Origin: Qipengyuania marisflavi
GTDB lineage: Bacteria; Pseudomonadota; Alphaproteobacteria; Sphingomonadales; Sphingomonadaceae
Reading direction: 5' to 3'
Assembly (NCBI RefSeq): GCF_005884405.1
Contig: NZ_VCAO01000001.1
Coordinates: 738,304 to 802,303 of the forward strand
DNA length: 64,000 nucleotides
The position numbers and the translations under genes are program-made. A model generated the notes under the pieces. It saw nothing but the letters and a program-made list of their open reading frames with translations, was not told the origin of the DNA and made no database searches. Within the stretch, counting starts at the first letter, position 1, and the number at the start of each line of letters is the position of its first letter. Of this stretch, positions 1-64,000 are shown piece by piece.

Positions 1-2
1 CG

Positions 3-182
3 CTCACCTCGCTGGCGCGTAATGAGTGGATATGCTGGATGACCTCTGTCAAAAAGGCGGCAACGCGGGACACACGGCTGGCGCGCCTTCGCAAAGAAGT
101 TGACGAAGGGAAGAAACGGCCATGTTGCTGGCCGGGCTGTCCACATCGCAGGGAATCGGCACGCAAGTGGGTCGATGCCTGA
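3..182 (+). CDS. YdeI/OmpD-associated family protein, C-terminal fragment (partial at window start)
   Basis: An open frame enters from the left edge and ends in TGA at 180-182, giving the last 59 residues of a protein. It contains NEWICW followed by a basic run and a cysteine cluster RPCCWPGCPHR. This tail resembles the C-terminus of YdeI/OmpD-associated family proteins, a poorly characterised family. The TGA lies 21 bases before the next gene's ATG at 204, so the two may be co-transcribed. The start and most of the protein lie outside the window, and the family call rests only on the tail. Confidence 0.55.
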   Translation, partial: LTSLARNEWICWMTSVKKAATRDTRLARLRKEVDEGKKRPCCWPGCPHRRESARKWVDA

Positions 183-203
183 TTGTCTATTTCAGGGGTT
201 TCT

Positions 204-881
204 ATGACTTATGACGAAGTCGTTCTTGGACGGCGCAGTATTCGCGGTTTTCTCGACAAGCCGGTGCCGCAGGAATTGCTGGCCGAAGTGCTGGAAATGG
301 CCATGCGCGCGCCCTCCAGCTTCAACAATCAGTGCTGGAATTTCAGCGTGGTGACAGGCGCCCCGCTGGAGGCGATCCGCAAGGGCAACACAGAAGGCAT
401 CCTGGCCGGCAAGCCCGACAGCCGCGAGTTTCGCAGCTTCACCACAGTTCCCGATGAACATCGCGGACGGCAGATCGAAATTGCCAAGCAATTGTTTGGC
501 GCAATGGGGATCGAGCGTGAGGACAAGGACGGGCGGCAGGACTGGGTCCTGCGCGGCTTCCGCCAGTTCGATGCGCCGGTCAGCGTGGTGGTAACCTATG
601 ACAAGGTGCTGCTGGGCAGCGACATCGCGCCCTTCGACTGCGGCGCGGTCACCAACGCACTGGTCAATGCCGCCTGGTCACGCGGTCTGGGCTGCGTGAT
701 CAACAGCCAGGGCATCATGCAAAGCCCCGTGGTGCGGCAACACGCCAATATCCCCGAGGATCAGGTCATCATGATCTGCGTCGCACTGGGCTGGCCCGAT
801 GAAGACTTCCCCGCCAACGCAGTGATGTCGAACCGCAAGGGCGTGGACGAGGCGGTGCGGTTTGTGGGGTTTGCTGACTAG
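204..881 (+). CDS. Nitroreductase family protein
   Basis: A 225-residue FMN-dependent nitroreductase-fold protein, expected to reduce nitro or quinone-like compounds with NAD(P)H in the cytoplasm. The N-terminal RRSIRGFLDKPVP and MRAPSSFNNQCWNF segments are the usual FMN-binding entry of the family. The C-terminal half has the GLGCV..QGIM and VALGWPDE segments typical of these flavoproteins. I chose ATG 204 because AGGGG sits 5 bases upstream; a TTG at 183 would add 7 residues. The physiological substrate cannot be told from sequence. It is unrelated in detail to the second nitroreductase at 25927. Confidence 0.85.
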   Translation: MTYDEVVLGRRSIRGFLDKPVPQELLAEVLEMAMRAPSSFNNQCWNFSVVTGAPLEAIRKGNTEGILAGKPDSREFRSFTTVPDEHRGRQIEIAKQLFGAMGIEREDKDGRQDWVLRGFRQFDAPVSVVVTYDKVLLGSDIAPFDCGAVTNALVNAAWSRGLGCVINSQGIMQSPVVRQHANIPEDQVIMICVALGWPDEDFPANAVMSNRKGVDEAVRFVGFAD

Positions 882-942
882 GGTATTTCCCGCAGCGCAT
901 ATGCAGCAAATCTCAACCATCTCCTGGTAGCAATCAGCTTAA

Positions 943-996
943 CGGCACACGCAATCGTGCCAGCACCATTCACCTGCATTGGGCGGGCGGTGCTGG
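943..996. repeat. Two overlapping inverted repeats upstream of the signalling operon
   Basis: GGCAC (944-948) can pair with GTGCC (957-961). CCAGCACC (960-967) is a perfect inverted repeat of GGTGCTGG (989-996). The arms share two bases at 960-961, so the structures compete. The right arm touches the -35 element of the EcfG-type promoter at 995. They could form a weak terminator for the nitroreductase gene or an operator; there is no U-tract. Confidence 0.4.
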
Positions 997-1019
997 AACC
1001 GATCAAATTGCCTGCCGTT
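995..1019 (+). promoter_or_regulatory. Candidate EcfG (general stress response) promoter
   Basis: GGAAC at 995-999 is followed by exactly 16 bases and then CGTT at 1016-1019. This matches the published alphaproteobacterial sigma-EcfG consensus GGAAC-N16/17-CGTT. A start site near 1026 would give a leader of about 50 bases before the GTG at 1076. I found only one other near match while reading the intergenic regions (58678-58702), so the exact match directly before a signalling operon is unlikely to be chance, though it is not proven. Confidence 0.65.
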
Positions 1020-1075
1020 CGTAAGCCAACCGTCCTGCGCGCCATGTGTGTGCAGGCGCCATCGGGGAATTGAAA

Positions 1076-1606
1076 GTGACAGTGAACGCGAAGACTGGAG
1101 AAGTTGCCGAGGCCGGGATTGATCTGGAGCGCGATATTTTCCTGCGCACTTTGCTGCGCGAATTGTCGGGCGTGCTCGAAGATGTGGTCGGGCTGGACGA
1201 TGCCGCCGGTTTCATCAGTGTCGTGGGCACGGCAATGGGCACGCAGATCGATCAGGAATACCGCCGCGCATTGCAGGTGGACCAGCTGTCGCGCGACCAG
1301 ATCCCCGATGTGCTGGTTGATCTGAAACGCCGCATCCAGGGTGAATTTTTCGTGCTTGAGGAAACCGAGGACAAGATTGTCTTTGGCAACAAGCGCTGCC
1401 CCTTTGGCGACAAGGTCCGCGACCGGCCATCGCTGTGCATGATGACTTCCAACGTGTTTGGGCGCATCGCTGCGGACAATTCCGGCTTCGCTGCCGTTGA
1501 TCTGGAGGAGACTATTGCACTGGGCGATCCGGGCTGCCGAGTGACCGTTTATCTGAGGCCAAGCGATGACTTACCCGATACCGCTCGCGAATATTACAAA
1601 GTCTGA
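1076..1606 (+). CDS. Methanogen output domain 1 (MOD1)-containing protein
   Basis: A 176-residue soluble protein. The C-terminal half carries the pattern I associate with the MOD1 signalling domain: NKRCPFGDKV, then PSLCMMTSNVFGRIAADN, then GDPGCRVTVYL, with three cysteines that could bind a ligand or metal. The N-terminal half is helical and undiagnostic. It is the first gene behind the EcfG-type promoter and overlaps the kinase gene by 41 bases, so it is probably the kinase's partner or sensor. I chose GTG 1076 because GGGGAA lies 6 bases upstream; TTG 1070 or GTG 1046 are alternatives. The biochemical role of this domain is not established. Confidence 0.7.
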   Translation: MTVNAKTGEVAEAGIDLERDIFLRTLLRELSGVLEDVVGLDDAAGFISVVGTAMGTQIDQEYRRALQVDQLSRDQIPDVLVDLKRRIQGEFFVLEETEDKIVFGNKRCPFGDKVRDRPSLCMMTSNVFGRIAADNSGFAAVDLEETIALGDPGCRVTVYLRPSDDLPDTAREYYKV

Positions 1607-2642
1607 GGTGCCTTTCCCGGCAGATGCCGCCGCGGTGGTCGATGCGCTCGACCATCCTGCCGCGTGTCTCGACCGCGCAGGCACTGTGCTGCATGCCAAT
1701 CGCGCGCTGCGCGTACTTGCGGGGCCGGACTGTGTCGGGCGCTGTCTGGCTGAAGCATTGCGCGCCGATGTCGGCGATGCTGCGCAGGCGGTCAATGCGG
1801 CGCTGGCTGGCAGCGGTACGGTGCAGGCCAATCTGGCAGTTGAATCCGACGGTGAGCCGGAGCGGATGCGCGTGCGGGCCAGCCGGATGAAGCTTGGCGG
1901 TGAGCCGTGTGTGCTGGTCAGGATGCAGTCTGGTGGCGGAGATCGCTTTCGTGTGCTGTCAGAGCAAGTCGAACTTCTAAAGCAGGAAACCCGCGAGCGG
2001 CAGAAAACAGAAGCGATCTTGACCGAAACGGTCAACGAACGCGAATTGCTGCTGCGCGAGCTACACCACCGCGTGAAAAACAACATGCATATGCTCGGCG
2101 CCTTGCTCAATGGTGCCGCACGAGAGGCCAAAACAAACGAGGCGCGCGGTGCCTTGAAAGATATCGGCGCGCGGGTTGCCGCGCTCGGCACTGTACAGCA
2201 GATGTTGTACAAATCGGATCTACTTGAGCGGATCGACGGCGAAGCGATGGTGACCGCACTCGCTGATGCAACCTTCGGCATTGTGGGGCACGAGGTCGAT
2301 CACACGATTGACTGCGACAGCATCGACTTGCCCGTGAATGTCGCCACCTCGCTGGCGCTGATCTTCAATGAACTGCTCACCAATGCGCTGAAATACGGCC
2401 AACCGGAACAAGGTCGCCAGACAATCGCTGTTGCTCTTGAAGACCGCGGTGACCTCATAGCGCTGTCGGTGAATGACAACGGTCCGGGCTGCGAACCGCA
2501 AGAGGCGCTGCACAAGGCGTCTGGCATCGGACTGGTTCGCGGATTGCTGCGCCAATTGGGTGGCAATCTGACCATTGAATCGATAGACGGGACGCGGTGT
2601 GTGGCGACCTTCAAGATAACGAAGAGCGGGAAAGATTTATGA
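1566..2642 (+). CDS. Sensor histidine kinase, HisKA_2 (HWE-like) family
   Basis: A 358-residue soluble kinase with no membrane segment. Residues about 20-125 look like a PAS sensor domain. A short coiled coil (about 130-160) leads to the dimerisation box ELHHRVKNN, with the phospho-acceptor His at 167 or 168. The ATPase domain follows, with IFNELLTNALKYG as the N-box and DNGPG and GIGLV as the G-boxes. HisKA_2 kinases of this type feed the PhyR general stress response in sphingomonads. The ATG at 1566 has GAGG 7 bases upstream and lies inside the preceding gene; the stop overlaps the next gene by 4 bases (ATGA), indicating translational coupling. Confidence 0.88.
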   Translation: MTYPIPLANITKSEVPFPADAAAVVDALDHPAACLDRAGTVLHANRALRVLAGPDCVGRCLAEALRADVGDAAQAVNAALAGSGTVQANLAVESDGEPERMRVRASRMKLGGEPCVLVRMQSGGGDRFRVLSEQVELLKQETRERQKTEAILTETVNERELLLRELHHRVKNNMHMLGALLNGAAREAKTNEARGALKDIGARVAALGTVQQMLYKSDLLERIDGEAMVTALADATFGIVGHEVDHTIDCDSIDLPVNVATSLALIFNELLTNALKYGQPEQGRQTIAVALEDRGDLIALSVNDNGPGCEPQEALHKASGIGLVRGLLRQLGGNLTIESIDGTRCVATFKITKSGKDL

Positions 2643-3100
2643 TACGCCTAAGCATGCCGCAGAACGGCGACCGCCCCGGTTTCACACCCGCAAGCGATCA
2701 GGACCGCGAAGAGCTGGCAGGTGCATCTGCCCTCAAGGTTCTGTTGGTCGAAGACGATTATTTTGCCGCCATGTCGATCGAAACCGCATTGCAGGATGCG
2801 GGTTATAAAATCGTCGACGTGGTCGACACCGCCGAACGGGCCATTGCATTGTGTGCAGCTGAAAAACCCGATCTGGTGGTGACAGACATTCGCCTGTGCG
2901 GCGAACTGGACGGGATCGACGTGGCAAAATGTGCCGCACAACTGGGCATACCCTACATTATCGCATCAGCACATTCGGATGCCAAAACCCGCGCGCGGGC
3001 TGACGGGTTTCCTCCGGCAGACTGGCTGGTGAAGCCGTTCAGCAACCGTGATCTGGTGCGCGCGGTCGATAGCGAACTGCGCTCCAAGACAAGCCACTGA
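2639..3100 (+). CDS. Response regulator receiver protein (single domain)
   Basis: A 153-residue receiver domain after a 30-residue N-terminal extension, with no output domain. VLLVEDD supplies the acidic pocket, D83 in VVTDIR is the expected phosphorylation site, and LVKPF supplies the conserved Lys. The switch residue is in IIASAHSD, so it lacks the FATGUY motif of the SdrG group. ATG 2639 overlaps the kinase stop (ATGA). The likely role is to receive phosphate from the adjacent kinase, or to act as a phosphate sink or shuttle toward PhyR. That role is inference. Confidence 0.85.
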   Translation: MIRLSMPQNGDRPGFTPASDQDREELAGASALKVLLVEDDYFAAMSIETALQDAGYKIVDVVDTAERAIALCAAEKPDLVVTDIRLCGELDGIDVAKCAAQLGIPYIIASAHSDAKTRARADGFPPADWLVKPFSNRDLVRAVDSELRSKTSH

Positions 3101-3175
3101 AATCTTCCGCATAGGGACATAATCGGCGGCTGGCCCGTTGATTGCGCAGGGATGCGCAAGATGGGAGTTTCACAC

Positions 3176-3949
3176 ATGGCCGGACAATTTATCGATTGCG
3201 GCGGCGGCTTCTGGTCGGTCCGCGGATCTTATCGCGTCGGCGGGGTGGTCAATGTCGGCACGCAATGCTCGCTCATCCGCATCGGCTCCGGCGAATTCAT
3301 TTTTCTCGACAGTTATACGCTAACCGATGCGGTGCGCCGCGAAGTGGACCGGCTGACCGATGGCGGTGCCAAGGTCGCGGCGATTGTAAATTTGCATCCA
3401 TTCCACACCGTGCACTGCGAATGGATGCACCGCGCCTTTCCGCAAGCGAAGCTGTATGGCACCGCGCGGCATCACGCCAAATTCCCAGACCTGCCGTGGC
3501 AAAGCCAGCAGTGCGAAGATGATGCGTTTCCGGCGATCTTTGGCGACGATCTGCGCTTCTCGGTCCCTGCCGGCACACAAATGGTATGCGCGGACGAGAA
3601 TGTGCATTTCAGCTCGATCCTGGCCTATCATCCGGTCAGCGGCAGCCTGCATGTCGATGATACGCTAACCCGCCTGAAGCTGCCCTTCCCGCTGGCACTG
3701 CTGCCGATGGAGGGGCGTCTGGATTTCCATCCCACGCTGGCCAAGTCGCTCAAGCCCGAAGCAGGGGCCGCCGATGCGTTTCGCGAGTGGGCGATTGCGC
3801 TGGGTATGGAATGGCACGAAGCCCGCCGTGTGGTTGCCGCACACAATTCGATCCTGGAAATGTATGTCGGCGAATTTCCGCAGCTGATCGGCGAGGCACT
3901 GGGGCGCGTCAAACCAGTGCTGGACGCCCACCGCGCCGAATTTGGCTGA
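3176..3949 (+). CDS. Metallo-beta-lactamase-fold protein with an altered metal motif
   Basis: A 257-residue protein. The opening VNVGTQCSLIRIGSGEFIFLDSYTL matches the first beta strands of the MBL fold. The usual HxHxDH motif is replaced by HPFHTVH near residues 80-86. AYHPVSGSLHVDDTL later corresponds to the conserved His and the bridging-Asp strand. Some metal binding is therefore plausible, but the chemistry is unknown. I chose ATG 3176 because GGGAG lies 8 bases upstream; ATG 3152 and 3161 are possible. It follows the response regulator by 75 bases on the same strand and may share its transcript. Confidence 0.6.
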   Translation: MAGQFIDCGGGFWSVRGSYRVGGVVNVGTQCSLIRIGSGEFIFLDSYTLTDAVRREVDRLTDGGAKVAAIVNLHPFHTVHCEWMHRAFPQAKLYGTARHHAKFPDLPWQSQQCEDDAFPAIFGDDLRFSVPAGTQMVCADENVHFSSILAYHPVSGSLHVDDTLTRLKLPFPLALLPMEGRLDFHPTLAKSLKPEAGAADAFREWAIALGMEWHEARRVVAAHNSILEMYVGEFPQLIGEALGRVKPVLDAHRAEFG

Positions 3950-3966
3950 CGTTCAGGGCAAAAGCC

Positions 3967-5277
3967 TCAGCGCAAACTCACTACGTTGTCCGCAACTTCG
4001 CGGACGCGGCTGCCGTCATAGAGGCTAGCCATAGGCTCATCCTCGACCACGACGCGTTCGGCTGCTCCGAAGCCGTTAAAATCGGTCTTCATTGCCGCGC
4101 CATAGGCACCCAGCATCCCGATCTCGAAATAGTCACCGGCCTGGATGTCTTCGGGCAGCGTGAACGGCCCCTTCATGTAATCCGCATCATCGCAGGTGGG
4201 GCCATAGCAGGCGAAGTCCATCTCCGGCTTGATCAGGTCGTCTTCCAGTGCACGGACAGGAAATTTCCAGTCGACATGCGCGGCATCGAACAGCGCGCCA
4301 TACGCGCCGTCATTGATATACAATTCGTCACCTCGGCGCTTTTCGACTTTCACGATCAGCGAGGAGTATTCGGCACACAGCGCCCGACCGGGTTCGCACC
4401 ACAGCTCGGCATTGTAGGCGATCGGTAGTGCGTAAAACTGGCGGTGGATGATGGCGAAGAAGTCCTCCAGCGGGGGAGGCTCCATACCCGGATAGACGCT
4501 GGGGAATCCACCACCGACGTCGATCATGTCGATCACCACCGATGCCTCGCCAATCGCCACGCGCACGCGCTCCAGCGCCTGCACATAGGCAAACGGCGTC
4601 ATTGCCTGGCTGCCGACATGGAAACACACGCCCAGCCAGTCACAATGCTGGCGGCTCTGCTGCAGCAGCTCGGGCGCTTCAGTCAAATCGCAGCCGAATT
4701 TGCTGGCCAGGCTCAGCTCGGAATATTCGCTCGACACGCGCAGGCGCACGCACAGGCGCAGATCCCTGGCGCGCTTGCCATCGGCATCGCGGCAGGCATC
4801 GACGATTTTTTCCAGCTCTTCCGCCGAATCGAGGCTGAAAGTGCGCACCCCGTGCTCGTGATAGGCTTCACGAATGGCGCTGGTCGCCTTTACCGGATGC
4901 ATGAAGCACAGCACGGCCTCGGGTAGCAATCCGCGCACCAGCCGCACCTCGGCAATCGAGGCGACGTCATAATGCGTCACGCCATTGTCCCACAGGATCT
5001 GCAGCAGGTCCGGCGACGGGTTCGCCTTGACCGCATAGAGCGACTTGCCCGGAAACTTCTCGATAAAGAAGCGGGCAGCGCGCGCCGCAGCGTGCGGGCG
5101 GTTGAGGATAATCGGCTCGTCCGGCGTAAAAGCGCGGACTACGGACCGGGCGTCAGGATAGCTGTGCAATTCAAGGGACCCCCAAACGGTTATTTCGGAC
5201 AAGGCAGCCTTGCGGTTGGGAAGTCCCCCCTTTGCAGGGAGCTTGGCTGCGGAGGGCGCGTATATAAGCTGCTTCAT
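3967..5277 (-). CDS. Ornithine (or lysine/ornithine) decarboxylase, alanine-racemase-fold type
   Basis: A PLP enzyme that decarboxylates ornithine to putrescine. LYAVKANP holds the PLP lysine. FHVGSQ and DVGGGFPSVYPG bind the phosphate, followed by EPGRALCAEY. The conserved catalytic Cys lies in CYGPTCDDADY. It is the last gene of a group with carboxyspermidine dehydrogenase and decarboxylase, which fits putrescine supply for spermidine. The start is uncertain. ATG 5277 gives 436 residues, but the first 36 do not look like the family and overlap a possible repeat. A TTG at 5169, with GGGGG nine bases upstream, would give a family-sized 400 residues. Confidence 0.85.
   Translation of the reverse strand: MKQLIYAPSAAKLPAKGGLPNRKAALSEITVWGSLELHSYPDARSVVRAFTPDEPIILNRPHAAARAARFFIEKFPGKSLYAVKANPSPDLLQILWDNGVTHYDVASIAEVRLVRGLLPEAVLCFMHPVKATSAIREAYHEHGVRTFSLDSAEELEKIVDACRDADGKRARDLRLCVRLRVSSEYSELSLASKFGCDLTEAPELLQQSRQHCDWLGVCFHVGSQAMTPFAYVQALERVRVAIGEASVVIDMIDVGGGFPSVYPGMEPPPLEDFFAIIHRQFYALPIAYNAELWCEPGRALCAEYSSLIVKVEKRRGDELYINDGAYGALFDAAHVDWKFPVRALEDDLIKPEMDFACYGPTCDDADYMKGPFTLPEDIQAGDYFEIGMLGAYGAAMKTDFNGFGAAERVVVEDEPMASLYDGSRVREVADNVVSLR
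5224..5256. repeat. Possible truncated copy of the intergenic palindromic repeat
   Basis: This segment has the order CCCCC-TTTGCAGGGAG-TTGGC-TGCGGAGGG. It resembles the left and right arms of the repeats at 57373 and 58754, with the middle missing. If it is such an element, the apparent N-terminus of the decarboxylase here is non-coding. The match is by eye and weak. Confidence 0.3.
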
Positions 5278-5286
5278 GAACTGCAA
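5259..5286 (-). promoter_or_regulatory. Candidate sigma70-like promoter for the ornithine decarboxylase gene
   Basis: On the minus strand TTGCAG (5286-5281) and TATACG (5264-5259) are separated by 16 bases. The predicted start near 5252 lies downstream of the ATG at 5277 and upstream of the TTG at 5169, so it would favour the shorter protein. The spacing fits; the match to consensus is moderate. Confidence 0.35.
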
Positions 5287-5362
5287 GTGAAATGTCACTG
5301 CGCAGATACAAGGCCAAGCCCGCTGCGGCGGGGTGTGGGTGCGCCCAAACGGAGTGCGCCGG

Positions 5363-6538
5363 TCAGCTGAGCCGGTCGCGGAAATCCTGATAGCCGAACG
5401 TCTTCACCTGCTCCAACGCGTCGCTGGCCGAATCCCACAGCCAGATGCTGGGCAATTGCACCCCATTGAAGGTGTTGGTTTTGACCATCGAATAATGCGC
5501 CTGATCAAGGAAGGCCACGCGCTGACCCGGCTCGCATGGCACCGGCAGGCGGTAATCACCAATGACATCGCCCGCCAGACAGGATGGACCGCCCAGCCTG
5601 ACCGCTTCGCCCGCACCCTGCTCCTCATGCAACATCGCGGGGCGATAGGGTGCTTCGATCACATCGGGCATGTGGCAAGTGGCGGAAATGTCGGTGATCG
5701 CCACCGGCAGCCCATTCCAGCCATTGTCTAGGATCGTGCCCACTAGAATGCCCGCATCCAGCGCCACCGCCTCACCCGGTTCGAGGTAAATCTCGGCGCC
5801 GGTATCTTCCTTGGCGTCGCGCAGGAATTCAATCAGTTCGTCGCGCTGGTAATCGGCGCGGGTGATGTGGTGGCCACCGCCCATGTTGATCCATTTGAGC
5901 TGGCCGAACCACGGCTCGATCGCATCGAACACCTTGTCCCATGTCTCGCGCAGGGGTTCGAAATCCTGTTCGCACAGATTGTGGAAATGAATGCCCTCCA
6001 CCCCCTCCATGATTTCAGGCGTCAGCTGGTCCAGCGGGAAGCCAAGGCGTGAGCCGGGGCTGGAGGGATCGTAACGCGGCACCTCGCCCTGCGGGCTTTG
6101 CGGATTGATGCGCAGCCCGACATCGAAGCTGCCGCCCTGGCTACGCGCATGCGCCAAGATCAGCGCGGCGCGTTCCATCTGTGCAGGCGAGTTGAAGATG
6201 ACGTGATCCGACAGGCGGCACACCTCCTCCAGCTCATCGGGCTTGTACGCCGCAGAATAGGTCGCGATTTCGCCGTCGTAGAATTCCGACGCCAGCCGCG
6301 CTTCCCACAGTCCGCTGGTGCACACGCCGTCGAGATATTCGCCAATGATCGGCGCAACCGACCACATCGAAAACGCCTTGAGCGCGGCCAGTACCTTGAT
6401 ATCGGCGGCATCGCGAATATCGGCTAGCACCTGCAGATTGGCGCGCAATTTGGCCGCATCTACCACGAAAGCGGGGCTGTCGACGCGGTTCAGATCAAAT
6501 TGCGCAAATGCGCCCGGATCGCCGGCTCTGGTTTCCAT
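5363..6538 (-). CDS. nspC: Carboxynorspermidine/carboxyspermidine decarboxylase
   Basis: A 391-residue PLP-dependent decarboxylase of the alanine-racemase-fold class. It removes CO2 from carboxyspermidine (or carboxynorspermidine), the last step of the SAM-independent spermidine route. LAALKAFSMW carries the PLP lysine. TYSAAYKPDE, HFHNLCEQ, NMGGGHHITRADY and EPGEAVALDAG are characteristic of NspC-type enzymes. The start codon overlaps the stop of the upstream lipoprotein gene by one base (TAATG), so translation is probably coupled. Whether the product is spermidine, norspermidine or homospermidine cannot be decided; spermidine is usual in this group. Confidence 0.9.
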   Translation of the reverse strand: METRAGDPGAFAQFDLNRVDSPAFVVDAAKLRANLQVLADIRDAADIKVLAALKAFSMWSVAPIIGEYLDGVCTSGLWEARLASEFYDGEIATYSAAYKPDELEEVCRLSDHVIFNSPAQMERAALILAHARSQGGSFDVGLRINPQSPQGEVPRYDPSSPGSRLGFPLDQLTPEIMEGVEGIHFHNLCEQDFEPLRETWDKVFDAIEPWFGQLKWINMGGGHHITRADYQRDELIEFLRDAKEDTGAEIYLEPGEAVALDAGILVGTILDNGWNGLPVAITDISATCHMPDVIEAPYRPAMLHEEQGAGEAVRLGGPSCLAGDVIGDYRLPVPCEPGQRVAFLDQAHYSMVKTNTFNGVQLPSIWLWDSASDALEQVKTFGYQDFRDRLS

Positions 6539-7502
6539 TATTTCGCCCCGCCCTGTGCAAGTTCAAATTTTACGATCCGGCCCGCATCGACATCGGCGAC
6601 ATAGATCGATCCGTCGCTGTCGATGGCAAAGTCGTGTCCCTTGGTCGGCCCGTCCTGCGCGCTGACATCAAAACTGCGCTCGACAGTTCCGTCGGGCCGC
6701 CAGACGCGGATGATCGCGCCGGGACGGTCGGCAGCATCGCGGCCCTCCAGCGAGACCACCCAGCCCGCCCCCAGTGGCTTGACGGCGTAGGGATGGCCGG
6801 GGGTTGGCCAGCTGGCCAGCACATCGCCAGTGGGCGAGAGCGTCTGGATGCGCGAATTTTCGCGGTCGGCGACGTAGATCTTGCCATCAGCAGCCGCGAC
6901 CGAATGCGGGATGGCGAGGCTTCTGGCCCCCGAACCCGCTTCGCCTGTCCGGCCCAGCAGTGTGCCCGCAACATCGAAAGCGGCAATCCGGTGGTTGGTA
7001 TAGCCATCGGCGACCAGCACGGTTTCACCCACAAATCCGACATCGGCGGGGCGCCCGAAATGCGCCTGATCGTCACCCGAAACGCCGCGCTCACCCCAGG
7101 CTGCCTCCGGCGCGCCATTGTGCGAGAAACGCAGCACCTGTTCGCGCGCGACATCGGTGATCCACACGCGGTTATCGGCATCGACCGACAGACCGTGCGG
7201 CATGACAAACTCATCCGCACCCCAGCTGTCGAGCAACCTGCCATTACGCGCAAACATCAGCACAGTAGGCTCGGCAATCGTATCGGTCGGAAATGGCTCT
7301 GCCCAGGCGCGTGTCCCGCGTTGGAGGACGAAAACATGGCCGTGGCTGTCGGTATCTACCGCGCTGACCTGCCCGAACACCATCCCTTCCGGGATCTGCG
7401 CCCATTCGGCATCGACGACCGCGCGCGGCACGTCTTCCTCGGCCCCGCTGCCGCAAGCTGCGAGCGCTGCCAGCATCAGCATGACGGCGCCCGATCGCAT
7501 CA

Positions 7503-7503
<1 letters not shown>
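6538..7503 (-). CDS. NHL-repeat beta-propeller lipoprotein
   Basis: A 321-residue secreted lipoprotein. A short hydrophobic signal ends in the lipobox LAAC near residue 16. It is followed by propeller blades of NHL type, for example MPHGLSVDADNRVWITDVA, FGRPADVGFVGETVLVADGYTNHRI, IPHSVAAADGKIYVADREN and HDFAIDSDGSIYVADVDAGRI. The layout resembles the peptidyl-alpha-hydroxyglycine lyase-like group, but no enzymatic activity is evident. Its gene overlaps the upstream dehydrogenase (TGATG) and the downstream decarboxylase (TAATG) by one base each. It is thus locked into the polyamine operon although it should sit in the periplasm or at a membrane. Confidence 0.82.
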
Positions 7504-8714
<1,211 letters not shown>

Positions 8715-8800
8715 AATTCCGTATTCTCCATTTCGATTCTTGCGTGCCCTGTAACGAAATGCGCTATCGCCGCCAAATGATCCGAGAAAGGTTAGACGGT

Positions 8801-9748
8801 ATGCAGCGGATGCCAACGCGCGAGGGGGTTCAGGAGGCGGCGGACAAGATCGCTGCGATCTTGCCGATGACGCCGCTATTGCCGGTGGAGATAGGCGCGG
8901 TGCGCTGCTGGGCCAAGGCCGAGGTGCTGCAACCGGTGGGCGCCTTCAAGATCCGCGGCGCATGGCACCGTTTGAGCGCGCTGACAGACGCTGAAAGCGA
9001 GCGCGGCGTGGTCGCGGTGTCCAGCGGCAACCATGCGCAAGGCGTGGCCTGGGCCGCGCGTGAGCTGAGGATTGCCGCGACCATCGTGATGCCGCGCAAC
9101 GCACCGGGGGTGAAGCTGGATGCGACCCGCGCCTTGGGGGCCGAAGTCGTGCTGTACGATCGCCCCGGCGAGGACCGCGACGAAGTGGCCGCGCGGCTGG
9201 TGGCGGAAAGCGGCGCGGTGCTGGTGCACGCCTTTGCCGATCCTTGGGTGATCGAGGGACAGGGCAGCGCGGGTATCGAAATCACCGCACAGCTGGGCCG
9301 CCAGCCCAGCAATATTCTGGCGTGCTGCGGCGGTGGAGGCCTGGCCGCTGGCCTCGCCCTCGCCTGCCCCGAAAGCGCGGTAGTGCCGGTCGAACCAGAA
9401 GGCTGGGACATGGTTGGGCAGGCGCTGGCAGCGGGCGAGATCGTGCGGGTCAGTGCCAATCCGCCCGCAACGATTTGCGACGCGCTCCAGCCCGATGCGA
9501 CCAAGCCGATCAACCTCGCCGTGCTCAAGGACCGCGCCGACCCCGGTGTGACTGTGACCGACGAGGAGGTTCGCACCGCGCAGCGTTTTGCTTTCGCCAA
9601 GCTGCGGCTGGTGGTCGAACCCGGCGGCGCAGCGGCGCTGGCGGCGGCACTGGCGGGCAAGGTCCCGCTCGACGAATACAGCGTGATCATGCTGACCGGC
9701 GGAAATACCGATGCCGCCAGCTTCGCCGCCATGCTGGCCGGAGAATAG
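8801..9748 (+). CDS. Threonine/serine dehydratase, PLP-dependent
   Basis: A 315-residue fold-type II PLP enzyme that deaminates threonine or serine to 2-oxo acids. GAFKIRGA contains the Schiff-base lysine, SSGNHAQG binds substrate, and CCGGGGLAAG is the phosphate loop. There is no C-terminal ACT-like regulatory domain. It therefore resembles catabolic or short dehydratases (or serine racemase-like enzymes) more than allosteric biosynthetic IlvA. I chose ATG 8801 because AAAGG lies about 10 bases upstream. Exact substrate preference cannot be read from sequence. Confidence 0.85.
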   Translation: MQRMPTREGVQEAADKIAAILPMTPLLPVEIGAVRCWAKAEVLQPVGAFKIRGAWHRLSALTDAESERGVVAVSSGNHAQGVAWAARELRIAATIVMPRNAPGVKLDATRALGAEVVLYDRPGEDRDEVAARLVAESGAVLVHAFADPWVIEGQGSAGIEITAQLGRQPSNILACCGGGGLAAGLALACPESAVVPVEPEGWDMVGQALAAGEIVRVSANPPATICDALQPDATKPINLAVLKDRADPGVTVTDEEVRTAQRFAFAKLRLVVEPGGAAALAAALAGKVPLDEYSVIMLTGGNTDAASFAAMLAGE

Positions 9749-9811
9749 GTTTCCTTTGACAATGTCTGCAACGGGCAGCACGCTTGATGCCACTTTGGGG
9801 GAGACACAATA

Positions 9812-10243
9812 ATGCAGGCACAGATGCTGGCACCGGCGGCGGTACTGATTGCGTGGTCGCTGATCATGCTGATTTGGATGGCGCTGACGCGGTTTCCCTC
9901 GTTGGCGAAGGGCGGCGGTTCCGTCGGCAAGGCCAAACCCGGCATTCGCGGGCAGGATATCGAAGAGCATTTGCCCGCATCGGTGAACTGGAAATCACAC
10001 AATTACACGCATCTGATGGAGCAGCCGACGCTGTTCTATGCGGTCTGCGTGGTCATCGCCATGCTCGGCGCTGCGGCAGGCGATACGCTGGCGGCGTGGA
10101 TCTATGTGGCGCTGCGGATTGTCCATTCGATCTGGCAGGCGACGGTGAATGTGGTGACAGTGCGGCTGATGCTGTTCCTGCTGTCGACACTGGCGCTGGC
10201 CTACCTCTCGTGGCGCGCGCTGGCGCTCACCCTGTTTAGCTGA
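9812..10243 (+). CDS. MAPEG family membrane protein
   Basis: A 143-residue protein with about four hydrophobic segments, the first at residues 5-26. The family motif region HNYTHLMEQPTLFYAVC is followed by LRIVHSIWQA. MAPEG proteins include membrane glutathione transferases; substrate and glutathione dependence here are unknown. GGGGGAG lies upstream of the start. The next gene at 10260 encodes a related protein, separated by 16 bases, so this looks like a tandem duplication within one operon. Confidence 0.85.
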   Translation: MQAQMLAPAAVLIAWSLIMLIWMALTRFPSLAKGGGSVGKAKPGIRGQDIEEHLPASVNWKSHNYTHLMEQPTLFYAVCVVIAMLGAAAGDTLAAWIYVALRIVHSIWQATVNVVTVRLMLFLLSTLALAYLSWRALALTLFS

Positions 10244-10259
10244 ATTTCGGAGCCTGACC

Positions 10260-10691
10260 ATGATCGATAGCCAGATCCTGCAACCCGTCGTCGTCCTGAT
10301 GGCGTGGACCATGCTCATGTGGGTGTGGATGTATGCCACCCGCATTCCCGCCATGACCAAAGCCGGGATCGATGCCAAAAACCTAGTCGGCAGCACGCCG
10401 AGCAGTCTGGACGATGCGCTGCCTGACAAGGTTCAGTGGAAAGCGCACAATTACAATCATCTGCACGAGGCACCGACTGTGTTTTATGCAGCTGCGCTGC
10501 TGCTGGCGATGATCGGTCAGGGCAATGACATGAACGCGCTGCTGGCGTGGATTTATGTCGGGCTGCGCGTGATCCACTCGCTGGTGCAGGCGACCGCCAA
10601 CCGCGTCATGGTGCGGTTTGTCCTGTTCGCCTTATCCAGCCTGGTGCTGATGGCGATGATCCTGCACGCAGGGTTTGCTGTCTTTCACTAA
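10260..10691 (+). CDS. MAPEG family membrane protein (tandem paralogue)
   Basis: A 143-residue, four-helix membrane protein of the same length and layout as its neighbour: KAHNYNHLHEAPTVFYAAALL and LRVIHSLVQA align with the corresponding segments. Charged inter-helix loops differ, so the copies have diverged. Both could form mixed trimers, since MAPEG proteins are typically trimeric; that is inference. It ends 3 bases before the convergent end of trxB. Confidence 0.85.
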   Translation: MIDSQILQPVVVLMAWTMLMWVWMYATRIPAMTKAGIDAKNLVGSTPSSLDDALPDKVQWKAHNYNHLHEAPTVFYAAALLLAMIGQGNDMNALLAWIYVGLRVIHSLVQATANRVMVRFVLFALSSLVLMAMILHAGFAVFH

Positions 10692-10694
10692 GGG

Positions 10695-11675
10695 CTATTC
10701 CGCCGCTTCGCTCTCGCCCATCTGCTCGGCATAATCGAGCGTGGCGAGGAAGCGTTCGGCGTCCAGCGCGGCCATGCAGCCAGTACCCGCAGCGGTGACC
10801 GCCTGACGGTAGGTGTGATCCATCACATCGCCGCAGGCGAACACGCCGGGGATTGCGGTCTTGGGCGTGCCTGCCTCAACCTCAAGATAGCCGCCATCGT
10901 CCATCGGCAGCTTGCCCTTGAACAGTTCGGTTGCAGGCGCGTGACCGATGGCCACGAAGGCGCCGTCGGCATGCAGCTCGCTATCCTCGCCCGTCGCAGT
11001 ATCGCGCAGTTTCAGATGCGTCAGCCCGCCTGAGGCCGGATTGCCTTCAAAGCTTTCGACCGCCTTGTTCCACAGCACCTTGATCTTGGGATTGGCAAAC
11101 AGGCGCTCCTGCAAAATCCGTTCCGACCGCAGCGAATCGCGGCGGTGGATCAGGGTCACGTCATCGGAATGATTGGTGAGGTAGAGCGCTTCCTCGACCG
11201 CAGTATTGCCGCCGCCGATCACCACGACCTTCTTGCCGCGATAGAAGAACCCGTCACACGTTGCGCAGGCCGACACTCCCTTGCCGCCCAGCTCCATTTC
11301 GCCCGGCACGCCCAGCCATTTGGCCTGCGCGCCCGTAGCGATCACCAGCACATCACCGATATATTCATCGCCGCTGTCGCCAATTGCGCGGAACGGGCTG
11401 CCGCCGGTCAGATCGACATCGACAATCGTGTCCCACATCATCCGCGTGCCGACATGCTCGGCCTGTTTCTGCATTTGCTCCATCAGCCACGGGCCCTGCA
11501 CCACATCGGCAAAGCCGGGATAGTTTTCGACATCTGTGGTGATGGTCAGCTGGCCGCCGGGTTGCAGGCCCTGCACCACGATCGGCTCCATCATCGCGCG
11601 CGCGGCATAGATCGCGGCGGAATAGCCTGCGGGGCCGGAGCCGATGATGAGCATTTTGGTGCGATGGGTGGCCAT
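10695..11675 (-). CDS. trxB: Thioredoxin-disulfide reductase
   Basis: A 326-residue FAD/NADPH enzyme that reduces thioredoxin in the cytoplasm. IGSGPAGYSAAIYAAR near residue 10 binds FAD, CATC near residue 140 is the redox disulfide, VVIGGGNTAVEEALYL binds NADPH, and GVFACGDVMDHTYRQAVTAAGTGCMAA is the C-terminal FAD signature. Length and domain order are normal. I chose ATG 11675 because the FAD motif should begin close to the N-terminus; a longer frame reaching 11789 would run into the phosphatase gene. Confidence 0.96.
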   Translation of the reverse strand: MATHRTKMLIIGSGPAGYSAAIYAARAMMEPIVVQGLQPGGQLTITTDVENYPGFADVVQGPWLMEQMQKQAEHVGTRMMWDTIVDVDLTGGSPFRAIGDSGDEYIGDVLVIATGAQAKWLGVPGEMELGGKGVSACATCDGFFYRGKKVVVIGGGNTAVEEALYLTNHSDDVTLIHRRDSLRSERILQERLFANPKIKVLWNKAVESFEGNPASGGLTHLKLRDTATGEDSELHADGAFVAIGHAPATELFKGKLPMDDGGYLEVEAGTPKTAIPGVFACGDVMDHTYRQAVTAAGTGCMAALDAERFLATLDYAEQMGESEAAE

Positions 11676-11739
11676 GATGGTGTCTCGTGCAGTGAGGATT
11701 CGGGATGTCGCGGCTATATGGGAAGCCGCAGGCCTTGTG

Positions 11740-12519
11740 TCACGCCACGAAGCGTTGCTGCAACCGTGTGCGCATTGCGTCGTCCACACCTATCGCACTG
11801 GCGAGGTAGGCGTCGAGCGAGCCGTGGTCCTGCGCGACCTCCGCCATGAAGGTATCCAAATAGTCTTCGTGCACTTCCAACAAAGCGCGGATGGCAGCTT
11901 CGTCCAGAGTGCGGCCCAGCCGCTGTTCGATCATCGGCACCGACTGGTCGCGCAGCACCGACAGGGTGGGTGCGGCATTGGTCAGCAAGAATTCGGCGCG
12001 CTGGTCTTCCTCGCTCACGCCCAGAACATGCAGCAACAGGGTCGCCGCTACGCCGGTGCGATCCTTGCCCGCAAAGCAATGCACCAGGCTGGCCCCATCC
12101 CGGCTGTCCAGCGCGCGGAAATAGCGGCCGAACATCTCGGTCATCGCCGGATTGCGCGGCATTCGAATGTACACTGCCATCATACGTTGCCGCGCGAAAT
12201 TGGCAGTGGTGGTGCTCTCGTCCACATCCATATGCGGCGGGCTGGAAGTGGTTTCGCCCTCGAAGGCGACGACCGACCCGTCCCAGCCGGCAGTTCGGCG
12301 GCAAGGGTTGCGCTCTCGCTCCCCAACACCGCGCAGATCGATCACAGTGCGAATATCCAGCGCCTCAACCGCCGCCAGATCGGCATCGGTCGCGGCAACG
12401 TGCTGGCCTGATCGGTACAGCAGCCCGGTTTTCACCGCACCGCCGCCCGCAACGGGCCAGCCGCCGTAATCTCGCAGATTGTGAATGCCCTGAGTAGGGA
12501 CGAATTTGGCGAGGCTCAT
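11740..12519 (-). CDS. Tyrosine/dual-specificity protein phosphatase
   Basis: A 259-residue cysteine phosphatase. VHCFAGKDRTG is the HCxxGxxRT active-site loop (here HCFAGKDRT), preceded by NLRDYGG and LLYRSGQ typical of the bacterial tyrosine phosphatase 3 group. Such enzymes act on phosphotyrosine or phosphoinositides. The start overlaps the otsA stop by 4 bases (ATGA), making it the last gene of the trehalose operon. A role in controlling trehalose metabolism is possible but purely contextual. Confidence 0.85.
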   Translation of the reverse strand: MSLAKFVPTQGIHNLRDYGGWPVAGGGAVKTGLLYRSGQHVAATDADLAAVEALDIRTVIDLRGVGERERNPCRRTAGWDGSVVAFEGETTSSPPHMDVDESTTTANFARQRMMAVYIRMPRNPAMTEMFGRYFRALDSRDGASLVHCFAGKDRTGVAATLLLHVLGVSEEDQRAEFLLTNAAPTLSVLRDQSVPMIEQRLGRTLDEAAIRALLEVHEDYLDTFMAEVAQDHGSLDAYLASAIGVDDAMRTRLQQRFVA

Positions 12520-13907
12520 ACCTGCGCCGCCAGATCGCGCAAGAAATTGGCCGTCCAGTCCTGCACATTATCGTCGCGTACTGTGACCACCAGTTTCTCC
12601 CACCGTTCCTTGCGTTCTGCCAGCGGCATATCCAGCGCCTTGCCAATGGCGTGCGCCAGATCGTCCGGGCTGTGCGGATTGACCAGCAACGCGTCAGGCA
12701 ATTGCGCCGCCGCCCCGGCAAAACGTGACAGGATCAGCACGCCGGGATCATCGGGGTCCTGCGCCGCGATATATTCCTTGGCGACCAGATTCATGCCGTC
12801 CCGCAATGGCGTCACCAGCCCGATTTTAGCAGCGCGAAAGAAGCCGAACAATTCGCCGTGGCTATAACCGCGATTGACGTAACGGACCGGCACCGCATCC
12901 ACTTCGGAACGTGCGCCATTGATCTGGCCGGTCTTCTGCTCAAGCTCGGCACGGATCTGCTGATAGCTATCCACATCCTCGCGGCTGGGCGGTGCGATCT
13001 GGATGAACACCAGATCCCGCACACGCTCGGGGTGCTGGTCGAAAAACCGCCCGATCCCGTCGAGCCGTTCGGGCAGGCCCTTGGAATAGTCGAGCCGGTC
13101 CACGCCGATCATCGCGGTGCGGTGGCGGGTGGAGGAAAGCAGGCGCTTTTCCGCTTTCTGTGCCTCGGCAGTCGCGCCCAGCGCGCTGAAATGGTCCCAA
13201 TCGATCCCTATGGGGTAAGCGCGCGCCAGCGTGGTGCGACCGTCCAGCGTGACTGTGCCAGCTTCATCATCAACCTCCGCGCCCAGTTCGGTGCGGCAAT
13301 AATGCAGGAAGCTGTCGAGCCATTCGGCGGTCTGGAAACCCACCACATCGTAATGCAGCAAGGTGTGCACCAGCCGCTCGTGATAGGGCAGCGACACGAA
13401 CAGCCGCGCGGCGGGCCATGGGATGTGGAGGAAGAAGCCGATACGGTTTTTCAGCCCGCGCGCCCGCAGCCGTTCGCCCAGCGGGATCAGGTGATAATCA
13501 TGCACCCAGACCAGATCGCCATCATTAATCAGCGGCGCGGCAGCCTCGGCAAACAGTTCGTTGACGCGTTCGTAGCCCTTGCCCGTTTCGCGTTCGTATT
13601 CCGCCAGATCGAGCCGATAATGGAACAGCGGCCACAGCGTCGAATTGGCATAGCCGTTGTAATATTCGTCAATATCGCGCGCGCTCAGATCCATCGTCGC
13701 GGTGGTGACGCCGTCGGTGGTCTGAGTGGAGATTTCGCCCGTATGCTCATCCACCTCCTCGCCCGACCAGCCGAACCACACGCCGGTGTATTTCTTCAAC
13801 GCAGCATTCAGCGCGCCCGCCAGACCGCCCTGCGCACCCGCGACACCGCGAGCCTTGGGCACCGCAACTCGGTTGGAAATAACGACAAGACGCGGTTGAT
13901 CGCTCAG
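12516..13907 (-). CDS. otsA: Alpha,alpha-trehalose-phosphate synthase, probable CTG start
   Basis: A GT20 enzyme joining UDP-glucose and glucose-6-phosphate to trehalose-6-phosphate. Visible motifs are VVISNRVAVP at the N-terminus, GGLAGALNAAL, WVHDYHLIPL, FFLHIPWP and GVDRLDYSKGLPERL. Homologues begin a few residues before the ISNRV strand, yet no ATG, GTG or TTG lies there; the nearest upstream GTG is inside the previous gene. A CTG at 13907 with GGAG nine bases upstream gives the natural start and overlaps the preceding stop as CTGA. This matches the 4-base overlaps at the other junctions of the operon. Length is then 463 residues, normal for OtsA. Confidence 0.9.
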   Translation of the reverse strand: MSDQPRLVVISNRVAVPKARGVAGAQGGLAGALNAALKKYTGVWFGWSGEEVDEHTGEISTQTTDGVTTATMDLSARDIDEYYNGYANSTLWPLFHYRLDLAEYERETGKGYERVNELFAEAAAPLINDGDLVWVHDYHLIPLGERLRARGLKNRIGFFLHIPWPAARLFVSLPYHERLVHTLLHYDVVGFQTAEWLDSFLHYCRTELGAEVDDEAGTVTLDGRTTLARAYPIGIDWDHFSALGATAEAQKAEKRLLSSTRHRTAMIGVDRLDYSKGLPERLDGIGRFFDQHPERVRDLVFIQIAPPSREDVDSYQQIRAELEQKTGQINGARSEVDAVPVRYVNRGYSHGELFGFFRAAKIGLVTPLRDGMNLVAKEYIAAQDPDDPGVLILSRFAGAAAQLPDALLVNPHSPDDLAHAIGKALDMPLAERKERWEKLVVTVRDDNVQDWTANFLRDLAAQV

Positions 13908-15691
13908 CGGACTTCGCTCCAGGGTTTTGACAGCAGGCCGGCGCAGTTGATGATACCTACCAGCGAGTAGGTCTGGGGGAAGTTCCCCCACAGCTCGTTG
14001 ACCTGATAATCCAAATCCTCGGACAGCATCCCCGATCGGGTGCGGTGCCCCAGCATGGCGACAAATATCTCGCGCGCTTCTTCGCTGCGGCCCGCCAGAT
14101 GCAGCGCCTCGATCAACCAGAATGTGCACACGTTGAACGCGGTTTCGGGCGCGCCGAAATCATCTTCTGCGGCATAGCGCAGCATATGATCGCCGCGCCG
14201 CAACTCGCGCTCGACTGCAGCGAAGGTGGACTTGAACCGGTCATCGCCGGGCGACAGGAACCGCAGCTCCACCATTTGCAGCAGGCTGGCGTCCAGATAA
14301 TCACTTTCGAAGCTGGCGCCGTAATGTGCGCCCTCTTCGTTCCAGGCCTCGCTCTCGATCCGGGCGCGAATGGTGTCGGCGCGGTCTGTCCAGACGGCAG
14401 CGCGGTCGTCCTTGTCCAGCTGCTTTGCGACATTGGCCAACCGGTCACACGCGGCCCAGCACATGACGGCGGAATAGGTGTGCACTTCCTGCCGCGTGCG
14501 GAATTCCCACAGGCCGGCATCGGGTTGGTCATGCATGGCAAAGGCCTGCTCGCCCACTTCCTCCAGCGCGGCAAAGTCACGCTCGTCCGCCATTCGCAGC
14601 AGGCGGCGGTCGAAGAAGGCCTGCGCGGTTGGCAGGACAATCTGGCCGTAACAATCGTGCTGGATCTGGTGATAGGCAGCATTGCCGACGCGTACCGGAC
14701 CCATCCCGCGATAGCCCGCCAGATGTTCTGCCTTGCGTTCGATCAGTTCACCCTCGCCCATCACCGAATACAGCGGCTGGATCTGCCCGCCGCGCGCCTG
14801 ATCGATGATGTTGCGCAGATAGGTGAGGTATTTCTCCAACACATCCAGCGCGCCCAGCCGGTTAAGCGCTTGCACCGTGTAATAGCTGTCGCGGATCCAG
14901 CAGTAGCGGTAATCCCAATTGCGCTCGCTCAGCGGTGCTTCGGGAATCGACGTGGTCAGCGCCGCGACAATCGCGCCGGTTTCCTCGTGCTGGCACAGCT
15001 TCAGGCCGATGGCAGCGCGGATCGTCGCGTCCTGCCATTCCAGCGGGATATGCAAGCCGCGCACCCAATGCTGCCAATAGCGCGCGGTGCGGGCCTCGAT
15101 ACGCCGGGTTTCGGAGCGGATATTGCCCACAAACGGCTCGTCAGGGCCAAGGAAGAAATGCTGATCATGCTCGACCCGGTAACTGCGCTGCTCAAGAATA
15201 TAGCCAACCGGCGCATCGGTGGACAGGCGCAGCGCCTGCGGGCCAACCAGATAGCGGATGTGATTGGTGCCATTGGTGGTTTCGGCCACCGCCTCGCCGT
15301 AATTCTTCATCGGCGAGAGGATGACCCGCATCCGCGGCGCGCCCGCCACCGGGCGGACTATCCGACAATAGGCAACCGGGCGGTACATTCGCCCCGATTT
15401 TTCAAAGCGCGGCGCGAAGTCGTGGATTTCCACCGCGCTGCCATCTTCGCTTTCAAGCCGGGTCACCAGAATGGCGGAATTGCGCTCGTACCAATGCGAG
15501 GCGGTAGTCTGGCCTTCCAGCTCGAAGCGCCATGTGCCTTTCATACGCTCCCCGCCATTGAGGAGCGAGCAGAACACCGGATCACCATCGACACGCGGGA
15601 TACAGCCCCAGGTGAACCCGCCCTCCGCGTCGACCAGCGCACTGACCTGACAATTGCCGATGGGCGAGAGTTCGAGTGAGGCTTGGGTCAT
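13904..15691 (-). CDS. Glycoside hydrolase family 15 protein (glucoamylase/trehalase-like)
   Basis: A 595-residue protein with no signal peptide, so cytoplasmic. An N-terminal beta-sandwich domain (about 1-220) precedes the (alpha/alpha)6 catalytic barrel. Family signatures are NWDYRYCWIRDSYYTVQAL, the acid segment GEGELIERKAEHLAGYRG, GLWEFRTRQEVHTYSAVM and LWGNFPQTYSLVGIIN. GH15 enzymes of this bacterial type include trehalases, and the position between otsB and otsA points to trehalose or a related glucan as substrate. The ATG at 15691 overlaps the otsB stop by 4 bases (ATGA), and its own stop overlaps the otsA start. Confidence 0.9.
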   Translation of the reverse strand: MTQASLELSPIGNCQVSALVDAEGGFTWGCIPRVDGDPVFCSLLNGGERMKGTWRFELEGQTTASHWYERNSAILVTRLESEDGSAVEIHDFAPRFEKSGRMYRPVAYCRIVRPVAGAPRMRVILSPMKNYGEAVAETTNGTNHIRYLVGPQALRLSTDAPVGYILEQRSYRVEHDQHFFLGPDEPFVGNIRSETRRIEARTARYWQHWVRGLHIPLEWQDATIRAAIGLKLCQHEETGAIVAALTTSIPEAPLSERNWDYRYCWIRDSYYTVQALNRLGALDVLEKYLTYLRNIIDQARGGQIQPLYSVMGEGELIERKAEHLAGYRGMGPVRVGNAAYHQIQHDCYGQIVLPTAQAFFDRRLLRMADERDFAALEEVGEQAFAMHDQPDAGLWEFRTRQEVHTYSAVMCWAACDRLANVAKQLDKDDRAAVWTDRADTIRARIESEAWNEEGAHYGASFESDYLDASLLQMVELRFLSPGDDRFKSTFAAVERELRRGDHMLRYAAEDDFGAPETAFNVCTFWLIEALHLAGRSEEAREIFVAMLGHRTRSGMLSEDLDYQVNELWGNFPQTYSLVGIINCAGLLSKPWSEVR

Positions 15692-16431
15692 AGGTCCAAC
15701 CAATGGTGCACTGCGGTAACAGAGTCGAGACGGTAACGCGCGGCTTCGCTTTGCCGGTCCCCCACGGCAATGCCAAACCCGCTGAATTCGATTGCAGCGG
15801 CAAAGCCATCCTCGTCGGTCACGTCGTCCCCGATGAAAATCGGTGTGGCTCCGGCAAAGGGTGCCTCTGCCATAAATGCGCGCACCGCACCGGCCTTGTC
15901 AGCGCCGGGGTGCACCAGTTCGGCCACCGCCTTGCCGGTTTTGACCACCAATCCATGCTGCGCCGCGATCTGGCGGGCGAAGGCGAGCGCGGCTTCACCC
16001 AGATCGGGCCGTGCGCGGTAATGCAAAGCGCCGCCGTGCTGCTTGGCCTCGTAGGTCAGGTCATGGCTTTGGGCGAAGTCCCGCAAGGCATGGATTGCGT
16101 CGGCAGGCAGCGGTTCAGGCTCCGTCCCCAACCGCGATCCATCGGCCATGAGGCATGACGCCCCGTGCGAACCGGCACGCGCGATCTCGCAGGATCCGAT
16201 GTGCTTCTCCAGATCATCCAGCGCCCGCCCGCTGACCAGTGCGAGCCGCCCCACCATTCGGTTGCGTAGATCATGCAGCCTTGCCGTCAGCGTATCGGGG
16301 ACCACAATTGCGTCCGGCCCTGAAGCGATCTCTACCAGAGTGCCGTCAAAATCAACGAACAGGGCAATCGGCCCCGCCGCCATCAGGTCAGGCAATGCGG
16401 GGGGAGCGGGAAGCGTGGTCACACTGGGCAT
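15688..16431 (-). CDS. otsB: Trehalose-phosphatase
   Basis: A 247-residue HAD-superfamily phosphatase converting trehalose-6-phosphate to trehalose. FVDFDGTLVEI is the nucleophile motif, VSGR the second motif, and IFIGDDVTDEDGF the C-terminal acidic motif. It is first in the run otsB, GH15, otsA, phosphatase. Trehalose is an osmoprotectant often under general stress control in this group, but I see no EcfG-type motif before this gene. Its start lies 30 bases from the retropepsin gene stop. Confidence 0.93.
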   Translation of the reverse strand: MPSVTTLPAPPALPDLMAAGPIALFVDFDGTLVEIASGPDAIVVPDTLTARLHDLRNRMVGRLALVSGRALDDLEKHIGSCEIARAGSHGASCLMADGSRLGTEPEPLPADAIHALRDFAQSHDLTYEAKQHGGALHYRARPDLGEAALAFARQIAAQHGLVVKTGKAVAELVHPGADKAGAVRAFMAEAPFAGATPIFIGDDVTDEDGFAAAIEFSGFGIAVGDRQSEAARYRLDSVTAVHHWLDL

Positions 16432-16461
16432 CAGCGCGCCTTAACCGCTGCTGCTGCGAGG

Positions 16462-17136
16462 TCAAATGGCGGGGGTGGCGGCGATATCCGCAGGTTTGGG
16501 TACCAGCACCAGCACGCCGTCCTCCACCTTCCAGCTTTTCAGCCTGGCGAGCACATTCATGCCGATCACATTGGTGTCGCCAAAATTGCTGGCGATCACC
16601 GCATCGGTGCCGGTGGCCGAAATATTTCCGAAGCTCAGCCGGTCGACCGTCGCCATATGCGCCGAGATCGTGCCATTGGCGGTTTCCAGCATAATCGGAA
16701 TCCCGCCCCGGCGCGGGGTCAGCCCGGCGCGCTGCGCAACATCCTCCGAAATCGCCGTGTAAGTCGCCCCGGTATCGACCAGGAAATTGGCGGGCACGCC
16801 GTTAATTTCCGCGCGCAGCCAGAAATGGCCGTTCTGCGCCATGGGAATGCGGGTTTCGCCGCCCTCCACAATCTGTTCGGGCATTCCCAATTGCGGCACG
16901 GCAATATCGAAGCGTGGGTCCATCCGGGACAGCTGGAGCATTACGGTCAGCAGCACGAGGCCGAGCACCACCGAGCTTGCGGCGCGCAGCATTCCGCCAA
17001 AGGCAATACGGCGGCGGACCATTGCCGATCCGACCCACCCGGCCACCATCGCCATCAGCGCGGCGACCAGCAGTTCGGAGCGCGGGATCGAACGGATGAC
17101 TTCGGCAAGCGAAGCAAACAGGGGACCAAGTTCCAT
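16462..17136 (-). CDS. Membrane-anchored retropepsin-like aspartic protease (clan AA)
   Basis: A 224-residue protein. Two hydrophobic segments in the first 65 residues anchor it. The remainder is a single retropepsin domain with the active-site triad in FLVDTGATYTAIS, the second conserved glycine region NVIGMNVL, and LKSWKVEDGVLVLVP at the C-terminus. Single-domain proteins like this must dimerise to be active; substrates of the bacterial family are mostly unknown. I chose ATG 17136; a GTG at 17145 would add three residues. It lies between otsB and egtD on the same strand. Confidence 0.82.
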   Translation of the reverse strand: MELGPLFASLAEVIRSIPRSELLVAALMAMVAGWVGSAMVRRRIAFGGMLRAASSVVLGLVLLTVMLQLSRMDPRFDIAVPQLGMPEQIVEGGETRIPMAQNGHFWLRAEINGVPANFLVDTGATYTAISEDVAQRAGLTPRRGGIPIMLETANGTISAHMATVDRLSFGNISATGTDAVIASNFGDTNVIGMNVLARLKSWKVEDGVLVLVPKPADIAATPAI

Positions 17137-17182
17137 ATCGGCCACTATAAGTGCCCCGACCTTGCGCGCAAATGAAAGCGTG

Positions 17183-18175
17183 TCAGGGCGCGTCGCGGTG
17201 CTCGGTCGCCTGCGCCAGGATCAGCGAGAAGCGGCCCGCCGAATCCTTCCAGCGTTTGAGCGGAGTCCAGCCCCCAGCCCCCAGCATCAGGAAGGCGCTG
17301 CGGCGGGTAAACTTATGGCTGTTTTCAGTGTGGATCGTCTCACCCTCAGCCATCGAAAAACGCTCTCCCGACACAATGAAATCAATCGCCTCGGTCGCTT
17401 GCAAGTGCATTTCGACCCGCGCGAATTCATCGTTCCAACGCGCCACATGGCGCAGGGCATCGACCGGGATCGTGCCGTCCAGCTCGCGATTGATGCGCCG
17501 CGCCAGATTTCGGTTGAACTCTGCCGTGACACCGCGCGCATCGTCATAAGCGGCTTCGAGCACATCCCGATCTTTCACCAGATCCATTCCGATCAGCAGC
17601 ATAGGGCTTTCGCCGACATCGGCCCCCAGCGTGGCGCGCATCGAGCGCAGCAGATCGACCGCAGTGCGCGGGACCATATTGCCGATGGTCGAACCCGGGA
17701 AGAACCCCAGCTTCTTCAACGGCATCACTTCATCGGGTAATTGCGTGTCACGCATGAAATCGGCTTCGACCGGATAGATCGGCAGGCCGGGAAACTTCTC
17801 GCCCAGAGCAGCAGCAGACTGGCGCAGGAAATCGCCGGCAATATCCAGGGGGACATAAGCACCCGGCGCAATCGCGCTGAGCAGCAATGGCGTCTTGACC
17901 GAACTGCCAGAGCCAAATTCGACCACGGCACGGCCCGGTCCGATCAGCTCGGCAAAGTCCGCACCGCGCGTATCGAGAATTTCGGTTTCGGCGCGGGTCG
18001 GGTAATATTCCTCCAGCCCGGTGATATCCTCGAACAATTCGGACCCGGCATCATCATACAACCAGCGCGCAGGCGTTGCCTTGGGCCGCTGGCGCAACCC
18101 CCTGAGCACATCCTCGCGAAATGCGCGGTCGACACCCTGATCATCCCGCTCAACCAGCGAGAGTCCCTTGGTCAT
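17183..18175 (-). CDS. egtD: L-histidine N-alpha-methyltransferase
   Basis: A 330-residue SAM-dependent methyltransferase that trimethylates histidine to hercynine, the first step of ergothioneine synthesis. VVEFGSGSSVKT is the SAM-binding loop, YDDAGSELFEDITGLEEYYPTR and GFFPGSTIGN are hallmarks of EgtD, and ERFSMAEGETIHTENSHKF lines the histidine pocket. ATG 18175 follows the egtB stop by two bases, so the pair is co-translated. A longer frame exists inside egtB but lacks support. Confidence 0.95.
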   Translation of the reverse strand: MTKGLSLVERDDQGVDRAFREDVLRGLRQRPKATPARWLYDDAGSELFEDITGLEEYYPTRAETEILDTRGADFAELIGPGRAVVEFGSGSSVKTPLLLSAIAPGAYVPLDIAGDFLRQSAAALGEKFPGLPIYPVEADFMRDTQLPDEVMPLKKLGFFPGSTIGNMVPRTAVDLLRSMRATLGADVGESPMLLIGMDLVKDRDVLEAAYDDARGVTAEFNRNLARRINRELDGTIPVDALRHVARWNDEFARVEMHLQATEAIDFIVSGERFSMAEGETIHTENSHKFTRRSAFLMLGAGGWTPLKRWKDSAGRFSLILAQATEHRDAP

Positions 18176-18177
18176 TT

Positions 18178-19437
18178 TCACGGTAGATCCTTTGCCAGTC
18201 GCAATCCGGTGAACTGCCACCGTTGGTGGGGATAGAAGAAATTGCGGTAGGAAGCGCGCGAATGGCCGCGCGGCGTGGCACAGCTGGCGCCTTTCAGCAC
18301 GAACTGCCCGCTCATGAATTTGCCATTGTATTCACCCACTGCGCCTTCTGCCGGTTGGAAGCGCGGATAGGGCAGATAGGCGGAGCGGGTGAACTGCCAG
18401 CAATCGCCAAACAGATCGGTGCCGCCTTTAGGCATGGGCGCGTGTGCGCGGTCGAGCTGGTTGCCAGCAGCGGGATCATGCGCCGCAACTTCGCCCTGCG
18501 TCCCGCGCGCGATGACTTCCCATTCGCATTCGGTCGGCAGACGGAAACCGGCCCAGGTCGCAAAGGCATCAGCCTCGTAATAGGAGATATGCGTCACCGG
18601 CACATGGGGGTCGCGGCTCTGCCATCCGGCATGGGTGAACTGCTCGTCATCGCGCCAATATAGCGGCGCGGTAATGCCATGGTCGCGCACCCAGCCCCAG
18701 CCATCCGACAGCCACAGTCTGGCCGCCGCATACCCGCCATCGGCGATAAATTCCGTCCATTCGCCATTGGTGACCAGCCGGTCAGCCAAGGCGAAGGGTT
18801 CAAACAGTTTGCGGTGCGCGGGGCCTTCATTGTCGAAGGCAAAGCCGCCGGTCAGATGCCCGACCCGGGCGATGCCGCCGGGATGGCGGTGCCAGCCGCG
18901 CTCCCCCGTATGCACTGCTGGCGGCGGTGGGCTATCCCACATCGCCGGACCCAGCGGGTTCTGGAACAGTGCATGCTTGATATCGGTCAGCAGCAATTCC
19001 TGATGCTGCTGCTCATGCGCCAGGCCGATGTCGATCAGCGGCGCAAGGTCTTCGCGGTCGAGCAGTGAAACCATCGCCGCATCAACATGCGCGCGCCAGT
19101 CGAGCAGATCGCTCAGCGTCGGGCGCGACAGCATCCCGCGCGAAAAGCGGTCGATCCGCTCACCCTCAGCCTCGTAATAGGAATTGAAGACGAACGGCCA
19201 ACGCTCGTCATACAGCGTGTATCCCGGCGCGTGATCGCGCAGCAGAAAGGTTTCCCAGAACCATGTGGTGTGCGCCAGATGCCATTTGGCGGGGGAGGCA
19301 TCCTCCATCGATTGCAACGTCGCGTCCGCTTCACTCAGCGGCGCGACCAATCCTTCGCTCAGCGCGCGGACCGCAGCAAAATTGCCGGCGCGATCTCCGG
19401 CGTTGGCCGGATGGGAAAGGCTAGAAATCCGGGACAT
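18178..19437 (-). CDS. egtB: Ergothioneine biosynthesis iron-dependent sulfoxide synthase
   Basis: A 419-residue non-haem iron enzyme that adds a sulfur donor to hercynine. The N-terminal DinB-like domain carries the expected iron ligands: His in WHLAHTTWFWE and the pair in HEQQHQELLL. The C-terminal FGE-sulfatase domain has GWVRDHG, PVTHISYYEADAFATWAG, RLPTECEWE and the closing GHSRASYRNFFYPHQRW. I chose ATG 19437 because AGGGGGG lies upstream. No egtC, egtA or egtE gene is nearby, so the C-S lyase step must be encoded elsewhere. Confidence 0.95.
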   Translation of the reverse strand: MSRISSLSHPANAGDRAGNFAAVRALSEGLVAPLSEADATLQSMEDASPAKWHLAHTTWFWETFLLRDHAPGYTLYDERWPFVFNSYYEAEGERIDRFSRGMLSRPTLSDLLDWRAHVDAAMVSLLDREDLAPLIDIGLAHEQQHQELLLTDIKHALFQNPLGPAMWDSPPPPAVHTGERGWHRHPGGIARVGHLTGGFAFDNEGPAHRKLFEPFALADRLVTNGEWTEFIADGGYAAARLWLSDGWGWVRDHGITAPLYWRDDEQFTHAGWQSRDPHVPVTHISYYEADAFATWAGFRLPTECEWEVIARGTQGEVAAHDPAAGNQLDRAHAPMPKGGTDLFGDCWQFTRSAYLPYPRFQPAEGAVGEYNGKFMSGQFVLKGASCATPRGHSRASYRNFFYPHQRWQFTGLRLAKDLP

Positions 19438-19475
19438 GCAGCCCCCCTGACGTTGCGGCTGCCGGAGTTTGGCAA

Positions 19476-19491
19476 CCATGATCCATCATGG
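19476..19491. promoter_or_regulatory. Perfect palindrome upstream of egtBD, candidate operator
   Basis: CCATGAT-CC-ATCATGG is a 7-2-7 perfect inverted repeat about 40 bases upstream of the egtB start, in the 144-base gap before the diguanylate cyclase gene. The size suits a dimeric repressor. I recognise no known regulator's consensus, and it may equally form a leader hairpin. Confidence 0.4.
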
Positions 19492-19581
19492 CGGACATCC
19501 GTTGCGATTTAAAGACCCATTGCGGGAAATAGCGGTATTCTATCGCGATTTTCGGCCCTGCCAGCGGTTATCCGGTGCCGA

Positions 19582-20691
19582 TCAGGCCGCCATGCTCACC
19601 TGATTGCGGCCATGCCGCTTGGCCTCATACAACGCCGCATCGGCACGCGCGAACAGCGTCAGCGAGGCATCTTGCGGCCCCAGCGTGGCATGGCCAACGC
19701 TGACTGTCACGGCGGCTACGGGTGCCAGAGCAGTGCCTGCTTCGATGGCCCAGCGCAGCCGTTCGGCGGCTTCACGCGCGGCACGGCGATCGGCATCTGT
19801 CATCAACCAGATAAACTCCTCACCCCCCATCCGCGCGATCAGATCGCCTTCGCGCGCCTGCCGGTTGACCAGTTCGGCAAGCCGCACCAGCACCCGGTCG
19901 CCTGCCTGGTGGCCATGCGTGTCGTTGACCTGCTTGAAGTGATCGATGTCGAATACCAGCAGCGACAGAGGGTGCTTCTTGCTGCGCGCGGCCATGATCG
20001 CACTGTCGAGCGTGGCCATTGCACTGCGGCGATTGGCCAACCCGGTCAGCGGGTCGGTATTGGCCAGCCGCAGCGCCTCCTGCGCCTGAACAAGGGCCGC
20101 CGCGCGTTCGGCTTCGGCCTCGGCAATGCGCAGATACTCCTCGGTAATATCGCGCAGCACCATGAATATCTGCTCACGCGTGCCATCAGGCGCAAAGCAA
20201 TTGCACGCCCGCGCGCGCAGCACGCGGCTGCCGGTTACGACATGCTCGATTTCAAACTCGACCGCATAGGGGCGGCGATCATTTGCGTGTTCGTCCAGCG
20301 TCACCATAACCTGACCGAAACCGCCCAGCAACATCTGTCCTAGCACCGCGTCGCTTGGTTCAGTTTCTGCATCAAGCCCGGAAATCCGGCACATTTCCTG
20401 TGACCAGCGATGGTGTTCATTGACAACATCGTAGCTCCACCGCGCGACACCTGCCAGCTCGTCAGCCATCTCGTTCTGGCGGTCGCTGGTTTCCAGCGAG
20501 CGTTCGCAGCGGTCAAGCTCTTGCGCGAACCACATTTGCCGTACCAGCAGACCCAGCACCGGCACCACTGTCGCGGCGAGGAGCCAGCGCACCGGCTCGA
20601 GGCTTATCTCACGCAGCAGCGCCAAGGCCGGCAGCGCAGCGACCGACCAGCACACGACACTCACAAACGTATCTCCCCAGGGTAACCGCAC
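19582..20691 (-). CDS. Diguanylate cyclase with PAS domain
   Basis: A 369-residue inner-membrane enzyme making cyclic di-GMP. Two hydrophobic segments lie at about residues 8-50. A PAS domain follows (WSYDVVNEHHRWSQEMCRISGLD to VLRDITEEY). The GGDEF domain has DPLTGLANRR and the active site ARMGGEEF. REGD five residues before the active site is the RxxD inhibitory site, so product feedback is expected. No EAL domain. It shares strand with egtBD and is separated from it by 144 bases, so it is probably transcribed independently. Confidence 0.92.
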   Translation of the reverse strand: MRLPWGDTFVSVVCWSVAALPALALLREISLEPVRWLLAATVVPVLGLLVRQMWFAQELDRCERSLETSDRQNEMADELAGVARWSYDVVNEHHRWSQEMCRISGLDAETEPSDAVLGQMLLGGFGQVMVTLDEHANDRRPYAVEFEIEHVVTGSRVLRARACNCFAPDGTREQIFMVLRDITEEYLRIAEAEAERAAALVQAQEALRLANTDPLTGLANRRSAMATLDSAIMAARSKKHPLSLLVFDIDHFKQVNDTHGHQAGDRVLVRLAELVNRQAREGDLIARMGGEEFIWLMTDADRRAAREAAERLRWAIEAGTALAPVAAVTVSVGHATLGPQDASLTLFARADAALYEAKRHGRNQVSMAA

Positions 20692-20774
20692 ATATCGCTC
20701 CTCTTCTCGAAGGATCGCTATGCGCGGGCACGCTCCACATCGGGTGAAGCGGAAACCCGGGGCTTATACGTATC

Positions 20775-22148
20775 TCAGGCCGCGTCGGCGCGGCGGACAG
20801 CCTGTTCGGTGTTGAGCATTTCGGCGATCAGAAACGCCAGTTCCAGCGATTGCGCAGCGTTCAGACGCGGATCGCAATGCGTGTGATAGCGGTCGCCCAG
20901 CGCCGCATCAGTAATCGCCACAGCGCCGCCGACACATTCTGTCACGTCCTGCCCGGTCATTTCGACATGCACCCCGCCGGGATGCGTGCCCTCGGCGCGG
21001 TGCACGTCAAAGAAGCGCTTCAATTCGGTCAGAATACGGTCGAACGGTCGTGTTTTGTAGCCGCTGTCCGATTTCACGACATTGCCGTGCATGGGGTCGC
21101 AGCTCCACACGACCTTGTGCCCTTCACGCTCAACCGCGCGGATCAGGCGCGGCAGGCCTTCCTCGACATTGTTATGGCCAAACCGGCTGATCAGCGTGAT
21201 GCGGCCCGCCTCGCGGCCGGAGTTGAGCGTATCGAGCAGTCTGAGCAGCGCGTCGGGCTCCAGACTGGGACCGCACTTGATACCCAGCGGGTTACCGATG
21301 CCGCGGGCGAATTCGATATGTGCGCTGCCTTCGAACCGGGTGCGGTCTCCGATCCACAACATATGTGCGCTGGTATCGTACCAATCGCCGGTCAGGCTGT
21401 CCTGACGCGACATCGCCTGTTCGTAGGGCAGCAGCAACGCTTCGTGACTGGTATAGAAACTGGTGCCCTGCAATTGCGGCACAGTGGCGGGGTCGATCCC
21501 GCAGGCTTCCATGAAATCGAGCGCCTCGCCAATCCGGTCGGCGACATCCTTGAATTTATCGGCCCAGGGGCTGCGATCCATGAAATCCAGCGTCCACTGG
21601 TGGACTTGCCGCAAATTGGCATAGCCGCCGCCGGCAAAGGCGCGCAGCAGATTGAGCGTGGCGGCGGCCTGTGAATAGGCGCGCACCATCCGCGCCGGAT
21701 CAGGCTGGCGCGAGGCATATTCGAAATCGATGCCGTTGATATTGTCACCCAGATAGCTGGGGAGCGTGATGTCACCCTGCGTTTCGTTGGGCGAACTGCG
21801 CGGCTTGGCAAACTGGCCCGCCATGCGCCCCACCTTTACCACAGGCTTCTTGCTGGCAAAGGTCATCACCACCGCCATCTGCAGCAACACGCGAAAGGTG
21901 TCGCGAATGTTGTTCGGGTGAAACTCGGCAAAGCTTTCGGCGCAATCGCCGCCTTGCAACAGGAACGCGCGGCCTTCTGCCACTTCGGCCAGATCAGCTT
22001 TCAGCGCCCGCGCCTCGCCCGCAAACACCAGTGGCGGATGCGTGGTCAATGTGGCCTGCGCCTGCTCCAGCGCGGCGGGATCGGGATAGGCAGGCAAGTG
22101 CCGCGCTTCATGACGCTGCCAGCTGTCGGGTTCCCAATTATTCGCCAT
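20775..22148 (-). CDS. 3-deoxy-7-phosphoheptulonate synthase, class II
   Basis: A 457-residue plant-type (class II) DAHP synthase, the entry enzyme of the shikimate pathway, joining phosphoenolpyruvate and erythrose-4-phosphate. Signatures are [20 protein letters not shown] at the N-terminus, [11 protein letters not shown] (metal-binding Cys), [16 protein letters not shown], and [22 protein letters not shown] at the end. Length is normal. It is monocistronic by appearance; a perfect 15-base palindrome lies about 40 bases upstream of its ATG. Confidence 0.95.
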
Positions 22149-22187
22149 GACCGTCCTACACTCCTGATCCGGCGCAATCGTGCGCGC

Positions 22188-22202
22188 CGCTGACGTTCAG
22201 CG
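22188..22202. promoter_or_regulatory. Palindrome upstream of DAHP synthase gene
   Basis: CGCTGA-CGT-TCAGCG is a perfect 6-3-6 inverted repeat 40 bases before the DAHP synthase ATG. A second stem, CAAGCA-GCTTT-TGCTTG, lies at 22226-22242 nearer the end of the protease gene. The first could be an operator or a leader hairpin, the second a weak terminator without a U-tract. Confidence 0.35.
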
Positions 22203-22275
22203 CAAGCGGTTCAGGCGATTTGACACAAGCAGCTTTTGCTTGGCCCGCCGATACGCGCGATTTGCGCCGGGCGGT

Positions 22276-25209
22276 TCAACGCCCGCCAACAGCCGGTTGC
22301 GGCAGCGATGTCGCCAGCGACTGGCCGGCAGGAATAATCGCCAGACGCCAGCCGGGCGTGCCGCCGAAATACTTCTGCGCCAATGTCTGCATCGCAGCGG
22401 GCGTAGTGCGTGTGTAATCCGCCAGCAGCGAGCGCAGCAACGCAATCCGCTTGGGCTCGGTGGTCGCGCCTTCCAGCTGATAAAGCCAGAAGGTGTTCCC
22501 GGTCGATGCGCGGTTGATATATTGCAGCAGCGGCTCGGTGACCCGCTGCAATTCATCGGTCGTCGGAGGGCTAGCGGCCAGATCCCCGGCGATCTTGTCG
22601 GCTTCACGGAAGAACACCGGCACGTCTTCGGGCGTCAGCTGCGCCAGCGCGCTGATGCGACCACCGCTGTTCACATCGCTCGGCCATTCGGACCGCACCA
22701 CGGGCGCATAGCTGGCCCCGGCATGTTCGCGCAGTGCATCCATCAGCCGGTTGTTGAAGACCTGCGTCAGGATTTCCAGCTGGCGCGATTCGCGCAAATC
22801 AGCAAGCCCGGCACCGCTGGGCCAGGCGATCACAGCCGCTGCCTGATTGGCATCGCCGCGATGAAATTCGACCACGGTTTCGCCCGCATCGGGGAAGCCG
22901 GTAGTGCGGTTCAGCGCAGCTGGCGCAATCGCCTCACGCGCAGGCAAAGCGCCAAAGGTCTTGCGCAGGGCCTCGATGGTTTCTTCGCGGTCGAACTGGC
23001 CGAACACCAGCACTTCAACCGGGCCTTGTTTCAGCAGCGGCTCCCACACTTCGCGGAAACGCTCAGGTGTTGCGGCGGCAATCATGTCGGGGGTGGGTGT
23101 GGTAAAGCGCGGGTCGGAATCGCGCAGCAGGAACTCCAGATCGCGGCCCAATACGCCAACCGGGCTGGTGGCATAGCTTTCATAGGCCAGCCGCGCGGCA
23201 GCCTTGGCGCGGATCACCGGATTGGGATCCCAGCGCGGCATCCCCAGCTTGGCGGCGAACAGATAGAGCTGGTCGCCGAGATCCTGCTGGCGTGTCTGTG
23301 CCGACAGCGTGAACGCGCCATCACCGATGCCGAAATCGAAACCCATCCGGCGTCCGGTGGAAATGCGGTCAAGTTCCTCCTGCCCCAGTTCGCCCAAACC
23401 CGATCCGACCAGCGCCATCTCGCCCAGCGTCATATAGGCGGCATCCTTGGCTTCGAACGCCCGGTTGCCCGCACCGAAACGCACTTTAAGCGCCACCCGG
23501 CCCGGTTCGGCATCGTTCGACCACAGCAGCACCTTGACGCCATTGGCAAAATCGACCCGCTCGATGTCGAGCACACCGATGGGAGCCGCCTGCACGACCT
23601 CTCCCGGCGTCCCGATGGCGGGCAAATCGGCAAAGGAAATCGCATTGGCCGCCAGCCGCGCGCTGCCATCGGCATCAACGGTGGTGGTCAACGCAGTGCG
23701 CAATGTCGCAGCGTCAGCCTCTCCAGTGGCGGGGGTTGAATAAGCAGAGCGGATCACTGCACCCGAAAACAGCGCCTGCGTATGTTCAAGCAGCTGCTGT
23801 CCGGTGATTTTGCCCTTCATCGAATTGAAGACCATCAGCACGGTTTCGGGCGCGGCCACAGCCTCACGGATATCTACCGCGTTGACAATATCGTCAGCCA
23901 GCTTGGCCCCCGCCATCACCCGCCGCTGCTCGACGGAACTGGCAAAAGCCACTTCGAATTCCGCAATTTCGCGGTCAATCTCGTCCTGCGTCGGTGGAAT
24001 GGATACCGCATCGGCAATAACAGAACGCACGTCCGACAGTGCCTTCTGCCAATCATTGGTCAGGGGCGCAAAGGACACGAAGGTCGCATCGGCGGAACGG
24101 CTGACGTCATCCTGCTGAACCTGAGCATAAAGATAGCTGCCGCCCCCGCGGGCGCGTGCTTCCAGGCGGCGATTGATCAGCGCAACGGCCAGTGAATCGC
24201 GCAGCAGCCCCTCGTTATAGACGATCGTGTCCTGCACCGGACGCCACGGGCGCAGCACGGCATAATTGAAATTGCGCGGCAAATCGGGTTCGACAATAAC
24301 AGCGGTCTCGCCAATCGGATTGGCCGGATTTGCGCCAGCCGGGGCGACCGGATCGCCAAAATCGGGCGCGGGCGTCAGCGGGCCCTTGCCTTCCCAGTCG
24401 CCAAAATACTTTTCGACCTCGGCAGCCAGCTGTTCCGGCTCAATGTCGCCAACCGCGACGATCACGGTGTTTTCGGGGCGATACCAACGGTCATAAAAGG
24501 CTTTGACCGGCGCACCGCGCGCCGCGTTCAGCGTGGCTTCGGTGCCGATCGGATCGCGCACGGCCAGCCGCTGCCCAGCGAACAGCGCCTCGCGCATGGC
24601 CTTGGCGGCACGCTGCTGCGCCCCGCCCCGCTCGCGCATTTCGGCGAGCACGATGGGCACTTCTGCGGCAACATTGCGGTCGCTCAGAACCGGCGCGCGG
24701 ACCATGCCTGACAGCAGCTTGAAACTCTCGTCCAGCTTGGCCGCATCGACATTGGGCAGGTCCAGCTTGAAGACGGTATGCGTCGGGCTGGTTTCGGCAT
24801 TGGTGTCGCTGCCAAAGGTCGCGCCCAGCCGCTGCCACGTCGGTATCGCTTCAGCGGGGCCGAGGTATTTGCTCTCACGGAACAGCAGATGCTCCAGCAG
24901 ATGCGCATAGCCGCGCTCGCTGTCCTCCTCGTGCAGAGAACCTGCATCGATTCGCACACGGATCGACACCTGATCGGGCGGGACGCCGTTCTTGCGAACC
25001 GCATAGCGCAGGCCATTGGCCATCTTGCCAAAGGTCCACTCCTTGTCCTGCGGGACGTCGCTGCCTTCGTAAATCCACGGGGTTTCATCGCCGGTTTGCA
25101 GCGCGCGCGGTGCCGGTAAGGCCTCCTGCGCAGAACTGAGCTGCGGAGCGAGCAACGCAAGGGGGAGGAAAAGCGCGAGACGCCGGCTGGCGCACGGAAG
25201 AATAGCCAT
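22276..25209 (-). CDS. M16 family zinc metallopeptidase (pitrilysin-like), secreted
   Basis: A 977-residue double M16 protein. An N-terminal signal peptide ends near SSA/Q. The first M16 domain has the inverted zinc motif HLLEHLLF (HxxEH) with a downstream acidic helix. The second half repeats the fold (LGEMALVGSGLGELGQEELDRISTG) without the motif, so only the N-terminal half should be catalytic. Periplasmic pitrilysin-type enzymes degrade peptides up to a few kDa. I chose ATG 25209 because the signal peptide begins there. It is divergent from nfuA across 112 bases. Confidence 0.93.
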   Translation of the reverse strand: MAILPCASRRLALFLPLALLAPQLSSAQEALPAPRALQTGDETPWIYEGSDVPQDKEWTFGKMANGLRYAVRKNGVPPDQVSIRVRIDAGSLHEEDSERGYAHLLEHLLFRESKYLGPAEAIPTWQRLGATFGSDTNAETSPTHTVFKLDLPNVDAAKLDESFKLLSGMVRAPVLSDRNVAAEVPIVLAEMRERGGAQQRAAKAMREALFAGQRLAVRDPIGTEATLNAARGAPVKAFYDRWYRPENTVIVAVGDIEPEQLAAEVEKYFGDWEGKGPLTPAPDFGDPVAPAGANPANPIGETAVIVEPDLPRNFNYAVLRPWRPVQDTIVYNEGLLRDSLAVALINRRLEARARGGGSYLYAQVQQDDVSRSADATFVSFAPLTNDWQKALSDVRSVIADAVSIPPTQDEIDREIAEFEVAFASSVEQRRVMAGAKLADDIVNAVDIREAVAAPETVLMVFNSMKGKITGQQLLEHTQALFSGAVIRSAYSTPATGEADAATLRTALTTTVDADGSARLAANAISFADLPAIGTPGEVVQAAPIGVLDIERVDFANGVKVLLWSNDAEPGRVALKVRFGAGNRAFEAKDAAYMTLGEMALVGSGLGELGQEELDRISTGRRMGFDFGIGDGAFTLSAQTRQQDLGDQLYLFAAKLGMPRWDPNPVIRAKAAARLAYESYATSPVGVLGRDLEFLLRDSDPRFTTPTPDMIAAATPERFREVWEPLLKQGPVEVLVFGQFDREETIEALRKTFGALPAREAIAPAALNRTTGFPDAGETVVEFHRGDANQAAAVIAWPSGAGLADLRESRQLEILTQVFNNRLMDALREHAGASYAPVVRSEWPSDVNSGGRISALAQLTPEDVPVFFREADKIAGDLAASPPTTDELQRVTEPLLQYINRASTGNTFWLYQLEGATTEPKRIALLRSLLADYTRTTPAAMQTLAQKYFGGTPGWRLAIIPAGQSLATSLPQPAVGGR

Positions 25210-25321
25210 GGCGGCGATATAGGAAGCCTGTTGGTGAAGGGCCAGTGAACATCGCTTGAAACAAAGCCCCTCGCACAAACGATTGCTTGTCGCTGTCGCC
25301 GTGCATCCCTACATCCCGGTC

Positions 25322-25903
25322 ATGTTTATAGAGACCGAAACCACACCGAACCCCGCCAGCCTCAAATTCCTGCCCGGACAGGCAGTGATGAGCGCGGGCA
25401 CCCGCGATTTTACCAGTCCCGAGGCGGCCGAGGCCAGCCCGCTGGCGCAGGCGATCTTCGACACTGGCGAAGTGACCGGCGTGTTCTTCGGCAGCGATTT
25501 CGTTTCCGTCACCGCTGCACCCGGCGTCAACTGGACCGATCTCAAGCCGCAAGTGCTATCGATCCTGCTCGATCATTTCGTGTCCGAGGCACCTTTGTTC
25601 ACCCCCGGGAGCGCGGCCGGTATTGCCGTTCCGCCGGACGATACCGAACTGATGTTCGAGGAAAATCCCGAGCATTCCGATATTATCGCGCAGATCAACG
25701 AATTGCTCGAAACGCGGGTCCGCCCCGCCGTTGCGGGCGATGGCGGCGATATCCAATATCGCGGGTTCAAGGACGGTGTGGTCTATCTGACCATGCAGGG
25801 CGCGTGCTCAGGCTGCCCCTCGTCCAGCGCCACGCTGAAGCACGGCATCGAAGGCCTGCTGAAACATTACGTACCGGAAGTCGTTGAAGTCCGCGCCGCC
25901 TGA
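25322..25903 (+). CDS. nfuA: Fe-S cluster carrier protein, Nfu type
   Basis: A 193-residue scaffold or carrier that hands Fe-S clusters to apoproteins. The N-terminal Nfu_N domain begins MFIETETTPNPASLKFLPG, and the C-terminal NifU-like domain ends with MQGACSGCPSSSATLK, whose CxxC binds the cluster at the dimer interface. ATG 25322 places the Nfu_N motif at the N-terminus; a frame starting at 25256 has no homology upstream. It heads a run with a nitroreductase, tsaB and rimI. Confidence 0.94.
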   Translation: MFIETETTPNPASLKFLPGQAVMSAGTRDFTSPEAAEASPLAQAIFDTGEVTGVFFGSDFVSVTAAPGVNWTDLKPQVLSILLDHFVSEAPLFTPGSAAGIAVPPDDTELMFEENPEHSDIIAQINELLETRVRPAVAGDGGDIQYRGFKDGVVYLTMQGACSGCPSSSATLKHGIEGLLKHYVPEVVEVRAA

Positions 25904-25926
25904 CCATTTGCCGACTGAGGATTTTT

Positions 25927-26535
25927 ATGACGCAGCAGTTTCACGACACGACGCTTTCCGGCCAGGCACTCGACCAGATATTTCGCGCCGCACGCACCTA
26001 TAATGGCTGGCTCGACAAGCCGGTGAGCGAGGCCCAGATTCACGCCATTTACGAACTGATGAAGATGGGTCCGACCTCGGCCAATATGCAGCCCGCGCGG
26101 CTGGTGTGGGTCACATCGGATGATGCCAAGGAAAAGCTCGCGCAGTTGTGCAGCGACGCCAATAAAGACAAGGTCCGCGCCGCGCCGGTTACGGTCATCA
26201 TCGGCTATGACATCGATTTCCACGAAGAACTGCCGTGGCTGTTCCCGCATACCGATGCCAAGAGCTGGTTTGAAGGCAATGAAGCTGGCCGCAAGGAAGG
26301 CGCCGCGCGCAATTCGGCTTTGCAGGGCGCGTATCTGATCATTGCTGCCCGCGCATTGGGACTGGATTGCGGACCGATGTCGGGTGTCGATCTGGACGGC
26401 GTGACCAAGGAATTTTTCGCAGACCAGCCGCGCCACCGCGCTGACTGGATCTGTTCGATCGGTTATGGCGACCCCACCACGGTGCATGACCGCAGCCCGC
26501 GGCCCGATTTCGACAAGTTCAACCGGATCGGCTGA
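25927..26535 (+). CDS. Nitroreductase-fold protein, RutE/HadB-like (malonic semialdehyde reductase type)
   Basis: A 202-residue FMN-dependent oxidoreductase. ARTYNGWLDKPVSE and MGPTSANMQPARLVWV are the FMN-binding features of the RutE group. GLDCGPMSGVDLDGVTKEFF and SIGYGDP are characteristic of that group, whose E. coli member reduces malonic semialdehyde in pyrimidine breakdown. No other rut genes are in view, so the substrate is open. It begins 23 bases after nfuA. Confidence 0.85.
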   Translation: MTQQFHDTTLSGQALDQIFRAARTYNGWLDKPVSEAQIHAIYELMKMGPTSANMQPARLVWVTSDDAKEKLAQLCSDANKDKVRAAPVTVIIGYDIDFHEELPWLFPHTDAKSWFEGNEAGRKEGAARNSALQGAYLIIAARALGLDCGPMSGVDLDGVTKEFFADQPRHRADWICSIGYGDPTTVHDRSPRPDFDKFNRIG

Positions 26536-26574
26536 CCCCTTGAAGCCCGCACCCCCATCGGGCAACACCGCATT

Positions 26575-27186
26575 ATGCGAATATTGGCGATAGAAACCGC
26601 GACCGAGGCATGCTCGGTGGCGCTGTTCGAGGATGGCGCATTGCGCGATGCGCGCCACGTCGTGCTGGGCCGCGGCCATGCCGAGCGGCTGGTCCCGCTG
26701 ATTGCCGAATTGCCAGACAAGGGGCGCGCGGAGAAAATCCTCGTCTCGCTGGGTCCGGGCAGCTTCACCGGAACACGGATCGGCCTCGCCGCCGCACGCG
26801 CTTTGGGTGTGGCCTGGAGCAGCATTGTGCGCGGCTATCCAACGCTCGCGCTGGTGGCCGCGATGGCGCGCGCGCAATATCCCGGCCCGGTGTCGGTCTG
26901 CATGGCAGGCGGGCACGGCGAGTGGTTCATGCAGGATTTTGCCGGTGACGGCCTGCCAGAAATGGCGCTGGTCTCGCTACGCCCCGATGCCGTCACCACC
27001 TGCTGCAACCATCCGACCATCGCCGGGAACAGGGCGCGCGAAAAGGGCGAGATTGCGGGATCGGACCATCGGGTGCTCGATATCCTGCCCGATGCCCGCT
27101 TTGCCCTGCAAATACCTGCGGCGCTGCTCACTGATGCGCTGGCTCCGCTCTATGGCCGCCCGCCAGACGCCAAACTGCCCGCATGA
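26575..27186 (+). CDS. tsaB: tRNA threonylcarbamoyladenosine biosynthesis protein TsaB
   Basis: A 203-residue ASKHA-fold partner of TsaD in forming t6A37 on tRNAs. MRILAIETATEACSVAL is the diagnostic N-terminus, and LGPGSFTGTRIGLAAARAL is the second signature. The C-terminal part is shorter and variable, as usual. Its stop overlaps rimI by four bases. TsaD, TsaC and TsaE are not in this window. Confidence 0.94.
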   Translation: MRILAIETATEACSVALFEDGALRDARHVVLGRGHAERLVPLIAELPDKGRAEKILVSLGPGSFTGTRIGLAAARALGVAWSSIVRGYPTLALVAAMARAQYPGPVSVCMAGGHGEWFMQDFAGDGLPEMALVSLRPDAVTTCCNHPTIAGNRAREKGEIAGSDHRVLDILPDARFALQIPAALLTDALAPLYGRPPDAKLPA

Positions 27187-27647
27187 CAGATGCGCTGGAC
27201 GCGCTGATGGCCGTGATGGAGGCATCTTTCGATCCGCATTGGCGCGAGGCATGGACCCGCCGCCAGGTCGCCGATTCACTGTGTATGCCGCACACCTATA
27301 CTATTCTGGCCGGTGAAGATGGCGGACCCTGGCGCGAGGAAGAGCCCGCTGCCGGTTTCGTCTTGGCGCGGCGCGCACCGGGCGAGGTTGAATTGTTACT
27401 GGTCGCGGTGCGGCCTGAACTTCGCGGGCGCGGAATTGGCCAAGCGTTGATCGAACGCTTTTTCCAAAGCGCGCGCGAATCGAACGCCGACCGCGTCTTC
27501 CTGGAAATGCGAGCAGGAAATCCCGCTGAACGGCTTTACTGCGAGCTGGGATTCCAGCCGATCGGTACTCGCAAGGACTATTATCGGGCGCTGGATGGGA
27601 CGCTGATCGACGCCATTACCTTCGGCAAGGTCTTTAAAAGCGACTGA
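27183..27647 (+). CDS. rimI: GNAT N-acetyltransferase, RimI-like
   Basis: A 154-residue acetyltransferase. LLLVAVRPELRGRGIGQALIERF holds the acetyl-CoA pyrophosphate loop (RGRGIG), and VFLEMRAGNPAERLYCELGFQPIGTRKDYY is the usual C-terminal half of ribosomal protein S18 alanine acetyltransferase. Coupling to tsaB (ATGA overlap) is the common bacterial arrangement. The N-terminal portion is somewhat divergent, so the acceptor protein is inferred. Confidence 0.88.
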   Translation: MTDALDALMAVMEASFDPHWREAWTRRQVADSLCMPHTYTILAGEDGGPWREEEPAAGFVLARRAPGEVELLLVAVRPELRGRGIGQALIERFFQSARESNADRVFLEMRAGNPAERLYCELGFQPIGTRKDYYRALDGTLIDAITFGKVFKSD

Positions 27648-27666
27648 TTTCCCCCAGATTCTGCAA

Positions 27667-27696
27667 TTGCACTAAGAAAAATGTCGGATTTATACA
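27667..27696 (+). promoter_or_regulatory. Candidate sigma70-like promoter of mucR
   Basis: TTGCAC at 27667-27672 and TATACA at 27691-27696 are separated by 18 bases in an AT-rich stretch that is unusual for this genome. MucR-type regulators typically bind AT-rich promoters including their own, so this is a likely autoregulated site. Start near 27703, leader about 55 bases. Confidence 0.5.
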
Positions 27697-27713
27697 ATTC
27701 ACAGTCGACAAAC

Positions 27714-27744
27714 CCCTCGCCATCCAATAAAAGGACGGTGAGGG
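27714..27744 (+). promoter_or_regulatory. Leader hairpin covering the mucR ribosome-binding site
   Basis: Bases 27714-27725 pair with 27733-27744 over 12 positions with one mismatch and one G-U, leaving the loop AATAAAA. The right arm contains the first part of the GAGGGAG Shine-Dalgarno (27740-27746) of mucR, ten bases before its ATG. Formation of the hairpin should limit ribosome access. This is structure read from sequence; no family is recognised. Confidence 0.55.
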
Positions 27745-27756
27745 AGTATCGAAAGA

Positions 27757-28197
27757 ATGGATTCCATGGAAACTGACATCGCAGAAATGCTGATTACGTT
27801 AACATCTGACATTGTTGCCGCGCATGTGAGCAATAACAATGTTGCGGTGGAAGACGTTCCGACGCTGATTACCAACACTTATTCCGCGCTCGCGGGCCTG
27901 GGCGGCGAAGGCAATGCTGCCGAAGCACTGCCCGATCCGGCGGTTTCGGTTCGTGCATCGATCAAGAAAGATCACATCGTCTGCCTCGACTGCGGCAAGA
28001 AGATGAAGATGCTGAAACGCCACCTCTCGACAGAGCATGATATGACCCCCGACGAATATCGCGCACGCTGGAGCCTGGGCGGCGACTATCCGATGGTTGC
28101 CCCGGAATATGCCGAAACCCGCCGCGACCTCGCGGTGAAAATCGGCCTGGGCCGCAAGCCGGGCCAGAAGCGCGGGCGGAAGAAGAAAACCGCCTGA
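27757..28197 (+). CDS. mucR: MucR/Ros family zinc-finger transcriptional regulator
   Basis: A 146-residue DNA-binding regulator. The Ros/MucR zinc finger is CLDCGKKMKMLKRHLSTEH, near residues 75-95, followed by MTPDEYRARWSLGGDYPMVAPEYAETRRDLAVKIGLG. The protein ends in a basic RKPGQKRGRKKK tail. Family members control exopolysaccharide, motility and cell-cycle genes and silence AT-rich promoters. ATG 27757 is preceded by GAGGGAG inside a hairpin; a second ATG at 27766 would shorten it by three residues. A terminator follows at 28221. Confidence 0.94.
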   Translation: MDSMETDIAEMLITLTSDIVAAHVSNNNVAVEDVPTLITNTYSALAGLGGEGNAAEALPDPAVSVRASIKKDHIVCLDCGKKMKMLKRHLSTEHDMTPDEYRARWSLGGDYPMVAPEYAETRRDLAVKIGLGRKPGQKRGRKKKTA

Positions 28198-28220
28198 ACA
28201 CGCCGATAACTTGAGAAGAG

Positions 28221-28253
28221 CGCCCCGCCCCCCTATGGGTCCGGGGCGTTTTT
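28221..28253 (+). terminator. Rho-independent terminator after mucR
   Basis: CGCCCCG (28221-28227) pairs with CGGGGCG (28242-28248), and TTTTT follows directly. The loop of 14 bases can partly pair further. It separates mucR from fur, although fur's GTG lies only 18 bases beyond, so some readthrough or a promoter within the hairpin region is needed for fur. Confidence 0.75.
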
Positions 28254-28271
28254 CGTTTCGCGGAGACTTGG

Positions 28272-28694
28272 GTGCAGCAAAAGATCGATCTTGAACAATT
28301 GTGCGCCGACAAGGGTCTGCGAATAACCGAGCAGCGCCGGGTGATCGCGCGCGTCCTGTCGGAAAGCGAAGACCACCCCGATGTCGAAATGCTGCACAGC
28401 CGTGCCAGCGCCATCGATCCCAAGATCTCGATCGCCACAGTCTATCGGACAGTGCGTTTGTTCGAAGAAGCAGGCATCCTCGACCGCCATGATTTTGGCG
28501 ACGGCCGCGCCCGGTACGAAGCCGCGCCCGAGGCGCATCACGATCATCTGATCGATGTCGAAACCGGCAAGGTGGTCGAATTCGTCGACCCCGAACTGGA
28601 AGCCTTGCAGAAGCAGATTGCCGAGAAGCTGGGATACCGCCTCGTCGATCACCGGATGGAACTCTACGGTGTCCGGCTTGACCGCGAAGGCTGA
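28272..28694 (+). CDS. fur: Ferric uptake regulator family protein
   Basis: A 140-residue metal-dependent repressor. The winged-helix domain has GLRITEQRRVIARVL and SIATVYRTVRLFEEAGIL. The metal site includes HHDHLIDVETGKVVEF. The structural CxxC seen in enterobacterial Fur is absent, as is normal in alphaproteobacterial Fur/Mur, so iron versus manganese response cannot be assigned. Start is GTG 28272 with GGAG seven bases upstream. plsC follows on the same strand. Confidence 0.9.
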   Translation: MQQKIDLEQLCADKGLRITEQRRVIARVLSESEDHPDVEMLHSRASAIDPKISIATVYRTVRLFEEAGILDRHDFGDGRARYEAAPEAHHDHLIDVETGKVVEFVDPELEALQKQIAEKLGYRLVDHRMELYGVRLDREG

Positions 28695-28722
28695 CCGCGA
28701 CGGCCAGCTGCGTGTCGACGCG

Positions 28723-29559
28723 ATGCATGGGGCGACCACGCCGCTATCCGTCATGGGATGGTTGCGGTTTGCGCTGCGTCTGGTGGGGATCATCGCCCTG
28801 CTGATCGTCTTCGTGCCGCTGCACTATCTGTACCGCGTTTTTGCCTATGGATCACCCTTCCCGATGTGGTTTCTGGGCCTGACCGCGCGGGTGATCGGCG
28901 CGCGTGTCGAGCGGGTCGGCACTCCGCTGCGCCGCGACGTATTTTTCATCTCCAATCACGTTTCATGGATCGACATTCTGGCGCTGGCGGGCGCGAGCGG
29001 CACCGCATTCGTTGCCAAGTGGGAGCTGAGCCAGGTTCCGGTCATCGGCTGGCTGTGCACGCTCAACCGCACCGTTTTCGTCAAGCGCGAGAACCGCATG
29101 GGCGTGGCCGAACAGATCAATGCACTGCGTGAGGCTTTGCAGGACAATTGGTCTGTGACAGTGTTCCCCGAAGGAACGACAACTGACGGCCATTCTCTGC
29201 TGCCGTTCAAATCCTCGATGCTGTCCGTCCTCGAACCGCCGCCTGCTGGCGTAATGGTCCAGCCCGTGCTGATGGATTATGGCGAAGCTGCTGAGGAAAT
29301 CGGTTGGATCGGCAATGAAAACGGCCCGAACAATGGCCGCCGGGTGCTGGGCCGACAGGGCACATTCCGCCTGCGCATCCATTTCCTCGAACCGTTCAGC
29401 CCCGCTGACTTCCCCGGCCGCAAGGCAATCGCCGCCCGCGCACGAGAGGCGATCGAGAACGAATTGCTGGCATCGCTGGGCAAGCCCTTGCGCAGTTTCG
29501 CGCATACGGTGGCGGCGGTGCGGTACGAGCCGGACAAGCCTGACACGCCGGAAAGCTAA
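28723..29559 (+). CDS. 1-acyl-sn-glycerol-3-phosphate acyltransferase family protein
   Basis: A 278-residue inner-membrane lysophospholipid acyltransferase. One strong hydrophobic segment (about residues 10-35) precedes the catalytic NHVSWID (HX4D) block. FPEGTTTDG is the glycerol-phosphate-binding motif. It probably makes phosphatidic acid or ornithine-lipid precursors. The start is uncertain: ATG 28723 is used, but GTG 28669, inside fur, and ATG 28753 are possible and none has a clear ribosome site. Its stop overlaps the convergent LysR gene stop. Confidence 0.88.
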   Translation: MHGATTPLSVMGWLRFALRLVGIIALLIVFVPLHYLYRVFAYGSPFPMWFLGLTARVIGARVERVGTPLRRDVFFISNHVSWIDILALAGASGTAFVAKWELSQVPVIGWLCTLNRTVFVKRENRMGVAEQINALREALQDNWSVTVFPEGTTTDGHSLLPFKSSMLSVLEPPPAGVMVQPVLMDYGEAAEEIGWIGNENGPNNGRRVLGRQGTFRLRIHFLEPFSPADFPGRKAIAARAREAIENELLASLGKPLRSFAHTVAAVRYEPDKPDTPES

Positions 29560-30440
29560 AGCCCGGCGCTGACCAGCCAATCATGGAACAGCCGCACGGG
29601 CCGTTCTTCCAGCGCGGTCGGTTTGCACACGAACCAATAGCTGTACGGGCTTTCAACCTCGACATCGAACAATCGCGCCAGCCGCTTGTCATGCGCGCGG
29701 GCGAGGTGGTCATCATGCATGATGGCGATGCCAAGGTTCTGTGCTGCGGCTTCGAGCATCAGCTGCCCTGAATCGAAGTGGTCAATGGCTACCGGTTCGA
29801 AATCGACCATCTCCATCTCGGCTTTCCACGCCACGAAGCTTTCAGGCAATTCGTTGTGGATCAGGAATGTCTGCTTCGCCAAGCGCGCAGGATCGGGCTC
29901 AGGACCAAGCGAGTCCGCCAGTTCCTGGCTACAGATCGCGTGCACCTTGTTATAATCCAGCCGCACCGCGTGCAGGCTGGTGCTCGGCCCGCGCGACAGG
30001 ATGATCGCGGCATCGAGCAGATCGCCCACCCGGTCCTCCAGATGCGCGCCGGTATCGATGTCGATATGCAGCAGCGGATGCTTGGCGCGCAATTCGGCCA
30101 GCCGCGGGAACAGCCGCTGTGTGCCAAACAGCGGCAAGACACCAAGGTGCAGCCGCAAGAGCGAGAGATTTTCCGACTGGCTTTCCACCGCGCGGGCCAG
30201 CGCCTCTAGCTGCGGATTGACCGCTTCGTAGAATGCATGACCATCGTCGGTCAGCTGCATCGCCTGCCGCGCGCGTGTGAACAGCTTCTTGCCGACGAAT
30301 TCTTCCAGATTGCCGATCCGCCGTGATAGCGCCGATGGGCTCAGCCCAAGCTCGTCCGCAGCCGCACGGGCGGAGCCGAGCCGGACGGTGCGCACGAAAG
30401 CTTCGAGCGCGCGGAGGGGAGGAAGCCGGCGGGTCGCCAT
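29556..30440 (-). CDS. LysR family transcriptional regulator, GcvA-like
   Basis: A 294-residue regulator. The N-terminal helix-turn-helix is LRALEAFVRTVRLGSARAAADELGLSPSALSRRIGNLEEFVGKKLFTR. The substrate-binding domain ends in YWFVCKPTALEERPVRLFHDWL, a C-terminal feature of the GcvA branch. Members often control a divergently placed operon, but none is present here; its 5' side faces corC on the same strand. The effector is unknown. Confidence 0.9.
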   Translation of the reverse strand: MATRRLPPLRALEAFVRTVRLGSARAAADELGLSPSALSRRIGNLEEFVGKKLFTRARQAMQLTDDGHAFYEAVNPQLEALARAVESQSENLSLLRLHLGVLPLFGTQRLFPRLAELRAKHPLLHIDIDTGAHLEDRVGDLLDAAIILSRGPSTSLHAVRLDYNKVHAICSQELADSLGPEPDPARLAKQTFLIHNELPESFVAWKAEMEMVDFEPVAIDHFDSGQLMLEAAAQNLGIAIMHDDHLARAHDKRLARLFDVEVESPYSYWFVCKPTALEERPVRLFHDWLVSAGL

Positions 30441-30508
30441 GCTGCGAACCTTGCAAGTGCGGGCCGCGCTTGTCGAGGATGAATTGCTATTTTCGCAACC
30501 AGCCGCGT

Positions 30509-31426
30509 CTAACTTGCCGCTGCGGTGTCATCCGGGGCGTGCAGCCGCAGCCGGGTAACGTGGCGTTCGTCACCGCCAGTCACTTCGATTTTCCACCCGC
30601 TCGAATGCTCCAGCACCGCGCCCACCTCGGGCACCTGCTGCGCCAGTACGAATGCCAGACCGCCCAGCGTGTCCACCGATTCGGCCACTTCGCCAAGCCG
30701 GGGATCGACCTGCTCCGCGACGTCATCCAGTTCGGCCCGCGCGTCGCAATCCCACATTCCGTCACCAATCGGCACGATCAGTTCTTCGGGGGCATCGTCA
30801 TGTTCGTCTTCGATATCGCCGACAATTTCCTCGACCAGATCCTCGATAGTGATCAGTCCGTCCGTGCCAGAGAACTCATCAAGCACGATGGCGAGGTGGA
30901 CGCGTTGCTGGCGCATATCGGCCAGCACATCAATGGCATTACGGGTTTGCGGGACATAGAGCGGCTGACGCATCAGCACGGTCCAGTCGGCCGGCGGCTC
31001 GTCCTGGCTCGCCAGAAAGGGGAAGATGTCCTTGATGTGGATCATCCCCACCACGCGGTCCAGCGTGTCGCGATAGACCGGCATCCGCGAATGGCCATGC
31101 TCGGCAAAGGACGCCACGACCTCGTCCCACGCGGCATCTGCCGACAGCGCCACAATCTCACCGCGCGGCACCGCTACATCGTCGGCATCATGCTCGCTGA
31201 AATGCAGGAGGTTGCGCAGCATCTGGCGCTCGACGCCCGACAGGTCGCCCTTGACGGCCTCGCTCTCCTCCTCGTCGCCATTTTCGACCTCATGCTCGTC
31301 GATAGCGTCCTCAAGCTGCGCACGGAGGGACCGGTCGCCGCTTTCGGGATCGAAAATTTTCCGGATTGCGAGCCACAGCCCGCCGCTACTGTCCGCATCT
31401 CCTGCGGGTGAATTAGTGTCGGCCAT
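30509..31426 (-). CDS. corC: CorC/HlyC family CBS-domain protein
   Basis: A 305-residue cytosolic protein lacking the DUF21 membrane domain. Two CBS domains (VPRGEIVALS..., VLMRQPLYVPQTRNAIDVLADMRQ...) are followed by a CorC_HlyC transporter-associated domain (GLAFVLAQQVPEVGAVLEHSSGWKIEVTGGDERHVTRLRL). Linked to magnesium and cobalt efflux in enterobacteria. It lies 20 bases after ybeY. The usual downstream neighbour lnt is absent; a LysR gene follows instead. Confidence 0.92.
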   Translation of the reverse strand: MADTNSPAGDADSSGGLWLAIRKIFDPESGDRSLRAQLEDAIDEHEVENGDEEESEAVKGDLSGVERQMLRNLLHFSEHDADDVAVPRGEIVALSADAAWDEVVASFAEHGHSRMPVYRDTLDRVVGMIHIKDIFPFLASQDEPPADWTVLMRQPLYVPQTRNAIDVLADMRQQRVHLAIVLDEFSGTDGLITIEDLVEEIVGDIEDEHDDAPEELIVPIGDGMWDCDARAELDDVAEQVDPRLGEVAESVDTLGGLAFVLAQQVPEVGAVLEHSSGWKIEVTGGDERHVTRLRLHAPDDTAAAS

Positions 31427-31446
31427 AGCCGCTTAACGCGCTCCTT

Positions 31447-31935
31447 CTAGTCGCGATCCCCATATGGGTCCGCAAGCCCCATGTGCGCAAGCGCTGTAAT
31501 CTCCAGCGCCTCCATATTTTCCGCCTGTGCGTCATCATTCACATGATCATGACCCGCCAGATGCAGCATTCCGTGGACCAGCAGATGCGCCGCGTGCTGC
31601 TCCAGCGTGATGCCCTTTTCCGCCGCCTCGCGCGCGCAGGTTTCATGCGCCAGCGCCAGATCGCCCAGCATTTCCGGCCCGCCCTCGCCCTCAAGCGCCG
31701 CCAGTTCTTCGCGCGTCAGCATTGGGAAGGACAGCACATTGGTGGGCTGGTCCTTGGCGCGCCATTCGCGGTTCAGCGTGCGGACTTCGGCATCGACGGT
31801 GAACAGGATGCTGGCAGACAGGCGCCGGTTGGCCAGCAGGGTCTCGACCCGCTCGGCCGCCTCATGCGCGCGTTCGGCCAGATCGGCCCAGTCACTGGTA
31901 CGCGGCCAACCGTCGATTTCGATATCCAGATCCAT
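31447..31935 (-). CDS. ybeY: Endoribonuclease YbeY
   Basis: A 162-residue zinc-dependent endoribonuclease involved in 16S rRNA maturation and ribosome quality control. HLLVHGMLHLAGHDH gives the three zinc-ligand histidines of the H3XH5XH motif, and LNREWRAKDQPTNVLSFP is the conserved N-terminal block. The ATG overlaps the phoH stop by one base (TAATG). The order phoH-ybeY-corC is conserved widely in proteobacteria. Confidence 0.95.
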   Translation of the reverse strand: MDLDIEIDGWPRTSDWADLAERAHEAAERVETLLANRRLSASILFTVDAEVRTLNREWRAKDQPTNVLSFPMLTREELAALEGEGGPEMLGDLALAHETCAREAAEKGITLEQHAAHLLVHGMLHLAGHDHVNDDAQAENMEALEITALAHMGLADPYGDRD

Positions 31936-32966
31936 TAAGGGTCCACACCTTCATAGGCTTCCACGATGCGCCCTACGATCGGGTGGCGCACCACATCAGC
32001 GGCGGTGAAGCGAATGGTGCCGAAGCCGTCCACCCCCTCCAGCTTGTCCACCGCATCAGCCAACCCGCTCATCCGGTCACCGCCGGGAATATCGACCTGA
32101 CGCGGATCGCCGCACACCACCATCCGGCTGTTCTGGCCAAAGCGGGTGAGAAACATCTTCATCTGTTCGCGCGTGGTGTTCTGCGCTTCGTCCAGAATCA
32201 CGAAGGCATCGGCCAGCGTGCGCCCGCGCATGAAGGCGATCGGCGCAATCTCGATCTCGCCAGAGGCCAGCCGCCGCTCCACCTGTTCGGGCGGCATGCA
32301 ATCATACAGCGCATCGTACAGCGGGCGCAGATAGGGATCGACCTTTTCCTTCATATCGCCGGGCAGAAAGCCAAGCTTCTCGCCCGCCTCCACGGCTGGA
32401 CGCGACAGGATCAGCCGCTGCACGCTGCCCGTAATCAGCTGCGCCACCGCCTGTGCGACCGCCACATAGGTCTTGCCGGTGCCTGCGGGGCCAAGCGCAA
32501 AGATGATATCGTCACGCACCAGACTGCGCATGTAATCGACCTGCATGGCACTGCGCGGCACGATGGTCTTGCGGCGGGTGCGGATCATGATCGGCGGGGC
32601 ATCGACCTTGCCAGAGATGATCCCTTCCAGCGTTGGCTCGTTCGACATGGCAATCAGCGCCTCGATGGCACCGGCATCAAGATCCTGTCCCTGAGCCAGC
32701 CGGTCATACATGGTGGTCAGCACATCGCGCGCGCGGGCAACCGCGTCCTCCGGCCCTTCCAGATGCAATTGGTCACCGCGGGCAGAGATAAACACGCCCA
32801 GCCGGTTTTCGACCTGCACCAGATTGGCATCGAATTGTCCGAACAACGCGCCCAGCAGGCTCTGGTTGTCGAAACTGACATCGATCTGCGCACGGCGCAC
32901 TTCGCGCTGCGGACTTGGCGGCGGGCTGAAGGGCCGATCGGCACTTCGTGCGGGTTTACGGGCCAT
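31935..32966 (-). CDS. ybeZ: PhoH-like ATPase (PhoH/YbeZ)
   Basis: A 343-residue nucleotide-binding protein that acts with YbeY in RNA metabolism. A KH-like N-terminal region (about 30-110) precedes the ATPase domain with Walker A GPAGTGKTYVAVAQA and Walker B FVILDEAQNTT. ATG 32966 has GAAAGGAG five bases upstream, one of the strongest ribosome sites in the window. It follows miaB after 91 bases, long enough for its own promoter. Confidence 0.94.
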   Translation of the reverse strand: MARKPARSADRPFSPPPSPQREVRRAQIDVSFDNQSLLGALFGQFDANLVQVENRLGVFISARGDQLHLEGPEDAVARARDVLTTMYDRLAQGQDLDAGAIEALIAMSNEPTLEGIISGKVDAPPIMIRTRRKTIVPRSAMQVDYMRSLVRDDIIFALGPAGTGKTYVAVAQAVAQLITGSVQRLILSRPAVEAGEKLGFLPGDMKEKVDPYLRPLYDALYDCMPPEQVERRLASGEIEIAPIAFMRGRTLADAFVILDEAQNTTREQMKMFLTRFGQNSRMVVCGDPRQVDIPGGDRMSGLADAVDKLEGVDGFGTIRFTAADVVRHPIVGRIVEAYEGVDP

Positions 32967-33057
32967 GCGCTCCTTTCGATCTGTGATTCGCAAATCTAGG
33001 CCCACATTGTCGCGGCGCAAGAGAGGCTGCGACAAGCCGGTGGAAAGCTGCGCGTAT

Positions 33058-34416
33058 TTATGTGGCGTGGGCGGGTATCAACACGCGCCCGGCCAGCGAA
33101 TTCGGCCCGGCCTCCATCAGTTCTGCCTGCACCAGATCGCCGATGGCGCAGTCCCCTTCGAACCACACCGATTGCAGCCAGGGCGATTTGCCCAGCCATT
33201 GGCCTTCGTGCTTGCCCTTGCGCTCGACCAGGACCTGACAGGTCTGTCCCACGCTGGCCTGATTGAAAGCGTGCTGGTCGCGGTTGAGCGCGGCTTGCAG
33301 GCGCTGGAGGCGTTCGTCCATGACTTCCATCGCCACCTGCCCTTCCATCGTCGCGGCGGGCGTGCCGGGGCGCGGCGAATATTTGAAGCTGAACGCCTGT
33401 GCATAGCCGACTGCATCGACCAGCTTCAGCGTCTCATCGAACTCGGCATCGGTTTCACCGGGGAAGCCAACGATGAAATCGCCGCTCAGCGCCAGATCGG
33501 GGCGGGCCTCGCGGAAGCGTTCGAGCAGGCGCAGATAGCTGTCCACCGTGTGGCTGCGGTTCATCGCCTTGAGCACGCGGTCGCTGCCCGCCTGCACCGG
33601 CAGATGCAGAAACGGCATCAGCTTCTCGATCTCGCCATGCGCCGCGATCAGCGCGTCATCCATGTCAGCGGGGTGGCTGGTGGTATAGCGGATGCGGGCA
33701 AGGCCATCGACCTTGGCTAGCGCGCGGATCAGCCCCGCCAGCCCGACTGCGCGGCCCTTGTCATCCTCGTCGCTCCACGCGCTGACGTTCTGGCCCAGCA
33801 GCGTGATTTCCTTCGCGCCCGCTTCGACCAGTTTCTGTGCTTCATTGACCAGGTCGCTGAACGGTCGGGAGATTTCCGCGCCGCGCGTATAGGGCACGAC
33901 GCAATAGGTGCAGAATTTGTCGCAGCCTTCCTGGATGGTCAGGAACGCGGCGGGTGCGCTTTTGCGGCCCCCTGCGTTTCTGGGCGGGAGGGCCGCGAAT
34001 TTGGCAATCGCGGGCATATCGGTGTCGGTCGCGCGTCCACCGGCCACCGCCAGTTCGAGCATTTCGGGCAGGCGGTGATAGGCCTGCGGGCCGACGACCA
34101 TGCTGACCGCCGGGCTGCGCGCCATGATCTCCTCACCCTCGGCCTGAGCGACGCAGCCAGCTACCGCGATCAGCGGCTGCTTGCCCGCCTTGCGCCCGGC
34201 CTTGGTGAGCCGCCCGACACGCGAATAGACCTTCTCCGCCGCTTTCTCGCGAATATGGCAAGTGTTCAGCACCACCAGATCGGCATCCTCGCCATCGGCA
34301 GCAGGCGCAATCCCACGCTCGGACAGCATTTCGCCCATCCGCTCGCCATCATAGACGTTCATCTGGCAGCCGAAGCTCTCGACCCGATAGGTCTTGGGGG
34401 GTGCCTCGGTGCTCAT
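33058..34416 (-). CDS. miaB: tRNA-2-methylthio-N6-dimethylallyladenosine synthase
   Basis: A 452-residue radical-SAM enzyme that methylthiolates A37 of tRNAs reading UNN codons. The N-terminal UPF0004 domain holds the auxiliary-cluster cysteines (SFGCQMN, NTCHIRE, VAGCVAQ). The radical SAM motif is GCDKFCTYCVVPYTRG (CxxxCxxC), and a TRAM domain ends the protein. ATG 34416 is chosen over an upstream in-frame ATG at 34452 that lies inside the isomerase gene. It is 13 bases downstream of that gene. Confidence 0.96.
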   Translation of the reverse strand: MSTEAPPKTYRVESFGCQMNVYDGERMGEMLSERGIAPAADGEDADLVVLNTCHIREKAAEKVYSRVGRLTKAGRKAGKQPLIAVAGCVAQAEGEEIMARSPAVSMVVGPQAYHRLPEMLELAVAGGRATDTDMPAIAKFAALPPRNAGGRKSAPAAFLTIQEGCDKFCTYCVVPYTRGAEISRPFSDLVNEAQKLVEAGAKEITLLGQNVSAWSDEDDKGRAVGLAGLIRALAKVDGLARIRYTTSHPADMDDALIAAHGEIEKLMPFLHLPVQAGSDRVLKAMNRSHTVDSYLRLLERFREARPDLALSGDFIVGFPGETDAEFDETLKLVDAVGYAQAFSFKYSPRPGTPAATMEGQVAMEVMDERLQRLQAALNRDQHAFNQASVGQTCQVLVERKGKHEGQWLGKSPWLQSVWFEGDCAIGDLVQAELMEAGPNSLAGRVLIPAHAT

Positions 34417-34429
34417 CGTTGTTCCGGAA

Positions 34430-34894
34430 TCAGGAAACGCTCGCGTTGGCAATCTTGCCCGGCTCGCGTGGCGGTTCGCCCTTGGGCAGCGCGTCGACGT
34501 GTTCCATGCCGCTCTCGACCTGGCCCCAGACGGTGTACTGCCCGTCGAGAAAATGGCTGTCGTCGAAGCAGATAAAGAACTGCGAATTGGCGCTGTCGGG
34601 CATCTGGCTGCGCGCCATCGAGCAGGTTCCGCGGGTGTGCGGTTCGGCGTTGAATTCGGCTTTGAGGTCAGGCTTGTCGCTGCCGCTCATGCCGGTGCCG
34701 GTCGGGTCGCCGCCCTGCGCCATGAAGCCGGGGATCACGCGGTGGAACACCACGCCATCGTAGAACCCGTCTTTGGCAAGCTCGGTTATCCGCGCAACAT
34801 GGCCGGGGGCCAGATCGGGGCGCAGCTTGATGACGACATCGCCGCCTTTGCCATCGCCGCAATCCAGGGTGAGTGTGAGTTTATCGCCTGACAT
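34430..34894 (-). CDS. Peptidylprolyl isomerase, cyclophilin type (cytoplasmic)
   Basis: A 154-residue cyclophilin catalysing prolyl cis-trans isomerisation. VVFHRVIPGFMAQGGDPTGTG is the active-site signature with the catalytic Arg, and NSQFFICF follows. There is no signal peptide. ATG 34894 has AAGGAG at a good distance. The same frame stays open for 558 more codons upstream, but that stretch is only the antisense of mgtE. It is probably co-transcribed with miaB. Confidence 0.95.
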   Translation of the reverse strand: MSGDKLTLTLDCGDGKGGDVVIKLRPDLAPGHVARITELAKDGFYDGVVFHRVIPGFMAQGGDPTGTGMSGSDKPDLKAEFNAEPHTRGTCSMARSQMPDSANSQFFICFDDSHFLDGQYTVWGQVESGMEHVDALPKGEPPREPGKIANASVS

Positions 34895-35005
34895 TTGTGA
34901 TCTCCTTGAAGGGTTGCGGGCCGATATAGGGATTGTGCGGCCTGTGTCACCCCGCAGCGGCCCCGCTGGTCTTGATTTTGATCGGGCACCGCCTAGAGCG
35001 ACGCC

Positions 35006-36457
35006 ATGGCCGAGACCCCGCGCCCCGATGAAGATGACCTGATGCTGGCGGAATTGCCGGCAGGCGAAGGCGCGCGTCCGGACGACCGCATCGATGACGA
35101 GCGGATGGACGAGGAGAATACGCTCAAGCCCGGCTATATCCGCGCCATTCAGGACGGGCTGGACGCTGGCGACAAGCAGGCGGTGTACGAGCTGGTCGAA
35201 CCGCTCCACCCCGCTGACATCGCCGATCTGCTCGAACTGCTGAGCCGCGACGAGCGGCACGAGCTGGCCGCGGCCATCACCGATCTGATGAGCAGCGAAG
35301 TGGTCGCCGAGCTCAACGACTACGTCCGCGAGGACATGATGGAATCGCTCCCGGCGGCGAGCGTGGCGCTGATCGCCGAACAGCTCGATACCGATGACGC
35401 GGTCCAGCTGATCGAGGATCTGGACGAGGATGACCAGCAGGCCATCCTTGCCGAACTCGACGCCGAAGACCGCATCGCGATCGAAACCGCGCTGGGCTAT
35501 CCCGAGGAAACCGCCGGCCGGTTGATGAGCCGCGATTTCGTGGCGGTACCCGAACACATGACCGTGGGTCAGCTGATCGACTTTCTGCGCGATGGGCATG
35601 AACTGCCCGAAGATTTCTTCGAGATCTTCGTGGTCGATGCGGGCCATCATCCGGTGGGCACCTGCCAGCTCTCGTGGATCCTGCGCACCCCCCGCGCCAT
35701 CGCGCTGGGCGATGTGATGAAGCGTGACCAGACACTGATCCCTGCCATGCTCGACCAGGAAGAAGTCGCGCTGATGTTCCAGAAATACGGCCTTATCAGC
35801 GCCGCGGTGATCGACGACAGCGGTCGGCTGGTCGGCCAGATGACCGTCGATGACGTGGTCCACATCATCTCCGAAGAAGCGGGCGAGGATACGCTTCTGC
35901 TGTCGGGTGCGGGTGAAGGCGACATCAACGAACCGATCCGCGATGCCTATTCCGCGCGCGTGCGCTGGCTGGTCGCCAACCTTGGCACTGCGCTGGTCGC
36001 CAGCCTGATCATCGCCGCCTTTGGTGCGGCCATCGAACAGCTGGTGGCGCTGGCCGTGCTGATGCCGATTGTCGCCAGCATCGGCGGCAATGCGGGCACC
36101 CAGACGATGGCCGTCACGGTGCGCGCGATTGCCACCAACCAGCTGACGCGCAGCAACACGCGGCGCATCCTGTGGCGCGAAATGCGCGTGGGGATGCTGA
36201 ACGGGGCGACCATCGCGCTGCTGGTCGGCGCGGCGACAGCGGTGATCTTCGGACCGACGCTGGGCGTGGTGATTGCGCTGGCGATGGTGATCAACGTCTT
36301 CGTTGCCGGAATGGCGGGCGTGCTGGTGCCCGTGGCGTTCGAGCGGCTGGATCAGGATCCCGCCGTCGCCAGCAGCGTGTTCGTGACCATGATCACCGAT
36401 TCGATGGGCTTCTTCGCCTTCCTCGGCCTCGCCGTGCTCAGCGGGATTGCCGGATAG
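35006..36457 (+). CDS. mgtE: Magnesium transporter MgtE
   Basis: A 483-residue magnesium channel. An acidic N-terminal MgtE_N superhelical domain (about 45-165) is followed by two CBS domains (VAVPEHMTVGQLIDFLRD; MKRDQTLIPAMLDQEEVALMFQKYGLIS) and five transmembrane helices from about residue 325. MPIVASIGGNAGTQTMAV is the family signature lining the pore. The extended acidic tail at the N-terminus is longer than in some homologues. Transcribed divergently from the isomerase gene across 111 bases. Confidence 0.95.
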   Translation: MAETPRPDEDDLMLAELPAGEGARPDDRIDDERMDEENTLKPGYIRAIQDGLDAGDKQAVYELVEPLHPADIADLLELLSRDERHELAAAITDLMSSEVVAELNDYVREDMMESLPAASVALIAEQLDTDDAVQLIEDLDEDDQQAILAELDAEDRIAIETALGYPEETAGRLMSRDFVAVPEHMTVGQLIDFLRDGHELPEDFFEIFVVDAGHHPVGTCQLSWILRTPRAIALGDVMKRDQTLIPAMLDQEEVALMFQKYGLISAAVIDDSGRLVGQMTVDDVVHIISEEAGEDTLLLSGAGEGDINEPIRDAYSARVRWLVANLGTALVASLIIAAFGAAIEQLVALAVLMPIVASIGGNAGTQTMAVTVRAIATNQLTRSNTRRILWREMRVGMLNGATIALLVGAATAVIFGPTLGVVIALAMVINVFVAGMAGVLVPVAFERLDQDPAVASSVFVTMITDSMGFFAFLGLAVLSGIAG

Positions 36458-36468
36458 GGCGGGAGACA

Positions 36469-36537
36469 TGGACCGGGTGTTACACGGTCCAGGATAGAAA
36501 AAACCGGCCGCCCGTAACGGCACTGCAAACAGTGTCG
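36469..36537. repeat. Two adjacent hairpins downstream of mgtE
   Basis: TGGACC...GGTCCA spans 36469-36491 and can extend to nine pairs with a two-base bulge. A second stem at 36518-36537 pairs eight bases (one G-U) around a CAAA loop. Neither is followed by a T-run. They fill the 199-base gap between mgtE and the DUF1489 gene; a small RNA or weak terminator is possible but unproven. Confidence 0.4.
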
Positions 36538-36656
36538 GCACAGTTTGAATATCAGCGGAAAAACACATCGTCTGCTACGAATGCACCCGCGCTTCGGCTG
36601 TAGGAAAATTAAAAACACTGGTCGCAAAAACGGCTGCGTTTGCTATCTGCTCTGCC

Positions 36657-37046
36657 ATGCCGCTCAACCTGACCAAGATCGCCTTCGGTGCGAAAAGCTT
36701 TGCCGATATCGAAGGCTGGTACAGCGCGCGGCGCAGCCCGAACCTGACCACCCGCTATCGCCCGACGAAGTGGGAGCAGTGCATCGGCGGATCGCTCTAC
36801 TGGATTCACCAGCACAGCATCGTCGCGCGCAGCGAAATCTTTGGCTTCAGCGAGACGAGCGACGGGCGCTGGTCCATCGACCTGGAACCACGCCTGATCC
36901 GCGTAATGCCCCGCCCCAAACGCGCCCACCAGGGCTGGCGCTACCTCAAAGGCGACCCCCCGCGCGATCTTAAAGAGGGCGAGGATATCGGCGATGTGCT
37001 GCCGGGCAAACTGGCAGGCAAGCTGGAGCGGCTGGGGTTGATCTGA
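36657..37046 (+). CDS. DUF1489 family protein
   Basis: A 129-residue soluble protein beginning MPLNLTKIAFGAKSFADIEGWYSARRSP, with TKWEQCIGGSLYWIHQHSIVARSEI and VMPRPKRAHQGWRYL, the conserved blocks of DUF1489. The family is restricted mostly to alphaproteobacteria and has no established function. No Shine-Dalgarno is seen before the ATG. It faces hutG tail to tail. Confidence 0.85.
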   Translation: MPLNLTKIAFGAKSFADIEGWYSARRSPNLTTRYRPTKWEQCIGGSLYWIHQHSIVARSEIFGFSETSDGRWSIDLEPRLIRVMPRPKRAHQGWRYLKGDPPRDLKEGEDIGDVLPGKLAGKLERLGLI

Positions 37047-37047
37047 A

Positions 37048-37153
37048 GCAGGACGGATATCCGCAATTGTTGGCTGTCAACAATGCTGCGAACCAGCGCC
37101 GACGTCCGCAAGCTGCGGTGGACGGCAGACATCGGTGATAGCTGCTGTCCTGC
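37048..37153. repeat. Structured convergent intergenic region
   Basis: GCAGGAC (37048-37054) is mirrored by GTCCTGC (37147-37153). Between them lies ATTGTTG-GCTGT-CAACAAT (37066-37084), a perfect seven-pair hairpin, and an imperfect GTCCGC stem near 37109. It may serve as a bidirectional transcription end between the DUF1489 gene and hutG. No T-run is present. Confidence 0.35.
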
Positions 37154-37182
37154 CTGATCTGACGGGTCTGTTTCTGTACTTC

Positions 37183-38112
37183 TTACGAGAACAGTAGGCG
37201 CCGCACCAAGAGTGCAGCGCTCTTCGCTGTCACATTTTGTGGATCATTTGGCGGCGACAATTCCACTATATCGGCCAGCGGGCAGGGACGCCCCGACTGC
37301 TTGCTCTGGCTCAGGATATAGCCAACCAGATATTCGATGGTGGCGAACGGCACCCCTCGTGCAGCCGGAGCGCTGACACCGGGAGCCTCGTAATGCGGCA
37401 GCACATCTATATCGATTGTCAGATAGATGATATCCGACCGCGCAACGAGCTCGTCAATAGCGCGGTTGGCAGCGTTCCGATCGGCAATCAGGGCGTGATC
37501 GGTAACGATATTGACTCCCCAATCCCGCGCCCGGTTCATCAGGGCTTGGGTGTTCGATTCTTCGGCAACACCAAGACACAGATAATCAAATCTGTTGGGG
37601 TCCAGTTCTCTGATCTGGGCAAAAGGCGTGCCTGATGATGGACCATTGTCGCCGGTCAATCGCAAATCCAGATGCGCATCCAGATTGATGATACCGATCT
37701 GCCTGCCCGGATAGCGTGCCGCCAGCCCGCAATAACTGCCAAAGGCGGTTTCGTGCCCGCCGCCCAGTACGATCACCCTCTCGTGCTGCTGCAATACCTC
37801 TGCGAGCGTATCGCTCAGCGCTGACTGTCCCGCTTCCAGATCGTCGGCCGTGACATCAATGTCGCCAAGATCGGAGAACGGCTTGGCATCCGGCGGTGCG
37901 GCCATGTTTGCAAGTGCGCCGCGCAGTGCCGCTGGGCCTGCATGTGCGCCCCCTCGCCCCTTGTTGCGGATAACACCGGCCTCGCAAGCAAAACCAATCA
38001 GCGCGCGCCCGGCGTTGTCCTGAACAATATGATGCAGGCGGACCGCACCCGCCCCGTCTTCAGGATCAGAGCGGCCACTCCACGGGGGCGCAGGGATGAC
38101 ATTTACCGGCAT
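37183..38112 (-). CDS. hutG: Formimidoylglutamase (arginase-family)
   Basis: A 309-residue manganese enzyme hydrolysing N-formimidoyl-glutamate to glutamate and formamide, the last step of the four-enzyme histidine pathway. Mn ligands are in GGGHETAFGSY, IINLDAHLDLR and LTIDIDVLP. Arginase, agmatinase and proclavaminate hydrolase share the fold; assignment rests on position 9 bases after hutU. The alternative HutF/HutG2 deiminase route is not seen here. Confidence 0.9.
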   Translation of the reverse strand: MPVNVIPAPPWSGRSDPEDGAGAVRLHHIVQDNAGRALIGFACEAGVIRNKGRGGAHAGPAALRGALANMAAPPDAKPFSDLGDIDVTADDLEAGQSALSDTLAEVLQQHERVIVLGGGHETAFGSYCGLAARYPGRQIGIINLDAHLDLRLTGDNGPSSGTPFAQIRELDPNRFDYLCLGVAEESNTQALMNRARDWGVNIVTDHALIADRNAANRAIDELVARSDIIYLTIDIDVLPHYEAPGVSAPAARGVPFATIEYLVGYILSQSKQSGRPCPLADIVELSPPNDPQNVTAKSAALLVRRLLFS

Positions 38113-38121
38113 GAAAGGTCT

Positions 38122-39790
38122 CTAGCCCACACCGGCAATACCGGGCAAATCGAGCCCGTGTTCCTGCGCGCAGGCGATGGCATCTTCATAACCCGCATCG
38201 GCGTGGCGCATCACACCTGTCGCCGGGTCATTCCACAGGACATTGCCGATCCGCCGGTCGGCATCTTCGGTTCCGTCGCAGCAGATGACCATGCCGCTAT
38301 GCTGGGAAAAGCCCATGCCAACGCCGCCGCCATGATGCAGGCTGACCCATGTCGCGCCGCTCGCGGTGTTGAGCAGGGCGTTGAGCAATGGCCAGTCCGA
38401 AACCGCATCGCTGCCATCCATCATGGCCTCGGTTTCGCGATTGGGGGACGCGACAGAGCCGCTGTCCAGATGGTCGCGCCCGATGACTACCGGCGCGCTC
38501 AATTCGCCGCTGCGGACCATTTCGTTAAAAGCCAGTCCCAGCTTGTGGCGCTGCCCCAACCCCACCCAGCATATCCGCGCGGGCAGGCCCTGAAAACTGA
38601 TCCGCTCGCGCGCCATGTCGAGCCAATTGTGCAAATGGGGATCATCGGGGATGATCTCCTTTACCTTGGCATCGGTCTTATAGATATCCTCGGGATCGCC
38701 CGATAGCGCGCACCAGCGGAACGGGCCGATGCCGCGGCAGAACAGCGGGCGGATGTAGGCGGGCACGAAGCCGGGGAAGGCAAAGGCATCTTCCAGCCCC
38801 TCTTCCAAGGCGACCTGTCTGATATTGTTGCCATAATCGACGGTGGGCACGCCGGCCTTGTGATAATCCACCATTGCGCTGACGTGGATTTTCATAGCGG
38901 CGCGGGCGGCTTTTTCGACCGCCTTGGGGTTGCTTTCCTGTTTCGCGCGCCATTCAGCAACGCCCCATCCGATGGGCAGATACCCATGAACAGGATCATG
39001 CGCGCTGGTCTGGTCGGTCACAATATCGGGACGGACACCGCGCCGGAACAGCTCCGGCACAATCTCCGCCGCGTTACCGATCAGCGCGACCGATTTCGCT
39101 TCACCTGCCGATGTCCAGCGATCGATCATCGCCAGCGCTTCATCAACATCGCTGGTCTTTTCATCGACATAATTTGTGCGAAGCCGGAAATCCGCGCGGG
39201 TTTCGTCGCATTCTATGGCCAGACAGCATGCCCCGGCCATAACCGCTGCAAGCGGCTGCGCACCGCCCATCCCGCCCAGTCCGGCAGTCAGGATCCACTT
39301 GCCAGTCAGGTCGCCGCCATAATGCTGGCGGCCAGCCTCGACAAAAGTCTCGTAAGTGCCCTGAACGATGCCCTGCGTACCGATGTAAATCCACGAACCG
39401 GCCGTCATCTGGCCGTACATCGCCAGGCCTTTCTTATCGAGCTCGTGGAAGTGATCCCAGGTCGCCCAATGCGGGACCAGATTGGAATTGGCGATCAGCA
39501 CGCGGGGCGCATCGGCATGGGTCCGGAATACGCCAACAGGCTTGCCCGATTGGACAAGCAATGTCTGATCAGATTCCAGTGCCTTAAGGCTCTCGACAAT
39601 GGCATCAAAAGCCGCCCAATTGCGCGCCGCCCGCCCGATCCCGCCATAAACCACCAGCTCGTCAGGATTTTCTGCAACATCGGGGTGAAGATTGTTCATC
39701 AGCATGCGCAGCGGCGCTTCGGTAAGCCAGCTTTTCGCGTTCAGCTTCGTGCCTGTCGGCGGGAACACCGCACGGCTGTTGTGAGAGCGA

Positions 39791-39798
<8 letters not shown>
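38122..39798 (-). CDS. hutU: Urocanate hydratase
   Basis: A 558-residue NAD-dependent enzyme adding water to urocanate to give imidazolonepropionate. [41 protein letters not shown] carries the bound-NAD region. [27 protein letters not shown] lies in the active site. [15 protein letters not shown] and [17 protein letters not shown] are diagnostic. ATG 39798 lies eight bases inside hutH; a longer frame reaching 39882 has no homology upstream of this point. Length is typical. Confidence 0.96.
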
Positions 39799-41328
<1,530 letters not shown>

Positions 41329-41335
<7 letters not shown>

Positions 41336-42531
41336 GTGACACCTCCAAAAATACGTTGCTGCAAGGGCGCATCGCCCATGCGGTAGGTCAGTTCTGCAGG
41401 GTCGGTCACATCCCAGATATTGAGGTCGGCGCGCATTCCGGACTTCAACTGACCAACCTGCGAAAGCCCCAACGCCCGGGCCGCATTGTCCGTGACCCCT
41501 TCGAGACATTCCTGCGGCGAAAGCCCGAACAAAATCGCGCCCATATTCATGGCCAGAAGCAGCGAAGTCATCGGTGATGATCCCGGATTGCTGTCAGTGG
41601 CAAGCGCCATCGGCACACCCGCTTCGCGCAGTTTTTCAACGGGCGGTTTGCGGGTTTCCTTCAACATATAAAATGCGCCGGGCAGCAGGACTGCGACTGT
41701 GCCAGCGGCCGCCATTGCCGCAACGCCTTCGTCACTCAGGAATTCAAGATGATCGGCGGACAAGGCCCGGTGACGGGCCGCCAGGATCGCGCCGCCCTGA
41801 TCTGATAATTGTTCAGCGTGGATTTTGACGGGAAGGCCAAGCTTTGCCGCATGTTCAAAAACACGCTCAATCTGCCGCGCCGAAAATCCAACCGTTTCAC
41901 AGAACCCGTCGACCGCATCGACCAGCCCTTCTGCCGCTGCAGCCTCCATCGCTGGAAGGCAGATTTCGGTCAGATAATCATCGGCTTCCATATGTTTGGG
42001 GAAAGCATGCGCCCCCAGAAAAGTTGTACAGATCCGAATGGGGCGATGCTGCTCGATCATCCGTGCGACGCGCAGCATGCGAAGTTCAGTTTCTAAATCC
42101 AGCCCATATCCGGATTTGATTTCAACCGTCGTTGTGCCGTCTGAAATCAGGCGGTCAATTCGCGTTAGAGCGCCCGCCAGCAACTCTTCGTCTGTGGCTG
42201 ACCGGGTCGCCTTAACCGTGGAAAATATCCCGCCGCCCGCGCGCATTATCTCTTCATAGCTCGCACCGGTTTGCCGCATCTCGAACTCTCGCGCCCGCGA
42301 GCCATGATAGACAAGATGCGTATGACAATCGATCAGTCCCGGCGTGACAAGGCGTCCGCCCAGCGGTCGCCGCGGCATCTGATCAAAGCGCTCAGGGATA
42401 TCAATCTCAGCGCCCGCAAAAGCGATCGTGTCGCCCTCGACCCCAATAGCGCCGGACTGCGAGTAACCTGCCTCCCCCTCCAGATGCATGGGTGCGAGAC
42501 GAGCATCCGTCAGAATATAGCAGTCAGACAT
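41329..42531 (-). CDS. hutI: Imidazolonepropionase
   Basis: A 400-residue amidohydrolase-fold metal enzyme converting imidazolonepropionate to formimidoylglutamate. [15 protein letters not shown] is the metal-binding strand, followed by [37 protein letters not shown] and [11 protein letters not shown] chose ATG 42531 because GGGA lies nine bases upstream; ATG 42549 has none. First gene of the hutIHUG operon. Confidence 0.95.
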
Positions 42532-42570
42532 TGGCGAATCCCGAGTCATTGGCGATAGGCAGAGGGCTAA

Positions 42571-42584
42571 TATGTCTATACATA
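42571..42584. promoter_or_regulatory. hutC: Candidate HutC operator
   Basis: TATGTCTATACATA is an inverted repeat (TATGT-N4-ACATA) in the 139-base gap between hutI and hutC. HutC-type GntR repressors recognise AT-rich dyads built on TGT-N4-ACA. The site is 40 bases from the hutI start, consistent with repression by the adjacent regulator and release by urocanate. Confidence 0.6.
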
Positions 42585-42670
42585 ATCGTCATTGTCAATC
42601 ACCTGCGCTGGTGTATTTTTACAGACAGTTCCGGCATGGCCGACCAAAGCGCACCAAGGTCAGGAAGTTG

Positions 42671-43363
42671 ATGCACGCATACGAGAAAATCAGGGCCGAG
42701 ATGCTGCATCGGATCACCAGACAGATATGGCCTGCGGGCGGCAACCTGCCGCATGAAGAGCAGTTGGCTGCCGAATTTGGCGTGGCACGCGGCACCATCC
42801 GCAGGGCGATGGCTGATTTGGTTCAGCAAGGCATAATCGTGCGCCGACGCAAAGCGGGCAGCAAAGTGGCCTCGCGCATCGCCCACTCGTCAACGCTTAC
42901 AATCCCCATCGTCCGCCATGAGATTATCGATAGCGGCGCGGATTATGGCTATGAATTACTCTCGGCGGAAAAGGGCGGCAACGCTCTCGACAAGACCGGA
43001 CATTTCAAGGGCGCGCCGCTCTTCCATATCTGTTGCCTGCACCTGTCGGACGGGCGACCCTACCAGTTTGAAGACAGGCTGATCAATTTGGATGCTGTAC
43101 CGGATGCGGCGGAAACAAACTTCGATAACAAGAGCCCCAATGAGTGGCTTGTGGAAAAAGTGCCCTATTCCGCCGTGGGCACAGTTCTGAGGGCCGAAGC
43201 TGCAGATAGCACACAGGCCCGGCACCTGAAGATCAGGAAGGGCTACCCTCTGTTTGTAATCGAACGGCAAACCCACCTCGACATCCTGCCTGTAACGCTG
43301 GTCAAGATGAGCCACCCGGCAGATCTGTTTTCGATTACGACACAAACTGGCGTGTTTGATTAA
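42671..43363 (+). CDS. hutC: Histidine utilization repressor, GntR family
   Basis: A 230-residue repressor. The GntR winged helix is IWPAGGNLPHEEQLAAEFGVARGTIRRAMADLVQQGIIVRRRKAGSKV, and the C-terminal UTRA domain has FHICCLHLSDGRPYQFEDRLIN, typical of HutC, which binds urocanate. ATG 42671 with AGGAAG nearby is preferred; a start at 42572 would overlap the operator. Divergent from the operon it should control. Confidence 0.93.
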   Translation: MHAYEKIRAEMLHRITRQIWPAGGNLPHEEQLAAEFGVARGTIRRAMADLVQQGIIVRRRKAGSKVASRIAHSSTLTIPIVRHEIIDSGADYGYELLSAEKGGNALDKTGHFKGAPLFHICCLHLSDGRPYQFEDRLINLDAVPDAAETNFDNKSPNEWLVEKVPYSAVGTVLRAEAADSTQARHLKIRKGYPLFVIERQTHLDILPVTLVKMSHPADLFSITTQTGVFD

Positions 43364-43419
43364 AGCGCTGCGGCACGCCGTTTGTGGCTCATTTTGCGGG
43401 AACGCCAGACGCCAGCTGC

Positions 43420-44109
43420 CTAACCCGCCGCCGCAACCTTCTCAGCCACCTTCCGCAATGCGTCGGCGTAAACCTGCGCGCCCTGTGCGCCGGGGATCAT
43501 GTAGCGGCCTTCGATCAGCATCGCGGGGACGCCGGTGATATTCATGTCCCAGGCGGCGCTTTCTTCGGCGCGGACCTTGCGGGCATATTCCTCGCTGGCG
43601 AGCGCGGCGGCGGCGGCCTTGCGGTCGAGGCCGGTTTCCTCGGCAATGTCGAGCAGAACGGCCTGCTCGCCAATCGGGCGGCGGGCGTTGAAATGGGCGG
43701 TGAACAGCGCAAGCTTGAGTGCAGTCTGCTGGGCTGCGCCGTGTTCCTCACCCGCCCAGGTCAGCAATTTGTGCGCGGCAAAGGTGTTCCACATCATCGC
43801 GTCGGGGGCCGGTTCGGCGCCAGTGTAATCCAGCGATACGCCGGCTTTCTCCGCCGCTTCGCGCATCTGGCCCTGCACGCCGCGCGACTGTTCCATAGTG
43901 CGGCCATATTTGCGCGCGATGTGGGCGGTGCGCTCTTCGCCCTCGGGCGGCATATCGGGGTTAAGCTCGAACGCGTGCCAGCGCACTTCGGCGTCGATCT
44001 CGCCCGCCACCAGTGCCAGCCCCTGTTGCAGATTGCCCCAGCCGACCAGGCACCACGGGCACATCACGTCGGACCAGATGTCGATTGTCAGCCTGCGCGC
44101 GTTGGTCAT
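43420..44109 (-). CDS. DsbA family oxidoreductase, FrnE-like (cytoplasmic)
   Basis: A 229-residue thioredoxin-fold protein with WSDVMCPWCLVGW near the N-terminus (active CPWC) and a closing GVPAMLIEGRYMIPGAQ with the cis-Pro. There is no signal peptide, unlike the two DsbA proteins at 48284 and 49132, so it belongs to the FrnE branch linked to oxidative-stress tolerance. ATG 44109 overlaps the nudC stop by four bases. Confidence 0.9.
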   Translation of the reverse strand: MTNARRLTIDIWSDVMCPWCLVGWGNLQQGLALVAGEIDAEVRWHAFELNPDMPPEGEERTAHIARKYGRTMEQSRGVQGQMREAAEKAGVSLDYTGAEPAPDAMMWNTFAAHKLLTWAGEEHGAAQQTALKLALFTAHFNARRPIGEQAVLLDIAEETGLDRKAAAAALASEEYARKVRAEESAAWDMNITGVPAMLIEGRYMIPGAQGAQVYADALRKVAEKVAAAG

Positions 44110-44975
44110 TTGTCCATCCACCAAGTTACCAGATGATGCGCAATCGCATAGGATCGCGGGAAGACCAGATCCTCCGTGCCCTGTTCGCCTGCGGCGCGGG
44201 CAGTCTCCAGCTCGGCGCGGGTGAACCAGCGGGCATCGTCCAGTTCGGTCCGGTCGATGGTGAGGTCAGGGTCGTCGGCAAAGCTGTGGCAGCCGATCAT
44301 CAGCTGGCTGGGAAAGGGCCACGGCTGGCTGGCGATGTAGGTCACATCGCGCACGCGGACGCCCGCTTCCTCATACACCTCGCGCGCCACGGCCTCCTCG
44401 ATGCTTTCGCCCGGTTCGACAAAGCCCGCCAGCGCGGAATAGATGCGCGGCGGAAAGCGCGGCTGGCGGCCCAGCAGCAGGCGGTCTTCATGTTCGACCA
44501 GCATGATGGTGACCGGATCGGTGCGCGGGAAATGCAGCGCGGCGCAGTCCGGACAATCACGCTGCCAGCCGCCCTTGGCCAGCTTGGTCGTCGCGCCGCA
44601 GCGGGCGCAAAAGCGGTGCCGTGCGTGCCAGTCCACCAGACTGCGCGCACCGCCATACAGCGCCAGATCGCCCGGGCTGAGCACCTGCATCGCTTGCCAG
44701 ATCGCCGGATCGGCATAGGCCGGACTGCCCGCCCCCTGGTCCGGTACAGCGGCAAAGCAAGCCTTGCCCGCCATCATGCCGAGGAACACCAGCTCTGCCG
44801 TTTCCTCTGCATCGGCCAGCGTGCCCCAGGTCAGCGACCCGGCATCGTCGAACACCGGGTTCAGCCCGTCCATCACCAACAGCCGCGCACGCCAGTTCAT
44901 CAGCCCGGCCAATACCGATGGGTCGGCGCGGATATTGTCCGCCCGGTCGATCGGCGATCCGGTGAAGGCGATCAT
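44106..44975 (-). CDS. nudC: NAD(+) diphosphatase
   Basis: A 289-residue Nudix hydrolase cleaving NAD(H), and in enteric bacteria removing NAD caps from RNA. A zinc ribbon (FCARCG...RDCPDC) precedes the Nudix box GFVEPGESIEEAVAREVYEEAGV, and SQPWPFPSQLM is the NADH-specific motif. It is flanked by a serine hydrolase gene six bases upstream and the FrnE-like gene, probably one operon. Confidence 0.93.
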   Translation of the reverse strand: MIAFTGSPIDRADNIRADPSVLAGLMNWRARLLVMDGLNPVFDDAGSLTWGTLADAEETAELVFLGMMAGKACFAAVPDQGAGSPAYADPAIWQAMQVLSPGDLALYGGARSLVDWHARHRFCARCGATTKLAKGGWQRDCPDCAALHFPRTDPVTIMLVEHEDRLLLGRQPRFPPRIYSALAGFVEPGESIEEAVAREVYEEAGVRVRDVTYIASQPWPFPSQLMIGCHSFADDPDLTIDRTELDDARWFTRAELETARAAGEQGTEDLVFPRSYAIAHHLVTWWMDK

Positions 44976-44981
44976 CAGGCG

Positions 44982-46286
44982 TTACGCCCCCTGCATCGCC
45001 GCCAGATCAGCCATCACCGCAGCCGGGAAGCCGCCGTGAATGGGATAGGCTTCGGACGGCATGTATTGCGTGTACATGCTGGCGCGCAGATTGGCCTTGT
45101 AGCTGACGAAAGCGACCGTTCCGGCGGCCCCGCCCCAGCCATAGGCCCCGTCCTGCACGCGCCCGCCAGCGCCGAAGCCCTGACCCGCGATCCAGGTGTT
45201 TTCGGTGGTGGCGCCTTCGGGCAGCAGATTGGATGTGCCGACCCGCACGGCCAGCTCGCCCATCACGCGCTTGCCGTCGATAACGCCATAACCCAGCAAC
45301 ATCTTCAAGAAGCGGTCGTAATCGCGCGGGCTGGACACCAGACCGGCCCCGCCCATCGGGAAGGGCGGCGTGTCGAGATAGATCGAGGCCGAGCCCGGAT
45401 CGATCGGCAGCGGGGTGCCGTTGAGGATACCGTAATTGGTGGTCAGGCGGCGCGCCTCGCTGGCCGGAACCGCGAAATAGGTGCTGTTCATGCCGGTCGG
45501 TTCGAAAATCTGCGTGCGCAGGAATTCGTCGAACTTCATCCCGCTGGCAACTTCGATCACGCGGCCCAGCAGGTCCAGACCGACCGAATAGCTCCACTTG
45601 GTGCCCGGTTGCAGGACCAGCGGCGCCTTGGCCAGCCGGTCGGCGAAGACGTCCAGCCCGGCCACTGCCACCGAACGGCCAAGGCCGGGGATCGGAATGC
45701 GGCTGACCTGACCGGGGACCAGCCCCTGTTCCTCATAATGATCCTTGATCGCGCCCTTCTGGACGATGCCATAGCCAAGCCCGGCGGTGTGCGTCATCAG
45801 GTGGCGGACCGTGATCGGGCGATCGGCAGGGACCAGATCGGTGATCGTCCCGTCATAGGTCTTCTGCACCATCATATTGGCATAGGCGGGCAGTATCTCG
45901 GCAATCGGCTGATCGAGGCCCAGCTTGCCATCATCGATCAGCATCATCGCTGCCATGCCGGTGACCGGCTTGGTCATTGAATAGACGCGGTAAAGGCTTT
46001 CCGCATCCGCGCGCACTCCTGATCCAAACGCCAGTTCACCGCGTGCGATAAATGCCGGGTCCTTGTCACCCCAGCCCAGCGCCGCAACCATATTGGCGAC
46101 CTTGCGCTCGCCCACATATTTATCGACCATCGCCGCGACATTGGTCCAACCCGTGCCGCCCGGCTGCGCCATCGCCAACCGGCCCATCGGCAGGCCCGAC
46201 ATGGCGGCACCGGCGGTCAGCCATGCCCCGCCGCGCAGCAGCGAACGCCGCGAGAATTGTGGGTCTGCGAAATCGCGATAAGCCAT
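44982..46286 (-). CDS. Exported serine hydrolase, beta-lactamase class C/esterase family
   Basis: A 434-residue protein with a Tat-like signal (SRRSLLRGG, then a hydrophobic stretch ending near MAQ). The catalytic SxxK is YSMTKPVTG near residue 120, with YSVG as the second motif and GWGGAAGT in place of KTG. Such proteins are esterases or peptidases as often as beta-lactamases; no resistance role can be assumed. ATG 46286 has GGAGAG upstream. First in a run with nudC and the FrnE-like gene. Confidence 0.87.
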   Translation of the reverse strand: MAYRDFADPQFSRRSLLRGGAWLTAGAAMSGLPMGRLAMAQPGGTGWTNVAAMVDKYVGERKVANMVAALGWGDKDPAFIARGELAFGSGVRADAESLYRVYSMTKPVTGMAAMMLIDDGKLGLDQPIAEILPAYANMMVQKTYDGTITDLVPADRPITVRHLMTHTAGLGYGIVQKGAIKDHYEEQGLVPGQVSRIPIPGLGRSVAVAGLDVFADRLAKAPLVLQPGTKWSYSVGLDLLGRVIEVASGMKFDEFLRTQIFEPTGMNSTYFAVPASEARRLTTNYGILNGTPLPIDPGSASIYLDTPPFPMGGAGLVSSPRDYDRFLKMLLGYGVIDGKRVMGELAVRVGTSNLLPEGATTENTWIAGQGFGAGGRVQDGAYGWGGAAGTVAFVSYKANLRASMYTQYMPSEAYPIHGGFPAAVMADLAAMQGA

Positions 46287-46429
46287 GCGTGGTCTCTCCG
46301 TCTGATTATTTTGCGGTGCATCTGTGCGGGAGCCGCGATGAACGGTCAATTGCGAATTGAAACCGTTGGAGAATTGGCGAGAGTAAAACCAGCCTTGAAA
46401 TGCGCGGCTGTGCTATGCATATAAGACAC

Positions 46430-46651
46430 ATGCTTAATCTACTCTCGATCCTGCTGGGGATCATTTCGCTGGTCATCGTCATCCCCTCGGCCATTCCGCT
46501 GCTTGGCTGGGGCAATTGGCTGGCACTGCCATTCGCAGTGGCGGGTGCCGGGATCGGAGCGCTGTCTTCGACCAATGGCGGCCGTAATTTCTGCCTGATC
46601 GTGCTGGCCATTGCCGCCATCCGGCTGAGCCTGGGCGGCGGGATTATCTAA
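46430..46651 (+). CDS. Small membrane protein, unknown function
   Basis: A 73-residue hydrophobic protein with two predicted membrane helices (LLSILLGIISLVIVIPSAIPLL and a glycine-rich second segment) and a short polar GGRNF turn. I do not recognise a named family. Start is uncertain: ATG 46400, 46415 and 46430 are in frame, none with a clear ribosome site. Its TAA overlaps the mutY stop in a CTAA. Confidence 0.6.
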   Translation: MLNLLSILLGIISLVIVIPSAIPLLGWGNWLALPFAVAGAGIGALSSTNGGRNFCLIVLAIAAIRLSLGGGII

Positions 46652-47694
46652 GCCTCACCGCTTTGGGCCAGTGCCAGTCGCGCGGCCTTGGCGAACAAGG
46701 TGGGCAATCCGGCATCCTCTATCCGGTCGATGGGCCACCATGTCCCCTCGCCCGCAATCGGCGCTGCGGTCTGATGGCGCACAACTGACAACTCCAGCGT
46801 GAAGTGCGTGAAACCGTGGCGCACCACGCCCAGCGGCTCGCCAGCGCCAGTGACCGGGGACTGCCCGCTGCCATTACCGTGCACGCTCCACCCGTCATCG
46901 GGCAAGGCGCGCATCCCGCCCAGCATCCCGGCGGGCGGGCGGGTGACAAGCCAAACGGCGCCAGCGCGTTCGATCCAGTAACACTGGCCTGTCCGCATCG
47001 GCTTGGCCTGCTTGGGCGCTTTGACGGGAAACTGCGCCGGTTCGCCAGTTGCCCTGCCCGCACAATCGGCGCTGAGTGGGCACAGCAGGCATTTGGGATC
47101 GCGCGCGGTGCACAGCGTCGCGCCCAGATCCATCATCGCCTGCGCAAAATCTCCGGCGCGCGCGTCCGGCGTGATTGTGTCGGTCGCGGCGCGGATCGCT
47201 TTGCGCGCGGCGGGCAACGGCTCGGCAATGGCGAACAGCCGCGCTGTCACCCGCTCGACATTGGCATCGACCACCACCGCGCGCCGTCCGAAGGCGATCG
47301 CCGCCACAGCAGCGGCGGTATAAGCGCCCAGCCCCGGCAGCTTGCGCAATTCCTCCACGGTATCGGGAAAGCCGCCCCGCTGCGCCACGGCGCGCGCCGC
47401 CTTCACCAGATTGCGGGCGCGCGAGTAATAGCCCAGCCCTGCCCATGCCGCCATAACGGCTTCCTCTGGGGCTGCCGCCAATGCTTCGACAGTGGGCCAG
47501 CTATTGGTAAATTTTGCGAAATAGGGTTTTACCGCCGCCACAGTGGTCTGCTGCAACATCACTTCGGACAACCACACGCGATAGGGATCGGGCGGCGGTG
47601 TGCCGGGCGGTGCGCGCCACGGCAGCGTGCGGGCATGGGCATCGTACCAGCCGAGCAATTTGTCTGGAATGGTGGCAGTGGCAGTGGCGGTCAC
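46648..47694 (-). CDS. mutY: A/G-specific adenine glycosylase
   Basis: A 348-residue base-excision enzyme removing adenine opposite 8-oxoguanine. LSEVMLQQTTV holds the catalytic Glu, LPGLGAYTAAAVAAIAFG is the helix-hairpin-helix, VVVDANVERV carries the catalytic Asp, and CTARDPKCLLCPLSADC gives the CX6CX2CX5C cluster ligands. A Nudix-like C-terminal domain follows. GTG 47694 is inferred as start because upstream sequence overlaps the divergent dciA start only 14 bases away. Confidence 0.93.
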   Translation of the reverse strand: MTATATATIPDKLLGWYDAHARTLPWRAPPGTPPPDPYRVWLSEVMLQQTTVAAVKPYFAKFTNSWPTVEALAAAPEEAVMAAWAGLGYYSRARNLVKAARAVAQRGGFPDTVEELRKLPGLGAYTAAAVAAIAFGRRAVVVDANVERVTARLFAIAEPLPAARKAIRAATDTITPDARAGDFAQAMMDLGATLCTARDPKCLLCPLSADCAGRATGEPAQFPVKAPKQAKPMRTGQCYWIERAGAVWLVTRPPAGMLGGMRALPDDGWSVHGNGSGQSPVTGAGEPLGVVRHGFTHFTLELSVVRHQTAAPIAGEGTWWPIDRIEDAGLPTLFAKAARLALAQSGEA

Positions 47695-47708
47695 CGCGCG
47701 GCTATGGC

Positions 47709-48287
47709 ATGACCCCCGGCGCAATGGAACGGGATGATAAAGCCAAGCCGAAAGGCACCGCTCGCAAGCCGGGCAAGACGCCGCGCGCGTGGCAGCGCCC
47801 GCGCGGCGGCAGCGCCAAGGCAATCGCCGATCTGATGCCGCAAATCGGCCGCAGCGCGTTTCGCCGCTTCGGCTTTGTCCAATCCTCCGTCGTCAGCCGC
47901 TGGCCCGAAATTGTGGGCGAGGCACACGCACGGGTCTGCGCACCGGAAATGATCCGCTTTCCACCGGGCGAGAAATCGGACGGTATCCTTGAACTGGTGG
48001 TGGTGTCTGCCAATGCGCCGCTGATCCAGCAGGTGATCCCGGAGATTATCGAGCGGGTGAACCGTTTCTTCGGCTATCGCGCCGTGGCGCGGATCAAGCT
48101 GCGGCAAGGTGCAGTTAAGCCGCCAGAGCGCAAAACCCGTCCAGCCGCGCCGCCGTCGCTAAAACCGATTCCGATGGAATTGGGCGACAGTCTGCGCGAT
48201 ATTGGCGACCCGGAACTGCGCACAGTGCTCGAATCACTGGCGCGCAGCATCGGTTCGCAAGAAGAAGATGGGGAAGCAGACACGTGA
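47709..48287 (+). CDS. DciA family protein (DUF721), probable replicative helicase loader
   Basis: A 192-residue protein. A basic disordered N-terminus (about 1-40) precedes the DUF721/DciA domain: SAFRRFGFVQSSVVSRWPEIVGEAHARVCAPEMIRF, LELVVVSANAPLIQQVIPEIIERVNRFFGYRAVARIKL. DciA is the ancestral loader of DnaB helicase in bacteria lacking DnaC or DnaI. Start is ATG 47709 or 47724, both without strong ribosome sites. It is the first gene of dciA-dsbA-dsbA-smc. Confidence 0.85.
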   Translation: MTPGAMERDDKAKPKGTARKPGKTPRAWQRPRGGSAKAIADLMPQIGRSAFRRFGFVQSSVVSRWPEIVGEAHARVCAPEMIRFPPGEKSDGILELVVVSANAPLIQQVIPEIIERVNRFFGYRAVARIKLRQGAVKPPERKTRPAAPPSLKPIPMELGDSLRDIGDPELRTVLESLARSIGSQEEDGEADT

Positions 48288-49003
48288 GAAAGACTTTCGG
48301 AGCAGCCAAAGCAGTCATGCTCGCAGCAGCCAGCTGTATCGCGGCAATCGGTCCCGCTGCGGCACAGGATTCCCCTTCTTCCGAGCCTAAGCGCGCCAAT
48401 TGGGCGGTGATGGTTGCCGAAACCGAAGGTGGGCACCGCATCGGCAATCCCGAAGCCAAGGCCAAATTGGTCGAATATGTCAGCTACACCTGCTCGCACT
48501 GCGCCGAATTTGCGCGCACCGGCGATGGCGCGCTGAAACTGCTGTATGTCCCCACGGGCAAGATCAATTACGAAATCCGCCATCTGGTGCGCGACCCGGT
48601 CGATCTGGCCGCTGCACTGCTGACGCATTGCGGCCCGGCCGACAAATTCTTCGGCAATCACGAAGCGATCATGATCCGTCAGGACGTCTGGCTGGACAAG
48701 GCACGCAAGACCACCCAGGCGCAGCGCGCCCGCTGGCAGTTCGGCACCGTTGGCGCACGCTTCCAGGCGATTGCCAGCGATCTCGACTTTTACGAAATCA
48801 TGCTGGTGCGCGGTTATTCGCGGCCCGACCTCGACAAATGCCTGTCTGACGAGGCGAAAGCCAATTCGCTGGCCGAAAATTCGCGTGCGGACATGGTGGC
48901 TTACGACATCAAGGGCACGCCCAGTTTCATGCTGGACGGCACGCTGCTGGAAGGCACCCATGGCTGGGAAATGCTCCAGCCGCATCTCGACAAGGCTATC
49001 TGA
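48284..49003 (+). CDS. Periplasmic DsbA-like thiol-disulfide protein 1
   Basis: A 239-residue exported thioredoxin-fold protein. The signal peptide ends near AAAQ. GNPEAKAKLVEYVSYTCSHCAEF holds the CSHC active site and KGTPSFMLDG the cis-Pro loop. Two additional cysteines (LLTHCGP and LDKCLSD) probably form the second disulfide seen in alphaproteobacterial DsbA1. GTG 48284 overlaps the dciA stop by four bases. It may oxidise or reduce envelope proteins. Confidence 0.88.
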   Translation: MRKTFGAAKAVMLAAASCIAAIGPAAAQDSPSSEPKRANWAVMVAETEGGHRIGNPEAKAKLVEYVSYTCSHCAEFARTGDGALKLLYVPTGKINYEIRHLVRDPVDLAAALLTHCGPADKFFGNHEAIMIRQDVWLDKARKTTQAQRARWQFGTVGARFQAIASDLDFYEIMLVRGYSRPDLDKCLSDEAKANSLAENSRADMVAYDIKGTPSFMLDGTLLEGTHGWEMLQPHLDKAI

Positions 49004-49131
49004 GCATCACGACCAGCAGGATTTTGCGGGGGACAGCCCTGTGAACAAGGCCGCCGCCGCGCTTCACCTGTCCCGGCGCTTGTCCTAGCCTCTCCGGTCA
49101 ATCGACTGTTTCGGCCCCACGAAGGAATCCC

Positions 49132-49875
49132 ATGATCAAGACCCTGCGTTTCGCCATCGCCGCCCCGCTCGCTCTGGCGCTCGCCTCGTGCAATTCCGGC
49201 GCGGAAGAACCCGGATCGCTGGAAGGCGATGCCATCGCCGCAGTCCCTGCCCCGGCGGGCAGCGCGTGGCGCGATACGGTGCAGGTCACCAAGTATAACG
49301 GCCATTTGGTCGGCAATCCCGATGCCCCGATCAAGCTGGTCGAATATGGCTCGCTCACCTGCCCCACCTGCGCGCGTTTCAGCGTGGAAGGGGTGGAGCC
49401 GCTGATGGACAAATACGTCAATTCCGGCGTGGTCAGCTTCGAACTGCGCAATTTCGCGCTGCACGGAACGGTCGACGTGGTGCTGGCGCGGCTGGCCCGC
49501 TGTTCCTCGCCCGAAGCGGTGGTTCCGCTGTCTGACCAGATCTGGGCCAATCTCGAAACGCTGCTGGCACCCTTGCAGACCAATGCCGCCGCGCTGGAAG
49601 CTGCCATGCAGCAACCGATGGAACAGCGCTTTGGCGCGTTCGCGCAGGTCGCCGGCTATTACGATTTCTTCGCCGCCCGCGGCATCAGCGAAGATCAGGC
49701 GCGCAGCTGCCTTGCCGATATCCCGGCGATGGAACAGCTGGCCGAAGACACCCGCGCGCAGGGTGAGGAATTCAGCATCACCGGCACGCCCACGCTGATG
49801 GTCAACGGCCAGAAGGTTGACGCCATCACCTGGAGCGCGCTCGAACCCATTCTCCAGCGCGCCGGCGCCAGATAA
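49132..49875 (+). CDS. DsbA-like thiol-disulfide lipoprotein 2
   Basis: A 247-residue paralogue of the preceding protein. The N-terminus ends in a lipobox LASC near residue 20, so this one is likely membrane-anchored. GNPDAPIKLVEYGSLTCPTCARF gives a CPTC active site, and TGTPTLMVNG the cis-Pro. The extra cysteine pair (LARCSS, RSCLAD) is at positions matching its neighbour. AGGAA lies a few bases before ATG 49132. The two proteins may work in opposite directions or on different clients. Confidence 0.88.
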   Translation: MIKTLRFAIAAPLALALASCNSGAEEPGSLEGDAIAAVPAPAGSAWRDTVQVTKYNGHLVGNPDAPIKLVEYGSLTCPTCARFSVEGVEPLMDKYVNSGVVSFELRNFALHGTVDVVLARLARCSSPEAVVPLSDQIWANLETLLAPLQTNAAALEAAMQQPMEQRFGAFAQVAGYYDFFAARGISEDQARSCLADIPAMEQLAEDTRAQGEEFSITGTPTLMVNGQKVDAITWSALEPILQRAGAR

Positions 49876-49905
49876 CGCAGCGGCAGCGGGGGACAGGCGA
49901 ACGCA

Positions 49906-52900
49906 ATGCTCATCAGGCGGCTCAAACTCAGCGGTTTCAAGAGTTTCGTCGAGCCTGCCATTTTGCATATCGAACCCGGCCTGACCGGCGTTGTCGGCCC
50001 CAATGGCTGCGGCAAGTCCAACCTGCTTGAAGCGATCCGCTGGGTCATGGGTGAAAACTCGCCCAAATCCATGCGGTCCGGCGGAATGGAAGATGTCATC
50101 TTCGCAGGCACGCAAAGCCGCCCGCCGCGCGACTTTGCCGAAGTGGTGCTGCAAGGCGCAGACGCCGAGGGTGAAGAGCTGGAAGTCGTCCGCCGGATAG
50201 AGCGCGGGGCTGGATCGGCATACCGCGTCAATGGCCACGATGTGCGCGCCAAGGATGTGGCGCTGACCTTTGCCGATGCCGCCACCGGCGCTCACAGCCC
50301 GGCGCTCGTGAGCCAGGGCAAGATCGCGCAGGTCATCGCCGCCAAGCCCGCCGAACGCCGGATGATGCTGGAAGAAGCGGCGGGGATCGCGGGCCTGCAC
50401 GTGCGCCGCCGCGATGCCGAAAGCAAACTGCGCCAGACCGAAGCCAATCTGGCGCGGCTGGAGGATCTGATGGCGGGTCTGGACAGCCAGATCGCCGCGC
50501 TCCGGCGGCAGGCCAAGCAGGCGGAACGCTACACCAGGCTATCCGACGAAATCCGCACTGCCGAGGCGCGGCTGGTGTTTGCCCGCTGGCGCGATGCGGC
50601 GGCAGCGGCGGACGAAGCGAAGCAGGCGGCGGGCATTGCCGATGCGGCGGTTGCCAGTGCCCGGATCGAGGCGGCGGCAGCGCAGAAGGCGCAGCACGCC
50701 GCAGCCGGGGCTCTTGCCGAAGCGCGCGAGGAACAGGCTGACCGCCGAGACGATGCCAGCGCGCATGGCCACCGCATGGCGGCGCTCACCAGCCAGCTCG
50801 AAGCCGCCGAGCAACGCCTGGCCGATCTCGACCGCCAGCGCGCCCGGCTGGAGGCGGATCGCGGCGAGGCTGACCGCCTGACCAAGGATGCGGGCGAGGC
50901 GCTGGCGCGGCTGGAAAAGGATTTGGCCGACAGCGAGCAAAAGCTGGCCGCAGACGAGGCGCGGCGTCCCGCACTGGTGGCGCATTCCGAGAATGCCGAG
51001 CGCGACAGTCGCACCGCCGAACTGGCACTGGCCAAGGCAACCGCCGACCATGCGGGGGTCGAAGCGGAATGGCGCGTGGTGGAGGCAGAGGTTTCTCAGG
51101 CACAAGGACGGCTCGAACGCATCCGCACCGAGGGGCAGCGCATGGCGGACCAGCGCACCGCGCTTACTGCCGAGGGGGATGGTGCCGACAGCGTGGAAGC
51201 TGCGCGGTCCGAGGCTGAGCGGCTGGCGCAGGCAGTCGAACAGATGCGCACCGCGCTAAGTGATATGCAACAGCGCAAGGCCGCCCTGCAGGCCGAGCGT
51301 GACGAAGCCGGAACCGCGCTTGCCTCCGCCAAGGCCGAACTGGCGGGCGTCAGCCGCGAACACGAAGCGCTACGCCGCGACCGCGAGGCTCGCAGCCGCG
51401 CCGCAGAGAAGCGCGCCGGCAAGCAGCAAGCCATCGACGCAGTGCGGGCCGAGCGGGGCTATGAACGCGCGCTGGCAGCGGTTCTGGGTCGCAATGGCAA
51501 GGCTCTGCTGGGCGATGCCGACCGCGACGAAGGCCGGTTCTGGACGGGTGCCGGATCGCCCGCGAAAGTCGCCGACAGCCTGGCTGATCATGTCGCCAGA
51601 TGCCCCGCCGAATTACAGGCCCGGCTGGCGCTGGTCCATGTCGCTGCGGTCGATGACAGTCGCACCTTGGCTCCCGGCGAATGGCTGGTCACGCAGGACG
51701 GACAGCTACGCCGGTGGGACGGCTTCGTGGTGCGCGGCGAAGGGGCGGCAGAGGCGGCGCGGCTGGAGGCGGAGAACCGTTTTCTCGAACTTGACCAGCA
51801 GCTCCCGGCGCTGAATGCCGCAGTCGAATCCGCCAGCGCCGCGCAGGACGTCGCCGCAACGCAGCTGTCAGAACTCCAGCGCGCGCTGATCGCTGCCGAG
51901 CGCGAGATTGCGCAAACCAGCGAGCAGGAACGCGCCGCCCTGCGCGCACTCGATCAGGCGGAGGCCGCCCGCGACCGTATCGCCGCCCGGCTTGACGAAC
52001 TGGACACCGCGCTGACCGAACATGGCGAGACGCTGACATCCGCGCAGGATGATCTGACAGCAGCCGAGGCCAAACGTGCCGCGCTGCCCGATCCGGCGGC
52101 AGGACGCGCTGCTCTGGAGACGGCACGGCAGCGTAATGAGGATACGCGGCGGGCTCTTCAAACCCGCGCTGCCGAGGTGGCCGCGCATGATCAAGGCCTC
52201 GCAGTCGCGCGCGAACGCACGGCGGCGCAGCGCAGCGATATGGCCAATTGGCAGGCGCGATCGGGGGAAGCGGCACGGCGGCTGTCGGATATGGCCCGCC
52301 GCTTCGAAGAGATCGAGCAAGAGCGCGCAGTGACCGCCGCCAAACCCGAAGGGCTGCTGCGCGAAATCGAGCAGGGCGACACGGTGCGCGAACGGCTGAC
52401 CCGCGAACTGGCGGCGGCGGAGACTGCCGTAGCCTCCGCCAGCGAAGCCGGGCGCGTGGCCGATACCGGTTTCACCGCCGCCAATGAAGCCCTTTCCGCA
52501 GCGCGCGAAACCCGCGCCGGGCTGGCCGCGCGGGCCGAAAGCCAGGAAGCGCGGCGCATCGAGATGGGCCGGATTTCGGGCGAACGCTTCCAATGCCCGC
52601 CCCCGCTGCTGCCCGAACGCTTTGCCTTCGATGACAACCAAGTCGCCAGCGCCGAGGCGGAAAGCGAAACGATGGACCGCCTCACCGCCAGCCGCGAACG
52701 GATCGGACCGGTCAATCTGGTTGCCGCAGAGGAATTGCAAAAGCTGGAAGAACGCGCCGGTTCCAGCGCCGAGGAACAGGCCGAACTGGGCGAAGCGGTC
52801 CACCGCCTGCGCGGATCAATCGGCAGCCTCAACCGCGAGGGCCGCGAACGGCTGCGCACCGCCTTTGAACAGGTGGACACGCATTTCCGCCGCCTGTTCA

Positions 52901-53328
52901 CCCGGCTGTTCGAAGGCGGTCAGGCGCATCTGGCGCTGATCGACAGCGACGATCCGCTGGAGGCTGGTCTGGAGATTTTCGCGCAACCTCCGGGCAAACG
53001 GCTGCAATCGCTCACCCTGCTGTCCGGCGGCGAACAGGCGCTGACCGCCATCGCGCTGATCTTTGCGCTGTTCCTGACCAACCCCGCACCGATTTGCGTG
53101 CTGGACGAGGTTGATGCGCCGCTCGACGATGCCAATATCGACCGCTTCTGCGACCTGCTCGACGCGATGGTCCGCGAAACCGCGACGCGCTATCTGATCG
53201 TCACGCACAACGCCGTGACCATGAGCCGGATGCACCGCCTGTTCGGCGTCACGATGATCGAAAAAGGCATCAGCCGTCTGGTCAGCGTGGATCTGGGCAG
53301 AGCGGAGGAGTTGCTGGCGGCGGAGTAA
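49906..53328 (+). CDS. smc: Chromosome segregation protein SMC
   Basis: A 1140-residue SMC ATPase for chromosome compaction and segregation. Walker A VGPNGCGKSNLLEAIRWVMGE is near residue 32. Long alanine-rich coiled coils (about 165-500 and 665-930) flank a hinge (about 505-660). The C-terminal head holds the signature LLSGGEQALTAIAL and Walker B ICVLDEVDAPLDDANIDRF. Length is typical. Its partners ScpA and ScpB are not in the window. Start 30 bases after the DsbA-like gene. Confidence 0.97.
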   Translation: MLIRRLKLSGFKSFVEPAILHIEPGLTGVVGPNGCGKSNLLEAIRWVMGENSPKSMRSGGMEDVIFAGTQSRPPRDFAEVVLQGADAEGEELEVVRRIERGAGSAYRVNGHDVRAKDVALTFADAATGAHSPALVSQGKIAQVIAAKPAERRMMLEEAAGIAGLHVRRRDAESKLRQTEANLARLEDLMAGLDSQIAALRRQAKQAERYTRLSDEIRTAEARLVFARWRDAAAAADEAKQAAGIADAAVASARIEAAAAQKAQHAAAGALAEAREEQADRRDDASAHGHRMAALTSQLEAAEQRLADLDRQRARLEADRGEADRLTKDAGEALARLEKDLADSEQKLAADEARRPALVAHSENAERDSRTAELALAKATADHAGVEAEWRVVEAEVSQAQGRLERIRTEGQRMADQRTALTAEGDGADSVEAARSEAERLAQAVEQMRTALSDMQQRKAALQAERDEAGTALASAKAELAGVSREHEALRRDREARSRAAEKRAGKQQAIDAVRAERGYERALAAVLGRNGKALLGDADRDEGRFWTGAGSPAKVADSLADHVARCPAELQARLALVHVAAVDDSRTLAPGEWLVTQDGQLRRWDGFVVRGEGAAEAARLEAENRFLELDQQLPALNAAVESASAAQDVAATQLSELQRALIAAEREIAQTSEQERAALRALDQAEAARDRIAARLDELDTALTEHGETLTSAQDDLTAAEAKRAALPDPAAGRAALETARQRNEDTRRALQTRAAEVAAHDQGLAVARERTAAQRSDMANWQARSGEAARRLSDMARRFEEIEQERAVTAAKPEGLLREIEQGDTVRERLTRELAAAETAVASASEAGRVADTGFTAANEALSAARETRAGLAARAESQEARRIEMGRISGERFQCPPPLLPERFAFDDNQVASAEAESETMDRLTASRERIGPVNLVAAEELQKLEERAGSSAEEQAELGEAVHRLRGSIGSLNREGRERLRTAFEQVDTHFRRLFTRLFEGGQAHLALIDSDDPLEAGLEIFAQPPGKRLQSLTLLSGGEQALTAIALIFALFLTNPAPICVLDEVDAPLDDANIDRFCDLLDAMVRETATRYLIVTHNAVTMSRMHRLFGVTMIEKGISRLVSVDLGRAEELLAAE

Positions 53329-53358
53329 AGGCCTCAGGGATTGGGTGGGAAGCGGACT

Positions 53359-53631
53359 TTATTCCTTGGCCCAATACGCCGTGTAACTCGGGTGCTCTTT
53401 GAAAAGCTCATCAAAGCTCGGCTCAAATATCCCAATCAAATCAACCTGGCGCTCATCCAACGTAGGATAGTCTTGGATTGAGATTGCCTCACTCTTCATC
53501 GTTGACCCATCAGCCATTTCTAGACGCAAGATGTCAGTGCGGTCGCCAACGTAATCTCCGTCGATCACATTGGCGTGTCGGTTCGCATCATAGTCTCTCG
53601 CCGGAGAAAATTTTGCCATTGCCACGCACAT
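53359..53631 (-). CDS. Hypothetical protein
   Basis: A roughly 90-residue acidic soluble protein (VIDGDYVGDRTDILRLEMADGSTMKSEAISIQDYP, ending AYWAKE). No family is recognised. The stretch is less GC-rich than its neighbours, which could mean recent acquisition or low constraint. Starts at 53646 (TTG), 53631 or 53619 are possible and none has a clear ribosome site. It sits between the end of smc and merR. Confidence 0.45.
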   Translation of the reverse strand: MCVAMAKFSPARDYDANRHANVIDGDYVGDRTDILRLEMADGSTMKSEAISIQDYPTLDERQVDLIGIFEPSFDELFKEHPSYTAYWAKE

Positions 53632-53702
53632 GGGTGGGTCGGTCAACGTCTGCTATTGGGTCGTTGGACAACATGGCCAAGCTCGCGGAAAGCGAAGGTA
53701 AG

Positions 53703-54068
53703 CTACGCTGCCAGCGCCACATGCAAATCTTCGCGAATGGCTTTCAACCTTGCCAGCATATCACCTTCAACAGGAGCCGACGGCGCGGCTTCTTCAACAA
53801 TAGCGCGTGCCTCGCCCCCACCCTTCAAAGCCGCCTTCGCGCCTTTGAGTGTGTAGCCCTCACGGTTGACCAGGCGGTCGATATTTTCGACCACGGCCAC
53901 GTCTTCGGGACGGTAATACCGCCGCCCGCCGCTGCGTTTTAGGGGTTTGAGCGTGGGGAACTGCTGCTCCCAATAGCGCAGCACATGGGTCTTGATCCCG
54001 GTGGCCTGCGCGACTTCGCCGATGGTGCGCAGCGCGCCGGCATCCTTGCCATCGTCGAACTTGGTCAT
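53703..54068 (-). CDS. MerR family transcriptional regulator
   Basis: A 121-residue regulator: RTIGEVAQATGIKTHVLRYWEQQFPTLKPLKRSGGRRYYRPEDVAVVENIDRLVNREGYTLKGAKAAL is a full MerR helix-turn-helix and wing, and a short variable C-terminus follows with no effector-binding cysteines. This form sits after ihfA in many alphaproteobacteria. It follows ihfA by 34 bases and is probably co-transcribed. Confidence 0.92.
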   Translation of the reverse strand: MTKFDDGKDAGALRTIGEVAQATGIKTHVLRYWEQQFPTLKPLKRSGGRRYYRPEDVAVVENIDRLVNREGYTLKGAKAALKGGGEARAIVEEAAPSAPVEGDMLARLKAIREDLHVALAA

Positions 54069-54102
54069 CGCAGGTTCCTTTGCAGCAGCGCGGCAGGCCG
54101 GT

Positions 54103-54408
54103 TCAGCCCTTGGCGATGCGATCCTTGAGCAGCTGGCTGGCGCGGAAAGTCATCACCCGGCGCGGGGTGATCGGCACTTCGACGCCGGTCTTGGGATTGC
54201 GGCCAATGCGTTCTTTCTTGTCACGCAAAATGAAGCTGCCGAAGCCCGAAATCTTGACGTTTTCGCCGCTCGACATGGCTTCACACATCTTGGCGAGAAT
54301 CGATTCAACCATGTCGAGCGATTCGGCGCGCGAAAGCCCCATCTTGCGGTTGATGGTTTCGGCAAGGTCGGCGCGAGTGAGTGTTCCCACAGAACGCATC
54401 ATGGTCAT
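54103..54408 (-). CDS. ihfA: Integration host factor subunit alpha
   Basis: A 101-residue DNA-bending protein. [30 protein letters not shown] is the dimerisation helix region, [21 protein letters not shown] the DNA-intercalating beta arm with its proline, and the protein ends KDRIAKG. ATG 54408 has AGAGGA four bases upstream; internal ATGs at 54402 and 54399 are less well placed. Separated from fabH by 100 bases containing a hairpin. Confidence 0.94.
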
Positions 54409-54483
54409 TTGTCCTCTTGCTAGGATGCGACCCCGAGCAAAGTTCATCCATCAAACTAACGGTTTGTATGCATTTTCGCAACC

Positions 54484-54508
54484 GGCGCGGTGAAGTGTCC
54501 ACCGCACC
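54484..54508 (-). terminator. Hairpin directly after the fabH stop (attenuator-like)
   Basis: On the minus strand a nine-pair stem (one G-U) with loop GACACTT begins at the base after the fabH TAA. No T-tract follows, so it is more likely an mRNA-stability or partial termination element between fabH and ihfA than a full terminator. Confidence 0.4.
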
Positions 54509-55474
54509 TTACATTCTGACCAGCGCAGCGCCCCAGGTAAAGCCGCCGCCCATCGCCTCAAACATCACCAGATCGCCCGGCTTGATCCGCCCGTCCTTCA
54601 CTGCAACATCCAGCGCCAATGGCACCGATGCAGCGGAGGTGTTGGCGTGCTGGTCAACCGTGACCACCACCTTTTCAGGCGGCAGATCGAGCTTGCGCGC
54701 AGTGGCGTCCAGAATGCGCGAATTGGCCTGGTGCGGGACCACCCAATCCACATCGCTGGCGGCGATCCCGGCATCCGCGCTGACTTCTTTCAGCACTTCG
54801 GCGAGATTGACCACCGCGTGGCGGAAGACCTCGCGGCCCTTCATGCGCAGCTTGCCGACAGTGCCGGTGGTGGACGGGCCGCCATCGACATAGAGCATGT
54901 CCTTATGCGCGCCGTCGGCATGGAGCTTGCTGGCCAGAATACCGGGGCCGTCCTGCGCCACGTCCTGCGCCTCCAGCACGATTGCGCCCGCGCCATCGCC
55001 GAACAACACGCAAGTGGTGCGGTCTTCCCAGTCGAGGATGCGGCTGAAAGTCTCGGCACCGATCACCAGCGCGGCCTTGGCCATGCCGGTGCGCAGCATC
55101 GCATCGGCTGTCGCCATCGCATAAAGAAAACCCGAGCAGACTGCGGCCACATCGAAAGCGATGCCGCCGCCGCAGCCCAGCGCCGCCTGCACCTGTGTGG
55201 CAGTGGCGGGAAAGGTGTGGTCAGGCGTCGCCGTGGCCAGCACGATCAGCCCGATTTCCGAAGCGTCCATTCCGGCCGCCTCCAGCGCGCGGCGCGCGGC
55301 CTCGGTCGCCAGTGTGGAAGTCGTCTCGTCGTCCTGCGCGATATAGCGCTGGCGTATGCCGGTCCGCTCGACAATCCAGTCATCGCTGGTGTCGACGCGC
55401 TCGGCCAATTCGGCGTTGGTCACGCAGGTCCGCGGCAATGCCGAACCACAGCCGCGAATGACAGAGCGGATCAT
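54509..55474 (-). CDS. fabH: Beta-ketoacyl-ACP synthase III
   Basis: A 321-residue condensing enzyme starting fatty-acid synthesis from acetyl-CoA and malonyl-ACP. The catalytic triad is Cys in [10 protein letters not shown], His in VVPHQAN and Asn in [25 protein letters not shown] is the family N-terminal block. Its ATG overlaps the plsX stop by four bases (ATGA). Confidence 0.96.
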
Positions 55475-56508
55475 GGCGCGGTCAGCCCGCTGGCCGACAG
55501 CGCGCCGATATCCTGCGCAATACGGTTGGTAATGTCATCCTCCAGCAGCCGCGCGGCCACTTCAACCGCATTGGCGACGCCCTTGGCATTGGCGCTGCCG
55601 TGGCTTTTCACCACCACGCCATTGAGGCCCAGGAAGACCGCGCCATTGTGATTGTTGGGATCAAGATGGTGCTTGAGCAATTCGGTCGCCGGGCGTGAGA
55701 CCAGAAAGCCAACTTTCGAGCGGAAGGAAGACGAAAACGCATTTTTCAGCAGATCGGTCACGAACCGCGCAGCGCCCTCGATCGCCTTCAACGCGATATT
55801 GCCGGAAAATCCGTCGGTCACGATCACATCGCAATTGCCGCGATTGATCTTGTCCGCCTCGACAAAGCCATCAAAGGTCATCGCCAGGCCGGTCGCCGCT
55901 TTTAGCCGGGCGGCGGCTTCCTGGATATCCTCGGTGCCTTTGGTTTCTTCGGTGCCGATGTTGAGCAGCCGCACCCGCGGGCTCTCGCGCCCGGTGACGA
56001 TCCGCGAATAGGCAGCGCCCATCACCGCAAATTGCAGCAGATTGCGCGCGTCACATTCGCGATTCGCGCCAAGGTCCAGCATGATGACATCATCATCGGT
56101 CAGCGTGGGCAGCAGCGCGGCCAGCGCCGGGCGATCGATCCCCGGCATGGTGCGCAACGCCAGCTTGCTCATCGCCATCAGCGCGCCGGTGTTCCCGGCA
56201 CTGACAGCAGCGCCAGCGTCGCCCTGCTTCACAGCATTGACGGCCAGACCCATGCTGGTGGTTTTGGCACGGCGCAGCGCCCGGCTGGGTTTTTCATCCC
56301 CGCCGACCACATCTTCGCAATGCAGCACTTCGGACGCTTCGGTCATGCCGGGATGGGTTTCGAGCGCGGCTTTGATCCGCACTTCGTCACCAACCAGCAG
56401 GAACTTGAAGCGATCATGCCGGCGCCGCGCAAGCGCAGCACCTTCGACCATCACGCGCACGCCTTCATCGCCGCCCATCGCGTCAACGGCGATACGCGGC
56501 AATCTCAT
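55471..56508 (-). CDS. plsX: Phosphate acyltransferase PlsX
   Basis: A 345-residue enzyme making acyl-phosphate from acyl-ACP for phospholipid synthesis. [11 protein letters not shown] begins the protein, [19 protein letters not shown] and [20 protein letters not shown] are hallmark blocks. Coupled to fabH and following rpmF by 24 bases, it links membrane-lipid initiation to ribosome supply as in many bacteria. Confidence 0.96.
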
Positions 56509-56532
56509 GGCAAACTCCGGGTCAAATTACGG

Positions 56533-56712
56533 TCAGAGACCGACGGCGATGACTTCGCGTCCGTTATAATGGCCGCAATGCGGGCACAGATTGTGCGGCC
56601 GCTTCAGCTCGCCGCAGTTCGAACACTCGTGATGAGCGTCAACCTTCAACGAATCATGCGAACGGCGGTTGCCCCGGCGGTGGGGCGATACTTTCCTCTT
56701 GGGGACGGCCAT
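56533..56712 (-). CDS. rpmF: 50S ribosomal protein L32
   Basis: A 59-residue ribosomal protein read directly from the minus strand. It begins [20 protein letters not shown], then a zinc-type pair CSNCGELK and [12 protein letters not shown], and ends AVGL. The four cysteines are all present, indicating the zinc-binding form. It is the first gene of rpmF-plsX-fabH-ihfA-merR. The DUF177 (YceD) gene that often precedes rpmF is not here. Confidence 0.95.
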
Positions 56713-56966
56713 GGCGGCACCTGTTCCTCAAATAAACACTGTAGTTTCGGTTGGCCGCCGTAGGGGATGGTCCGGGGTCACACAAGAGTGCGGCTTACCG
56801 AAAAGTCCCGTCCGTGGCGGTGAAGGCGCGCGCTATAGCGAAAACCGGCGGCAATGCAAGCACGGGGATAGCATGGCCGCGCGGATTGCCCGCGCCTCTG
56901 CCCCTCCCTAGCAAGGAGTGGGTTCGCAAGCAATCGGGACAATCGTCCGCCACAGGGGCAATCGCC

Positions 56967-57365
56967 ATGGATATCATACTGCCGATCACACTGACTTCTG
57001 CCGCAGCGGCAGCCATCATCAATCTGTGGCTGTCCGTGCGCGTGGGCCAATTGCGGGGCAGTTTAAAAGTGCTGCACGGTGATGATTCGGGCGGCCCGCT
57101 GACCCGCCGGATGCGCGCGCAGATGAACTTTGTGGAGAACACCGCCTTTGTTCTGGTGCTGATCGCGGCCATCGAACTGTCGGGACGCGGCCAGCCGTGG
57201 CTCGCCTATGTCGCGGGCGCATATATGCTGGGCCGCGTGGCGCATGGCATGGGGATGGACGGCGAAGGCCCGACGAAACCGCGCATGATCGGCACGCTGA
57301 TCACCATGCTGACCCAGCTGGGGCTGGCCGTGGTCGCCGCGCTGATTGCGATGCGGGTGATGTAA
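56967..57365 (+). CDS. MAPEG family membrane protein (third copy)
   Basis: A 132-residue four-helix membrane protein. LTSAAAAAIINLWLSVRVGQLRGSLKVLHGDDSGGPLTRRMRAQMNFVENTAFVLVLIAAIEL carries the FVENTAF core of the MAPEG branch related to microsomal glutathione transferase-like inner-membrane proteins. It is only distantly related to the tandem copies at 9812 and 10260. ATG 56967 has AGGGG upstream; earlier in-frame sequence is unlike the family. Confidence 0.87.
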   Translation: MDIILPITLTSAAAAAIINLWLSVRVGQLRGSLKVLHGDDSGGPLTRRMRAQMNFVENTAFVLVLIAAIELSGRGQPWLAYVAGAYMLGRVAHGMGMDGEGPTKPRMIGTLITMLTQLGLAVVAALIAMRVM

Positions 57366-57372
57366 GGCGCAG

Positions 57373-57424
57373 CCCTCCCCGTTCCCGGGCAGATGACAGT
57401 CGCGATAGGCGGCTGACGGAGGGG
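57373..57424 (+). repeat. Intergenic palindromic repeat, copy A
   Basis: The segment runs from CCCTCCCC to a terminal CTGACGGAGGGG; its two outer arms are complementary in part. The last 12 bases are identical to those of the copy at 58754. Lies in the 135-base convergent gap between the MAPEG and hydrolase genes. Confidence 0.55.
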
Positions 57425-57454
57425 ATTTCGGCCTGATACGGCACTTTGCCGCCG

Positions 57455-57499
57455 CCCCCCACCATGCTCCGCTTGGTCACCCTTCCGGTCCGGAGAGGA
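57455..57499 (-). repeat. Intergenic palindromic repeat, copy B (inverted)
   Basis: CCCCCACCATGCTCCGC followed by CCTTCCGGTCCGGAGAGG resembles the same element in opposite orientation, with degenerate arms. It abuts the stop of the hydrolase gene and may help end transcription. Confidence 0.4.
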
Positions 57500-57500
57500 T

Positions 57501-58169
57501 TTACGCCAGAGCGTGATCGCTGACGAAGGCGTTGGTCTTGCGTTCCTGGCCAAAGGTGCTGGTGGGGCCGTGGCCGGGGATAAAGGTCACGTCATTGCCC
57601 AGCGGCCACAGCTTCTGGGTGATCGCGTCGAGCAGATCCTGATGATTGCCCATCGGAAAATCGGTGCGCCCGATGCTGCCCTGAAACAGCACATCGCCGA
57701 CAATGGCGAATTTGCTGGCGCGGTTGAAGAACACGACATGGCCAGGGGTGTGGCCGGGGCAATGGATCACTTCCAGCACCAAGTCGCCCACGGTGACGGT
57801 GTCGCCATCGTCCAGCCAGCGATCGGGTTCGAACACCTGGCCGTTGACGCCGTATTTCGCGCCGTCTTCGCCCAAACGGTCAATCCAGAAACGGTCGGCC
57901 TCATGCGGCCCTTCGATGCGCAGCCCCAGCTCTTTCGCCAGCACGCCTGCCTCCCCGCAATGGTCGATATGGCCGTGGGTGATCAGGATCTTCTCCAGCT
58001 CCACCCCGCTGCGCGCCACCGCCGCCTTGAGCTTGTCGAGATCCCCGCCCGGATCAATCAGCGCACCTTTGTTGGTGGCGGTGCACCAGATCAAAGAGCA
58101 GTTTTGCTGCAAGGGCGTGACCGGGACGATACCGGCTTTCATTGGGGGAGTTTTAAGAGTGCCTGTCAT
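57501..58169 (-). CDS. MBL-fold hydrolase, glyoxalase II-like
   Basis: A 222-residue metallo-hydrolase. THGHIDHCG is the complete HxHxDH zinc motif, CPGHTPGHV the third His, and VGDVLFQGSIGRTDFP the bridging Asp strand, ending FIPGHGPTSTFGQERKTN. This is the YcbL/GloC branch of glyoxalase II, which hydrolyses lactoylglutathione or similar thioesters. ATG 58142 (MKAGIVPVTP) is closer to where homologues begin than ATG 58169; neither has a clear ribosome site. Confidence 0.9.
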   Translation of the reverse strand: MTGTLKTPPMKAGIVPVTPLQQNCSLIWCTATNKGALIDPGGDLDKLKAAVARSGVELEKILITHGHIDHCGEAGVLAKELGLRIEGPHEADRFWIDRLGEDGAKYGVNGQVFEPDRWLDDGDTVTVGDLVLEVIHCPGHTPGHVVFFNRASKFAIVGDVLFQGSIGRTDFPMGNHQDLLDAITQKLWPLGNDVTFIPGHGPTSTFGQERKTNAFVSDHALA

Positions 58170-58286
58170 GCGCGGGAAATGGCGGCAGCGGGCTGCGATT
58201 GCAACCCGCCTACCAAACCTGCGGTCAGGCCAAACTGTCAGGCGTTCAGGGCGCGCTGTGCCCCCGAACGCCGACAGAAAAGCTGA

Positions 58287-58619
58287 TCAATAGCGGCGGA
58301 AATCCACGATGCGGTTGTCGCTGCGGAAGATGCAGGAGAACTGGTTACGACGCGAATCGCGCACATTGATCCGACCTTTGACCTTCACTGTATCGCGGCT
58401 GTCCTGCTTGACGGATTCGATACGAATCTGTCCGAAACGTGATGCTTCACGCCCACAGGCATTGGCAGCAGCACGTTCAAATTGCTGGCCTGAATTGTAG
58501 CCGTAATTGTCATCACCGCCGCCAAGGATATCGTCGAACAAGCCGCCGCCAAGGCCGCTCATACAACCGCCAAGCAGCAGGGTGGTGGAAAGCATGGTGG
58601 GAAGAAGTAACTTACGCAT
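58287..58619 (-). CDS. Small lipoprotein, unknown function
   Basis: A 110-residue protein with a lipobox LGGC after a 20-residue signal peptide, then a glycine/aspartate-rich linker (GGGLFDDILGGGDDNYG), and a C-terminal domain with two cysteines (NACGRE and FSCIF) likely to form a disulfide. The INVRDSRRNQFSCIFRSD portion recalls small envelope lipoproteins of sphingomonads. A near-match EcfG promoter lies about 60 bases upstream. Confidence 0.75.
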   Translation of the reverse strand: MRKLLLPTMLSTTLLLGGCMSGLGGGLFDDILGGGDDNYGYNSGQQFERAAANACGREASRFGQIRIESVKQDSRDTVKVKGRINVRDSRRNQFSCIFRSDNRIVDFRRY

Positions 58620-58677
58620 GTCGTGTCTCCAGCGTTGTGTCCCTTGTCTCGCCCACCGACTGCAAGGGTATTGAGAC

Positions 58678-58702
58678 TACGAAAACCGCGAGTGATTGTT
58701 CC
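58678..58702 (-). promoter_or_regulatory. Possible EcfG-type promoter, one mismatch
   Basis: On the minus strand GGAAC (58702-58698) is followed by 16 bases and CGTA (58681-58678), one base off the CGTT consensus. The start would lie about 50 bases before the lipoprotein ATG at 58619. Weaker than the site at 995. Confidence 0.35.
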
Positions 58703-58753
58703 GGCTGGGGTTTTGAGAGGTGGGCATGCTGCAAAAAGGATGGACCGGCAATC

Positions 58754-58808
58754 CTTCCCTGACCGGGGAGGTGGCAGACGGCGCGCCAGCGGCGACTGAC
58801 GGAGGGGA
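58754..58808 (+). repeat. Intergenic palindromic repeat, copy C
   Basis: CTTCCCTGACCGGGGAGGT leads into a GC-rich centre (GGCGCGCC) and ends CTGACGGAGGGG. Its left arm and right arm are each partly self-complementary. The final 12 bases equal those at 57413-57424. It lies in the 266-base gap between the lipoprotein and the S24 regulator, which holds no gene I can support. Confidence 0.55.
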
Positions 58809-58885
58809 GTTACGGTACGAGCAAGCGATCAGGGTGAATCGCGCATGGTCCCCCCCGATTCGGGGAAGATCAGCACACTAGATAT

Positions 58886-59551
58886 TCAAACCCTCCCCCC
58901 CTTCCAGACCACCCGGCCGATAATCTCCACTTCCTCACGCCCCAATTCGATCGGGGCATAGCCATCGTTGGCGCTGATCAGGGCGATGCGGCCGGGAGCG
59001 CTGGCTTGGACCTGTTTGACGTGCAGCGCGTCTCCGATGCGGACGACGTGGATACCCTCGCCCGCGCGCTTGTTGCGGTCGACGAATATTTCATCACCGC
59101 TACGCAGGAGCGGGTCCATCGAATCGCCTTCCACCCGAATGGCCGACAAATCCGCACCCTCCAACCCCATTTCGCGCAACCATCGGCGCGAAAAGCGGAA
59201 CGCATCGAAGGAAATTTCTTCCGCACCCATCGCGCCCGGTCCAGCTGAGGCGTCGAGCGGCAGGCGCGGCACCTCCACCCACTCGCCCGGCGCCGTATGC
59301 GTATCATTATGCGGCGCATCATCGAACGTGCGCGTGGCGATCAGGCGCGGTTTCACACCAAGGAATTCCGCAATCTTTCTGAGGTCTGGCTCATCCAGAT
59401 GGCGCGGGCTGCCCCGTCTCACATATTGCTGAAGATAAGCGGCATTGCGCCCGATAAGCCGTGACAGTTCGGCCAGGCTGGTGCGGCTATCGCGCGCCAG
59501 ATCCTGCAAACGTCCGCGGGCGTGGCGTTCAGATAGAGAGATGTTTTCCAT
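58886..59551 (-). CDS. XRE/S24 family transcriptional repressor (LexA-like peptidase fold)
   Basis: A 221-residue repressor. The N-terminal helix-turn-helix is TSLAELSRLIGRNAAYLQQYVRRGSPRHLDEPDLRKIAEFLGV. The S24 peptidase domain has the catalytic Ser in VEGDSMDPLLRSGDEIFVD and Lys in VVRIGDALHVKQV. The Ala-Gly cleavage-type site is not obvious, so self-cleavage is uncertain. Two palindromes sit immediately before its ATG and overlap a candidate promoter, implying autorepression. Divergent from an uncharacterised three-gene run. Confidence 0.9.
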   Translation of the reverse strand: MENISLSERHARGRLQDLARDSRTSLAELSRLIGRNAAYLQQYVRRGSPRHLDEPDLRKIAEFLGVKPRLIATRTFDDAPHNDTHTAPGEWVEVPRLPLDASAGPGAMGAEEISFDAFRFSRRWLREMGLEGADLSAIRVEGDSMDPLLRSGDEIFVDRNKRAGEGIHVVRIGDALHVKQVQASAPGRIALISANDGYAPIELGREEVEIIGRVVWKGGRV

Positions 59552-59557
59552 GAAAAT

Positions 59558-59572
59558 TCCTATAGCATAGGA
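59558..59572. promoter_or_regulatory. Operator 1 of the S24 repressor
   Basis: TCCTAT-AGC-ATAGGA is a perfect 6-3-6 palindrome centred 14 bases before the repressor ATG. It includes the candidate -10 (TATAGG on the minus strand). The pairing with operator 2 at 59577 suggests cooperative binding. Confidence 0.65.
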
Positions 59573-59586
59573 TTTTTCCTAGACAA
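59559..59586 (-). promoter_or_regulatory. Candidate promoter of the S24 gene, probably leaderless
   Basis: TTGTCT (59586-59581) and TATAGG (59564-59559) are spaced by 16 bases. Seven bases separate the -10 from the ATG at 59551, so transcription should begin at or within a base or two of the start codon. No ribosome-binding site is visible. Confidence 0.5.
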
Positions 59587-59592
59587 GTAGGA
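59577..59592. promoter_or_regulatory. Operator 2 of the S24 repressor
   Basis: TCCTA-GACAAG-TAGGA is an inverted repeat with the same outer bases as operator 1 but a six-base spacer. It covers the candidate -35 element. Centre-to-centre distance is about 19.5 bases, close to two helical turns. Confidence 0.55.
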
Positions 59593-59650
59593 TTTCAGCT
59601 GGAACGAACGGAGAACACCAGCAGCGAATCACCAGCTGGAAAGGAGCCCC

Positions 59651-59872
59651 ATGCTGATCCGTTCCGTCGAGAAATTCCTCCGCCGCACCGATATGGCCGC
59701 CACCAAATTCGGCCGACTCGCCGCCAGCGATCCGCGCTTTGTCCTCGATCTGAGACAAGGCCGCATCCCGCGCACGCCCGTCGAACAACGCATAATCGGC
59801 TTCATGGCCGGTTTCGAAGCCGCCGCAAACCAAACCGAAACCGCCCACGGAGAAACCGCCCATGTCCAGTGA
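59651..59872 (+). CDS. Small protein, unknown function (divergent from S24 repressor)
   Basis: A 73-residue basic protein: IRSVEKFLRRTDMAATKFGRLAASDPRFVLDLRQGRIPRTPVEQRIIGFMAGFE. The helix pattern resembles a short DNA-binding helix-turn-helix (TKFGRLAASDPRFVLDLRQGR), as in other sphingomonad small proteins beside S24 regulators. AAGGAG gives a strong ribosome site. Its end overlaps the next gene by 11 bases. Confidence 0.8.
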   Translation: MLIRSVEKFLRRTDMAATKFGRLAASDPRFVLDLRQGRIPRTPVEQRIIGFMAGFEAAANQTETAHGETAHVQ

Positions 59873-60215
59873 AACCGCCCCGCCCCGCCCGCCGCGCGTG
59901 CGCCGCACCACTGCCGACCGATTGCGTGAGGCGTTGCTGTCGCTTGGCGAGCATCACGGGCAAGTGCTGCATCATGCCGAGAAAGCCTGGGCCAGCATCA
60001 CCTTTGCCGGCACGCGCCACACGCTGGCGCTCCTGTTTGCAGGGGATGACGCCGTGGCGGCAGGCGAACGCTTCATCGCCGCGCTGCCTGATCACGAATT
60101 CGCGCTGCCCGGCCAATTTGTCGCCGATGCCGCAGTGGCAGGCGCCGAACACCGCCTGCTCCCCTCGCCCCGCTTGGTGGTGGAGTGCGAGCTGTTGTTG
60201 CTGGAGGATGCGTGA
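59862..60215 (+). CDS. Hypothetical protein, unknown function
   Basis: A 117-residue protein with a basic N-terminus (RPPRVRRTTADRLREALLSLG) and a compact rest (WASITFAGTRHTLALLFAGDDAVAAGERFIAALPDHEFALPGQFVADAAV). No signal peptide or recognised domain. The ATG overlaps the end of the 73-residue gene by 11 bases, so the two are translationally linked and probably part of the S24-controlled run. Confidence 0.75.
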   Translation: MSSETAPPRPPRVRRTTADRLREALLSLGEHHGQVLHHAEKAWASITFAGTRHTLALLFAGDDAVAAGERFIAALPDHEFALPGQFVADAAVAGAEHRLLPSPRLVVECELLLLEDA

Positions 60216-60270
60216 GTGCTTGACAGTGGCACAATTTCTGGGCGTATCTGCAAAAATGGGGAGACTGTCG

Positions 60271-60975
60271 ATGCGTGTTACTATCCTTGGACTGGCTCTG
60301 CTGACGCTGGGCGCACCGCTCGCCGCACAGGATCTCGAATTTCAGGAGATTGTCGTCACCGGATCACGGATTGATCAGGACGATTATTCCAATGATATGC
60401 CGGCCGTAGGGCTGCGCCGGGCAGCAGACTTTCTGGTCCAAATGGTCGTAATCCGAGGTGACACGCGCGACATGGCGCAGCGGCGCAAGGAAATCCGTGC
60501 AATGCTGGCCGATGCGATCCGCCGTGCCGGTTCTGCGGGCGTCGAGCTTGCCTATGGCGATTATATTCTGACGCGGCTGACATCCGAAAATGTGGACGAA
60601 ATCACTCTGCAAAGCGACAATCGGCCCGATAGCGAGCGCGTGTTATTTCTGGTCAAAGCCCGCCTTGGCGGCGCGCAAAGCGGTGAGGCCGCCGAGGCGC
60701 AAATCGAACGCTATATGGATGCCGTGCCCGAGGTTGGCCGCGCCCAGATGGACATATTGGGCGACGCGACGCTCTCGATCGTCGGACCCGATAGCTTCCG
60801 CCCGCAAATCGCGGAGAAAATTGCCGAGGATGCAAATGCCATGGCGCGCCGTATAGGCGATGGCTACTCAGTAGAGATCGAAGGCCTGAACATGCCGGTC
60901 CAATGGGCCAGGTCGGGACCGGGCGAAGTGCTGCTGTATATCCCCTACAAGCTGACCATCGTCCCACGCCCCTGA
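60271..60975 (+). CDS. Exported protein with a TonB-plug-like EIVVTGSR segment, unknown function
   Basis: A 234-residue protein. A clear signal peptide ends near PLAAQ. The mature N-terminus QEIVVTGSRI is the motif that opens plug domains of TonB-dependent receptors, yet no plug or beta-barrel follows. Instead there is a helical and beta region (QMVVIRGDTRDMAQRRKEIRAMLADAIRRAG; YILTRLTSENVDEITLQSDNRP; IEIEGLNMPVQWARSGPGEVLLYIPYKLTIVP). I recognise no named family. ATG 60271 has GGGGAGA six bases upstream. It follows the 117-residue gene by 55 bases. Confidence 0.8.
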   Translation: MRVTILGLALLTLGAPLAAQDLEFQEIVVTGSRIDQDDYSNDMPAVGLRRAADFLVQMVVIRGDTRDMAQRRKEIRAMLADAIRRAGSAGVELAYGDYILTRLTSENVDEITLQSDNRPDSERVLFLVKARLGGAQSGEAAEAQIERYMDAVPEVGRAQMDILGDATLSIVGPDSFRPQIAEKIAEDANAMARRIGDGYSVEIEGLNMPVQWARSGPGEVLLYIPYKLTIVPRP

Positions 60976-60984
60976 CCGCGCCCC

Positions 60985-62421
60985 TTACCCGCGTCGGATC
61001 ACCAGATTGCGGATTTCCGTCATGTCCTCCATCGCGAATTTGATGCCTTCGCGGCCCAGACCGGAATCCTTCACGCCGCCATAAGGCATGTTGTCGACGC
61101 GGTAGCTGGGGACGTCGTTGATCACCACGCCGCCGACTTCCAGCCGGTCCCACGCGTCGAACATCTTGAACAGATCGCGCGTGAAAATGCCCGCCTGCAG
61201 GCCGAATTTGCTGCGATTGACCTCGGCCAGCGCCTCGTCAAAATCGCTGAATTTCTGCAGGATGGCGAGCGGGCCGAACGCCTCTTCATTGATGGCCTTG
61301 GCATCAGGGTGGACATTTTCGAGCAGCGTCGCCGCCAGCATCGCCCCGTCCAACTGTCCGCCGCACAGCAGCGCTGCGCCGCCGTCCACGGCCTCGTCGA
61401 TCCAGCCTTTCAGCCGCTTGGCTTCGCCTTCGGAGATCATCGGGCCGATGAAGGTGTCGCGATCTTTCGGGTCACCGGCAACCAGCGTCTTGGTCTTGGC
61501 GACCAGCATGTCCTTGAAGCGGTCATAGACACTTTCGTGGATAATGATCCGCTGGACACCGATACAGCTCTGCCCGCTTTGGTAGAATGCGCCAAAAATG
61601 ATCCGTTCGAGCGCATCGTCCAGATCCGCGTCATGATCCACCACCACTGCAGCATTGCCGCCCAGTTCGAGCACGACCTTCTTCTTGCCGCAGCGCGCCT
61701 TGAGGTCCCAGCCCACCCCGGGTGAGCCGGTGAAGCTGAGCAGCTTGAGCCGCTCGTCCACGGTGAACAGATCCGCGCCGTCGCGGCTGGCGGGGAGGAT
61801 CGAAAACGCGCCTTCGGGCAGCACATCGCATTCGGCCAGCACCTCGCCCATGATGATCGCGCCCAGCGGGGTCTTGCTGGCGGGTTTCATCACAAAGGGG
61901 CAGCCCACCGCAATCGCTGGGGCAATCTTGTGCGCGGCCAGGTTGAGCGGGAAATTAAACGGCGAGATGAAACTGCACGGACCGATCGGATAGCGCTTCC
62001 AGATCGATTCATAGCCCTTGGCACGTTCCGATATGTCCAGCGGCATGACCTCGCCATGAATCCGCACCGCTTCTTCTGCCGCGATGCGGAAGGTATCGAT
62101 CAGGCGGGTGACCTCGCCCTCGGCATCCTTGATCGGCTTGCCCGCTTCCACGCACAGCGCATAGGCCAGCTCGTCATAGCGCTGCTTGAAGCGTTCGACA
62201 CAGTGCATCAGCACATCCTGCCGCTCGTAACTGGCCAGCCGCGCCATCGGCTCCGCCGCGCGCACTGACCCGGCAATGGCCTCGTCGATGATTTCCGGCG
62301 TGGCCAGCGCGGTGCGGAATGCGACCTCGCCGGTGAATTTATCGGTCACCTTCAGATCGGTGTTCGGCTGCACCGCCTTGTTGTTGAGATACAGCGGATA
62401 GGTGTCTTTGAGGATTGGCAA
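60985..62421 (-). CDS. Aldehyde dehydrogenase family protein
   Basis: A 478-residue NAD(P)-dependent enzyme. SFISPFNFPLNLAAHKIAPAIAVGCPFVMKPASKTPL is the nucleotide-binding segment, FTGSPGVGWDLK follows, LELGGNAAVV holds the general-base Glu, and QSGQSCIGVQRI the catalytic Cys. The sequence is nearest in feel to the lactaldehyde/GAPN-like branch. It starts 25 bases after the ThDP enzyme gene, so the two are probably one operon. Substrate unknown. Confidence 0.93.
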   Translation of the reverse strand: MPILKDTYPLYLNNKAVQPNTDLKVTDKFTGEVAFRTALATPEIIDEAIAGSVRAAEPMARLASYERQDVLMHCVERFKQRYDELAYALCVEAGKPIKDAEGEVTRLIDTFRIAAEEAVRIHGEVMPLDISERAKGYESIWKRYPIGPCSFISPFNFPLNLAAHKIAPAIAVGCPFVMKPASKTPLGAIIMGEVLAECDVLPEGAFSILPASRDGADLFTVDERLKLLSFTGSPGVGWDLKARCGKKKVVLELGGNAAVVVDHDADLDDALERIIFGAFYQSGQSCIGVQRIIIHESVYDRFKDMLVAKTKTLVAGDPKDRDTFIGPMISEGEAKRLKGWIDEAVDGGAALLCGGQLDGAMLAATLLENVHPDAKAINEEAFGPLAILQKFSDFDEALAEVNRSKFGLQAGIFTRDLFKMFDAWDRLEVGGVVINDVPSYRVDNMPYGGVKDSGLGREGIKFAMEDMTEIRNLVIRRG

Positions 62422-62446
62422 GGGTCTCTCCTGATGTCCGGTAATC

Positions 62447-64000
62447 TTAGAGCTGCTTGCTCAGTTCCTTGATGTCATGGTTCAGGATGCGGTCGTTCTC
62501 CGCATAATCGACCGGGCAATCGATCAGATGAACCCCCGGCGTATCGCGGCAATGGTTGAGCACTTCGGTGAGATGCTTGCTGCTTTCCACCCGGTGGCCA
62601 TTCGCGCCAAAGGCTTCCGCAAACTTTACGAAGTCAGGATTGCCATAGGTCAGGCCGAAATCCTCAAACCCCATATTCGCCTGTTTCCAACGGATCATGC
62701 CGTAAGCATCATCGCGCAGGATCAGTACCGTCAGGTTGAGACCGAGGCGCACCGCGGTTTCCATCTCCTGATCGTTCATCATGAAGCCGCCATCGCCGCA
62801 AATCGCCATGACCTTGCGTTCGGGATACAGCATCGCGCTCATCATTGCCGACGGCAGGCCCGCGCCCATCGTGGCCAGCGCATTGTCGAGCAGCACGGTG
62901 TTGGGCAGATAGGCGGTAAAACCGCGCGCGAACCAGATTTTGTAAACCCCGTTGTCGAGGCAGATGATCCCGTCTTCAGGCTGACTGTCGCGGACTTGCT
63001 GCACCAGATGCGGCGGGAAGATCGGAAAGCGGTCATCCTTGGCCAGACCCTGCGTGTGGTCCAGCTCTGCCTGATGATAGCGCTTCAGCTCGCCGCCGGA
63101 CCAATGGCCCTGCTTCACGATGTCTTCCTTGATCTGCCAGATCGCATTGGCGATGTCGCCAATCACCTCGATCTGCGGGAAATAGACCGGGTCCACCTCG
63201 GCAGAGCGGTTGGACACGTGGATCACCGTCACGCCTTCATGCTTCATGAAGAACGGCGGCTTTTCGATCACGTCATGGCCGATGTTGACGATGACATCGG
63301 CCTCTTCGATCGCGCGGTGGCAGAAATCGCCTGCGCTGAGGGCAGCACAGCCCAGGAACAGCGGATGGCGTTCGTCGATAACGCCCTTGCCCATCTGGGT
63401 GGTGACGAAGGGGATGCCGGTCTTTTCGATGAGCTGATTGATCATCCGCCCGGTCATCTTGCGATTGGCGCCGGCTCCCACAACCAGAATCGGCTTCTTC
63501 GCCTTTTCGATCACTTCGACCGCCTGACGAACAGCTTTGGGTTCGGCGCTGGGGCGGCGGGCGATGCTGCGCGGGATGGGGCGCGAATCGGTGGGTTCTT
63601 CGGCGATATCCTCAGGCAGCTCGAGATGGACCGCGCCGGGTTTCTCTTCCTCTGCCAGCCGATAGGCCTCGCGCACGCGGCTGGGAATGTTGTCGCCGGC
63701 GTGCAGTTGGCGAGTGTATTTGGTGATCGGTTCCATCATCGCGACCACGTCGAGGATCTGGAACTGGCCCTGCTTGGATTTCTTGATCGGTTTCTGTCCG
63801 GTGATCATCATCATCGGCATCCCGCCCAGCTGTGCATAGGCGGCGGCGGTAACGAAATTGGTGGCACCGGGGCCCAATGTGGCGATGCACACGCCGGTCT
63901 TGCCGGTGTGGCGGCCGTAGGTTGCGGCCATGAAGCCCGCACCTTGTTCGTGGCGGGTCAGGATCAGCTTGATCTGGCTGGACCGGCTGAGCGAGTCGAG
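62447..64000 (-). CDS. ThDP-dependent enzyme, acetolactate synthase large-subunit family (partial at window end)
   Basis: The last 517 residues of a ThDP enzyme; the N-terminus lies beyond 64000. LTRHEQGAGFMAATYG holds the catalytic Glu, and GPGATNFVTAAAYAQLGGMPMM the Pyr-domain core. The C-terminal domain has CGDGGFMMNDQEMETAV and LILRDDAYGMIRWKQ. The second Mg ligand, usually Asn, appears to be Asp. No regulatory subunit gene follows. Together with the aldehyde dehydrogenase it could decarboxylate a 2-oxo acid and oxidise the aldehyde; making acetolactate is the alternative. Confidence 0.88.
   Translation of the reverse strand, partial: LDSLSRSSQIKLILTRHEQGAGFMAATYGRHTGKTGVCIATLGPGATNFVTAAAYAQLGGMPMMMITGQKPIKKSKQGQFQILDVVAMMEPITKYTRQLHAGDNIPSRVREAYRLAEEEKPGAVHLELPEDIAEEPTDSRPIPRSIARRPSAEPKAVRQAVEVIEKAKKPILVVGAGANRKMTGRMINQLIEKTGIPFVTTQMGKGVIDERHPLFLGCAALSAGDFCHRAIEEADVIVNIGHDVIEKPPFFMKHEGVTVIHVSNRSAEVDPVYFPQIEVIGDIANAIWQIKEDIVKQGHWSGGELKRYHQAELDHTQGLAKDDRFPIFPPHLVQQVRDSQPEDGIICLDNGVYKIWFARGFTAYLPNTVLLDNALATMGAGLPSAMMSAMLYPERKVMAICGDGGFMMNDQEMETAVRLGLNLTVLILRDDAYGMIRWKQANMGFEDFGLTYGNPDFVKFAEAFGANGHRVESSKHLTEVLNHCRDTPGVHLIDCPVDYAENDRILNHDIKELSKQL

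Follow-up and report, generated by a model that had tools for sequence, protein, structure and literature searches.

Organization of the MOD1 operon

In the window, by which we mean the whole 64 kb stretch of Qipengyuania marisflavi DNA analyzed here, three genes lie on the forward strand behind a candidate EcfG promoter, an exact match to GGAAC-N16-CGTT (-35 GGAAC, -10 CGTT) at positions 995..1019. The first gene (ORF 1046..1606, + strand) encodes MOD1, a protein assigned to MetOD1 (PF18546) by Pfam and by our alignment A1, with a V4R/PoxR-like fold predicted from an AlphaFold model; the second (1566..2642, +) encodes a histidine kinase, in which Pfam and a profile of our own recognize a PAS-linker (about 1566-2030), HisKA_2 and HATPase_c; and the third (2639..3100, +) encodes a single-domain response regulator of a non-FATGUY type, identified by Pfam (Response_reg, 63.7 bits), sequence and alignment. 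This gene content, MOD1 followed by a HisKA_2 kinase and a receiver-only regulator, is the one given by the first-pass annotation, and the Pfam domain calls match it. So is the close coupling of the genes: the kinase ORF runs back 41 bp into the end of MOD1 unless its true start is GTG 1608, just past the MOD1 stop, and the kinase stop and regulator start share the ATGA at 2639-2642, an arrangement that supports an operon. The alignment makes GTG 1076 or 1082 a likelier MOD1 start than 1046, and the regulator more likely starts at ATG 2639 (yielding 153 aa) than at 2597, since it then shares the ATGA with the kinase stop. The operon is flanked by a nitroreductase gene on one side and a metallo-beta-lactamase-like gene on the other; the labels RpoH-like, GlsB-like and MBL-like describe what we take the respective genes to be.

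The window regulator carries the acceptor Asp and the C-terminal Lys, and a receiver gene likewise follows the kinase in 27 of the 29 alphaproteobacterial loci examined. It resembles SdrG/MrrA in being receiver-only and in keeping company with the HisKA_2/HWE network, but it lacks FATG(G/Y): the FATGUY motif, given as PFXFATG(G/Y) in PMC5964349, was found in none of the 28 aligned operon regulators, the window's own reading PYIIASAH, which bears out the earlier statement that it is not of the SdrG type.

MOD1 carries three invariant cysteines and a predicted V4R/PoxR-like fold

MOD1 scored 78.2 bits against the Pfam MetOD1 model (cut-off 23.8), the only family reported for it at E values up to 1, with neither V4R nor HNOB among the matches; Pfam detected no DNA-binding helix-turn-helix and no recognizable output domain. 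The description of MetOD1 by Galperin et al. (2018, PMC5847659) concerns methanogens and treats it as an output domain, found by itself or fused to receiver domains, with a three-Cys cluster and a relationship to HNOB, V4R and ATC hydrolase; the same account lists REC-PAS-MetOD1 proteins. As late as 2025 it was referred to as a domain of unknown function (PMC11784639). MOD1 is not confined to methanogens: 420 relatives were confirmed in one scan, and the best 80 of these include members from Cyanobacteria, Nitrospirota, Planctomycetota, Myxococcota and Pseudomonadota. The window MOD1 shares with the domain of the 2018 description the family match by curated score and the three conserved Cys, but it is a separate bacterial protein, standing on the input side and accompanied by a PAS partner, and not a methanogen output domain. 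The partner counts and alignments below concern close relatives, namely the best 80 of the 420, and two loci scoring below the MetOD1 cut-off (L019 and L020) lie outside the analysis.

Cys108, Cys121 and Cys154 are invariant in the 63 rows of alignment A1, which covers 61 of the 80 loci (19 cyanobacterial loci similar to others in the set were left out, and L064 contributes two rows). A SufR-family protein, L012, also exceeded the MetOD1 cut-off (32.4 bits against 23.8), and its three Cys align with these same positions. In the SufR homologue Rv1460, the equivalent three Cys are described as needed for function and an Fe-S cluster as bound (PMC6034842). Proteins of the SufR type (TIGR02702; Rv1460, PMC6034842) thus have three Cys at places matching those of MOD1, the first two being 13 residues apart in both, but they combine them with a DNA-binding helix-turn-helix and have a last spacing of 28, whereas MOD1 is without such a domain and has a last spacing of 33. 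The link between MOD1 and SufR runs via Pfam's broader MetOD1 model, our own MOD1 profile (A1) giving only 2.6 bits on the SufR-like protein. We consider it most likely, on this alignment, that the three Cys of MOD1 hold an Fe-S cluster, the alternative being a Zn or thiol site; V4R domains include Zn-binding ones.

The AlphaFold model of MOD1 (pLDDT 88.1) was compared with known structures using Foldseek and VIA-align, and it resembled DmpR (Z 13.6), MopR and PoxR (both 13.3) and the TRAPP subunit Bet3 (about 13) most, followed by the V4R protein mj_1460 (Z 9.5) and H-NOX (Z 8.4); the predicted fold is accordingly named V4R/PoxR-like. Like PoxR, MopR and DmpR, MOD1 has a Cys-bearing ligand domain of this predicted fold (Z about 13), but in those proteins the domain forms part of a transcription activator, whereas MOD1 is free-standing and has no Pfam V4R match. 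The same fold occurs in non-sensors, such as TRAPP subunits and BcsD, and the relatives of MetOD1 also include phenol-binding V4R domains. Run by sequence against solved structures, the MOD1 profile matched an antifreeze-protein repeat (E 0.0085) and others at E 0.59 and above, all of which we rejected as chance matches.

MOD1 is paired with a kinase bearing a dedicated PAS-linker

In the window kinase, Pfam reports PAS_4, HisKA_2 (63.3 bits, cut-off 22.3) and HATPase_c (40.3 bits, cut-off 26.4). A histidine kinase gene follows MOD1 in 79 of 79 cases, comprising the window and the 78 loci among the best 80 of 420 relatives that have enough sequence (L051 and L076 have too little downstream sequence and are outside this count). 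HATPase_c was found in all 79 downstream ORFs of these best-scoring relatives, while the core differed between them, being HisKA in 51 and HisKA_2 in 28. A PAS-linker profile built from 50 non-alphaproteobacterial kinases matched all 28 alphaproteobacterial partners over nearly the full model, and the reverse profile, with matches tallied by locus, found one in each of the other 51 (owing to its length, L079 was not used in one of the profiles); the two profiles align with each other at E 1.3e-31 across 156 columns. No match to the PAS-linker was obtained in 28 non-partner ORF records with a HisKA_2-like core, representing about 21 distinct genes. Judged by these profiles, the PAS-linker that precedes such varied cores is one family, specific to the partners of MOD1. 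Among the 28, the window's own PAS-linker gives the weakest match (30 bits), the profile made without alphaproteobacteria finding it at E 5.5e-8.

On a Streptomyces plasmid, MOD1 overlaps a gene for a SpoIIE phosphatase, and the N-terminus of this protein matches the two PAS-linker profiles at E 3.1e-16 and 1.6e-24, its Pfam PAS match lying below the cut-off (18.8 vs 23.1). No PAS partner was seen for the distant relative L006, L014 has only a weak match in its partner (18.4 bits), and a STAS gene in place of a PAS partner adjoins the gene of a Priestia plasmid. Q. marisflavi itself encodes a 366-aa ORF (L027), with no known MOD1 neighbour, that gives a weak partial PAS-linker match (20.9 and 22 bits). 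At L061, an ORF on the opposite strand matches the end of the linker alone. When compared with solved structures, the window kinase matched four chains, all of them blue-light-activated kinases, and the NCBIfam PhyK model matched it over residues 129-342 only, at 97.1 bits (cut-off 750).

We found no report of the MOD1-kinase pair in the MetOD1 and V4R literature covered by our search, outside which most subscription journals lie. A close parallel is H-NOX, a stand-alone sensor of related fold that is encoded in one operon with the kinase it controls in trans, as described for HqsK of Vibrio parahaemolyticus (PMC6759604). Unlike H-NOX, MOD1 shows no HNOB match and no evidence of heme, and it has conserved Cys, a dedicated PAS-linker partner and a replaceable core behind that linker.

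The operon is patchily distributed and occupies a variable site

MOD1 was found in 2 of 61 near genomes, in 10 of 396 genomes of the order (the SufR-like L012 among them) and in 9 of 385 of the class, 7 of these over the cut-off. We then read the corresponding site in sibling genomes, at 29 loci drawn from 39 other genomes having the nitroreductase gene. The nitroreductase and metallo-beta-lactamase-like genes adjoin within 60 bp, leaving an empty site, in 15 of the 29; in two they are separated by 690-783 bp, and in 12 the metallo-beta-lactamase-like gene was not in reach. None of the 29 carries the operon at this site, and genome G009 has a copy at another place. In the laboratory strain Cereibacter sphaeroides 2.4.1, the operon is found on plasmid pDE. 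The GC3 of the operon is 0.63-0.68, against a mean of 0.733 (sd 0.05). Arrival of the operon by transfer is supported by its patchy occurrence and by the empty site in siblings, and weakly by GC3. Because the MOD1 tree places Alphaproteobacteria apart from Cyanobacteria, we do not claim a recent transfer between phyla. A Pfam scan of the flanking ORFs at 23 alphaproteobacterial loci (122 of 131 predicted ORFs) reported Response_reg 8 times, HATPase_c 7 times and GGDEF 4 times, making signalling domains the most frequent, and among these 122 ORFs no recurring neighbour gene named an output.

A likely EcfG promoter is local to Q. marisflavi

The motif at 995..1019, first noted by the first-pass annotation as a general stress promoter, is indeed an exact match, and the only one with an N16-17 spacer across the 64 kb window. 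As 0.73 such matches are expected by chance, it is not significant from the window alone. Nor could significance be drawn from numbers genome-wide, as the exact motif occurs 41 times, compared to 63 for its reversed control, and is thus not over-represented. The signal is carried instead by position: 24 of the 41 exact copies in the genome are promoter-positioned, compared to 1 of 32 control matches (sampled from 30 control loci out of the 63 sites), so that about one false case in twenty is to be expected. The genes behind the exact copies include csbD, a catalase, an mscS-type channel and DUF3597, and known stress-response targets stand among the genes behind copies other than that of the operon. 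The copy at phyR (C18:57831-57855) lies ~36 bp before the phyR match, yet inside an overlapping ORF by the ORF caller; we left it uncounted and kept the total at 24. The distance from the motif at 995..1019 to the candidate MOD1 starts is 27 to 63 bp.

Given this calibration, the promoter is probably real in the Q. marisflavi genome, and control of the operon by EcfG is likely there. That the match is instead a chance one, with the operon outside EcfG control, would agree with the single match in 64 kb, the unraised genome total and the absence of the motif from homologues described below, but it fits poorly with the excess of promoter-positioned copies over control and with the stress-response targets behind the other copies, and we regard it as highly improbable.

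The part of the promoter claim that did not hold was conservation, the lack of which the first-pass annotation had named among the outcomes that would refute its proposal. GGAAC-N15-18-NGTT was absent upstream of the homologous operons at all 29 loci searched (L045 offering only 246 bp ahead of the match), and the motif was likewise absent in a second set of 16 homologues, which has three genes in common with the first; a looser motif gave a single match, which falls within the gene of L055, at +32. In G009 and G795 (L030), the operon promoter is missing though the exact motif sits just upstream of phyR, and neither G796 nor G797 showed an exact copy directly upstream of phyR. Among the loci compared, the promoter upstream of the operon, as defined by this motif, is local to Q. 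marisflavi.

Wiring to the general stress response

HisKA_2/HWE kinases are known inputs of PhyR (PMC6599016, PMC5964349, PMC12148442), and PMC5964349 describes them as promiscuous towards SdrG/MrrA and PhyR. The same source describes LovK-LovR of Caulobacter, the nearest precedent for such wiring, a HisKA2 kinase and single-domain regulator that are controlled by the EcfG-type sigma factor SigT and act as a phosphate sink damping the response. Like LovK-LovR and PhyK/Pak, the window operon joins a HisKA_2 core to an adjoining single-domain regulator and an EcfG-type promoter; unlike them, it leaves sensing to a separate protein, MOD1, and has the promoter in Q. marisflavi only. PhyR is present in the Q. 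marisflavi genome and in 23 of the 25 operon-bearing alphaproteobacterial genomes searched (a count made without L061), no PhyR being found at E 1e-40 for L092 and L107. Outside Alphaproteobacteria, PhyR was found in none of the three genomes with a MOD1-kinase pair that were searched (Nostoc, Nitrospira and Ramlibacter), which makes it unlikely that the basic function of the pair is tied to the general stress response.

Three wirings downstream of the sensor may be considered, alternatives to each other that are each compatible with the explanation we favor. The feed-forward arm proposed in the first-pass annotation would run from EcfG through the MOD1 kinase to PhyR, reached either directly or by way of SdrG-like hubs, and would amplify the general stress response. 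The known role of such kinases as PhyR inputs, the likely EcfG promoter and the presence of PhyR alongside most alphaproteobacterial operons speak for it, but PhyR is widespread in the class and its presence therefore says little about function, a coupled regulator is already part of the operon, homologous operons lack the promoter and the three genomes named above have the pair without PhyR; we consider this wiring improbable. Its sign may also be wrong: LovK-LovR damps the response, which makes feedback at least as likely as feed-forward. In such a feedback, kinase and regulator would form a LovK-LovR-like sink that, after EcfG activation, draws phosphate out of the relay under the control of MOD1. 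The likeness here is one of layout, kinase and regulator both being SigT-controlled in LovK-LovR (PMC5964349), and the four blue-light-activated kinases matched by the window kinase point the same way, but similar operons elsewhere lack the promoter, leaving this wiring an unlikely one.

Alternatively, the pathway could be insulated: the stress response would only increase the supply of MOD1 pathway components, and the output, through the single-domain regulator, would be unrelated to PhyR, for instance motility or c-di-GMP. The receiver gene that so regularly follows the alphaproteobacterial kinases and the use of other kinase types outside Alphaproteobacteria are both consistent with insulation, while the promiscuity of HisKA_2/HWE kinases (PMC5964349) and the lack of a recurring neighbour gene pointing to an output count against it; this wiring is quite possible, if somewhat short of an even chance.

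Discussion

To summarize, we favor an explanation in which MOD1 is an Fe-S or redox sensor that forms a unit with a PAS-linker kinase and is, in Q. marisflavi, transcribed by EcfG, and we hold it, taken as a whole, to be reasonably probable. The operon would be the local representative of a sensory unit that is widespread and consists of two proteins; its V4R/PoxR-like sensor, MOD1, would report redox state, oxygen, NO or iron supply by virtue of the Fe-S cluster most likely held by its three invariant Cys. MOD1 would bind the PAS-linker on the product of the neighbouring gene and thereby set the activity of that product, in a manner similar to H-NOX. The alphaproteobacterial form of this partner is a HisKA_2 kinase, from which phosphate would then pass to the single-domain regulator encoded alongside. 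In Q. marisflavi, the operon lies in the variable site between the nitroreductase and metallo-beta-lactamase-like genes and would be transcribed by EcfG, so that the sensor would be made while the general stress response is on. A broader proposal, to which we give about even chances, is that MOD1 is a portable sensor shared across phyla, with a SufR-like Fe-S site in a V4R/H-NOX-like fold, acting in trans through a PAS domain on HisKA, HisKA_2 or SpoIIE outputs, and placed in new regulons by rewiring of promoters.

For the stress-response field, the operon is a caution: where a HisKA_2 kinase is found under an EcfG promoter, it may be a newcomer there, and the direction in which it acts needs to be measured and not assumed. 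For the family, MetOD1, though named for methanogens, proves to be common in bacteria, where its partner is constant and a cofactor probable, and as the partner, the probable contact surface (the PAS-linker) and the three Cys can be named, the function of MOD1 is directly testable. The exchange of HisKA, HisKA_2 and SpoIIE behind one PAS marks the evolutionary junction between sensor and output. If MOD1 does control kinases in trans, it would be a further stand-alone sensor of this fold class beside H-NOX, with an Fe-S site replacing heme.

The MOD1 operon and its relatives

An exact match to the general-stress EcfG motif GGAAC-N16-CGTT lies at 995-1019 as a putative promoter and is followed by genes for MOD1 (ORF 1046-1606; Pfam MetOD1 78.2 bits, cut-off 23.8), a PAS-HisKA_2-HATPase_c kinase (1566-2642) and a receiver-only regulator (2639-3100). 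A motif scan and Pfam confirmed the motif and gene content observed in the first-pass annotation, and its description of the three genes as overlapping or coupled also stood, the start of the regulator and the stop of the kinase sharing ATGA. MOD1 is probably translated from GTG 1076 or GTG 1082 rather than from 1046. In the regulator the acceptor Asp is present, as is the C-terminal Lys, and sequence alignment agreed with the earlier statement that it lacks the FATGUY motif of SdrG/MrrA regulators. The genome holds a single MetOD1 match and nine HisKA_2 matches. At 3967-6538 (minus strand), a LysA-like PLP decarboxylase is encoded beside an NspC-like carboxynorspermidine decarboxylase (372 bits, below the NCBIfam cut-off of 409), a polyamine-type pair also present in two sibling loci.

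Searching one genome per species (84,980 species), we confirmed 420 relatives of MOD1, the best 80 of which (56-71% identity) come from Alphaproteobacteria, Cyanobacteria, Nitrospirota, Planctomycetota, Myxococcota, Armatimonadota and gamma- and betaproteobacteria. Partners were counted in the 78 of these best 80 loci with at least 700 bp beyond MOD1, plus the window, the next ORF being picked by position and length only (one was corrected by hand); HATPase_c was found in 79/79, with HisKA in 51 and HisKA_2 in 28. The gene order recurs: of 29 alphaproteobacterial loci examined, 27 of them from genomes and two from plasmids, 27 have a receiver gene after the kinase, whereas L036 and L107 gave no match for one. 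On plasmid pDE of Cereibacter sphaeroides 2.4.1 (L186 3918-10032), the three-gene operon adjoins heme oxygenase and EAL-domain genes.

A conserved PAS-linker in the partners of MOD1

A profile of the PAS-linker, the N-terminal part of the partner kinase, was built from 50 kinases, none alphaproteobacterial, and matched 28/28 alphaproteobacterial partner kinases; the window's kinase gave E 5.5e-8 over model positions 5-165. The reverse, alphaproteobacterial profile matched in 51/51 other loci, counted by locus rather than by ORF, and the two profiles aligned with each other at E 1.3e-31 over 156 columns. The fetched DNA contained 71 ORF records whose core is HisKA_2-like, of which 28 had no PAS-linker match; as loci overlap, these 28 represent about 21 distinct genes, none of them the partner of the MOD1 in its own locus.

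A kinase core is not always present. On the Streptomyces plasmid NZ_CP098484.1 (L188 5995-8102), the MOD1 gene overlaps a SpoIIE-type phosphatase gene, the product of which matches the two PAS-linker profiles at its N-terminus (E 3.1e-16 and 1.6e-24), its Pfam PAS match being below cut-off, and in L004 MOD1 is followed by a 193-aa ORF consisting of the partner PAS without a kinase core. Together with the profile results, these cases indicate that outputs are exchanged behind a constant PAS-linker. PAS and MetOD1 are also joined in the methanogen REC-PAS-MetOD1 proteins described by Galperin et al. (PMC5847659). Against a constant partner stand a weak PAS-linker match in L014 and a distant MOD1 gene on the Priestia plasmid NZ_CP064271.1 (L189 4772-6597), divergent from a STAS-domain gene and without a PAS partner; a profile search for one in L006 likewise found none. 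Against specificity, an unlinked ORF of the window's genome (L027) gave a weak partial match. Genes for STAS, RsbA-type anti-sigma and ATP-binding proteins near the Streptomyces pair place MOD1 there in a partner-switching setting.

Conserved cysteines and the predicted fold of MOD1

Cys108, Cys121 and Cys154 (counted from GTG 1076) are invariant in 63/63 rows of the MOD1 alignment. They align with cysteines 162, 175 and 203 of a helix-turn-helix protein (L012 1090-1734) that scores 32.4 bits with MetOD1 (cut-off 23.8) and 56.1 bits over residues 11-203 with the SufR model TIGR02702, below its equivalog cut-off of 178.8. The SufR homologue Rv1460 is reported to bind an Fe-S cluster and to need its conserved cysteines 203, 216 and 244 for function (PMC6034842). 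In each of these proteins the second cysteine follows the first by 13 residues, whereas the third follows the second by 28 in L012 and Rv1460 and by 33 in MOD1. As the MOD1 alignment profile gives L012 only 2.6 bits, the alignment of the two depends on the Pfam model and the cysteines. L012 exceeds the MetOD1 cut-off through the three-cysteine region, which suggests a C-terminal part common to MetOD1 and SufR that binds an Fe-S cluster, and we infer that MOD1 probably carries such a cluster; alternatively, the invariant cysteines could form a zinc site or a thiol switch.

A structure predicted from the 63-row alignment (pLDDT 88.1, pTM 0.84) resembled TRAPP Bet3 subunits (Z up to 13.8), the phenol sensors DmpR (13.6), MopR (13.3) and PoxR (13.3), the V4R protein mj_1460 (9.5) and H-NOX (8.4), the last match being weak on its own because helical folds can often reach Z below about 13. 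The best Foldseek E-values were 7e-5 to 1e-3. A relation of MetOD1 to HNOB and V4R had been inferred from sequence by Galperin et al. (PMC5847659).

Probable EcfG control in this strain

With 0.73 exact matches expected in the window, the motif there is not beyond chance, and the genome-wide number is uninformative, with 41 matches against 63 for the reversed control. The signal is carried by position: 24/41 copies, among them the one in the window, are intergenic with a same-strand gene downstream, all within 90 bp, compared to 1/32 control matches (30 control loci fetched; genes called with a codon model for which 43 ORFs of the window served as training set). Pfam scans of ten downstream proteins identified, among the 24, CsbD, a catalase, a mechanosensitive channel, DUF3597, a transglycosylase-associated (GlsB-like) protein, a DksA/TraR-type zinc finger, the N-terminal part of a PHB polymerase and a TonB-like protein, and, outside them, a sigma-70-family factor (motif within an upstream ORF call) and an EcfG-type sigma factor near phyR (motif at 269 bp). 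In Sphingopyxis granuli csbD, katA and mscS are direct targets, and the EcfG-regulated genes listed for Sphingomonas melonis include a DUF3597 gene (PMC7083833 / PMC6599016). The operon is very probably under EcfG control in this strain.

Two more single-domain regulators of this genome follow exact motifs by 17 and 51 bp (L109, G000:C18:46000-62500, and L146), one of them near phyR; the FATGUY pattern is absent from the L109 regulator, the sole one compared. In L123 (G000:C11:34399-36399), an exact motif within an upstream ORF call lies 124 bp ahead of a sigma-70-family gene, RpoH-like by eye, and may thus connect the general stress response with heat shock.

The conservation upstream of orthologues on which the first-pass reading would have relied was not found: GGAAC-N15-18-NGTT occurred between -300 and +60 in 0/29 homologous loci (28 alphaproteobacterial, 1 Ramlibacter) and in 0/16 of a second set, of which L002, L007 and L008 repeat L029, L030 and L054 of the first. 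An exact motif lies directly upstream of phyR in two genomes, G009 and G795 (L030), so the consensus is used there, though not for the MOD1 operon. Window 881-3152 is a variable site within the genus (siblings L191-L219): the operon's two neighbours in the window, a nitroreductase gene and a metallo-beta-lactamase-like gene, are adjacent in 15/29 sibling loci and 690-783 bp apart in two, the latter gene is not in reach in twelve, and the operon is at this place in 0/29. In this strain the operon seems to be a new arrival, and the promoter ahead of it is a local trait.

Discussion

H-NOX is encoded together with the kinase that it regulates (PMC6759604). From this analogy and gene position, MOD1 is most likely a sensor of redox state, oxygen, NO or iron supply that would act in trans on the PAS-linker of the kinase, which would then phosphorylate its coupled regulator. 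As HisKA_2/HWE kinases of other alphaproteobacteria reach PhyR or SdrG/MrrA (PMC5964349), the MOD1 kinase may engage in cross-talk with the general stress response. The most similar wiring is that of LovK-LovR, a SigT-controlled pair that acts as a drain on phosphate and damps the stress response (PMC5964349). The earlier proposal of a feed-forward input arm of the PhyR-NepR-EcfG cascade is one of three possible wirings and not the best supported. Our literature search, covering open-licence papers, found no description of a MOD1/PAS-linker unit, and it is this conserved unit, with its exchangeable outputs and probable Fe-S site, that is the finding worth following.
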